From a virus, in IMG/VR virus record IMGVR_UViG_3300042888_000352, positions 1-33,691 of that record: a stretch of DNA of 33,691 nt. One strand, written 5' to 3'. The notes under the pieces were generated by a model. The model did no database searches and had not been told where the DNA came from. It worked only from the letters and a program-made list of their open reading frames with translations. Both the position numbers and the translations under genes were made by a program. Of the stretch, positions 1 to 33,691 are shown in pieces. Each line of letters starts with the position of its first letter. Positions within the stretch are counted from its first letter, which is position 1.

Positions 1-42
1 GTTCTGGATGGCCTGGCTTGCCATTTCAGCGAGGTTATTCAT
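1..42 (-). CDS. Partial duplicate of helicase-loader-like gene (first 14 codons)
   Basis: This is the 5' end of the gene whose full copy lies at 33076-33606. It appears here only because of the terminal repeat. The ATG begins at 42 and overlaps the stop of the upstream replication gene (35-727) by 8 nt. Confidence 0.9.
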   Translation of the reverse strand, partial: MNNLAEMASQAIQN

Positions 43-127
43 TGTCAAACACCCCATCAAAAATGGCGCGGGAGGCTGCAGCGTGTTTGTGCTCGTTTCG
101 CCCTTGTGCGCTGCGCGTGGCGGTCTG
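1..127. repeat. Terminal direct repeat, left copy (circular closure)
   Basis: Bases 1-127 are identical to 33565-33691. Genes run across the join in frame and keep their usual short overlaps. This is what an assembler leaves when a circular, or circularly permuted, genome is cut open. A 127-base overlap also equals a common assembly k-mer size, so it is more likely an assembly artefact than a physical terminal repeat. Confidence 0.95.
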
Positions 128-727
128 CCTGCGCACCCAGTTGCGCCAGGTGGCTGGCCAGTCGGTTTTGACGCCCTTCTGGCCAGGCTGTGCAATCCAG
201 TAGTCCAGGAATTCAGCAAACACCGTCTGCGGGTCAAGGTCTGCGCGTTCTTGCCTGCAAAACTCAATCCACTCGTCTGGCAACTCAAAACCTGTTGGCA
301 AGCGCGTGCCGCGCTGCGTCTTTGTTTTCTTGTGTTCTGGGTCTTGTGTTATGTGTCTTGTGTCTTGTGTAGCATTGCTTTCGCTATGCGTTCGCATTGC
401 ATCCGCATCTTTGTGCTTGCTCCACCTGGCCTTGGCGCTCTCGCTGGCCTTGGTCGACTTCTCGCCAGCCCTGGCAATCTCTTGGTCTGCCCGATGGTTT
501 GTCCATCCGTTCTCATTGCGAATGAAGAACTCTTGCAAAACGACCGCAATGCAGTCGGTATGCGTTCGCATCCTGATCAGGCGTGCGATCTCGCTGGTTT
601 CCAAAGGCAAAGGGGTTTCGTGAAGGTAATACCAATCCAGCATGCGCCGGTAGGCCAGATCTTCAAGGTCTGAGAGGTGTTCGGTGTGGCTTTTATAGTC
701 GCCAATATTGAACCGGTAGTAGTGCAT
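35..727 (-). CDS. DUF1376 / YdaU-like phage replication protein (lambda O position)
   Basis: This 230-aa protein probably works in replication initiation. Residues 1-50 match the DUF1376 family, starting HYYRFNIGDYKSHTEHLSDL and including the YRRMLDWYY stretch. The middle (about 85-135) is charged and low in complexity. The C-terminal part (about 140-205) is rich in W and acidic residues, as in the C-terminal half of DnaT-like or O-like phage proteins. Start: the ATG at 727 follows a TAAGG at proper spacing; a TTG two codons upstream is less likely. The stop overlaps the start of the lambda-P-like gene by 8 nt across the circular join, so the two are translationally coupled, as O and P are in lambda. 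Repeats inside the gene (329-370, 385-397, 559-571) may be the origin. The replication role is inferred from domain and position. Confidence 0.75.
   Translation of the reverse strand: MHYYRFNIGDYKSHTEHLSDLEDLAYRRMLDWYYLHETPLPLETSEIARLIRMRTHTDCIAVVLQEFFIRNENGWTNHRADQEIARAGEKSTKASESAKARWSKHKDADAMRTHSESNATQDTRHITQDPEHKKTKTQRGTRLPTGFELPDEWIEFCRQERADLDPQTVFAEFLDYWIAQPGQKGVKTDWPATWRNWVRRQTATRSAQGRNEHKHAAASRAIFDGVFDNE
329..370. repeat. Heptad repeat array inside the replication gene (possible iterons)
   Basis: Six consecutive 7-bp units lie here in register. CTTGTGT is exact at 329, 343, 357 and 364, and the units at 336 and 350 are degenerate (TCTGGGT, TATGTGT). They lie inside the O-like gene, the same relative place as the lambda ori iterons within gene O. 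Function as an origin is inferred; the array could also be a coding minisatellite. Confidence 0.5.
385..397. repeat. 13-bp repeat TATGCGTTCGCAT, copy 1
   Basis: TATGCGTTCGCAT occurs here and again at 559-571. The core ATGCG-TT-CGCAT is an inverted repeat with a 2-bp spacer. Both copies are read in the same frame and encode the peptide MRTH on the minus strand. It may be a binding site related to replication, or just a coding repeat. Confidence 0.4.
559..571. repeat. 13-bp repeat TATGCGTTCGCAT, copy 2
   Basis: This is the exact second copy of the near-palindrome at 385-397, 174 bp away in the same orientation and reading frame. Confidence 0.4.
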
Positions 728-833
728 TTTCAACCTTACTTCGTCGGTTCACTTCACAAAAGAAACAGCGGCAGGACGGTGAAGAATCGTCTTTTCAGGA
801 GCTACCCTAGCCGTGTTCAACATTCACTTTACC
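728..833 (-). other. Gap between Cro-like and O-like genes
   Basis: About 106 bp separate the two genes. Lambda has cII and nutR/tR1 elements in this interval; I see no ORF, no GC hairpin with a T-run and no clear promoter here, only the TAAGG ribosome site for the downstream gene. Confidence 0.5.
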
Positions 834-1046
834 TTAGACCGTAGGCTCATTCAAGCTCTTGCGGTACATGGCACCAAACCTTTTATCAAGGGCTGGACGC
901 CACCGAAAGGCCACGCCATTGATCAGCCAGGCCTGTACAGCCGGGCCACTTGGAGCACCGATGGCCTTGGCCACTGCCTTGTAGGAGCCGAGGCTCTTTC
1001 GGGCAAAGGCCAAGACCTGTGCATAGTATTGATCGTCTTTGTTCAT
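834..1046 (-). CDS. Small Cro/YdaS-like helix-turn-helix regulator
   Basis: This 70-aa protein probably binds DNA as the Cro-like repressor of the divergent control region. The segment YKAVAKAIGAPSGPAVQAWL (about residues 22-41) has the YdaS/Cro helix-turn-helix pattern, and the conserved R..P..... downstream fits. The ATG at 1046 is the conservative start; an in-frame ATG at 1067 would add seven residues (MCVTVTV), and neither has a strong Shine-Dalgarno site. It is the first gene of the leftward unit and is followed by the DUF1376 replication gene, which is the cro-O order of lambdoid phages. No CI partner is found on the opposite side. Confidence 0.65.
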   Translation of the reverse strand: MNKDDQYYAQVLAFARKSLGSYKAVAKAIGAPSGPAVQAWLINGVAFRWRPALDKRFGAMYRKSLNEPTV

Positions 1047-1079
1047 GACCGTGACTGTAACACACATCCAACAAAAAAA

Positions 1080-1119
1080 TAAAAGATTTTTTATCGTGGT
1101 TGTATAAATTTATCTTTTA
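1080..1119. promoter_or_regulatory. 40-bp imperfect palindrome, candidate operator
   Basis: TAAAAGAT at 1080-1087 is mirrored exactly by ATCTTTTA at 1112-1119. Inside these, TTTAT and ATAAA pair again, so 13 of the outer 16 positions of each arm are symmetric about 1099/1100. It sits in the AT-rich space between the divergent Cro-like gene and the rightward operon, and covers the -35 side of the promoter at 1123-1131. Binding by the Cro-like protein is inferred. Confidence 0.6.
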
Positions 1120-1122
1120 CTG

Positions 1123-1131
1123 TGCTATGAT
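1123..1131 (+). promoter_or_regulatory. Extended -10 promoter for the rightward early operon
   Basis: TGCTATGAT is an extended -10 element (TGn plus TATGAT at 1126-1131). The best -35, TTGTAT at 1100-1105, is 20 bp upstream, which is too far for a strong consensus promoter. The likely start is near 1138, about 30 nt before the first ATG at 1169. The candidate operator lies directly upstream. Confidence 0.5.
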
Positions 1132-1168
1132 TCGTTTCACCAACAACCAACCACGAAAGGCAAACACG

Positions 1169-1297
1169 ATGGATTACCTTCACCCAGTCATGCAAGAGGC
1201 CCTGCGCGGCTTCGCGCCACCCCCACAAGAAGACCTGGAAAACGACCAGGATCGTTTCGAGCACGAAGTCCAATCCCAACAGGAGACACAGCAATGA
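1169..1297 (+). CDS. Small acidic protein, first gene of the early operon
   Basis: This 42-aa, Glu/Gln-rich protein has no recognised domain. The ATG at 1169 is preceded by GAAAGG at good spacing; longer readings starting upstream would begin before the promoter start site. Its stop overlaps the ERF start as ATGA (1294-1297), so the two are probably coupled. Lambdoid phages often carry small host-takeover or Gam/Kil-type genes in this place, but nothing in the sequence identifies this one. Confidence 0.7.
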   Translation: MDYLHPVMQEALRGFAPPPQEDLENDQDRFEHEVQSQQETQQ

Positions 1298-1875
1298 AAG
1301 AGATCGCAGCAGCATTGGTCAAGGCCCAGCGAGCATTCGGGCCTGCGCTCAAGACCAGCTCAAACCCACACTTCAAAAGCCGCTATGCCGACCTGGCCGC
1401 CTGCGTCGAGGCTGTCATGGATGGCCTGAACGCCAACGGCATTGCCCTGGTGCAGCAAACCCACGAATGCGAATCAGGCGTGATCGTCGAGACGGTCTTT
1501 GTCCACGAGTCCGGGGAAACCTTCTCGGCTGGCAAGCTGCACGTGCCTGCGGTCAAGCATGACGCCCAAAGCTACGGCAGCGCACTGACCTATGCACGCC
1601 GCTACAGCCTGATGGCTGCCTGCGGTATCGCTCCAGAGGATGACGACGGCAACGCCGCGAGCAAGCGCACGCCACCGCCTGTGCCGGGTTATGGAGAATA
1701 CGAGGCCGAGACACTGCCAGCCATGCGAGACGCCGCCATGCAAGGAAGCGAGGCACTGGCCGCAGCATTCCAAGCATTGCCCAAGTCGGCGCACAAGGCA
1801 GCGTTCTGGCAAGCCCAAGGCCCAGCCCTCAAGAAGGCAGCCAAGGCAGCAGACACACAAGGGGCAGCAGAATGA
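1294..1875 (+). CDS. erf: ERF-family single-strand annealing recombinase
   Basis: This 193-aa protein anneals complementary single strands in phage recombination and in circularising or repairing phage DNA. ERF hallmarks are clear: NPHFKSRYADLAACVEAV near residues 23-40 and QSYGSALTYARRYSLMAACG followed by APEDDDGN near residues 90-117. The C-terminal third is Ala/Lys/Gln-rich and probably flexible, as in P22 Erf. It overlaps the upstream small gene and the downstream exonuclease by 4 nt each (ATGA), making an annealase-exonuclease pair equivalent to lambda Bet-Exo. Confidence 0.92.
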   Translation: MKEIAAALVKAQRAFGPALKTSSNPHFKSRYADLAACVEAVMDGLNANGIALVQQTHECESGVIVETVFVHESGETFSAGKLHVPAVKHDAQSYGSALTYARRYSLMAACGIAPEDDDGNAASKRTPPPVPGYGEYEAETLPAMRDAAMQGSEALAAAFQALPKSAHKAAFWQAQGPALKKAAKAADTQGAAE

Positions 1876-2492
1876 TCGAACAAGGCACACCCGAGTGGTT
1901 CGCGCAAAGAATCGGCAAAGTGACGGCCAGCCGCATTGCGGACATCATGGCCAAGACCAAGACCGGGGTTTCGGCCAGCCGGGGCAACTACCTGGCGCAG
2001 CTGGTGGCCGAGCGCCTGACTGGCCAAGCCGCAGACAGCTTCAAAAGCGGAGCCATGCAGCATGGCACCGAGACGGAGCCCATGGCACGGATGGCCTATG
2101 AGACAGAGACTGGCCAGATGGTCACCGAGGTGGCCATGATCCAGCATCCAAAGATCGAGATGGCCGGGGCCTCGCCGGACGGCCTGGTTGGTGAGGATGG
2201 CTTGGTCGAGATCAAGTGCCCGAACACCAGCACGCACATTGCCACGCTGATGGCCGACAAAGCGCCCAGCGGGTACATGGCCCAGATGCAGTGGCAGATG
2301 GCCTGCACGGGCCGGGCCTGGGTGGACTTTGTGAGCTTCGACCCACGGATGCCGGAGGACATGCAGATGTTCATCAAGCGGGTGCCACGCGACGAGAAGC
2401 TGATCGCTGAGTACGAGGCCGAGGTGATCAAGTTCTTGGCCGAGGTGCAGGATACGGTCGACAAGCTGATCGAGCTGCGGAGGGGTGTATGA
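1872..2492 (+). CDS. YqaJ-type (lambda Exo-like) 5'-3' exonuclease
   Basis: This 206-aa PD-(D/E)xK nuclease would resect double-stranded ends to give the single strands used by the ERF protein. The start has the family motif GTPEWFAQRIGKVTASRIAD. The active site is visible as GASPDG (D103) and VEIKCP (E113, K115). The length fits the family. It overlaps erf by 4 nt and is followed by an HNH gene in another ATGA overlap; SSB comes after that, so the cassette is annealase, exonuclease, SSB with a homing endonuclease inserted. Confidence 0.93.
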   Translation: MIEQGTPEWFAQRIGKVTASRIADIMAKTKTGVSASRGNYLAQLVAERLTGQAADSFKSGAMQHGTETEPMARMAYETETGQMVTEVAMIQHPKIEMAGASPDGLVGEDGLVEIKCPNTSTHIATLMADKAPSGYMAQMQWQMACTGRAWVDFVSFDPRMPEDMQMFIKRVPRDEKLIAEYEAEVIKFLAEVQDTVDKLIELRRGV

Positions 2493-2974
2493 ATAAGTCA
2501 GAAATCACAGAACTTCTTGAATACAGAGAAGGATATTTGTTTTGGAAAATTAGCCTATGCAACCGAGTGAGATCAGGCGGAAAAGCAGGGTATTTGCATA
2601 AAAACAAATATTTGCGGGTCTGTATAAAAGGAAAGCAATATTTGGTGCATCGAATAATATTTTTTTTACATCATCAATACTGGCCAGAACAGATTGACCA
2701 CATCAACGGAAACAAGCTGGATAACAGAATTGAAAATCTGCGCCCTGCATCTGGTTCTTGCAATGCTTGGAATAGGCCGGAGCAATCAACAAACACATCT
2801 GGGGCAAAAAATGTTGAATGGGATAAAGCTAAAAACAAATGGAGAGTAAGGATTCGAGCAAATAACAAACGTATTCAAATTGGCATGTTTGAAGATATCA
2901 ATACGGCGAAACAAGCAGCCATAAAAGCCAGAAACACTTTGCATGGCGAATTTGCCAATCACGGAACCATTTAA
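2489..2974 (+). CDS. HNH homing endonuclease with AP2 DNA-binding domain
   Basis: This 161-aa free-standing endonuclease cuts DNA and spreads its own gene. The HNH core is at about 54-86 (H54, D70-H71, N79 within QIDHINGNKLDNRIENLRP), and an AP2-like DNA-binding domain spans about 104-156 (GAKNVEWD, KWRVRI, IGMFED). Its DNA is much richer in A and T than its neighbours, with many AAA/AAT codons, so it arrived separately. It still starts in an ATGA overlap with the exonuclease, so insertion kept translational coupling. It interrupts an exonuclease-SSB pair. Confidence 0.9.
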   Translation: MNKSEITELLEYREGYLFWKISLCNRVRSGGKAGYLHKNKYLRVCIKGKQYLVHRIIFFLHHQYWPEQIDHINGNKLDNRIENLRPASGSCNAWNRPEQSTNTSGAKNVEWDKAKNKWRVRIRANNKRIQIGMFEDINTAKQAAIKARNTLHGEFANHGTI

Positions 2975-2995
2975 TCACTTTACAAAGGACAAATC

Positions 2996-3412
2996 ATGAA
3001 AGCAAACGGACTGGCACGCATCGGAAAAGACCCCGAGGTGCGATACACACCAGGCGGGGCAGCGGTGGCCAACGTCTCTCTGGCGTTCACCTACGGCAAA
3101 AAAGGCGACGACGGCAAGCGCCCGACGCAGTGGGTCGATGCCTCGCTATGGGGCCAACGCGCAGAGTCGCTGGCACCGTACATCAAGAAGGGTGGCCAGA
3201 TCGTGGCATACCTTGAGGATGTGAGCATCCAGACCTTCACCAAAGGCGACGGCACATCGGCAACCAAGATGGTGGCACGCTTGGTCGACCTAGAGTTTGT
3301 GTCCAGTGGCGAGCAGGCAAGCAGCCAGCCAAAGCCACAGCCAAAACCTCAAGCAGCACCACAGTCGCATGGCTCAGGCTTTGACGACATGGATGATGAT
3401 ATTCCCTTCTGA
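2996..3412 (+). CDS. ssb: Single-stranded DNA-binding protein
   Basis: This 138-aa SSB coats single-stranded DNA in replication and recombination. The OB fold covers about residues 1-103, with GKDPEVRYTPGGAAVANVSLA near the start and QWVDASLWGQRAESLAPYIKKG in the middle. A Gln/Pro-rich linker follows, then the acidic tip DDMDDDIPF, which docks host replication and repair proteins. The ATG at 2996 follows AAAGGA. It fits functionally with the ERF and YqaJ proteins upstream. Confidence 0.95.
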   Translation: MKANGLARIGKDPEVRYTPGGAAVANVSLAFTYGKKGDDGKRPTQWVDASLWGQRAESLAPYIKKGGQIVAYLEDVSIQTFTKGDGTSATKMVARLVDLEFVSSGEQASSQPKPQPKPQAAPQSHGSGFDDMDDDIPF

Positions 3413-3423
3413 TGGAGACAAAA

Positions 3424-3912
3424 ATGGAAGAGCAACAACCAAAGCGGCCACCATTCAAGGTGTCTGGCTCGGCAGCGATCAAGCACCTGAACGTTCGCAA
3501 GGAAGGGCCAGATGACGAGAAGATTCTGGCCGTGGACATCAAGATGGAAATCAAAGGAATCGACAGGGCGCTGTGCGGGTATTTTGACGACGCCTTGGAG
3601 GCCTTCTTGTGGCGAGGTGATACCAATGCCTTGATCGTCCGCAATCTTTGGCTCACGCCTGTGCAGTACGGCAACCTGGTGTCATCGGCCACCGTTGAGA
3701 TCGGCAGCCAAACATTTGTCGGCGCTGAGATCAAGAAGTTCAGCATCACACCACGTGACGGTGGCGTGATCGCATTGACCTGCAGCGTGACCATTTATCC
3801 CACCGCGCCAGAAGTATCGCAGCTGGCCAAGCTGGTGCAAGACGAAACAAACGTCCTTCTTGAAGGGCCACCAGACCTTTTTGATTCAACAACCCCAATG
3901 GAGCAACCATGA
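3424..3912 (+). CDS. Conserved-looking phage protein of unknown function after ssb
   Basis: This 162-aa soluble protein has alternating beta-strand patterns (IKHLNVRKEG, ILAVDIKMEIKGI, VGAEIKKFSITP) and I do not recognise its family. I chose the ATG at 3424 because GGAGA lies 6-7 nt before it; the ATG at 3412, overlapping the ssb stop, is the alternative. Position right after ssb and co-transcription suggest a role in recombination or replication, but nothing proves it. The end overlaps the next gene by 4 nt. Confidence 0.75.
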   Translation: MEEQQPKRPPFKVSGSAAIKHLNVRKEGPDDEKILAVDIKMEIKGIDRALCGYFDDALEAFLWRGDTNALIVRNLWLTPVQYGNLVSSATVEIGSQTFVGAEIKKFSITPRDGGVIALTCSVTIYPTAPEVSQLAKLVQDETNVLLEGPPDLFDSTTPMEQP

Positions 3913-4088
3913 GCACACGCATTTACCTGGTCACCGACGTGGAGACCAACAAACACCGCCTGATTCGAGCAGGCAACCAAGCCCAGGCCATCCGGCACGC
4001 AGCGCAGACGCGCTTCGACATTGAGGTGGCTGGCCAGGACGATCTGGTCAGCTTGCTGACTGGTGGCATTCCAATCGAGCTGGCCTGA
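3909..4088 (+). CDS. Small unknown protein (59 aa)
   Basis: The protein starts MSTRIYLVTDVETNKHRLIR and continues AGNQAQAIRHAAQTRFDIEV. The pattern is a beta hairpin followed by a helix, which recurs in small phage and plasmid proteins of unknown role. It starts in an ATGA overlap with the preceding gene. It has no metal-binding or membrane features. Confidence 0.75.
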   Translation: MSTRIYLVTDVETNKHRLIRAGNQAQAIRHAAQTRFDIEVAGQDDLVSLLTGGIPIELA

Positions 4089-4126
4089 GGGCCTGCGACT
4101 GCTGACATGTTCGAGGAGGCCAAAGC

Positions 4127-4279
4127 ATGACCACCAAAAACAAGACCCAATATGTGACCGTCCGCCTGTCGGACGAGATCATGGCCAAGCTCAAGGCCGA
4201 GGCAGAGCGCAACACGCGCAGCCTGAGCGCCCAGGTGCTGCACTACATCCGGCTGGAGCTGGACAAGGTGAAAGCATGA
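4127..4279 (+). CDS. Arc/MetJ-like ribbon-helix-helix protein
   Basis: This 50-aa protein has the ribbon-helix-helix layout: a strand QYVTVRLSDEIM, helix A (AKLKAEAERN) and helix B (SLSAQVLHYIRLELDKV). Such dimers bind operator DNA through the paired strands, as P22 Arc does. The ATG follows a strong GAGGAGG. It is likely a local repressor of early genes, but its operator is not identified. The end overlaps the next gene as ATGA. Confidence 0.8.
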   Translation: MTTKNKTQYVTVRLSDEIMAKLKAEAERNTRSLSAQVLHYIRLELDKVKA

Positions 4280-4407
4280 AGAAGGAGACCAAGGTCAGCA
4301 TTGAGCTGTGGATGCACAAGTGGCCGGTGTTCGCTGTTGGTTTTGCCCATGGCGAGTTCTTCCTGTCTTTGTGGATCGTTGACCTGCGCGTCTGGCGGGG
4401 TTACTGA
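4276..4407 (+). CDS. Small aromatic-rich protein, possibly membrane-associated (43 aa)
   Basis: The start is charged (MKKETKVSIELWMHK), then a hydrophobic and Trp/Phe-rich stretch follows (WPVFAVGFAHGEFFLSLWIV), ending RVWRGY. It could insert in or lie on the membrane, but the stretch contains His and Glu and is not a clean helix. It overlaps both neighbours (ATGA, TGATG), which supports translation. Confidence 0.65.
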   Translation: MKKETKVSIELWMHKWPVFAVGFAHGEFFLSLWIVDLRVWRGY

Positions 4408-4487
4408 TGGACAAGCGTGAAGCCGACAATTACGTGAGAAACGATGTGTACGAGCAGATCAAAAACATCTTGGAGAAAAACACATGA
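4407..4487 (+). CDS. Microprotein (26 aa)
   Basis: The reading MDKREADNYVRNDVYEQIKN continues for six more residues. It is helical and charged. The case for it is context: its start overlaps the previous stop (TGATG) and its stop overlaps the next start (ATGA), so removing it would leave the only untranslated gap in this run. Function unknown. Confidence 0.5.
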   Translation: MDKREADNYVRNDVYEQIKNILEKNT

Positions 4488-5032
4488 CCGAAGACGAGAT
4501 GAAACTGGACATGCTGGTGGCTGAGTTGGAATACGAGAACCGGCTTTTACGGGCCAGAAACGAGCGACTGGTATCCGAGGCCCAGACAAGCAACTTTGAG
4601 CGCACAGCGGCATGGCTGAAGGCCTGCGGCAAGGTTCCTGGGGCTGCTGCGCTGTCGGTGCAGATCGGCTGCCACATCGAGGAGTTCGTCGAGTTCCTGA
4701 TGTGCATCGATTTTGATTCGGCCAAAGACCTGGAAAACCTGGAGTCGTGCGTGGCCGACATGCTGCACGTGGCTTCCGGACTGAAGAAGGGTCTGGTCAT
4801 GGCAAGCATCAACCCAAGCGACCGCATCGAGGCGCTTGACGCCCTATGCGACAGCGAAGTGACCGGCAACGGTGTGGCATACCTGGCAGGCTTCGACAAA
4901 AGTGGAGCCGACCAGGCCGTGCTGGCCAGCAACGAAGCCAAGCTGGTGGATGGCAAGCCGGTGATCCTGCCAGGCGGCAAGATCGGCAAGCCAGAGGGCT
5001 GGAAAGCCCCAGACCTGTCGGGGTTCGTGTGA
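4484..5032 (+). CDS. MazG/HisE-like nucleotide pyrophosphohydrolase
   Basis: This 182-aa all-alpha NTP pyrophosphatase probably splits a nucleoside triphosphate to monophosphate and PPi. Helix 1 carries the metal-binding pattern HIEEFVEF (E66, E67, E70), and the second acidic patch is in LENLESCVADMLHV. The end, GFDKSGADQAVLASNEAKLV then GKPVILPGGKIGKPEGWKAPDL, is the tail seen in phage members of the phosphoribosyl-ATP pyrophosphohydrolase-like group. The first 30 residues form a coiled coil. Possible roles are tuning dNTP pools or removing an alarm or modified nucleotide. It shares a 4-nt overlap with the next gene. Confidence 0.75.
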   Translation: MTEDEMKLDMLVAELEYENRLLRARNERLVSEAQTSNFERTAAWLKACGKVPGAAALSVQIGCHIEEFVEFLMCIDFDSAKDLENLESCVADMLHVASGLKKGLVMASINPSDRIEALDALCDSEVTGNGVAYLAGFDKSGADQAVLASNEAKLVDGKPVILPGGKIGKPEGWKAPDLSGFV

Positions 5033-5511
5033 AAAAAAAGCGCCAGCCACGCCTAAAGCGGTACACCTTGCTCGACGAGATGACCGCGAGTCCGACCGAG
5101 CCTTTGCCACAGGCTTGGCGGATGCACCAGCTCACCAAGATGTACCAAGGCCTGCACAACATGGAGCAGGGCGAAGATCCGCAGCCAGACGACTGGAGGC
5201 TGGTGTCAGACGCCATCAACCTGGTGGAAACACTGGTGCAGGAGATGAAAGTCTGTGAGGACGGCAGCGGCCTGCTCATGGACGCCATCACCGCCATGGC
5301 CAAGGCAGGCAGGCGCAGCAAGGCAGGGCAAAGCCTGCGTCTGGACGGTGAAGGCATCGTGGCCGTACGCTCCATCCTGAGCGACTATGCCGAGCTGATC
5401 GATGTGCTGCCAGCCAGGGTGATGGTGCGCTGCCACCGGCTGACAGAAAAGCGCCTGCATGAAATCCTGGACGGCAAGCGTGGGCCGCACGACATTGAGC
5501 TGATGGATTAG
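5029..5511 (+). CDS. Unknown helical protein with GTG start (160 aa)
   Basis: The reading starts at GTG, overlapping the pyrophosphohydrolase stop (GTGA). A run of eight A lies right after the start and encodes the basic start VKKKRQPRLKRY. The rest is helical and Leu/Ala-rich, with no motif I recognise. An ATG further in would drop the basic N-terminus. The overlap supports GTG. It is the last gene before the promoter at 5534-5564. Confidence 0.7.
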   Translation: MKKKRQPRLKRYTLLDEMTASPTEPLPQAWRMHQLTKMYQGLHNMEQGEDPQPDDWRLVSDAINLVETLVQEMKVCEDGSGLLMDAITAMAKAGRRSKAGQSLRLDGEGIVAVRSILSDYAELIDVLPARVMVRCHRLTEKRLHEILDGKRGPHDIELMD

Positions 5512-5533
5512 TAGAAACCCCTATAAAATAATC

Positions 5534-5564
5534 TTGCATTACTTGTTGGTGTTTGTGGTAATAT
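5534..5564 (+). promoter_or_regulatory. Internal promoter before the small-gene cluster
   Basis: TTGCAT (5534-5539) and TAATAT (5559-5564) are 19 bp apart, and TGG before the -10 gives an extended -10. The 80-bp gap it lies in is the longest in the rightward operon and AT-rich. The expected start near 5571 leaves a short leader with AAGGAG at 5580-5585. Confidence 0.6.
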
Positions 5565-5591
5565 GTGGTCATCGCAACCAAGGAGAACAGC

Positions 5592-5783
5592 ATGCAACTG
5601 AAACGCTACAAAGTAATTATGGCCATCATCGCCCTGATTGCCGCCATGGGCATTGTTGGCCAGTCCGACTTTGGGGACGAGCAGGCCCAGGCAGAGCAAT
5701 ACTGCGAAATGGTCAAGCTCTGGAAACAAACCAAGGGCCAGGCCGGTTGGCCCGCGTACAACGGGGAAGGGGTGTGCAAATGA
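5592..5783 (+). CDS. Small membrane-anchored or secreted protein with two Cys (63 aa)
   Basis: The N-terminus is basic (MQLKRYK) followed by a hydrophobic segment VIMAIIALIAAMGIV, then a soluble tail with AEQYCEMVKLWKQ and ending GWPAYNGEGVCK. The ATG is preceded by AAGGAG at good spacing. Topology suggests a signal anchor with the tail in the periplasm, where the two cysteines could bond. It is the first gene behind its own promoter. Function unknown; superinfection exclusion or envelope interference is only a guess. Confidence 0.8.
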   Translation: MQLKRYKVIMAIIALIAAMGIVGQSDFGDEQAQAEQYCEMVKLWKQTKGQAGWPAYNGEGVCK

Positions 5784-5968
5784 AAACCGAGACCAGCATC
5801 TACCGGGTGGCCAAGATCGAGATTGGCGAGCGCCGGTTTCACGCCAGCTCGACAAGCCCATTCTGGTGCCGCAGCATCACAGTGACTGACGAAGATGGCC
5901 ACGGCCACACGCTGGAGCTTTACAGCCACAGCGAAGACGAAGACACAGCATTGAAGGTGACCACATGA
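5780..5968 (+). CDS. Small unknown protein (62 aa)
   Basis: MKTETSIYRVAKIEIGERRF continues to a beta-rich, acidic end (HSEDEDTALKVTT). It contains many His and Ser residues and one Cys. It is joined to the genes on both sides by ATGA overlaps. No family recognised. Confidence 0.7.
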   Translation: MKTETSIYRVAKIEIGERRFHASSTSPFWCRSITVTDEDGHGHTLELYSHSEDEDTALKVTT

Positions 5969-6225
5969 CGTACCTGGCCGAAATCGAAAGCAAAGTCGCG
6001 GGCATCCCTTGCCTGATTGGCGTGACGGAGTTCAGCGTCGTGCGCGGCTCGTACAGCTACAACGCGCCCAGCGACATGGATTATTACGGGTACACCGAGA
6101 GCTGCTGGGAGGTGCTCGACCGACGTGGGCGCCCTGCCGACTGGCTGGAGCGCAAGCTCACGGATGCCGACCGCAGCCGCATTGATCAGGAGATCGAGGA
6201 AGCCATGACCGAGGATGCGTACTGA
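5965..6225 (+). CDS. Small unknown protein (86 aa)
   Basis: The protein starts MTYLAEIESKVAGIPCLIGV and contains an aromatic stretch (DMDYYGYTESCWEVLDRRGR) and a helical acidic end. It resembles phage proteins of unknown role in style only. Overlaps: ATGA at the start, TGATGG at the end. Confidence 0.7.
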   Translation: MTYLAEIESKVAGIPCLIGVTEFSVVRGSYSYNAPSDMDYYGYTESCWEVLDRRGRPADWLERKLTDADRSRIDQEIEEAMTEDAY

Positions 6226-6449
6226 TGGACGCGCTCGGCCACTACGACAGGCTGTATGGCGACCTGGGATTGTCTCCAAAGGATGCCGGCCAGTGGGTGT
6301 TCGTCTCAGGCTGGAACAGCGCCATGCGGGAGGCTTTGGAACGCATCCAGGCCATGCCGCTGCAGTCGGACACCAAGGCATCGTTTGCGGTCTATTTCCA
6401 GCAGATGATGCACATCGATCCATCAACCATTCAAGCGAGGATGCAATGA
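6225..6449 (+). CDS. Small unknown protein (74 aa)
   Basis: MDALGHYDRLYGDLGLSPKD is followed by WVFVSGWNSAMREALERIQA. The motif SGWNSAMREALERI looks like the W.....R....I helix found in several small phage proteins. It is coupled to both neighbours by overlapping start and stop codons. Function not known. Confidence 0.7.
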   Translation: MDALGHYDRLYGDLGLSPKDAGQWVFVSGWNSAMREALERIQAMPLQSDTKASFAVYFQQMMHIDPSTIQARMQ

Positions 6450-7147
6450 CCATTGAGGCAATGAAGCAGGCGCTAGATGCGCTGCTCGGCTGTGCGCCCT
6501 GCCACAGCGAACAAGGCACTTTGCGGCAAGCCGCCGACGCAGCCATCACCGCTCTACGCACCGCCATCGCTGCGGCTGAGAAGCAGGAGCCGTTTGGCTA
6601 TTGGAACGCAGTGCAGGGCTGGGTTGAGTTGCCCGAAGAAACGCACGCGCCGACCGCATGGGTGTACCCAGAGGCGCTTGAGGCTTTTCGACAGGGCAAG
6701 CCTTGGACGGCCTATGGGCTGAACGGCGAAGGGTTCCCAGGCTCAGATGGGGTCAAGCGCATCCCCCTCTACACCACCCCACCCGCAGCACAGCAGGAGC
6801 CTGTGGAGTGGATTGATTCCGTGATGGAGCAAGCCCAAGTTTTTGCATCGGCGTGGGCACTTGTTGGCAGTCGGTTTGACAGCGGAAACGAGATGGAAAA
6901 CGCAGAGGAGCAAAAGAAAGCCCTCCGCGCCATGCTTTCCACCCCACCCGCAGCAACGGTGGAGGACAACAGCCAAAATTGGGCAGGAATGGATGGAACA
7001 ACTGCATGGCACCTGATTGATCGCCATGCCAATGGCTGGGCAGACATAGGCAAGATGATGGGTGAGTGGCTGGCGGCCAATAGCACCCCACCCGCAGCAC
7101 AGCAGGAGCCGGTGGCGGATGAGGCCAAGGCGGCCAAAGCCGCTTGA
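6446..7147 (+). CDS. Unknown protein with repeated TPPAAQQEP segments (233 aa)
   Basis: The N-terminal 50 residues are helical (TIEAMKQALDALLGCAPCHS and further). The rest alternates soluble segments with a repeated linker: TTPPAAQQEPV, STPPAATVED and STPPAAQQEPV. DNA under the linker is a near-exact repeat, so the protein grew by duplication or slippage. Similar linkers occur in phage hypothetical proteins with lists of short ligand-like segments. The ATG at 6446 overlaps the previous stop. It is the last rightward gene and ends 9 bp from the convergent holin stop. Confidence 0.7.
   Translation: MTIEAMKQALDALLGCAPCHSEQGTLRQAADAAITALRTAIAAAEKQEPFGYWNAVQGWVELPEETHAPTAWVYPEALEAFRQGKPWTAYGLNGEGFPGSDGVKRIPLYTTPPAAQQEPVEWIDSVMEQAQVFASAWALVGSRFDSGNEMENAEEQKKALRAMLSTPPAATVEDNSQNWAGMDGTTAWHLIDRHANGWADIGKMMGEWLAANSTPPAAQQEPVADEAKAAKAA
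6775..6801. repeat. 27-bp direct repeat, copy 1
   Basis: The 27-bp sequence, from CACCCCACCCGCAGCA to CAGGAGCC, is repeated exactly at 7084-7110, and its first 16 bases also occur at 6940-6955. All three copies are in the same frame and encode the TPPAA linker. Confidence 0.85.
7084..7110. repeat. 27-bp direct repeat, copy 2
   Basis: This is the exact copy of 6775-6801; a 16-bp partial copy lies between them at 6940-6955. Confidence 0.85.
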
Positions 7148-7156
7148 GACAACTGG

Positions 7157-7546
7157 CTATTTCTTCAAAGCTGCGGCAATGGATGGGGCGACTTTCTCAA
7201 CGCTGCGGCCAACCACATAGCCGCCAAGGCCAAACTCGACGATGCTCCAGAGCTTGAGGTATTCGGCCTCTTGCAGCCCAGGAGCAGCCCAGCCAAACCA
7301 CCTGGCCACGATCAGGCCGACAAACACCAGCATGGTCAGCGGACGCCAGTTGGCCGCCAGCCAGTGCGTGCTGGCTGCCTCGGTGTTGATGATCTTGGCC
7401 GCAGCTGATTCGATCTCAGCCTGGTGGCTCAGCAGTTGACGCATGGTCTCTGCCTCAGCCTTGGCCTTCTCGGTCGGGTCAGGAAACAGGCTGCCAACGA
7501 TCTGGCCAATGATCGGGGCCAGCGCCGGGACGAGTGCTTGGATCAT
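7157..7546 (-). CDS. Holin, 3-TM gene-transfer-agent type
   Basis: This 129-aa inner-membrane protein is the likely holin that times lysis and releases the endolysin. It starts with a hydrophobic segment (MIQALVPALAPIIGQIVGSL), then a charged helix (EKAKAEAETMRQLLSHQAEI), then two membrane helices (LTMLVFVGLIVARWFGWAA and LWSIVEFGLGGYVVGRSVEK). The conserved W followed by RP before TM2 is typical of the family. The ATG at 7546 overlaps the endolysin stop (ATGA). It is the last gene of the late unit and faces the rightward operon with a 9-bp gap. Confidence 0.85.
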   Translation of the reverse strand: MIQALVPALAPIIGQIVGSLFPDPTEKAKAEAETMRQLLSHQAEIESAAAKIINTEAASTHWLAANWRPLTMLVFVGLIVARWFGWAAPGLQEAEYLKLWSIVEFGLGGYVVGRSVEKVAPSIAAALKK

Positions 7547-7914
7547 TGGTACTCCCAGATCACGTTGGATGGAAGATTGTGGCAACCCAGGCCAAGGTGC
7601 ACGAAGTTCTTGGCAATGCCGATGCGGTGGAAGCCATGCTTGAGCGCCAGGCGGATCAGCTCGTACCGATCGCTGCCAGAGGTGCACGCAATGTCGCAGC
7701 ACATGCCACGGGTATGCTCGCCATCAGAACGCAGCTTCCTGGCCTCCACGGGGTGCGTGGGGTGCCTGTAGCCGCTGGTGATGGTCATGGGCCGACCGTA
7801 CTCGGTGCGCAAGGCCTGAAGGCGCTCCATGAAATCAGGCAGCATGCCATTCAGGCCTGAGTGCTTGCAGTCGAACTCGGCCTTGGTGAAGTTGGGGTAG
7901 TCCGACCAGTCCAT
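7543..7914 (-). CDS. Endolysin, M15-family D,D-carboxypeptidase/endopeptidase
   Basis: This 123-aa zinc peptidase cuts peptidoglycan peptide cross-links at lysis. The fold is recognised by TSGYRHPTHP (46-55), SDGEHTRGMCCDIA with zinc ligands H67 and D74, and VHLGL with H106. It has no signal peptide, so it depends on the adjacent holin for export. The length matches single-domain M15_3 lysins. It sits between the holin and a small coiled-coil membrane protein; no spanin pair was recognised. Confidence 0.9.
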   Translation of the reverse strand: MDWSDYPNFTKAEFDCKHSGLNGMLPDFMERLQALRTEYGRPMTITSGYRHPTHPVEARKLRSDGEHTRGMCCDIACTSGSDRYELIRLALKHGFHRIGIAKNFVHLGLGCHNLPSNVIWEYQ

Positions 7915-7915
7915 G

Positions 7916-8134
7916 TCAGCTACCCTTCCAGTGGCTTGTCAGAAATCCCATGAATCCAGACACGCCGGAAGCGACAGCCATGCCGAACCACAAGCCACCC
8001 TTGCCTTTGTTGGCCAAGGCCACCAGGTCGTCAAGCTGCTGCTCCATCTTGTCCATCTTTTTGTTCATGTCTTGCACGCGCTGCCAAAGCACGCCGTACT
8101 TGACTGGATCGATCTCTCCGTTCCCGAACTCCAT
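7916..8134 (-). CDS. Coiled-coil protein with C-terminal membrane segment
   Basis: This 72-aa protein has a coiled coil (VLWQRVQDMNKKMDKMEQQL and on) followed by a membrane segment (GLWFGMAVASGVSGFMGFLT) and a basic end. I chose the ATG at 8134, which has GGAGGAA in front of it. It is 1 nt from the endolysin gene, so it belongs to the lysis module, perhaps as a second holin or antiholin. It could also be an inner-membrane virion or spanin-like factor; the sequence does not decide. Confidence 0.7.
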   Translation of the reverse strand: MEFGNGEIDPVKYGVLWQRVQDMNKKMDKMEQQLDDLVALANKGKGGLWFGMAVASGVSGFMGFLTSHWKGS

Positions 8135-8153
8135 CGTCGCTTCCTCCACAGCT

Positions 8154-8507
8154 TTACAGGCCTTCGCCTGGGGTCATGTAGACGGTCGATGCACCAGCGG
8201 CAGCACCGGAGAAAAAGAACCCAGCAGAGAAGCGTAGGATTTCAACAGCGCCAGCCACCAGTGGGACGCTGGGGGCAGGGTTGCCAGCCGCAGCCGCCAC
8301 GGCATTGGCCTGCGCAATTGCAGCAGTTGGGCCGAAGCCCAAATGGACCGTGTTGTTGCTGGCGTTCACTATGCGCATCTGGCCAGCAACGTGACTGGAA
8401 AACTTCTCGTAGACCGGCACTTGCACGCCGAGCGGAGGGGCAACAGCAGCAGCGATGACGACGGTTTCGCCTTGTGGGTTGAATGCAATTTGGGAATTGG
8501 CAGCCAT
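8154..8507 (-). CDS. Small beta-rich late protein (117 aa)
   Basis: The protein is Ala/Val/Gly-rich (MAANSQIAFNPQGETVVIAA start, ending YMTPGEGL) with a beta-sandwich look and a few strands such as GQMRIVNASNNTVHLGFG. AAGGAGAA precedes the ATG. It sits between the tailspike region and the lysis genes. Its strand pattern resembles the pair at 17258-17935, so it may be a virion surface protein; that is inference only. Confidence 0.65.
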   Translation of the reverse strand: MAANSQIAFNPQGETVVIAAAVAPPLGVQVPVYEKFSSHVAGQMRIVNASNNTVHLGFGPTAAIAQANAVAAAAGNPAPSVPLVAGAVEILRFSAGFFFSGAAAGASTVYMTPGEGL

Positions 8508-8516
8508 GATTTCTCC

Positions 8517-9050
8517 TTAATTCGTGAAGTAGTGACCAGACACCGTTATCGAACCAGCAGTGTCTACTGGAACGCTTGTAACTGCACCGCCACCAGTAGG
8601 CGTCTGCTGCAAATTCACGTAATTCACGCCCTGCGTGATAAAAGAAATCATCACGTTTCCAGCCGTGAGTGCAATATTACCTGGTGCCACAGACGCTGTT
8701 CCAAACCTAAGAGGACCAGAATTGAACGGCAAGCCAGATACAGCCATATCCCCCGATCCGGTATGAGCACTCCAAACTAAATAGGCCGAAAAGAAAACAA
8801 CATTTCCAATTTTAGTGTAAGAGCCAAATTGCGCTTGGTAATTGCCTGCGCCAGTAACAGCCAAGCCAATAATGGTCGGGACAAAAGTTCCTTCTTCGTA
8901 GTCATTGAACAACTCACTGGTCATTGTTCCTGTGCCACTTGAAGTCGCAGTGAAATCTACACCTTTGCCAGGAGTAGCGATCACTAAATTTCCAGACTCT
9001 ATGGTCTGATTGCCAAACCGAGTTGACGGATTACCTACAGTTTTTAGCAT
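8517..9050 (-). CDS. Probable second tail-surface protein (177 aa)
   Basis: The segment FNDYEEGTFVPTIIG and the following YTKIGNVVFFSAYLVW and SGLPFNSGPLRFG are the pattern seen in C-terminal domains of phage tail fibres and spikes. It starts like a short tail-fibre segment (NPSTRFGNQTIESGNLVIAT). The gene directly follows the tailspike with its own AAGGAG site and shares the spike's lower GC content. It may be a detached receptor-binding or carbohydrate-contact domain. No enzyme motif is seen. Confidence 0.65.
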   Translation of the reverse strand: MLKTVGNPSTRFGNQTIESGNLVIATPGKGVDFTATSSGTGTMTSELFNDYEEGTFVPTIIGLAVTGAGNYQAQFGSYTKIGNVVFFSAYLVWSAHTGSGDMAVSGLPFNSGPLRFGTASVAPGNIALTAGNVMISFITQGVNYVNLQQTPTGGGAVTSVPVDTAGSITVSGHYFTN

Positions 9051-9061
9051 AATCTTTCTCC

Positions 9062-11128
9062 TTAGAAGTTTCTGCTTGTTTCAATCCAAACTCCACCGCT
9101 ATTGCGCAGCGTCAAGAATTGGTCAGTGGACGTTCCAACTGCATTTACACCGCCTTTCAAGCGAATGATGAGAACATTGTTTACAAGTGTCGTGTTCGGG
9201 GAAAGTCTGACTTGAATTTCTTGACCGTCTAGACTACCAAGATAATTTGTAACGCTAGTTGGCGCGCTATTGTTGTGCTGAAACAAACCACCAACAGAAA
9301 CATCAGGAGTTGTTGCACCGTCCGCAAACGTAACAACAGACTCGTTTACAGCAGGGCTTCCAGAGCAAATCAAGAAAATATCTCGGCCCGACGAAAAATA
9401 GACTTTTGCCGGATTGAGGTCCGACGTAGCCAAGTTCTTCAGCACTTCGTTGGTCATTTTGCTTGCAGTTTGCTCATAGTAATAAGCGTTGTACTGCGGC
9501 GCACCAGTCACGGTGTTGTTGACCACCTGGTTGCGTGTGGTTTGATAGGTAGGCCCAAGCTGCGATATGTAAATCGCCGCGATGTTGTTGGCCGGTACTG
9601 TGGGTAATGTGATGACGTTGCCCGACACGGTGTTGTCGAACGTCGAAGCAGACGCCCAGTTTGTTCTCGGCGCAGGAGGTGGCGCGTAATTCGGACGCGA
9701 AAAAAGTGCGCCAGCGGGCAAAGGTGACGCCCAATCATTTTCGATTGCAATCGCTGCTTCTTTGTTCAGCGCAGCAAGAATTTGATTTTCGGTAATTACG
9801 CAACTGTTGACTTCTACAGCCAAGTAAATACCGTAATTCGCACCTGTGAAAATAGTGTTTCCACTAATTACGCTGCCACTCGCGCCGACATAGCACACGA
9901 TTCCACCCTCGCCTGTTGCGTTTGGTGCGTAGCAAAGATTTCCAGTGATCGTATTACTATTTGAACCAAAGGCGGTAATAATGGCAGATGAGCCAAAGTT
10001 GTAAATTTTATTGCCGTGGATAAAATTTTGACTTGCGACTGGAGTTAGATGAATTCCTCGATCCCTTGGACCGTCGATGTAGTTGTCGTAAATTTCGTTT
10101 GCGGTTCCACCAAAAAGAGAGATACCGTGAGAGCCATTTAAAATGATGTTGCCATAAATCTTATTTTTCTCAGCAAGATTCGTAGGCTGTACAAACGAAC
10201 CATTCTCAAAATTTCCGTAAATTAACGCATTGCTGGTCACATAGATGCCGATTGCGGTTGCGGCTGGCAAGGCAGACACATCGGGCATGATGAGATAGTT
10301 ATTGCTTACATGGTTGTAGCGCGAGTTTTGCGCCAAACGAATGGCCTCCGCAGGAGTGGCTGGGTTGTACGCAGGGAAGTTGTATACGCGGTTGTTGTCA
10401 AACGTGCAATTGGCCGCACCATCGCAGAAGATGCCGCGATTGATGATGCCGCCAAGGTCCATGTCAATGTCAGACACTTCGCAATATCGAACATCGGAAT
10501 TGACGACGATCAGGCCCGTTGAAGAAACGGAGCCAGTTTTGATCAACGTGCCGCTGACAAAAAACGACAGTCCTGCTTTCACCGTCAGAAAATTCACGCG
10601 GTACGCACCGCCAAGCACGATCCCTTTGCCAATTGATGCAGCGTAGTCAATTGCTGCTTGAATTGCTGCGGTGTCGTCTAGACCTCCGTTCAAGACACCG
10701 ATAGCGCCAAAATCCTCCACGCTTACCGTCTCGCGCAACTTGGCTTGCACAGTCGTGGCGGCGGCACCAACGCCTGCTGGGTCATAGATCACCACGCTGG
10801 CATTGACACCACCAATAACAACTTCGCTATAGCGCTCTGTTGCTGATGGTGCGCTGTAGACTACGCTTCCGTTTTTGTTCATCACTCGGATGCTGTAGTC
10901 GCTGTTTACGTACAGCCGAGCAGGTGTGCCGTTGCGAGATGGATAGCCACCGAGCGTTCGGATTGGCTGAGGGGCTGAGATTGTCAGCGCTGCATCCCAA
11001 TACACGTTGATCGGGTTGACTTGCGGGTCAAGGTTTGCTTGACCAATCCAGACATAACCTGCCTCAAGAGGCTGGCCATCAATGTCCGTGAAGATCGGAT
11101 AGGTGGGTTGGATCGAGAGTGCGGACAT
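9062..11128 (-). CDS. Tailspike, P22 head-binding domain plus beta-helix
   Basis: This 688-aa spike binds and probably cuts host surface polysaccharide. Residues about 5-105 match the P22 tailspike head-binding domain (PTYPIFTDIDGQPLEAGYVW, then NPINVYWD, and RLYVNSDYSIRVMNKNGSVV). From about 130 a pectate-lyase-like beta-helix begins (SVEDFGAIGVLNGGLDDTAA, IQAAIDYA) and runs through NosD-like turns (YGNIILNGSHGISLFGG and others). The C-terminal 120 residues are a separate beta domain. The DNA is visibly AT-richer than the head genes, as is usual for receptor-binding modules exchanged between phages. It starts in a 1-nt overlap with the ejection gene. Confidence 0.92.
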   Translation of the reverse strand: MSALSIQPTYPIFTDIDGQPLEAGYVWIGQANLDPQVNPINVYWDAALTISAPQPIRTLGGYPSRNGTPARLYVNSDYSIRVMNKNGSVVYSAPSATERYSEVVIGGVNASVVIYDPAGVGAAATTVQAKLRETVSVEDFGAIGVLNGGLDDTAAIQAAIDYAASIGKGIVLGGAYRVNFLTVKAGLSFFVSGTLIKTGSVSSTGLIVVNSDVRYCEVSDIDMDLGGIINRGIFCDGAANCTFDNNRVYNFPAYNPATPAEAIRLAQNSRYNHVSNNYLIMPDVSALPAATAIGIYVTSNALIYGNFENGSFVQPTNLAEKNKIYGNIILNGSHGISLFGGTANEIYDNYIDGPRDRGIHLTPVASQNFIHGNKIYNFGSSAIITAFGSNSNTITGNLCYAPNATGEGGIVCYVGASGSVISGNTIFTGANYGIYLAVEVNSCVITENQILAALNKEAAIAIENDWASPLPAGALFSRPNYAPPPAPRTNWASASTFDNTVSGNVITLPTVPANNIAAIYISQLGPTYQTTRNQVVNNTVTGAPQYNAYYYEQTASKMTNEVLKNLATSDLNPAKVYFSSGRDIFLICSGSPAVNESVVTFADGATTPDVSVGGLFQHNNSAPTSVTNYLGSLDGQEIQVRLSPNTTLVNNVLIIRLKGGVNAVGTSTDQFLTLRNSGGVWIETSRNF

Positions 11129-14100
11129 TACTGGTTCTCCTGGTCGAATTGCTTTTGGGCCTGCAGCGATTGAACGATGAACTTCTCACGCGCACTCATT
11201 TCGCGTGGGAGCTTCACCGCGTCGGCAAACTTCTGGAAAGATTGTGACATCAAGACAGCCTTTACGGTAGCCTTGGATGGTTGGTTTCCTGTTGAAACTG
11301 TATCGACAGCTAGGCGCTGGAATTCAGGCGACGATATCAGCTCATCGGCTGCTTTCAGTGCACCAGGCTTGGTCTTGGTCAGCGCAGCGGCCAGGCCGGA
11401 TGCGATTCCAGCACCAGGCAAACCGATAGCCGATGTGGCCGCCTCTATGGGCAAGCCGACAGCAGCACGCTTGGCCACGCCGTAAATGTTGGTCAGCAGG
11501 TTGTCAGCACCCTGCAGCTCCTGCTGGACAGCTTGAATGCGGCCGGTGGTGATGCGCTCTCGGGTGGCCTTGCTCACGTTGCTGGCCACGCGGTACAGAT
11601 CGGACAGCTGCTTGCGTGCAGGCTGTGGCAGGTTGGCCATCAGTGCTGCATAGGCTTGCTTGTTGGCCAGCAGTCCTTCGTACCACTTGGCGTAGGTGTT
11701 GAAGTTCAGAGCGCCGTTCTGGGTGGCCTTGCCGAAGGCGGTGTTCAGAGCCGAGGCAGTGACCATCTGGCGCATGTCCTTCGGGATAGCGGTCAGAATC
11801 TTGGCCAGCTTGTCGGCATCGCCCTTGGTCAGGGACATGGTGGCCGATTCCAGCTTACCCACCAGGCTCTGGTCGAGCTGGCGGCCGAACAGGGACACCA
11901 TATCGTCCTCAAAGCCCTTGCGCATCTTTACCAAGCTGTTGGCCAGCTGGTAGTTTGCACCCTGGCCAACAGTGTCGGCCAGCTTCATCTGGTCATCGTT
12001 GATCAGGCGATAGAGCTGCTTTGCAAGACCAGTGTCAGCATCAGCGAACGGGCCAGCTTGGCGTGCGGCTGCGCCAACATCGCGCCGGACGTCATCGATC
12101 AGGGCGTAGGTCGGGGCGCGGGTGCCGATCACGTTGCCAGCCTCGTCCTTGATGGGTTTGGGCGTCAGCTTGCTGCGCACCATCTTTTCCAGCGCGGACA
12201 GGTTTTCTGCGCCATCCAGATCGGCCGCACGCTTCTCGACAAACCCGAGGATGTTGTCGGCATTGCCACGGGTCTGCGCAGGCACTTGGGTGCGGATCGC
12301 TTTGAATGCGTCATCTGCCTGCTTTTCCAGAGCCGTGACGGTCGAATCCATCTGGCCACGTACAGCCTGGTTGAGCTTGCTCAGGTCTGTCGTGCCGCCA
12401 ATCTCGTTGACCAGGCGATCGGCACGCTGGCCGACCTGCTCCAAGCCCTGAATCTCGGCTGCTCGGGTCTGGCTGCCGGGGATGGACTTCACGGCTTGGG
12501 CCAGCTCGCGGTAGGCCTGGTTTGAGGTCAGGTGGTCGGGCTGCAGGTATTCGTCGATGCCAAGGCGTCGGGCAGCCTCCAGTACCTTCGGGTCTGGTGC
12601 GGCTTGGCCAGCCAGCACGGAAGTGGCGCGGGTTGCGCCCATGCCACCTTCGGCAGCCGTGCGTGCGGTCGTGGCCAGCTCCTGCGGGGTCATGGCCGCA
12701 GCCGGCGCAGCCGGTGGCGTGACTTGCATGGCAGAGGGCTGGACTTCAGGCGCGGCAGCGGCAGCACGGACGGGCGCAGCAGGTGCAGCCGGAGCCATTG
12801 CCGTGCCCATAGGAGCGCCAGCAGGGGCCGCAGGGCCAGCGGCAGGGGTAACGGGCGCACGGGCAGCGCGGACGGCCTGCACGCCGCGCACAGCGGCCGG
12901 GAGGACTGGAGCCAGCGCAGCAGTCGTGGCCACCTCGCCAGCGTCGAATCGACCGCCTGTGGCAGCCTGCGTGGCCTCGATGGCGGCCTGTGTTGCGCCA
13001 GCACCAGCAGCCATTCCAGGCAGCGTGGTTGCGCGGCCAGCCGGTGTGAATGCGGCCAAAGCGCCAGCAGCGCGGGGAATGTCGCTCACCTGGAAGCCTG
13101 GCTTGATGGCGTACATCTGGCCGTCGATTGACGACTGCAGCACGAAGTTGCCCTTTTCGTCCTGGCTGACTTGCACGCCGGGGAAGTTGGACTGGATGAC
13201 CTGCACAGTTTCCTGCGGGTTGGTCATCATCGTGCCCAGGGCCGACTTAAAGCTGGCCATGCTGAAGGTGTTGAGCTCAGGCATCGACGCCCAATCTGGC
13301 AGCGCCTGAGTTGTGGGCGTTTTGCGCTCTGTGCCAGTGATGGCCTCACGGATGCCGCCAAGCACGCCCAGGGCCTCAGTGCCTTTGAGCTGCATGCCAG
13401 CCGGTGCACGCGCCATGCCGTTCTTAACGTCGGCCTCCAGGTCCATCATTTCCTGGCGGGTCATGCGGCCGGTGTTGTAGGCCTCAACCACGGCAGGTGG
13501 CAGCTCAGCGACTTGCGTGCTGGGCTTGGTGCCTTGGGCTGGAGCAGGCTGTTGGCCACGGAGGGCAGCGCCACGGGGCAGCATGATCGCGCCGGACTGG
13601 ACGTCGGCCTCGAACTCCGCGGCCTCTTCAGGCTTCATCTGGCCGGAGCTATAGGCGTTGAAGATGTTTTGAATCGAGCCAGGAGCCATAGCAGGGCCAC
13701 CAGTAGCGCCAGCGCCACCTCGGGCTGCCATGACGCGTCGAAACGCGCTCTCCCCACCTCCGGGGAGCGCGGCTTGTTGCTCTTGGCCAACACCTGCAGT
13801 CACGCGCTCGATGTAGGACTTCGTGCGAGGCCCCCAGTTTTCCGGGTCGGTGCCGCCGTGATACTCGGCAGCGGCCAGCTTGATGTCGCCTTTGTTGCGC
13901 CGCAGGGATTCCTTGAGCAGCAGGCCAGCAGCCTCGGCCGCGTTCTGTGAGCTGAGGTAGGCGTCCACGCCATACTTGTCCAGCACAGCCTTGCGGGTGG
14001 CCGGGATGATCTGGAATGGCGTCTTGGCATTGGCCTCGGACACCTGGTCGGCATTGCTGCGCTCGCCATAAAGCAGCACCGACTTGAGCAGACCAGACGG

Positions 14101-14181
14101 CAGACCGAGCTTCTGCTCGGTGCTGGACGCCAGGTCAGACCAGAACGGGTCTTTGTAGCTGTTTGGGGATTGTGTCGCCAT
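11128..14181 (-). CDS. Large ejection protein with lytic transglycosylase domain (gp16 position)
   Basis: This 1017-aa virion protein is expected to travel with the DNA into the host and open the peptidoglycan. Residues about 15-130 form an SLT-type transglycosylase domain: the catalytic Glu is likely E40 in LLYGERSNADQVSEANAKTP, with TPFQIIPATRKAV and AAAEYHGGTDPENWGP after it. A long Ala/Pro-rich linker (about 415-505) separates this from a helical C-terminal half. It is in the P22 gene 16 position, just upstream of the tailspike. The fusion recalls T7 gp16. Confidence 0.8.
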   Translation of the reverse strand: MATQSPNSYKDPFWSDLASSTEQKLGLPSGLLKSVLLYGERSNADQVSEANAKTPFQIIPATRKAVLDKYGVDAYLSSQNAAEAAGLLLKESLRRNKGDIKLAAAEYHGGTDPENWGPRTKSYIERVTAGVGQEQQAALPGGGESAFRRVMAARGGAGATGGPAMAPGSIQNIFNAYSSGQMKPEEAAEFEADVQSGAIMLPRGAALRGQQPAPAQGTKPSTQVAELPPAVVEAYNTGRMTRQEMMDLEADVKNGMARAPAGMQLKGTEALGVLGGIREAITGTERKTPTTQALPDWASMPELNTFSMASFKSALGTMMTNPQETVQVIQSNFPGVQVSQDEKGNFVLQSSIDGQMYAIKPGFQVSDIPRAAGALAAFTPAGRATTLPGMAAGAGATQAAIEATQAATGGRFDAGEVATTAALAPVLPAAVRGVQAVRAARAPVTPAAGPAAPAGAPMGTAMAPAAPAAPVRAAAAAPEVQPSAMQVTPPAAPAAAMTPQELATTARTAAEGGMGATRATSVLAGQAAPDPKVLEAARRLGIDEYLQPDHLTSNQAYRELAQAVKSIPGSQTRAAEIQGLEQVGQRADRLVNEIGGTTDLSKLNQAVRGQMDSTVTALEKQADDAFKAIRTQVPAQTRGNADNILGFVEKRAADLDGAENLSALEKMVRSKLTPKPIKDEAGNVIGTRAPTYALIDDVRRDVGAAARQAGPFADADTGLAKQLYRLINDDQMKLADTVGQGANYQLANSLVKMRKGFEDDMVSLFGRQLDQSLVGKLESATMSLTKGDADKLAKILTAIPKDMRQMVTASALNTAFGKATQNGALNFNTYAKWYEGLLANKQAYAALMANLPQPARKQLSDLYRVASNVSKATRERITTGRIQAVQQELQGADNLLTNIYGVAKRAAVGLPIEAATSAIGLPGAGIASGLAAALTKTKPGALKAADELISSPEFQRLAVDTVSTGNQPSKATVKAVLMSQSFQKFADAVKLPREMSAREKFIVQSLQAQKQFDQENQ

Positions 14182-14190
14182 CTGTTGTCC

Positions 14191-15603
14191 TTATTGGCCA
14201 GGCACCTGGAAAGTGCCGCTGCCCATGGTGCCGGGTGCAGGAACTTGGCCAGTTTGCGGGTTGGCCCAGCGCATGTAGCCACGCTGGCCTGTGACCACGT
14301 TGGCCTGCTGTGCAGCCAAACCCTGGGCGCGTTGCTCGCCGTACTGGCGCATGAAGTCCACGAAGGTTGTGCCAGCAGGCACTTGGATGCCGCCGATGTT
14401 TATGTCTGTCTTGGCGCGGCCAAGGGAGCCGGTCGAGTTGACCCACTCAGCCTCGGCAGATTTTGCCGCCGCGTCGAACTGCTGCATCTTGGCCATGCCG
14501 CGCAAGAACGAGGCGATGGTGGCAGCATTGGCGGTTTCCTCGGGAAAACCCTTAAGGGCCAGCTGAATGTCCTTGTCGGTGGCTGGGCCAGGCGGCAGCA
14601 TCTTAATCGCCTGAGTGTTGCGCAGGCGGGTGTAATCCTGGCGCATTTGCGTCCACTCGTCCTGGCGTCCGGTTGCACCTGCGAACCACTCGCTGGCCTT
14701 GGTCAGTGCGCCCTTGCCGCCTTGTGCGGATTCGATGCGGCCAGCCAGGTCAAGCATGCGGCCTGCAGCCTGTTCGTTGCCGACGGCTGCGATGGTGGCG
14801 TCGTTGACAATCTTGCGTGCGTCGTTGTCCAGCTTGGTGCCAGCCTGACCGAGTTCGTAGAGCTTCATCTCCACATCGGTCTGCAGCTTGTCGCGGTCAA
14901 GCGCCAAGCGGCCAGAACGGTCTGCGATCTGGCTGTCGATGTTGCGAATCTGTGCGCCGGTGTTGGCGCTTTCCAAGGCCAGACGGGTCGGTGTGTTGGC
15001 CGTGACCAGCTCTTTTTCTGTCGCGCCAGCCTCGCCAGTGCGAATCTCGGCCGGGGCCTTGAGTGCCTTGATCGAGGATTCAAGCACCTTGTCGCCACCA
15101 GGAAAAGTGCCAAGCATGATGCCAAGCGTCTTTTGCGCCGTGTTCGGATTCATTTCGGCCAGCTGAGCATAGGTCTCAAAGGTTCGAGCCTTGTCAACAC
15201 GGCCAGCATTACGTTCAGCCTCGGCACGCTGCTTGAGCAGATCAATGCCGACTTGTGGTGCTCCAGAAGTGAAAGCAGAAACCACCTGACCACCAAAGCG
15301 CAGCTCGGAATCCTGCTGTTCCTTGTTGAGTGTGTCCCAATTCGCACGGATGCTGGCTGCCTCTTTTTCTGGCAGCAGCATGGCCAAATTCGTGAAGTCG
15401 CGTGCGGTTGGATTGGGATTGCTCATCAGTGCCTTGTAGCCCTGACTGAGCATTTCCTGGCGCTGCATTGCTTGTTGCTGCGCCTGTTGCTTGGCGATCT
15501 GCTCCTGCCGAAAAGCCTCGGATGTCATGCCGATCTGGTAACCGCGCAAGGCCTCAACAAACGGTTGAGCGACGTTGATCGAATAGTCTGGAAGTGTTGC
15601 CAT
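14191..15603 (-). CDS. DNA ejection protein, gp20 position
   Basis: This 470-aa protein is helical, with a Gln-rich region near the start (EQIAKQQAQQQAMQRQEMLS) and a long central helix set. It lies where P22 carries gene 20 and is probably an internal head protein injected with the genome. It has no enzyme motif. The ATG at 15603 follows the preceding stop by 1 nt. Identity rests on position, size and composition more than on direct sequence recognition. Confidence 0.65.
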   Translation of the reverse strand: MATLPDYSINVAQPFVEALRGYQIGMTSEAFRQEQIAKQQAQQQAMQRQEMLSQGYKALMSNPNPTARDFTNLAMLLPEKEAASIRANWDTLNKEQQDSELRFGGQVVSAFTSGAPQVGIDLLKQRAEAERNAGRVDKARTFETYAQLAEMNPNTAQKTLGIMLGTFPGGDKVLESSIKALKAPAEIRTGEAGATEKELVTANTPTRLALESANTGAQIRNIDSQIADRSGRLALDRDKLQTDVEMKLYELGQAGTKLDNDARKIVNDATIAAVGNEQAAGRMLDLAGRIESAQGGKGALTKASEWFAGATGRQDEWTQMRQDYTRLRNTQAIKMLPPGPATDKDIQLALKGFPEETANAATIASFLRGMAKMQQFDAAAKSAEAEWVNSTGSLGRAKTDINIGGIQVPAGTTFVDFMRQYGEQRAQGLAAQQANVVTGQRGYMRWANPQTGQVPAPGTMGSGTFQVPGQ

Positions 15604-15604
15604 G

Positions 15605-16312
15605 TCAGAACCCTGCCATTTGTGCTTGCAGCATCGAAGTCTGCTGCGAACCAGGCGTGGCTCCAAACTGCGATGCGATGTTTTGATTCGCCAGGGCTTG
15701 GCGGCCAAAGTACTGGCCTGCAACGTTCGACAAGCCGCTGATGGTCTGGCCGTAGGCTTGTGCCTGGCCAAGAGCGCCAGCAGCCTGAGCTGCGCCTTGC
15801 TGGCCGAGCAGATTGGCCACATTCGTGCCCATTGCTTGACCTGCGGTGCCAACACCAGCAGCAGATTGCTGGCCGAGTGAAGTTAAGCCACCGAGGCGGC
15901 TGTATTGCTGCTCGATCAGGCTGGACAAAAGCTGTGGACGGAACTGTGCAAGTGCTGCTTGGACGTTTCCGCCACGCAGGCCACCAGTTGCTGATGCGCG
16001 TTGAAGAATTGCCTCTTCGCCTTGTCGCGCAAGCGCTTGGAATGTCTCGCCACCTCGGATGCGCTCAATAGCTGCACGTTCAGCCTCTGGGCCTTGCATG
16101 CCAAGAAGTGCCTGCTGTTGCGCAAGCGCAGGCTCGCCAACAGCCACGAATGGCTTGAGCAGCTCTTGAATTTTGTCGAACTGACGACGCTGTTCTGCGA
16201 TGCCAGCTTCAGCCGAACCGGCCTGTGCAGCAGCCGCGTCACCAGCAGCCTCTGCGCCCATATAACCTGTGACGAGCGTAGCTCCAGCCACAGCAACCAA
16301 ACCCCATGTCAT
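15605..16312 (-). CDS. DNA transfer protein, gp7-like
   Basis: This 235-aa protein starts with a hydrophobic segment (MTWGLVAVAGATLVTGYMGA) followed by an Ala-rich helix and long Gln/Gly/Ala-rich helices (EQRRQFDKIQELLKPFVAVG, NVANLLGQQGAAQAAGALGQ). This is the profile of P22 gp7 and other DNA-transfer proteins that help build the ejection conduit. The order gp7, gp20, gp16 is preserved here. It overlaps the cupin gene by 4 nt. Confidence 0.7.
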   Translation of the reverse strand: MTWGLVAVAGATLVTGYMGAEAAGDAAAAQAGSAEAGIAEQRRQFDKIQELLKPFVAVGEPALAQQQALLGMQGPEAERAAIERIRGGETFQALARQGEEAILQRASATGGLRGGNVQAALAQFRPQLLSSLIEQQYSRLGGLTSLGQQSAAGVGTAGQAMGTNVANLLGQQGAAQAAGALGQAQAYGQTISGLSNVAGQYFGRQALANQNIASQFGATPGSQQTSMLQAQMAGF

Positions 16313-16842
16313 TTCAGAACCTCCTGTTGAGTTGGTGCACCAAGACCCAGAATCTCCGGGTCAATGTGCTCAGCTTCAATTACCGCCAAGTCTTGCGAGT
16401 CGTTCTTGTTGACATGCACGGTCACGAATTGCGTGTCCTCCAAAGCAAGAACCACACGTTTGACGCCAGCGGGGGAAATTGAAATGTGTCCAGCCTCCAC
16501 CACCATTCGTCCAAACTCGCTGATGACTTCAGCCTTACCTTTGAGCACCAGCAAGAAATGCTCGTGCTTGTGGATTTTGCCGACCATCAACATGCCAGCA
16601 GGCACGACCAACTCTCGAAGGTACATGCCTGGCGCAAAGAAATGACGGGGTTCTGGCTGCTCTGACTGCAGTGGAAGCATTGCCTCTTGCAGCCGTTGGA
16701 TTTTTTCACGAGTTGGCGTCGAAGCCGTAGAGGCTTCGACTTCGTGATTTTCCGAGACAGTCAGCATCGTTTCTTCATCCTTGGACGAGTGAGCTACTGG
16801 CTGCTCGGACGGCTCAGTAAGGCTATTGTCCCACATTTGCAT
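16309..16842 (-). CDS. Cupin-fold protein in the virion gene cluster
   Basis: This 177-aa protein has an acidic, disordered-looking N-terminal 60 residues and a cupin domain at about 66-150. The first cupin motif is recognisable as GKIHKHEHFLLVLKG with an HxH pair (H91, H93); the usual Glu after it is missing. The second motif appears as GHISISPAGVKRVV, with Arg where the metal-binding His is normal. So metal binding is uncertain. It lies between a Cys-rich protein and the gp7-like gene and is translated in the same chain. Role could be virion assembly, adsorption or host metabolism. The start is the first ATG; M26 is an alternative. Confidence 0.75.
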   Translation of the reverse strand: MQMWDNSLTEPSEQPVAHSSKDEETMLTVSENHEVEASTASTPTREKIQRLQEAMLPLQSEQPEPRHFFAPGMYLRELVVPAGMLMVGKIHKHEHFLLVLKGKAEVISEFGRMVVEAGHISISPAGVKRVVLALEDTQFVTVHVNKNDSQDLAVIEAEHIDPEILGLGAPTQQEVLK

Positions 16843-16848
16843 CGCCTG

Positions 16849-17247
16849 TCAATCCATCTCAAAGTCGCGCTCTTCCCAGGCTTGGCAGGAACGCAGATCG
16901 TGGCAGATGAAATCGAACTTGCGGCAGAAGCCACGGAAACCAGCGTCGGTGTCCCAATCGTTGCGCGGGATGCGCTCCATCAAGGCCTGCTTGTAGGTGC
17001 TGTTGTCGTAATACTCGCAGTTCGAGCAGCGACGACGACGAGCCTCTTTTTCGTCAACCTGCATGGCCTTGCCAAGTGCAACCCAGTAGACCTTGTTGGC
17101 CGTTGGCTCATTGCTTGGGTTTTCAGGGCCGAGCATCCAGTCGTCGATCACCACTTGGGTGTTCTTCTTGTTCTCGGCCGCTGTGATGAACGGCATGGAT
17201 TCAGGCAGGCCGGTGAAGCCAGCCATCATGATCTTTGGCATTTCCAT
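16849..17247 (-). CDS. Cys-rich late protein, probably metal-binding (132 aa)
   Basis: Residues near the middle read RRRRCSNCEYYDN, and the end contains GFRGFCRKFDFICHDLRSCQ with a final acidic tail. A CxxC plus three or more later Cys is typical of zinc or iron-sulfur binding. The ATG at 17247 follows AAGGAGAC and is preferred to an upstream in-frame start. It lies between two small beta-rich genes and the cupin. Function unknown. Confidence 0.7.
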   Translation of the reverse strand: MEMPKIMMAGFTGLPESMPFITAAENKKNTQVVIDDWMLGPENPSNEPTANKVYWVALGKAMQVDEKEARRRRCSNCEYYDNSTYKQALMERIPRNDWDTDAGFRGFCRKFDFICHDLRSCQAWEERDFEMD

Positions 17248-17257
17248 TGTGGTCTCC

Positions 17258-17590
17258 TTAAGTGATTTCACGGCCAGAGGCGCGAATGGTCAGGGCAGTG
17301 GCCGTGCCGGTGGTCGAGATGAAGCCGCCATTGGCCAGCACTTGGCCAACCAGCTCTGGGAAGGTGTATGTCTCGTCCGGTGCAATGGCGCGGCTGTCCA
17401 CGATCAGGTTTGTCGGGCCTGCGCTGCCGCCACTGCTCACCAGGTGCACGCTGATCACAGCGTTGGCCGCACTGGTGTTGGTGGCGGTGAATTTGTCGAT
17501 GATGGCCGTGCAATTTGTGGCGGTGTATTGCGTGGTCTGCGCCGCCTCCATCTGCTTGGAGCCAATGAGGGGTTTTGCTGTGACTGCCAT
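17258..17590 (-). CDS. Small beta-sandwich late protein, paralogue 2
   Basis: This 110-aa protein resembles its upstream neighbour (17600-17935) over nearly the full length: TTQYTATNCTAIIDKFTATN against TTLYTVPASTRTLLKEFSIA, the shared LVxSxGxAG stretch, and the shared end LTIRASGRE / LTITASGAE. A tandem duplication is the simplest reading. AAGGAGAA precedes its ATG. A decoration or tail-surface role fits its place among virion genes. Confidence 0.7.
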   Translation of the reverse strand: MAVTAKPLIGSKQMEAAQTTQYTATNCTAIIDKFTATNTSAANAVISVHLVSSGGSAGPTNLIVDSRAIAPDETYTFPELVGQVLANGGFISTTGTATALTIRASGREIT

Positions 17591-17599
17591 GGTTTCTCC

Positions 17600-17935
17600 T
17601 TAGACGGCCTCTGCGCCGCTTGCTGTGATTGTCAGGCCTGCGGACGCTGCCTGCACCTGGATGGTTTCGCCTGCGTTCATGACTTGCACGCCGTTGTACT
17701 GCAGGGCGTTGTTTGCCGGGACGGACACGTCATACAGGAAAGCGTTACCAGTACCGGCAGCGCCAGCTGAAGGCACCAGAAACACGCGCACATTGATGGC
17801 TGCGCCTGTAGTGTTGGCGATGCTGAACTCCTTGAGCAGCGTGCGGGTGCTGGCCGGGACGGTGTAAAGCGTGGTCACGCCAGTGGTGATGGCGGCCTGG
17901 CCGAGTTTTGTTGGGGTGATGTTCTGGAATGCCAT
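17600..17935 (-). CDS. Small beta-sandwich late protein, paralogue 1
   Basis: This 111-aa protein (MAFQNITPTKLGQAAITTGV start) is the tandem relative of 17258-17590. It has alternating strands (TLLKEFSIANTTGAAINVRV, GETIQVQAASAGLTI) and no membrane or signal segment. Proteins of this size and look are common between head-closure and ejection genes of podoviruses. Its start is 1 nt from the stop of the needle-position gene. Confidence 0.7.
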   Translation of the reverse strand: MAFQNITPTKLGQAAITTGVTTLYTVPASTRTLLKEFSIANTTGAAINVRVFLVPSAGAAGTGNAFLYDVSVPANNALQYNGVQVMNAGETIQVQAASAGLTITASGAEAV

Positions 17936-17936
17936 G

Positions 17937-18947
17937 TCACATGCTCATCCATTCAAGCACCTGCACAGCAGATGCGGGTTTGTTTTCCCAGCGAGACTGC
18001 GTGGCATCGTAGAGCAGCACATCGAAGTCGTTGGGTGTTCCGGTGCCGTTGATGTAGACGTCCTGCAGCCTAGCCAGCGATTCGGCAATGGTCATGCGCA
18101 CGAAAATGGAGCCGGAGCCTCCGCCGCCAGCATTGACCACCACAGCCACCGGAACATCGATGTTGGGAGCCTGTGGTGCAACGTTGGTCCAGGTGCCGGG
18201 CGATGCCGGGTCGAAGTAAAGCAGATCGCCATCGTTCCAGACTTGGCCATAAGGTGCTCCTGTGGTGTCGAAGCCGCGCACCAGACCAAAATCTGTGACA
18301 TAGCCGAAGTCGTTGTCGGCAATGTCCTGGGTGGTCACGCCCATCATGTAGTCGGCCAGCACTGAGCCGTCAGCGATGGCCAGGCCAAAGGTCAGCTTCC
18401 CAGATGAGCCAACGGTGCCCGTGAACATCACAGGCGTGCCATTTGCGATCAATGCACCGCTGGTGTTCTTGGCGTAGTACATCAGCTCTTGGCCGACCTG
18501 CAGAACGCTGCCGCCGTACAGGCCAACATCCATCGTTCCATCGTCCTGGTTCCACTGCACGCGCCGCGCTTGCGACACATGAGGGCCGATCTCTGGCAGG
18601 TCGATGTAGTCCGTCACGACCGAGTTGTTGTTCTGGATTACTGGCGCGGTGGCCAGCATCTCCAGAGCGTTGGCAATTCGGCCGAGCGTGTCCAGTGCCT
18701 GCACGGCTTTCTGGTCTGCGTTGCCTGCGTTGATTGCCACATCTCTGGCCAGGCTCACAATCTGAGCCAGTGCCTCGTTCGCTGTGGCCTGGCTGTTGCC
18801 AGCCAGCACCTCAATACCAGGCGTGTCAGGTGATGGCGCGATCTGATCTGCCAAGACAAACAGACGCTCGAACTGCTTGACCTGCTCGAAGTTCTGTAGG
18901 AACGAGGCGAGCTGGTCGCGGGTAAGGTTGAGCTTCTGCGTTGCCAT
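17937..18947 (-). CDS. Probable tail needle or fibre protein (gene 26 position)
   Basis: This 336-aa protein follows the gp10-like gene, where P22 has the gp26 tail needle. The first 110 residues are helical with heptad-like spacing (LTRDQLASFLQNFEQVKQFE, EALAQIVSLARDVAINAG), fitting a trimeric coiled coil. The remaining two thirds are beta-rich and Gly/Asp-rich. It ends with TGTPNDFDVLLYDATQSRWE, a motif common near the ends of phage fibres. No direct match to gp26 is evident; needle function is inferred from position and architecture. Confidence 0.6.
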   Translation of the reverse strand: MATQKLNLTRDQLASFLQNFEQVKQFERLFVLADQIAPSPDTPGIEVLAGNSQATANEALAQIVSLARDVAINAGNADQKAVQALDTLGRIANALEMLATAPVIQNNNSVVTDYIDLPEIGPHVSQARRVQWNQDDGTMDVGLYGGSVLQVGQELMYYAKNTSGALIANGTPVMFTGTVGSSGKLTFGLAIADGSVLADYMMGVTTQDIADNDFGYVTDFGLVRGFDTTGAPYGQVWNDGDLLYFDPASPGTWTNVAPQAPNIDVPVAVVVNAGGGGSGSIFVRMTIAESLARLQDVYINGTGTPNDFDVLLYDATQSRWENKPASAVQVLEWMSM

Positions 18948-20353
18948 CAGTAAGCCAATGGCTCGATCTGAGCCTCAAGACGGATGAAGGACAGGTGCGC
19001 TTGGCTGTCGCCACGGAAGCGCTGGATACGCCAGTTGCGCATGTGGCCCTGCTGGAACCAGGCGAGGCGCTTGCGGCTTCCGGTCGTGCCTGCACGGATG
19101 CTGCGGTCTTGGCTCCAAGCCTTGCCGTCCACGCTGTAGCTGGTCGAAATCATTGGATCGACGCCAATCGCCACGCTGCCGGTCAAGCTGACCAGCTCCA
19201 GCTCGTTGAAGATCGCGCCGTTGCTCTCGTTGTAGACGATCAGCGTGCCGAACTCCCAGCGCACTATCTGGCCCCAATGGCTGCTGATGTTGTCCACCAG
19301 GTAGCCGATGGCGTTGGACTGCGGGTCACCGATCAGCCACTTGTCGTAGGCCCAGACCAGATTCCTTGCGCGATACTGACTGAATCCTACCTGGCTGGTG
19401 GTCAGCGTGAACCAGACTGGCTGGCTCAGCTCTCCAGTAGCAGCAGCATCAAACACCAGCGTGCGGTCGGGCAGGTGGACGTACAGGTGCTGATGGGCCT
19501 TGTCGTTGCGTGCCTCCAGTTTTACGCCAGCCAGCTGCGCTTCGGTGTAGCCGAGCAGAATCTGGTCAATCTCCTGCGTGCTTATTTTTTGAGCAGTCGC
19601 ATTTGCGCCGAGGTAGATGCCTGGCGCTTCGTTGCGTCCGGAGCCGAGAAAGGCGACGCTTTCCACGAACACGCAGCATCCGAACGTGCCGATGACGCCC
19701 TTCTGAATCTGTGCGCCATCGATGCGCTGGAACGGAAAGAACTCGCCGCCCACGTTGTCGAACACCTCGATGGTGTTGCGGTTAAGGGCATAGACCTCAT
19801 TGCGCAGTTTGAGCAGCGCCACCACAGGATCGGGGTCGACTTCGCTGGAGCCGTACTTCAGCGGGTTGACCTGGGTAGGGTCGGACAGCTCAGTCACGAT
19901 CAGGCTGGTGCCGTCAGTGGTCATGAAGTAGCCATCCACCCAGACCACATCCAGCACCAGGCCAAGATCGGGGTCTGTCACTTGAACCAAGCCAAGTGCG
20001 CTGTTCCAGTAGTACAGGCGGCCACCGGACGCGATGGCCAAGCGGTCGAAGCTGTAGTCCATCGTCACCAGGGTGTTGACGGGGCCACCAACATCACCCA
20101 GCACGGTCACAGCGCCATTGCTGGCCACGGTCACGAGCTTGGTGCCCATGACCCGGTAGCAGACGCCATTCCAGTTGATGCCGCCACGGTCAATGCCTGG
20201 GCCAGTGCCGTTGGCAACGATGCCGTCACCAGGGCGCAGAAAGCCCTTGCTGATGCCTGATTCTTTTGGGACTGGCACCAGGTTGACCGGGTACGACGTG
20301 CGCAGGTCTGGCCCGTTGTCAGCGTAGATGCCGTTGAGGATTGGAATCTGCAT
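18947..20353 (-). CDS. Head-closure / packaged DNA stabilisation protein, gp10-like
   Basis: This 468-aa protein is the counterpart of P22 gp10 (about 470 aa), which caps the portal with gp4 and holds the DNA after packaging. The start MQIPILNGIYADNGPDLRTS and the motif YPVNLVPVPKESGISKGFLR are typical. The body has repeated beta-propeller-like blades, with WVDGYFMTTDGTSLIVTEL and HQHLYVHLPDRTLVFDAAA as clear family stretches. It overlaps the needle-position gene by one base. Confidence 0.9.
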   Translation of the reverse strand: MQIPILNGIYADNGPDLRTSYPVNLVPVPKESGISKGFLRPGDGIVANGTGPGIDRGGINWNGVCYRVMGTKLVTVASNGAVTVLGDVGGPVNTLVTMDYSFDRLAIASGGRLYYWNSALGLVQVTDPDLGLVLDVVWVDGYFMTTDGTSLIVTELSDPTQVNPLKYGSSEVDPDPVVALLKLRNEVYALNRNTIEVFDNVGGEFFPFQRIDGAQIQKGVIGTFGCCVFVESVAFLGSGRNEAPGIYLGANATAQKISTQEIDQILLGYTEAQLAGVKLEARNDKAHQHLYVHLPDRTLVFDAAATGELSQPVWFTLTTSQVGFSQYRARNLVWAYDKWLIGDPQSNAIGYLVDNISSHWGQIVRWEFGTLIVYNESNGAIFNELELVSLTGSVAIGVDPMISTSYSVDGKAWSQDRSIRAGTTGSRKRLAWFQQGHMRNWRIQRFRGDSQAHLSFIRLEAQIEPLAY

Positions 20354-20356
20354 GGC

Positions 20357-20644
20357 TTACCACTTCACCTTTGCCGCCCACCACGCTGCGCTCATCTTGC
20401 CTTTGGCGATGTTCTCAGCGTGCCTGGCCTTGAATGATTCGCGCCGGGCTTTGTCCGCCTTGGACTCGCCTTCACGCTTCGGAGACCCGGACACGCCCTG
20501 CTGGCCAAAGCGGATGGTCTTGACCTGATCGCCATCCTTGGCCACCACGACGTGGGATTTGGTCGGGTGCGAGGGTGTGCGCTTGGGCTTGTTGAAGCCC
20601 TCCACACCGACGCGAGCCAGACGCGGGTCTTTCTTTGTGGCCAT
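20357..20644 (-). CDS. Basic conserved phage protein, DUF6321-like
   Basis: This 95-aa protein is strongly basic. The pattern FNKPKRTPSHPTKSHVVVAK, then TIRFGQQGV and SFKARHAENIAKGKMSAAWW is one that recurs in many podoviruses and marine T7-like phages (DUF6321). The role is unknown; its charge suggests contact with DNA or with the head-to-tail joint. It overlaps the next upstream gene as TGATG. Confidence 0.75.
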   Translation of the reverse strand: MATKKDPRLARVGVEGFNKPKRTPSHPTKSHVVVAKDGDQVKTIRFGQQGVSGSPKREGESKADKARRESFKARHAENIAKGKMSAAWWAAKVKW

Positions 20645-21099
20645 CAGGCGATCCTGTACCAGCTGTTCAGAGACTGCACGAAGCGCATGCGGAAGAAGTC
20701 CTCGGCCGCCAGGGTTGCTGGATCGCCGTAGGCTGCAGCCGCGCCGTTCAGCGCCAGGGTGAAGGCGGTGATCTGCTGGGTGGTGGTGATCAACACCTCA
20801 GTGCCATCAGGCGTCTGGGTGTTCAGCGGAAGGGTCACAGTGCCAGAGGCAAGCGTGCCAGCAGGCTGGATCAGCATCCACTGCTGCTGGCTGACCGGGG
20901 TCGGCACGGTAATATTGAAGCCGGTGCCGGGCGTCGAGATGCTGGTGGCCAGCGTCGGAGCTGCGAAGGTCTGCTGGAAAAGCGCCAGCAGGGAGCCGAT
21001 CGGCAAGCGTCGTGCGTCACCGTTGTTCGGGGTGTAGACGGGAATCTGGTCACCAGTGGAAGCCTGGAGCAGCAGCGGCAGTTGATTGATTTGTGGCAT
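20644..21099 (-). CDS. Small beta-rich virion protein (151 aa)
   Basis: The start MPQINQLPLLLQASTGDQIP and the sequence VYTPNNGDARRLPIGSLLAL are typical of phage structural proteins of unknown role, and the second half is beta-rich ending FVQSLNSWYRIA. GAGGAC precedes its ATG. It lies between gp4-like and gp10-like genes and is likely a virion component. Confidence 0.6.
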   Translation of the reverse strand: MPQINQLPLLLQASTGDQIPVYTPNNGDARRLPIGSLLALFQQTFAAPTLATSISTPGTGFNITVPTPVSQQQWMLIQPAGTLASGTVTLPLNTQTPDGTEVLITTTQQITAFTLALNGAAAAYGDPATLAAEDFFRMRFVQSLNSWYRIA

Positions 21100-21108
21100 G
21101 GTTTGTCC

Positions 21109-21591
21109 TCAGTTGTACTCGATGGGGCCGTCCGGGCCTGCGGTAACCGGATCGACCGGAGGACGCAGGAATGGGTTGTCGTACACGCGCCAGGGCTTGT
21201 TGCCAGCGCCAGACGGCATGGTGACGGGCATCTGCTGCGGGATGGGCGCGGTCGCACGCTGCAGCAGGGTGTTGTAGCTGTCCTTGGCCACGGCCTTGGT
21301 CTCAGGCATCACCACCTTGCCGTAGCCTGGTGCAATGCGGATGGCCAGATTGGTGATGATGGCCTCGTTTGCGCTGTCTGGCACTTCGGACGGCTCGTCA
21401 AGGTCGCTGTACTGTGGACTGCCTGGCAGTGGGTAGCCCAGCCGGATTCCTTTGCCGTTCCAGTCTGCGATCATGGCATCGAGACGACGCAGTGCGGTCT
21501 GGAGCTGCTCGGGTTGCAGGTCGAAGACATAGGATGCAAGGCCGATTTCCTCGAATGCGGCTGCAACGAACTGGCGCTTGCTGTAACCCAT
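21109..21591 (-). CDS. Tail accessory factor, P22 gp4-like
   Basis: This 160-aa protein is the first head-completion factor that assembles on the portal. P22 gp4 family features are clear: MGYSKRQFVAAAFEEIGLAS, then LQPEQLQTALRRLDAMIADW followed by NGKGIRLGYPLP, and AIITNLAIRIAPGYGK. The length equals gp4 (about 166 aa). P22 gp4 also has a muramidase activity, which cannot be judged here. The order gp4 before gp10 matches P22. Confidence 0.92.
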   Translation of the reverse strand: MGYSKRQFVAAAFEEIGLASYVFDLQPEQLQTALRRLDAMIADWNGKGIRLGYPLPGSPQYSDLDEPSEVPDSANEAIITNLAIRIAPGYGKVVMPETKAVAKDSYNTLLQRATAPIPQQMPVTMPSGAGNKPWRVYDNPFLRPPVDPVTAGPDGPIEYN

Positions 21592-21592
21592 A

Positions 21593-21886
21593 TCAGGCCT
21601 CCTGCTTGCTGAGTGCTTCGGTGATCATGGCCAGCAGCTTCTCGTCGCTGGTGCGCTTGGTGAACGTCAGGCCGATTTCTTTGGCCTTCTCGATCAGCTC
21701 GATGCGGGTGGGCGCTGCGTTGTCATCGGGCACTGCCGAGACTTCAGCTGCAACGGTTTCCAGCACCTGGGTGGCCTGCTGCGCCAGCAGACGGTGATTG
21801 ATGCCGTCGATGGGGCGCGATGGCTTGCGCACCTTCACGGGCTTTTTCTTCTTGAGGTATTTCGGGGCGAGGATGTTCTCTTCCAT
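21593..21886 (-). CDS. Basic protein with HeH/SAP-like end (97 aa)
   Basis: The N-terminus is Lys-rich (LAPKYLKKKKPVKVRKPSRP). The C-terminal 35 residues, TRIELIEKAKEIGLTFTKRT followed by SDEKLLAMITEAL, have the helix-extended loop-helix look of HeH/SAP-type nucleic-acid or protein-binding folds. The ATG at 21886 overlaps the preceding stop (TGATG). It lies between small basic genes and gp4, so a DNA-contact role is possible. Confidence 0.65.
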   Translation of the reverse strand: MEENILAPKYLKKKKPVKVRKPSRPIDGINHRLLAQQATQVLETVAAEVSAVPDDNAAPTRIELIEKAKEIGLTFTKRTSDEKLLAMITEALSKQEA

Positions 21887-22050
21887 CACTTGGCCTTCTT
21901 TCTGGTCTTGGCTGCGGCCTTGAAAGCGGCAGCGGTTGGCGCACCTTTTGTGCCTGGCTTGCGCATGCGCTCAGGCGTCTTTCCTGCAGCCTTCTGGCGC
22001 TCAATGCGCTCACGCTTGGCGTGAATGTTGGCGTACAGGCCGGACTTCAT
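21886..22050 (-). CDS. Short basic protein (54 aa)
   Basis: The sequence starts MKSGLYANIHAKRERIERQK, continues with RMRKPGTKGAPTAAAFKAAA and ends in Lys/Arg. Nearly identical architecture (LYANIHAKR..., MRKPG.KGAPT) recurs in small proteins beside capsid genes in T7-like and P22-like phages. It overlaps both neighbours: TGATG downstream and ATGA upstream. Function unknown; DNA binding inside the head is one possibility. Confidence 0.75.
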   Translation of the reverse strand: MKSGLYANIHAKRERIERQKAAGKTPERMRKPGTKGAPTAAAFKAAAKTRKKAK

Positions 22051-22217
22051 TTCTTGGCCTTCTTGGGCGCTTTGCTGGGCTTGCCAGCAGCCTTGGCGGC
22101 CTTGGTGGCGACGTTCAAAGCGATGGCCACAGCCTGCTTTTGCGGCTTGCCAGACTTCATTTCCTTCGAGATGTTCTTCCCGATGGACTTGCTTGAGTAA
22201 CCTTTGGTCAGTGGCAT
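22047..22217 (-). CDS. DUF6496-like basic protein (56 aa)
   Basis: MPLTKGYSSKSIGKNISKEM then KSGKPQKQAVAIALNVA is the DUF6496 pattern seen next to phage and bacterial genes, followed by a Lys/Ala-rich tail. The ATG at 22217 has GGAGC upstream. It is the first gene after the terminator that follows the coat gene. Its role is not known. Confidence 0.75.
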   Translation of the reverse strand: MPLTKGYSSKSIGKNISKEMKSGKPQKQAVAIALNVATKAAKAAGKPSKAPKKAKK

Positions 22218-22230
22218 TTTGAGCTCCTAT

Positions 22231-22255
22231 GCAGAAAGGGGGGCCGGAGCCCCCC
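22231..22255 (-). terminator. Rho-independent terminator after the coat gene
   Basis: On the minus strand GGGGGGC (22255-22249), loop TCCG and GCCCCCC (22244-22238) form a 7-bp all-GC stem followed by TTTCTG. It lies 13 bp past the coat stop codon. Such partial terminators lower expression of downstream head-completion genes relative to coat, which is needed in far more copies. Confidence 0.85.
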
Positions 22256-22268
22256 AGTCTTTCCCGGT

Positions 22269-23549
22269 TTACTGGTTGAACAACAAGATGCCGGACATCT
22301 CGGGGTTCTTGTTCACAACACCGAACAGCGTGTCCATGCGGTACTTGATGGTCATGCTGTCAATGTCATAGAACTTCTGCATCACCAGCTCGATGCCCTG
22401 GTCGGTGGTGGCACGCATCACTGCGACGCCAGCATCGGCCGGGACTGCGTAGCGGCCAGGCAGAATTTCCAGAGCATCACGCTGCCAGAACACGTTGACC
22501 TGTGCGGTGTTCACGTTCAAGAAGGTGATGGCTGCAGTGTTCGACGGGGTTTCCACCTCGACGTTCTTGTACTGAAGCTGGGCATCAGTTGCCACGCTCT
22601 GAGCTCCGATGATCGGAGGAGTGATCGTCATGGTGGTGGCCGAGTCCACAGACACCACGCGGAAGGTCTTGAGTTGACCAGTGCTCTGCTTGGTGATGTG
22701 GTGAACAGCGTACACGCCAGCGATCTCGAAAGCGTCACCAGCAGCCACGTTAGTGGTCGAGGAGACAGTCACGGTCTGGAAGCGGTTGTCCACGTTGATC
22801 TGGCCGCCGACGGATGTCGAAGTGGCTTGAGGCGTGTAGTTGGCCTGAGTGCCTGCGCCGCTGGTGTCGATGGTGATGGAGCCACCACCAGCTGCAGCAG
22901 CTTGACGGTTGGCGTAGTCCATCTTGTAGGTCTCGAAACCAGCGACCATGCCGACGTAAGAGCGCTCATAAGCCTTGTCAGACTTCTGATTGCCGAACGA
23001 ACGGGCAGAGCCAACCAGGTTACCAGCCAGGCCGTTGTAGTCGCGGCTGGACAGGGCCATGAAGCGCTCGTAGTCGGGCACGCCTTGCTCGTTCATGATG
23101 GCGTCGCACAGGGCCACGTCGTCATAGTCACCGGCAGCAGCAGCGATCGGCACAACCAACGAACCCAGGCTTGCGGCCGAGTTCATGATGGCGATGTTGA
23201 TGTCGCTGGCCAGCTTCTGCTTGGCGGACTCGCCCAGGCGGCCTTCTTGCAGGGCATCGCGCAGTTCGAGGGAGGTCATTTCCCAGGGCACGGTCTTGCT
23301 GAAGCCCAAGGTCGCAGGCACAGCCAGCTGCGTCATGCCCTGGTAGCCGGGAATCGGCGTGCCAGGAGTGCTGCTGATCGACTGAGCGATGTAGGGCTGG
23401 GGACGCCAGATCGTGTTGTTGGCACGTTCCATCATCGTCTGATCGGTTTGGTAGATCGAGACGTTGCGGGACAGCACCAGGGCGTCCTGGAAACCTTCGA
23501 GGAGGTCTTCGAACGCTACGCGTTCTTCTTTGGAAAAACTATTGGCCAT
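22269..23549 (-). CDS. Major capsid (coat) protein, P22 gp5-like
   Basis: This 426-aa coat protein matches P22 gp5 in length (430 aa) and layout. The start MANSFSKEERVAFEDLLEGF, the conserved NTIWRPQPYIAQ near residue 45 and GFSKTVPWEMTSLELRDALQ further on are family features; the Ala/Gly- and Thr-rich middle (about 215-300) corresponds to the inserted I-domain region. The end DTLFGVVNKNPEMSGILLFN is also typical. It is preceded by scaffold and followed by a strong terminator, as expected for the most abundant product. Confidence 0.93.
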   Translation of the reverse strand: MANSFSKEERVAFEDLLEGFQDALVLSRNVSIYQTDQTMMERANNTIWRPQPYIAQSISSTPGTPIPGYQGMTQLAVPATLGFSKTVPWEMTSLELRDALQEGRLGESAKQKLASDINIAIMNSAASLGSLVVPIAAAAGDYDDVALCDAIMNEQGVPDYERFMALSSRDYNGLAGNLVGSARSFGNQKSDKAYERSYVGMVAGFETYKMDYANRQAAAAGGGSITIDTSGAGTQANYTPQATSTSVGGQINVDNRFQTVTVSSTTNVAAGDAFEIAGVYAVHHITKQSTGQLKTFRVVSVDSATTMTITPPIIGAQSVATDAQLQYKNVEVETPSNTAAITFLNVNTAQVNVFWQRDALEILPGRYAVPADAGVAVMRATTDQGIELVMQKFYDIDSMTIKYRMDTLFGVVNKNPEMSGILLFNQ

Positions 23550-23573
23550 GATGGGCTCCTATTTCAAAAAATG

Positions 23574-24461
23574 TCAGTTTTTAGCTGCTTTCTGTCGCTT
23601 GTACTGGAGCACCTTGGTGTAGTTTCCAGTCTTTTCAGCTTCAGCACGCAGCCGTTCGAGGGTTGAGTCCACAGCGCCAGAAACTCGGCCAGTTGAGCTG
23701 ACCATCCTTTCGGGTGCAGGGGCTGCCTTACGGTTCGTAACTTTCAATTCCTTCTCCAGTTTCGCTACCGCAAAGGCAAACTTTACGGGGTCTTCAATTT
23801 TGGCCAGCTCTGCCGCCTTCTTCGGGTTCTTGCCGAGTGCGTAAATCACCAGTGCCGGATTGTCCGCGCCTTGCAGCACGACGCCCTGTTGCGTGACGTT
23901 GAAGAGTTCCTGGGCCACAGCCTCGGCGTCCTCAAAGTCTCGCACGCGCAGCTCAGCTTTCGCCTTGCCGTACCCTTCGAGCTTTTCCTGCCAGGCTCGT
24001 TGTTGCGCTTGCTCGGCCTGGCGAGATTTTTCAACCTCGGCATCGACCTGACGCTTGCGCTCGAACCAGTCTGCCAGTGCAGCCTCGAATCGGTCTGCGT
24101 CGTATTCGTAGTTCTCCAGCTTTGGCTTGGCACCAAGTGCGACCGGCTTTTTCTCAGTCGTCTGGCTCAGCCTCGCTTCGAGTTCTCGAATGCGTTTTTC
24201 CTTCTCACGGTTTGCCTTACGCAGCTCTTTCACCCAACCAGGTGCATGAGCTTGCTCTTCAGGAATTGGCGCTTCCTCTCCAATGGACACGATCACTTCG
24301 TCGTCGTCGCCTTCGTTGTCGCCGGATTCGGCATCGTCCTGGTCGCCGGTGGAATTTTGCTCACCAGCCACTTGCTCAGTCTCGATTTCCTCTTCCTGAT
24401 CTTCGACCACCAGGGTTTCGTCGTCGTTGCTCTCGTCTCCAAGTTCTGCCTTTTTGTTCAT
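23574..24461 (-). CDS. Scaffolding protein, P22 gp8-like
   Basis: This 295-aa assembly chaperone guides coat protein and leaves before DNA packaging. The first 75 residues are very acidic, then comes a coiled coil (KELRKANREKEKRIRELEAR) and a long helical middle. The C-terminal 40 residues are basic and helical (TLERLRAEAEKTGNYTKVLQ, YKRQKAAKN), the type of end that in P22 gp8 binds coat. Length is close to gp8 (303 aa), and it lies between portal and coat as expected. Confidence 0.85.
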   Translation of the reverse strand: MNKKAELGDESNDDETLVVEDQEEEIETEQVAGEQNSTGDQDDAESGDNEGDDDEVIVSIGEEAPIPEEQAHAPGWVKELRKANREKEKRIRELEARLSQTTEKKPVALGAKPKLENYEYDADRFEAALADWFERKRQVDAEVEKSRQAEQAQQRAWQEKLEGYGKAKAELRVRDFEDAEAVAQELFNVTQQGVVLQGADNPALVIYALGKNPKKAAELAKIEDPVKFAFAVAKLEKELKVTNRKAAPAPERMVSSTGRVSGAVDSTLERLRAEAEKTGNYTKVLQYKRQKAAKN

Positions 24462-24539
24462 TCAAATACCCCATTTAACTCACCCATTTGAAACGGCTGG
24501 GTGGAATCCCGTATAACCACATTCTCCACTAAAACGTTG
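24462..24539 (-). other. Portal-scaffold spacer with two hairpins
   Basis: Almost all other late genes touch or overlap, but here 78 bp separate portal and scaffold. Two inverted repeats lie in it: the terminator-like one (24531-24552) and CACCCA (24481-24486) with TGGGTG (24498-24503). The scaffold ribosome site is weak (GGGGT). This suggests processing or translational control of scaffold; no clear promoter seen. Confidence 0.45.
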
Positions 24540-24552
24540 TCATCTGACAACG
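24531..24552 (-). terminator. Hairpin with T-run at the portal stop codon
   Basis: On the minus strand CGTTGTC (24552-24546), loop AGAT, GACAACG (24541-24535) is followed by TTTTAG. The stop codon of portal (24542-24540) is inside the stem. It has the form of a weak intrinsic terminator or RNase III-type processing site. Confidence 0.5.
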
Positions 24553-26606
24553 GGTTGCACTTGTTCGCCAAGCGCAGCCTGCTGAATCGCCTCTGCGGTG
24601 GTCAGCGCCATGTTCTGATCGATCTCGCCAGTCTTGGCCAGGGTCTCGGCCGTCTTGGCGCGGGACAGCTCTGCGTCTGCCACGGTCTTGATGGTGTTGG
24701 CACGTGCCTGGGCAGCCTTGGCCACGGCCTCTTCGGCTGCAGCCTGCAGGAAGATGGCGTTCGGGTCTTGCTGCTGGCCCTTGGCTTCTGCCTCGGCCAT
24801 GAGCACTTCGATCTCTTGCTCGGTCGGCTTGACCACGCCCATGCGGATCAGGCGCTGGCGGAAGAAGTCGCGCACCTCGCTGATGCCTTCGCCTTCCATG
24901 TTCATCATGGCCATGGCACCGAGCACCTGCAGGGTTTCGGGGTCTTGGGTGATCTGCATCATGCCGGTCAGGGCACGAACGGTCGCGGCACGCTTGGAGC
25001 TGCTGGACGGGCCGACCTCGACGTTCACATCGAACTTGGCCATGCTCAGATCATTGGCCATGCGCACCTCGCCAGTCTCCTGGTCGATGGTGGGCTGCAT
25101 CAGCGTGACTTTGCCAGTGCTCTCGTCCTCGTTGATGACCTTCATGGTGCGGCCTTCTTCGATGTAGATGTCCTTGGCCATCGACAGCCATACCTCGCCG
25201 CAGCGCTTCATAGCCTTGGCGAAGTTGCTCATGTAGATGAATGTCTGCATGTCCAGGCGCTGCTGGATCATCTCCACGGCCTTGCCGCTGATGTTCGACA
25301 CCAACTTGTCAGCGCCTTGCGGGTTTCCAAGAATGTCCTGCATGTCCTGCTCGGTCACCTGCAGCAGGGCTGCCATGGCCGGAGGCACGTTCGGGGCGCG
25401 GGTGTACGCCACGGGGCCGCTGACGGTCTGGCTGCCATCCGGGCCGGTGATCGGGTTGATCAGCAGGTACGGGTAATCCTTGAGGTTGTCCTCTGCCCAC
25501 ATGACCTGGTGGCCAGCGACCTGCTCAGGAGTGAGGATTGGCTTCTCGACGCTGGACAGGGCGCTGATCTCGCCCAGTTTGGACAGCTGCATGTTCTTCA
25601 GGCGCTGCGCATCCTTGGCCAGGCGCACGTGGCCCATGCAACGCTCGACGTTGTCCACGAACCAGCGCTTGCCGTAGACCGGGATGATCGGGATGCACTT
25701 GCCTGCGATGTAGCCAGCGTCCTCCAGAATCTTGCCGCCGGACATGATGTACTTGTGCACCTTGCGCGACTTGATCTTGCGCTGGCGCACCTCTTGGCTG
25801 CCAATGGCGGCCAGGGTGTTTTCCAGCTCTGGATCGTCCTCGAAGTCCTTGGCGCGGTAGCGCTCCTCGGTGCCGTCGATGTTGCGGAAGATGCGGATGG
25901 TCTCGGTGACGTCCTCGACCTTGTAGTATTCCGCGATGTAGACCACATCGGGCGTGCACCAGTCGAACTCGTACTGGTGAATGATCTTTGGCCAGCTGGT
26001 TGGGTCATCGTTCCACTCTTCCTTGTAGGACTCATAGGTCATCGAGTAGATGACGTAGCAGAAACGGGCGTCGGCCTTGTCCTGGCGCTTGGCGTTCAGG
26101 TCAAAGAAAACGGAGCTGTCGGCATCGAAGATCGGCTCGATCTGGATGCGCTGGCGCTCGTTGTCCTCGTCCTCGTCGTCCTCGTAGGAGGTGCGCAGAC
26201 GCCAGGCACCAAAGCCACCGCCCACAGCTTCCTCAAAGGCGTTGTCGTAGGCTTCATCGGCCACGCTGTCCTGCTCATCGGCACGGTACAGGCCATCACA
26301 GGTTTCGGCCAGCTTGTCGGACTTGCTGCCGTCCTTGGCCACGTAGTCAACAGTAATTCTGTTGTTCCTGTACTCATTTATTATTCTGATCACGGACAGC
26401 ATGATCTTATTGACTTCGAACTTCGGCTTGTTCTCGTAGATGTCCCACAGTGGGCCTTCCCACTGCGCACCGGACAAGCTGTAGAAGCGTCGGTCTTGAA
26501 GGCATTGCAGTCTTTCGTCCCGCAGCGCTGACTGGACGTTGTCGAACTGCGCGAGCGCTTCGGCGTGTACGTTAGCCAGTCGCTGATCTCGTGAAATGCG
26601 CGCCAT
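24540..26606 (-). CDS. Portal protein, P22 gp1-like
   Basis: This 688-aa protein forms the ring at one vertex through which DNA is packaged and ejected. The start includes ALRDERLQCLQDRRFYSLSG and AQWEGPLWDIYENKPKFEVN, followed by KIMLSVIRIINEYRNNRITV, all typical of P22 portal. P22 gp1 is 725 aa, with a long C-terminal barrel; here the last 90 residues are a helical Ala/Gln-rich stretch (AAEEAVAKAAQARANTIKTV), a shorter barrel. It lies downstream of terL and upstream of scaffold, as in P22. Confidence 0.92.
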   Translation of the reverse strand: MARISRDQRLANVHAEALAQFDNVQSALRDERLQCLQDRRFYSLSGAQWEGPLWDIYENKPKFEVNKIMLSVIRIINEYRNNRITVDYVAKDGSKSDKLAETCDGLYRADEQDSVADEAYDNAFEEAVGGGFGAWRLRTSYEDDEDEDNERQRIQIEPIFDADSSVFFDLNAKRQDKADARFCYVIYSMTYESYKEEWNDDPTSWPKIIHQYEFDWCTPDVVYIAEYYKVEDVTETIRIFRNIDGTEERYRAKDFEDDPELENTLAAIGSQEVRQRKIKSRKVHKYIMSGGKILEDAGYIAGKCIPIIPVYGKRWFVDNVERCMGHVRLAKDAQRLKNMQLSKLGEISALSSVEKPILTPEQVAGHQVMWAEDNLKDYPYLLINPITGPDGSQTVSGPVAYTRAPNVPPAMAALLQVTEQDMQDILGNPQGADKLVSNISGKAVEMIQQRLDMQTFIYMSNFAKAMKRCGEVWLSMAKDIYIEEGRTMKVINEDESTGKVTLMQPTIDQETGEVRMANDLSMAKFDVNVEVGPSSSSKRAATVRALTGMMQITQDPETLQVLGAMAMMNMEGEGISEVRDFFRQRLIRMGVVKPTEQEIEVLMAEAEAKGQQQDPNAIFLQAAAEEAVAKAAQARANTIKTVADAELSRAKTAETLAKTGEIDQNMALTTAEAIQQAALGEQVQPVVR

Positions 26607-26633
26607 ATTTTTGCCCTCGTTTCAAGTATTTTC

Positions 26634-28100
26634 TCACCATTTGTTCACAGTAGGCAATGGTTTGACCGTTGCCGTCCGGTTGGCCGGGAGACGCTGCACC
26701 AGGTTGATGGCGTCGAACATGGGGTCGAGCTGGTCGTCGTGTGCACCAGACGGGAAAGCTGCAACCTCGCTCAGGAAGTCTGAAAGCCATGGCGCGTCCT
26801 GCGGCAGCACCACGTTGCCAGAGGCGATGAACGGAGCCGCATCGTAGCCTCGGCTGATCTTGTCCTTGCCGCGTTGCACGGCCACCACAGGGATGCCCTC
26901 GCGCCGCAGGGTCTGGATCAGGCCGGTGCCGGACACCTTGTCTTCCACGTACATGCCGCGCAGGGCAGAGCCTTGGGCCACCGGGCGCATGTCGTTCAGG
27001 TGCTTGAGCCAGAAAGCCCTGGCGTTGATCAGCAGCTCGGGAGCCTCCCACTTGCCGCGCACCTGGTCGAGCTTGACAGCCTGGCCAACGGTCGACCGCG
27101 CCCAACACTGCAGCACCGACCAGTCATTGTGGTCGGCGGTCTTTTGAGCCGTGTCCACAGCGATGAAGCGAAACTCGAGCTGCGGGACACTGGCCCAATA
27201 CTTGAACCACTCGGTGTTGATGATGCCGCCGCCACGGGGCGCAGGCCGCTGCTGGAGCTGGCCAGCCGTGCCGTAGGGGCCGAGGGTTTTCTCCAGCTCG
27301 GACACCTGGGCTTCACCAAAGCGCTCGGGGAACATGAGCTCGCCTTCCTTGGTGCGCGGGTCAGTCCATCCGATGCTGGTGGTGCAGCGGTGCTCAGGCT
27401 CAAAGCGCATCGGGATGCACAGATGCACGTAAGGCAGGCCCATGTCCTTGATGACGCCAGAGATGTCCTTCTCGTTCAGGCGCTGCATGATGACCACGAT
27501 GGCAGACTTGTCGGAGTTGACGCGGGTCGGCAGCGTCTCTGTGAAGGCAATCTTGGCCGCCTCCAGCTTGGCCTGGCTGTTGGCGTTGTCGGCGCTGATC
27601 GGGTCGTCCAGAATCACCCGGTCGCCACGAACGCCGGTCATGGACGTGAAGGCACGGGCCTGGCGTACGCCTTTGCGGGTATTTCCGAACTCGCGCTTGC
27701 CATCCAAGTCGGCCAGCAGCTCGATCGGCCAGAGCTTTTGGAACCAGTCGGACTTGATCAGGTCACGGCAGCGTCGGCTGTCTCGGATGGCCAGCTGCTC
27801 TTCGTGGGCCGTGCCGACAAAGCGCATCTCGGGCATTTCCCGAGGCCCCCACTCCCAGGCTGGCCAGATGACGCCAGTCAGGAGCGACTTCATCGAGCCG
27901 GGTGGCACGTTCATCAGCAGGCGGGTGATCTCGCCCTTGGTCACGGCCTCCAGGTGCAGGCAGATGGCGTCCAGCGCCCAGCCCCATTTCAGTTCGGCAG
28001 CCGGTTCGAGCACACGCCAGGCGCGCTTGGCAAACTCGGCCAGGCTGCGCCTGCACAACTCGCGCTCGATGGCCAGCAGGTCAGCTTGCGTCAGTTGCAT
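26634..28100 (-). CDS. terL: Terminase large subunit (packaging ATPase-nuclease)
   Basis: This 488-aa motor pumps DNA into the head and cuts it. Walker A is NVPPGSMKS (64-72) and Walker B with catalytic residues is VILDDP (162-167). The C-terminal nuclease has FIAVDTAQKTADHNDWSVLQ with its first Asp near residue 318, and a later acidic patch in GAHDDQLDPM. Length fits P22/Sf6 TerL (about 470-500). Its start overlaps the end of the methyltransferase gene by 20 nt, and portal follows 27 bp downstream. Confidence 0.95.
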   Translation of the reverse strand: MQLTQADLLAIERELCRRSLAEFAKRAWRVLEPAAELKWGWALDAICLHLEAVTKGEITRLLMNVPPGSMKSLLTGVIWPAWEWGPREMPEMRFVGTAHEEQLAIRDSRRCRDLIKSDWFQKLWPIELLADLDGKREFGNTRKGVRQARAFTSMTGVRGDRVILDDPISADNANSQAKLEAAKIAFTETLPTRVNSDKSAIVVIMQRLNEKDISGVIKDMGLPYVHLCIPMRFEPEHRCTTSIGWTDPRTKEGELMFPERFGEAQVSELEKTLGPYGTAGQLQQRPAPRGGGIINTEWFKYWASVPQLEFRFIAVDTAQKTADHNDWSVLQCWARSTVGQAVKLDQVRGKWEAPELLINARAFWLKHLNDMRPVAQGSALRGMYVEDKVSGTGLIQTLRREGIPVVAVQRGKDKISRGYDAAPFIASGNVVLPQDAPWLSDFLSEVAAFPSGAHDDQLDPMFDAINLVQRLPANRTATVKPLPTVNKW

Positions 28101-29499
28101 AAAAAATCCCTGCCACGGCTTTGATTCGCGCCCGTGCGATTTCTACATATTCCGCTTCACGCTCGATACCGATGAACCGAAAGCCCTCCAGCACAGCAGC
28201 CTTGCCGGTACTGCCGCTGCCCATGAACGGGTCCAGCACCACACCGCCGGGCGGCGTCACCAGGCGGCACAGGTAGCGCATTAGGTCGGTGGGTTTGACG
28301 GTTGGGTGGACGTTCTCCGCGCCACGGTCGGACTTGCTGGCCTTGGCGCAGTAGAAGAAACGGGCGGCGCTGCCGGTGTCGCCGCGTGGCGTGGTGGCCG
28401 GCCTTCCATTGAACTGGCCGTACACGGCATTTGTTTTGCTGCTCGGCTCTTCGCCTGTGCCCGCGCCTTGCTGGCCTTTGGCTTGCGGAAACGCCTCCAA
28501 AACTTCCTCGCTGCCATCGTGGATCAGGTTGGCGGGCCAGCGGCCGGGGGGAGTAGGTCCAGTGCCAACGGTTTGAATCTCTGCCTGCCCGCCAAGTCGA
28601 TGGGTATAAAGCGCGTTTGGGTGCCCATCAGCAGGCTTGGCACGCGAAGACGGCCAAGTCTCCACCGTTTCAACCACCCTGCACGCATCTAAATTCAGCG
28701 CCCCAGTGCCGTGCGCCATCACGTTGTCGGCCACGGTTCCAATCAGCGGCTTGCGCGCCACGGTGATCGGCTCCAGCGCGGGCTTTAGGGCCGTGCCCCA
28801 GCCTTGCCATTGGCGGGCGGCTTCGGTGGCGGGGGCGGTGATGTCCAGCGTGGTGGCGCTGCGGTCATTGTCTTGTCCAGGCGCGACAGCCAGCATGTTT
28901 CCGCGCTGCTGGCCGACCACCTCGCGTTCGGCACCAATTCGGTCAACCAGTGCGTCATATTTCCTGTCGCAGCCCAGCCAGTTTTTAAGAATCTCCCAGT
29001 GCGCGGGCGTGGGTGGCAGCGCGTTGTTTCTGTCCTGCGCTTCCCAATGATTGCAGATAGCCGCCGCGTTGAATCGCGCATTCACCTCTTTTCGGCTGAT
29101 GCCAAGTTTTTCGCGGCACTCGCGGATATGCCTACCCAATTCATAACGGCCCTCAAACTCGCGGCCGTTTAACTTGTCCACAGCCTTGCTCACATCCAGC
29201 GACTTCGGAAACCCAGACCCATAAACCCACGCGATCATGTCGCGGATTTCGAACCCGGCATCCTCGATGCGAACAGCCATGCGGTGCTGGGTCCGCGTGC
29301 CAGCGAACGCCAGCAGGTGGCCGCCGGGCTTCAGGACGCGCAGGCACTCGGCCCACAGTTCCACGCTGGGAACGTCGTAGTCCCACTTTTTGCCCATGAA
29401 CGACAGGCCATAGGGCGGGTCAGTGACGACCGCGTCCACGCTGTTGTCGGGCATGCCGCGCAGCACCTCCAGGCAGTTGCCGTGTTTCAAGTCAATCAT
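28081..29499 (-). CDS. DNA N6-adenine-type methyltransferase with inserted HTH-like segment
   Basis: This 472-aa enzyme moves a methyl group from S-adenosylmethionine to DNA. The catalytic DPPY is at 27-30 and the SAM-binding DPFMGSGSTG at 423-432; DPPY before FxGxG marks the beta class, and DPPY suggests adenine N6. The target-recognition part (about 110-400) includes a Cro/XRE-like stretch at about 120-143 (ELGRHIRECREKLGISRKEV). Start: ATG 29499, an 8-nt overlap with terS. It sits between terS and terL, an unusual place. Likely protects phage DNA from host restriction or marks packaging sites. Confidence 0.9.
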   Translation of the reverse strand: MIDLKHGNCLEVLRGMPDNSVDAVVTDPPYGLSFMGKKWDYDVPSVELWAECLRVLKPGGHLLAFAGTRTQHRMAVRIEDAGFEIRDMIAWVYGSGFPKSLDVSKAVDKLNGREFEGRYELGRHIRECREKLGISRKEVNARFNAAAICNHWEAQDRNNALPPTPAHWEILKNWLGCDRKYDALVDRIGAEREVVGQQRGNMLAVAPGQDNDRSATTLDITAPATEAARQWQGWGTALKPALEPITVARKPLIGTVADNVMAHGTGALNLDACRVVETVETWPSSRAKPADGHPNALYTHRLGGQAEIQTVGTGPTPPGRWPANLIHDGSEEVLEAFPQAKGQQGAGTGEEPSSKTNAVYGQFNGRPATTPRGDTGSAARFFYCAKASKSDRGAENVHPTVKPTDLMRYLCRLVTPPGGVVLDPFMGSGSTGKAAVLEGFRFIGIEREAEYVEIARARIKAVAGIFYATDAS

Positions 29500-29983
29500 T
29501 GGAATCCTTCGCCGCCATGATCTGCGCCAGAACATCCGTGGACAACTTGCTGGCATCAATAGTCTGCTTGACCTCAAGCGGATTTTCTTTGTCGCCAGCC
29601 AGCTCCAGCCGGTCGCCGTACTTTTTCGGGGCCAACTTGGAAAGCAACCATTTGCGGCTGTCCACTTGCAGTTTGCGCTGTTGGATGGCTTGCCAGTCGC
29701 GCTTCCCGTCTCCGGTCTCGGGGACTTCGCTGTCAGATAGCTCCATGACCTCGCTGGCGATGCGCTCAATCAAGTCCTCGCGTGCGTGCGCGTAGCTTTC
29801 AGCAAGTTTCGCGTCAGAATCAACCCAAAGGTTAAAAGTGCTTTGCGGAACTCCAGCCGCTTGGCAAGCCTTGAAAGCGCTCAGGCCGTCTCTCATGCCT
29901 TGCAGGACTGCTTGGCAGATGGCCTCCTTGTCTCGCTCTGGCTTTGTGGGCTTTTCAGGCTTTGCCGCCTTCTTTGTGGCCAT
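29492..29983 (-). CDS. terS: Terminase small subunit, Sf6 gp1-like
   Basis: This 163-aa protein recognises phage DNA and starts packaging. After a Lys/Pro-rich start it has a helix-turn-helix (GLSAFKACQAAGVPQSTFNL) and the conserved helical part (EDLIERIASEVMELSDSEVP, QQRKLQVDSRKWLLSKLAPK) ending KYGDRLE, as in the Sf6 terminase small subunit. It starts inside the end of the secreted microprotein (TGATG) and ends in an 8-nt overlap with the methyltransferase. Confidence 0.9.
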   Translation of the reverse strand: MATKKAAKPEKPTKPERDKEAICQAVLQGMRDGLSAFKACQAAGVPQSTFNLWVDSDAKLAESYAHAREDLIERIASEVMELSDSEVPETGDGKRDWQAIQQRKLQVDSRKWLLSKLAPKKYGDRLELAGDKENPLEVKQTIDASKLSTDVLAQIMAAKDSND

Positions 29984-30108
29984 CAGAAGCCGCCGTTTCG
30001 AGTGGTGGTGCAGGTGACGCTGCCGTCATAGTTTCGTACGCAGCGTGTGACGGTGTTGGCTTCGGCTGCGAATGACAGCAGCATGGCGATTGTGAATAGG
30101 GTTTTCAC
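29983..30108 (-). CDS. Secreted microprotein (41 aa, GTG start) before terS
   Basis: The reading is MKTLFTIAMLLSFAAEANTV followed by a short tail with two Cys (RCVRNYDGSVTC). It has a basic residue, a hydrophobic core and a likely signal-peptidase site after AEA, so the mature form would be about 20-25 residues, possibly with a disulfide. GGAGAAACCC precedes the GTG. The stop overlaps the terS ATG (TGATG), so terS translation is probably coupled to it. No lipobox, so it is not a typical outer-membrane spanin. No family recognised. Confidence 0.75.
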   Translation of the reverse strand: MKTLFTIAMLLSFAAEANTVTRCVRNYDGSVTCTTTRNGGF

Positions 30109-30128
30109 GGGTTTCTCCTTTGGTTAGT

Positions 30129-30402
30129 CCCCGTCTCTCCGGGGTGTCTCGCGGTTTGCCTGCCCGGGTCCCACGTTGACCCTTGGTATCGTCCCGACTT
30201 CCGCCACAGGCCCGTACACCCAGCGTTACGCTATGCCGGGTCGCGTGATGGCACTTGTACTTCGAACCATCACGGCTGCGGATTGTCGGATGTTCCCGGC
30301 GTTTCAGCCACCCTATCCTTTCGGAGCTGTGTACGAAACAGCCAATCCTCATGCGTAATAGTGCCGGTTACGTCTCCGGCGTCTGCGCTCGCAGACCGTA
30401 GT
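30129..30402 (-). ncRNA. Candidate structured RNA / late leader
   Basis: Read on the minus strand, this is packed with helices. They are a 6-bp hairpin (30396-30391/30386-30381), an adjacent 5-bp one (30380-30376/30367-30363), a 5-bp hairpin (30342-30338/30330-30326), a UCC-GAAA-GGA tetraloop at 30325-30316, an 8-bp stem CGTGATGG/CCATCACG (30274-30267/30251-30244), GGGTC/GACCC (30182-30178/30170-30166) and CCCCG/CGGGG (30144-30140/30133-30129). Long-range helices 30300-30295/30240-30235, 30335-30329/30219-30213 and 30348-30343/30285-30280 are also possible; some cross, so pseudoknots or switching are likely. A promoter begins it. No known RNA family was recognised. Confidence 0.65.
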
Positions 30403-30408
30403 GTTGTC

Positions 30409-30438
30409 ATTGTACTCCACTGCAAGATTTTGTTGCAA
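30409..30438 (-). promoter_or_regulatory. Sigma70-like promoter, probable late promoter
   Basis: On the minus strand TTGCAA (30438-30433) and TACAAT (30414-30409) are 18 bp apart. The start should be near 30402, six bases before the first hairpin of the structured region. It lies just after the RusA stop codon, the place where lambdoid phages have their late promoter pR'. Confidence 0.7.
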
Positions 30439-30439
30439 A

Positions 30440-30781
30440 TTAAGCGGGGCTGATTTCAATCTCCACAAACCCGCCAACCGTCTCGCCCTTGCGGATGGTC
30501 AGCGTCCAGTGTTTGTCGTCTACCTTGAGCACATCGGCCAGGCCATCGAGCCCGGCTTTCATGCGTGCCAGGGCGTTGTCCAGGTCGTACTGCCTGCGGG
30601 TTGGCGGGTAGAACGTCATGGTAAGGTGCAGGCTGGCGGACTGGATTGGGCGTGCGCCTTGCTCCATGGCCTGCCAGAAACAGGCCTCGCGGTACTGCTT
30701 TTTGAGCTTAGCGGTCTTGGCCCAGTGGTTTCTGGCGTTCGGGGACAGGCCGGTGGGTGGCCAGGGAAGGATGATTTTCAT
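30440..30781 (-). CDS. rusA: RusA-like Holliday junction resolvase
   Basis: This 113-aa endonuclease resolves branched DNA from recombination or replication. The start MKIILPWPPTGLSPNARNHW and the motif YDLDNALARMKAGLDGLADV with D66, D68 and the later D88-D89 are the RusA active-site pattern. The ATG at 30781 overlaps the upstream small gene (ATGA). Removing junctions before headful packaging is its likely job, and it precedes the late promoter. Confidence 0.93.
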   Translation of the reverse strand: MKIILPWPPTGLSPNARNHWAKTAKLKKQYREACFWQAMEQGARPIQSASLHLTMTFYPPTRRQYDLDNALARMKAGLDGLADVLKVDDKHWTLTIRKGETVGGFVEIEISPA

Positions 30782-30894
30782 CTCCACCTCGTCCAGATCA
30801 GCCAGGCGTACAGCGCCAGGACAGCCCACCACTGGCCAAGTGCAACAAGTGCAATGGTCAGCAGGACGGGCCACAGGGTTTCAAGCTGTCCCAT
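30778..30894 (-). CDS. Small membrane protein (38 aa)
   Basis: The sequence MGQLETLWPVLLTIALVALG continues WWAVLALYAWLIWTRWR. It is almost entirely hydrophobic with a basic end, so one or two membrane helices are likely. GAAGG precedes the ATG at 30894. It overlaps the upstream DUF6378-like gene by 14 nt and rusA by 4 nt. It might affect the envelope or immunity against other phages; not known. Confidence 0.7.
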   Translation of the reverse strand: MGQLETLWPVLLTIALVALGQWWAVLALYAWLIWTRWR

Positions 30895-31162
30895 TTTCAC
30901 CTTCCAGCCGGTCGGCCACCAGGGTGGCGTAGCTTGCGATGTCGATCCAGTTGTCGGCATAGTTCGGGTCGCCATTCAAGATTCTGGCCACCTTGTGCAT
31001 AATCATTTCCAGGGCCTCCCGCTGGTCAGGGGCAAGGTCGCACCCTCGTTTTGCCTCAAAGACACGAACAGTTGCCTTGAGCTGCTGTGCAATTTCGGCA
31101 TGGCCATCAAAGGCCCCATACCTGCTGCCGCGCTCAGCCAGCGTTGCGTTGATGTCGGTCAT
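30881..31162 (-). CDS. DUF6378-like phage protein (93 aa)
   Basis: The pattern TLAERGSRYGAFDGHAEIAQ, then LAPDQREALEMIMHKVARIL and NGDPNYADNWIDIASYATLV is the DUF6378 signature of many phages. It is helical and soluble; the acidic helices recall all-alpha nucleotide hydrolases, but catalytic residues are not clear to me. Starts in an ATGA overlap with the Ref-like nuclease gene. Confidence 0.75.
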   Translation of the reverse strand: MTDINATLAERGSRYGAFDGHAEIAQQLKATVRVFEAKRGCDLAPDQREALEMIMHKVARILNGDPNYADNWIDIASYATLVADRLEGENGTA

Positions 31163-31440
31163 TTCAGTCGCTCCAGTGTTTCGGTTAGCAGGTCGGCCTC
31201 GGTGAATCCGTAGTGCTTGGTAAAGCCCTTGGTGCCCAGTCCGTGCACGCCGGTGTTGCCACGGTGGTGCTCAGGGCAAAGGCCGATCACGTCCATGTGC
31301 TTGGCACGCTGGCCCATGCCGGTGCCGTGCCTCGGGTGGTGGAGCTCGGCCGGTGTCGCGCCGTAGCCAAGGCGGTGGCACACAGCGCAGCCCAGCTCGG
31401 CAACGCGGCTCATGTGCTTGCGTTCTGCGATTGTGGTCAT
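31159..31440 (-). CDS. Ref/HNH-like nuclease (93 aa)
   Basis: This short protein has zinc Cys (C18-x-x-C21) and the HNH-type stretch ELHHPRHGTGMGQRAKHMDV followed by GLCPEHHRG and a GVHGLG loop. The arrangement matches RecA-dependent nucleases of the P1 Ref kind, which cut DNA at recombination intermediates. The ATG at 31440 overlaps the preceding stop. A longer upstream reading is not supported by a ribosome site. It belongs with NinB and RusA in a recombination set. Confidence 0.8.
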   Translation of the reverse strand: MTTIAERKHMSRVAELGCAVCHRLGYGATPAELHHPRHGTGMGQRAKHMDVIGLCPEHHRGNTGVHGLGTKGFTKHYGFTEADLLTETLERLK

Positions 31441-32138
31441 TTCGCCTCTATCTTGTAGTCGTGGAACACGGCGCCCAGGCTGGCATCGCCAACCTTGCAA
31501 GCCTTGACCCAGACATTTTTTCCGCTGGCCAGTCTGCGAATGTGACCGCGACGGTCGTGCAGCCTGGGTGATGCGTGTGTGCCGCCTTTCGATTCGCCTC
31601 TGGCTGTCTTTGGGCCGATCTTGACGGTGCGCCAGTCGTAGGTCGGCGTTTTGCCTGCAGCGATTTTGCGCCTGTTCGTGAAGGTGTTGGTTATCACGGG
31701 CTGATAACACTCGCAGCCGGTGTCCATGCTTTCCAGCCACTTGGACATGGTGGCCAGCATGATCTCGGCCACACCTCTTGGTAGGTCTTGGCCTTCATCG
31801 ACGGGCCCGTACTTGATCTGGCCATCCACAATGGCGTAAACCATCGGAGGGAAGGTGGTGTATTTTCCAGGCTGTCCCTTGCTCAGATCGAGCACGATGC
31901 CTTCCTCTGGATCATCTCCAGCGGCCAGCATCATCATCTCGTAACGCTCATGGCTTGAGGTTTGGCCAGCCCAGAGCACCAGGCTTTTTTCAAACGGTGG
32001 CCGGTGGGTGGTCAGGTTGACGATCTTGATGCCGGTGGACAGGTCAGCGCCTGAAATGTCAAACCACTGCATTTCGGTCGGGTCAAAGCCGGATGTAATG
32101 ACCGACTTCATGATGGAGCGAACGTGGGCTGTTGTCAT
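31437..32138 (-). CDS. Unknown protein with basic VWVKACKVG-type end (233 aa)
   Basis: The N-terminal part includes LVLWAGQTSSHERYEMMMLA, and the middle has one acidic stretch. The last 60 residues read THASPRLHDRRGHIRRLASG and then KNVWVKACKVGDAS and a final KDYKI-like end (HDYKIEAK). This end motif (HxSPRxHxRRGHxRRxxSGKxVWVxxxxVG) occurs at the C-terminus of many phage and plasmid proteins with unknown role. It overlaps both neighbours by 4 nt. Confidence 0.7.
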   Translation of the reverse strand: MTTAHVRSIMKSVITSGFDPTEMQWFDISGADLSTGIKIVNLTTHRPPFEKSLVLWAGQTSSHERYEMMMLAAGDDPEEGIVLDLSKGQPGKYTTFPPMVYAIVDGQIKYGPVDEGQDLPRGVAEIMLATMSKWLESMDTGCECYQPVITNTFTNRRKIAAGKTPTYDWRTVKIGPKTARGESKGGTHASPRLHDRRGHIRRLASGKNVWVKACKVGDASLGAVFHDYKIEAK

Positions 32139-32389
32139 AGTCTCTCCGTGTGGTTGGTGATGTAGTGGTGCTTCAGCATCTCAATCGAGCCGATCACCTC
32201 GTAGACGTTGGAATGGTCACCGAGCACGCAGGACATTCGCAGGCCATCGGCCAGAAAGCCTGCGGCAAAGAATGACTGCAGTCGGCCAGATTCAGCATCG
32301 GCCAGGATGTCTTTGAGCGCATCCACCAATGCAGCATTCGGCTCGTTGGTTGGCACAGACGCGCCGCGCAATGGCGTGATGTTGCTCAT
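32135..32389 (-). CDS. Small unknown protein (84 aa)
   Basis: The protein starts MSNITPLRGASVPTNEPNAA and continues with LVDALKDILADAESGRLQSF. The ending (VIGSIEMLKHHYITNHTERL) is helical. Similar small helical proteins sit in nin-like regions. It is coupled to both neighbours by ATGA. No function seen. Confidence 0.7.
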   Translation of the reverse strand: MSNITPLRGASVPTNEPNAALVDALKDILADAESGRLQSFFAAGFLADGLRMSCVLGDHSNVYEVIGSIEMLKHHYITNHTERL

Positions 32390-32823
32390 GTGATCTCTCC
32401 AGTCTCCGGGTCAACGTACTCAGGCGCGGTGAAGCGCACGCCCTGCTGCGCACCGAAGGCTTCGATCAAGTCCTGAAGCTCGCTCATCTCGGGCTTGGTC
32501 ATCTTGCTGGTGGACTTGCCGAGCACCACAAACCCACCATCGATTCCAGGAACGACGTCCTGCTTGGTCATCGAGGCGGTCATCACGTGCTTCCATTCCT
32601 CGGCGCTCAGCTTGCGACCGTACCAGTCGACCTGCTTGGCCAGGTCTGTCAAAAGCGCCCAAAGCCTTGCGTTCTGAGCCAGGCTGCGGGTTTCGGGCTT
32701 GATCTCCACCACCATGCGGTGGCCAGCCATCAGCAGGGACTTGAGCAGCGGCCAAATCTGTTGCGTCAGGACTTTGTGGGCCTGCACCGGCTCCCAGAGG
32801 GTGAATCGTTGGCGCTCGGTCAT
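32386..32823 (-). CDS. ninB: NinB / Orf-like recombination protein
   Basis: This 145-aa protein corresponds to lambda NinB (Orf), which binds single-stranded DNA and SSB and helps load recombinases. The conserved sequence is TRSLAQNARLWALLTDLAKQ, then WYGRKLSAEEWKHVMTAS and the end YVDPETGE. The ATG is at 32823; an in-frame upstream extension lacks support. It is 1 nt from the zinc-ribbon gene. It complements SSB, ERF and RusA elsewhere in the genome. Confidence 0.9.
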   Translation of the reverse strand: MTERQRFTLWEPVQAHKVLTQQIWPLLKSLLMAGHRMVVEIKPETRSLAQNARLWALLTDLAKQVDWYGRKLSAEEWKHVMTASMTKQDVVPGIDGGFVVLGKSTSKMTKPEMSELQDLIEAFGAQQGVRFTAPEYVDPETGEIT

Positions 32824-32824
32824 G

Positions 32825-33079
32825 TCAGGCACTCCCGGACTGCGATCCAGCACTCGTCGAGGCTGAGGGGGGTTTCGTCAATGCCAGGGCGACGGATGCC
32901 AAGATTCGCTCCCGGCCAGGGTTCTGCGGGTATCGGGCAATCGCTGCCAGCATCCCTGCTGCTGCTTGTTTGTTCGGCCTGGTGCTGATCACCAGCCTGG
33001 TGCAGCACGACAGGCACCCAAAGTGATACTGGCCGGACAGCGGGTTCATGGTGTGGGCTTGGCAGGCTGTGCATGTCAT
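32825..33079 (-). CDS. Zinc-ribbon phage protein (84 aa)
   Basis: The start carries two Cys pairs: C3-x-x-C6 and C22-x-x-C25 (with a further C26) inside MTCTACQAHTMNPLSGQYHF and GCLSCCTRLVIS. This forms a small zinc ribbon followed by a helical part (NKQAAAGMLAAIARYPQNPG). An overlapping reading frame also looks open, but this one has the ATGA overlap with the upstream gene and the Cys motif. Function unknown; a nin-region DNA-binding role is possible. Confidence 0.75.
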   Translation of the reverse strand: MTCTACQAHTMNPLSGQYHFGCLSCCTRLVISTRPNKQAAAGMLAAIARYPQNPGRERILASVALALTKPPSASTSAGSQSGSA

Positions 33080-33606
33080 TCGCCCTCCTGGATTCTGAGC
33101 GCCTTCTTTGCGCACTCAAGGCTGCCGATGTTCACTCGGTCGCCAGCGGCCTGTCTGGCCAGCAGCTTGCGTGCCCAGTCCTTGCCGTCGTTCATGACCT
33201 CAAATTCCACCGGGCCGATGGGCTTGGCTTCTGGCGGTGGAAGTCTGCGCGGCTGGTCGTCGCTGAAAGTCTTGCGCGGCATCACAGCCTTGCATATCGA
33301 CTCAAACTGCGGCAGGTTTGGCGGAAAAGCAGGACACTCGTCCGCCAGGCGCTTGGCTGCCGTCTCGATGGTGTCCGGCGAATACTTGGCCAAGGCTGCC
33401 TCCCAGACCAGCATCGCAGCTCGGATGCCCTTGTCCTTGCCGTTGCCGTCGCGCTCGCCGGTGGAAAACTTGGTGGTGAACAGGCTGCCGTAAGACCCGT
33501 GCAAGACGATGAACAGCTTGCGGATCGTCGGGTTGTCGCCACGGGGTGCGGGTTGTTGGCCAGCGTTCTGGATGGCCTGGCTTGCCATTTCAGCGAGGTT
33601 ATTCAT
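33076..33606 (-). CDS. Lambda P-like helicase loader
   Basis: This 176-aa protein probably brings the host replicative helicase to the origin. Family-like stretches are TIRKLFIVLHGSYGSLFTTK, GIRAAMLVWEAALAKYSPDT and CPAFPPNLPQFESICKAVMP, which match the conserved part of lambda P (W..........V..G......FP PSP..F). It starts in an 8-nt overlap with the DUF1376 gene, the same O-P order as in lambda. The first 14 codons lie in the terminal repeat. Confidence 0.75.
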   Translation of the reverse strand: MNNLAEMASQAIQNAGQQPAPRGDNPTIRKLFIVLHGSYGSLFTTKFSTGERDGNGKDKGIRAAMLVWEAALAKYSPDTIETAAKRLADECPAFPPNLPQFESICKAVMPRKTFSDDQPRRLPPPEAKPIGPVEFEVMNDGKDWARKLLARQAAGDRVNIGSLECAKKALRIQEGE

Positions 33607-33691
33607 TGTCAAACACCCCATCAAAAATGGCGCGGGAGGCTGCAGCGTGTTTGTGCTCGTTTCGCCCTTGTGCGCTGCGCGTGGCGGTCTG
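33565..33691. repeat. Terminal direct repeat, right copy (circular closure)
   Basis: This is the second copy of the 127-base exact repeat at 1-127. Removing one copy gives a 33,564-bp circle. P22-like phages package by headful and have circularly permuted DNA, which would also give a circular assembly. Confidence 0.95.
33599..33691 (-). CDS. Partial duplicate of the DUF1376 replication gene (3' end)
   Basis: This is the last 30 codons and stop of the gene at 35-727, seen here again because of the terminal repeat. It is cut by the window end, not by a real truncation. Confidence 0.9.
   Translation of the reverse strand, partial: QTATRSAQGRNEHKHAAASRAIFDGVFDNE

Follow-up and report, generated by a model that had tools for sequence, protein, structure and literature searches.

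The leader that precedes the terminase genes of virus record IMGVR_UViG_3300042888_000352 opens with 40 nt that, judged by sequence, belong to a large phage RNA family, apparently undescribed and represented in well over a hundred phage records. The family exists, and its pseudoknot and first hairpin are conserved by compensatory change. No published description of it, including by its loop letters, was found in the open-access literature searched, outside which most subscription papers lie. The window, as we call the whole 33,691-base record, ends at position 33691, and the early region lies outside it. The genes and leader elements mapped below are all on its minus strand.

A covarying pseudoknot module

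The module comprises two adjacent hairpins and a 5′ flank. In the window, hairpin 1 (GUCUGC-GAGC-GCAGAC, 30381–30396) is variable in sequence among members and shows strong covariation. Hairpin 2 (GCCGG-AGACGUAA-CCGGC, 30363–30380), supported by scans and covariation, carries in its loop the 3′ strand of the pseudoknot. The 5′ strand is the flanking ACG (30397–30399), the CG of which pairs with the CG of the hairpin 2 loop (30372–30371), again with covariation.

A BLAST search of the gap that holds the leader returned nothing from plasmids; from phages it returned only a match of 22 nt (E 0.5), to Enterobacter phage Arya and Escherichia phage Bas97, which resembled chance yet led to the family. 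Viral contigs contain the 18-mer core GCCGGAGACGTAACCGGC, which forms one hairpin of the window leader, in at least 119 exact copies. In another listing, of 120 matches, some are coding and lack hairpin 1, and these were left out of the member count. Across 257 Gb of bacterial and archaeal genomes, 72 exact stretches of the core were found; the hairpin 1 context is present in only part of them, largely in Pseudomonas, Aeromonas and related hosts. In phages, a hairpin whose sequence varies abuts the 5′ side of the core, and NCG stands before that hairpin. The family consensus is N-C-X-[hairpin 1]-GCCGG-A-NN-X′-GUAA-CCGGC-A, in which CX pairs with X′G to form the pseudoknot.

In a structure-aware alignment of 46 sites, the covariation of the two hairpins was 0.298, against 0.099 ± 0.012 when shuffled, and five of the six pairs of hairpin 1 carry double changes. 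Divergent copies with the loop ACAAGTAA have the flank TCT in place of ACG, so pairing between flank and loop was suspected and we scanned for non-canonical loops with GCCGGAHNNGTAACCGGC. X and X′ are Watson-Crick in 66 of the 79 non-canonical-loop sites with a flush hairpin 1, a set that includes related phages and whose sites are thus not independent; 10000 shuffles averaged 36.6 with a maximum of 49, and none reached the observed count. Pairing of this type was absent at other positions of the hairpin 2 loop among the same 79 sites. The loop and flank combinations CGT–NCG, AGT–NCT, GGT–NCC and TGT–NCA cover all four Watson-Crick possibilities, in different phages. Alignment A4 was selected for the X/X′ pair and is not independent evidence of that pair.

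The stem of hairpin 2 also varies. A scan with the alternative stem GCTGGANNCGTAACCAGC recovered 100 distinct sites, 65 of which have a flush hairpin 1, and NCG precedes 54 of these 65, compared with 1.5% of random positions. Among the stems GCCGG, GCTGG and GCGGG the variation is compensatory, with hairpin 1 and NCG retained.

A covariance model of the family, R1, finds a single copy of the element in almost every one of 50 whole records and one or two copies per genome in 18 element-bearing bacterial genomes, and it also detects divergent tandem copies. Escherichia coli genomes searched for the element type of Yersinia phage PY54 gave no match. At Rfam 15 gathering scores, the window and 20 member loci together returned only int-alpA, tRNA and permuted tmRNA, all outside the element, and permissive filters applied to two members (L291 and L176) yielded chance-level matches only. 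A covariance-model match in loci L012 and L013 (E 0.003) lay inside coding sequence and was discarded.

The leader and promoter of the terminase operon

The minus strand of the window carries genes of the nin region (NinB, a RecA-dependent nuclease and RusA), followed by the gap (30438–30123, between rusA and a small secreted-peptide ORF), the small ORF, terS and terL. This order agrees with the initial annotation, made from the sequence alone, which had placed a promoter-driven leader at the junction of the nin-region and terminase genes. The small ORF (29983–30108) begins with GTG behind an AAGGAG and encodes 41 aa with a signal-like N terminus (MKTLFTIAMLLSFAAEA...); it is kept in relatives and has no Pfam match. 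Its product is MKTLFTIA...TRNGGF; the ORF overlaps the start of terS and is conserved across terS relatives. A domain search identifies the next gene (29492–29983) as an Sf6-type terminase small subunit. Within the gap, Rfam 15 at gathering scores and at E ≤ 10 gave chance-level matches only, and ARAGORN together with Rfam found neither tRNA nor tmRNA, in keeping with the initial annotation, which had recognised no known family. The sole Rfam match of the window is an int-alpA RNA (RF02996; 750–817, minus strand, 38.7 bits).

The sigma-70-type promoter proposed at the head of the gap (TTGCAA-18-TACAAT, 30409–30438) held up well: it is the only match of 9/12 within 2.5 kb, where 0.3 are expected, and the same promoter is kept in relatives. 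From the spacing to the −10 element the start of transcription is predicted at 30402, which would place the pseudoknot module about 3 nt into the transcript. We compared the gap with 80 viral loci that encode a terS homologue, and DNA comparison revealed no copy of the insert in any of them. Six of these relatives (L003, L004, L005, L029, L034 and L036) keep the promoter and the small ORF, the promoter directly abuts the ribosome-binding site and the RNA is absent; in the window, about 285 nt separate the two. In L005 both flanks match the window at about 90%, with the insert absent, and L048 has the same promoter followed by a different structured-looking leader. Because the promoter is kept in relatives without the RNA, the RNA is a cassette placed between promoter and ribosome-binding site. 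On this comparative reading, the promoter is real and is predicted to drive a transcript of small ORF, terS and terL, with the RNA gained and lost as a cassette in its 5′ untranslated region.

An inverted repeat, TGCAA-n7-TTGCA, lies in the −35 element and spacer of the promoter, and its arms change in parallel in relatives (in L042, TACAA/TTGTA and CTACAA/TTGTAG); it is probably an operator for a regulator of the terminase operon. The tetranucleotide ACTA is found at 30399, 30362 and 30128, immediately ahead of the module, behind hairpin 2 and behind the GARAGA hairpin described below, and may mark the cassette borders or be there by chance.

The fold predicted for the whole leader has a z-score of −1.44, and 16 of 200 shuffles were equally stable. 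It is thus no better than chance, so that folding energy alone gives no reason for interest and the more than six packed helices first described are not evidence by themselves. A search for compensatory changes in other phages, the check proposed with that description, found covariation behind the 5′ hairpins, the pseudoknot and a long helix. Two adjacent hairpins at the 5′ end and one long helix are thus real. The long-range crossing helices were not confirmed as drawn, the covariation-backed crossing pair being the short one between 30398–30397 and 30372–30371. A GNRA hairpin, UCC-GAAA-GGA, is present in the window as annotated and is unsupported by relatives.

The long helix, P3, follows hairpin 2 directly and pairs 30362–30343 with 30285–30266 around a CAU/AGY internal loop. 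Its outer 5′ strand, ACTATTACG (30354–30362), was found by a helix scan and in L291 and pairs with 30274–30266; the segment 30343–30353, also from the helix scan, holds the CAT of the internal loop (30353–30351) and the inner 5′ strand (30350–30343). The 3′ side (30266–30285) is made up of the inner strand (30285–30278), AGC (30277–30275) and the outer strand CGTGATGGT (30274–30266), and the distal part (30286–30342) is variable. In the close relative L291, the same promoter, both hairpins and P3 are present, with the pairing-compatible change of TTACG/CGTGA to TCACG/CGTGA. Ten CAU/AGY helices lie within 800 nt of family members, against none in 2.7 Mb elsewhere in the same loci, and the ten differ greatly in their paired sequences. 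Sequences that resemble tRNAs, with good acceptor and T arms and odd middles, occur in L038 (2260–2810), L155 (2368–2750, in the part that corresponds to distal P3) and L173 (3600–3960, minus strand), and some of them are framed by a CAU/AGY helix.

The leader had also been proposed to adopt two states. In the window only, 30274–30267 of P3 can alternatively pair with 30251–30244, and this local 8-bp hairpin is a genuine competitor of the long helix: the model gives −107.8 kcal/mol with the hairpin and −104.6 kcal/mol with the helix, a difference of 3.2 kcal/mol. A conserved switch is unsupported: in L291 the long helix persists and the sequence that would pair in the local hairpin is gone. 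We conclude that conservation lies with the long helix and that the switch is unproven.

Beyond its first 40 nt the leader is a mosaic. Its unconserved 3′ part (about 30145–30265) has no counterpart in L291, the nearest element-bearing relative. Close to the end lies a second leader hairpin of GARAGA type, (G)AGACA-CCCCG-GAGAGA-CGGGG (30129–30150). The underlying motif, TGACA-stem-GARAGA-stem, lies at 30144–30129 in the window; near family members its density is about 60 times that found elsewhere. In Stenotrophomonas phage BUCT708, whose PL-side leader is BLAST-homologous, a GARAGA hairpin occupies precisely the place of the pseudoknot module in its relative L429, one replacing the other. Another recurrent leader hairpin, GGTGAATGCGCAGRCTGATGCGC, was noticed in phage untranslated regions near the family (L514 3639–3665, L038, L150 and L199). 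In PL-side leaders of Stenotrophomonas and Aeromonas phages (L515 2600–3280 and L516 2500–2720), small hairpins with GACCA(A) loops form arrays together with GARAGA hairpins.

A peptide encoded in the gap can be rejected, and a hidden coding region as the explanation of the leader is extremely improbable. A frame of 108 aa starts at an ATG at 30352 of the window, and L291 too is open from that ATG. The frame has no Pfam match and no Shine-Dalgarno sequence. Apart from MRIG and SRDG, which conserved helix strands encode, the two products have little in common, and the BLASTP E-value of 0.04 concerns the window/L291 pair alone. Across the family, the variable length of hairpin 1 breaks the frames.

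Genomic setting and candidate functions

Family members occupy diverse places in phage genomes. In Aeromonas phage phiARM81mr a BLAST-homologous leader stands in the cI-side operon, before exonuclease VIII and RecT. In PY54 the element lies 13 nt after the Dam methylase gene and about 310 nt before the lysis genes, with an intrinsic terminator between, and in Arya and Bas97 it follows the integrase gene; a terminator comes 185 nt later, and no gene in the same direction lies behind the element. Among 95 downstream proteins, RecE/RecT-type recombination proteins are the commonest, and some are terminases or minor tail proteins; the genes directly downstream of members are functionally diverse and have nothing in common. 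In three loci (L103, L193 and L199) tRNAs follow directly. A CsrA-like gene was observed directly behind the module in one phage (L196, 12608–12900) and in the genome of Aliidiomarina maris (L324).

Covariation alone cannot separate RNA from single-stranded DNA, and the element could be under selection as DNA, as a hairpin that serves the priming of replication, recombination or the exchange of modules. Its usual occurrence in one copy per phage and its gain, loss and replacement at homologous places would fit such a role. However, the long ORFs downstream are codirectional in a ratio of 98:42 and paired positions hold more G-U than A-C (18 to 6), which together give modest support for action as an RNA of the transcribed strand, and the element adjoins genes of unrelated function. 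We consider a DNA element improbable.

The places of the element, in leaders of PL type, in late leaders and ahead of untranslated stretches with tRNAs, suggest an action on elongating RNA polymerase. As our best guess by analogy, held tentatively and at clearly less than even confidence, the element would be a cis-acting element of the nascent RNA, put-like in role, that acts on transcription. The late leader opens about 3 nt after its predicted start with the compact pseudoknot module, followed by the long CAU/AGY helix. In such a mechanism the element would work in cis on the nascent transcript, where the folded RNA may bind RNA polymerase as it transcribes or an elongation factor of the host, so that the polymerase would pass pauses or Rho-dependent termination. 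Early (recombination) and late (lysis, terminase) operons, as well as untranslated stretches such as tRNA genes, would benefit. The put-like idea was already among the initial suggestions, and it is the position of the element that continues to speak for it. Against it, intrinsic terminators are not enriched within 500 nt downstream (13 of 146 members, background 6.9%), a promoter directly upstream is rare (3 of 146), close relatives lack the element, and the placement in Arya and Bas97, ahead of a terminator and no codirectional gene, is unfavourable.

Since a promoter stands directly upstream in so few members, most are intercistronic or far from a promoter. A role in mRNA stability, processing or translation is nearly as likely as the put-like one, although unlikely in its own right. 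Here the pseudoknot would shield a 5′ end or an intercistronic cut end against nucleases, mark a cut through which differential expression is set, or aid translation of the gene that follows. Many members lie 10–50 nt before a Shine-Dalgarno sequence and start codon, between codirectional genes; what lies downstream is diverse, as such a role would allow, and the window element would form the extreme 5′ end of its transcript. Often, however, long untranslated stretches or tRNAs follow the element rather than a gene.

With downstream genes this diverse, a generic expression element is a better fit than a ligand-specific riboswitch. A regulatory switch or operator, in which the pseudoknot, bound by a small ligand or by a protein of the phage or its host, would turn the downstream operon on or off, has a low probability: the compact core with its strongly conserved GG-A, GUAA and C/G does resemble a binding site, but those genes have no common function, the loop of hairpin 1 varies freely and no shared regulator gene was found beside the element.

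The two further roles suggested at the outset, a trans-acting small RNA and a packaging RNA of the window phage, are very unlikely. The window element does adjoin terminase genes, and in Arya and Bas97 a terminator closes the element and the roughly 190 nt that go with it, and no gene lies beyond. But no terminator was found on the minus strand of the gap, where the Shine-Dalgarno sequence of the next gene follows directly, which argues against a trans-acting RNA here, and most members stand beside recombination or other genes rather than packaging genes, which argues against a packaging RNA.

A broader reading, to which we give somewhat less than an even chance, is that the family is a widespread and hitherto unrecognised class of phage RNA and that temperate phages shuffle a vocabulary of leader RNAs, namely the pseudoknot of about 40 nt, the interchangeable GARAGA hairpin and the CAU/AGY helix, with a mechanism that would be neither put, nut, Q nor riboswitch. 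The shuffled parts would stand before early and late operons, tRNAs and single genes.

A structured RNA in well over a hundred distinct phage records, its pseudoknot borne out by all four Watson-Crick exchanges, would be a sizeable addition to the regulatory RNAs of phages. It yields a testable prediction on the way long operons are driven in phages that lack an obvious N or Q protein, equips annotators of phage intergenic regions with a covariance model, and might serve as a small, portable element that acts on transcription or mRNA.

Comparison with known phage RNAs

Like GOLLD, ROOL and other large phage non-coding RNAs, the family is phage-borne, present in single copy and sometimes found beside tRNAs; its core, however, measures only about 40 nt and has no Rfam match. 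The int-alpA RNA (RF02996) is likewise a phage-associated RNA family, with its copy elsewhere in the window, and differs from the family in sequence, structure and place. Unlike a pRNA-type packaging RNA, the family is not linked to packaging genes: terminases are a minority of the genes downstream of its members. The window element recalls the lambda late leader (PR′-Q) and nut in its place at the early/late junction, after the promoter and before the late operon, and differs from them in that the element itself is a conserved RNA fold.

The closest analogy for the proposed function is with phage HK022, whose putL and putR sites lie downstream of early phage promoters and confer a processive antitermination by RNA only that suppresses downstream terminators. 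The put RNA binds the β′ zinc-binding domain of RNA polymerase. In anatomy, put is an RNA of two stem-loops that acts on the elongating polymerase (PMC9378689). The family shares with it two adjacent stem-loops in phage operon leaders, hairpins 1 and 2, which covary, and the PL-side and late-leader positions common to several members. The two differ in the terminators downstream, which are not enriched behind family members even though PY54 has one, and the putL/putR region of HK022 shows no sequence similarity to the family and no match to models R1 and R2. In the family, unlike put, a pseudoknot joins the 5′ flank to the loop of the second hairpin.
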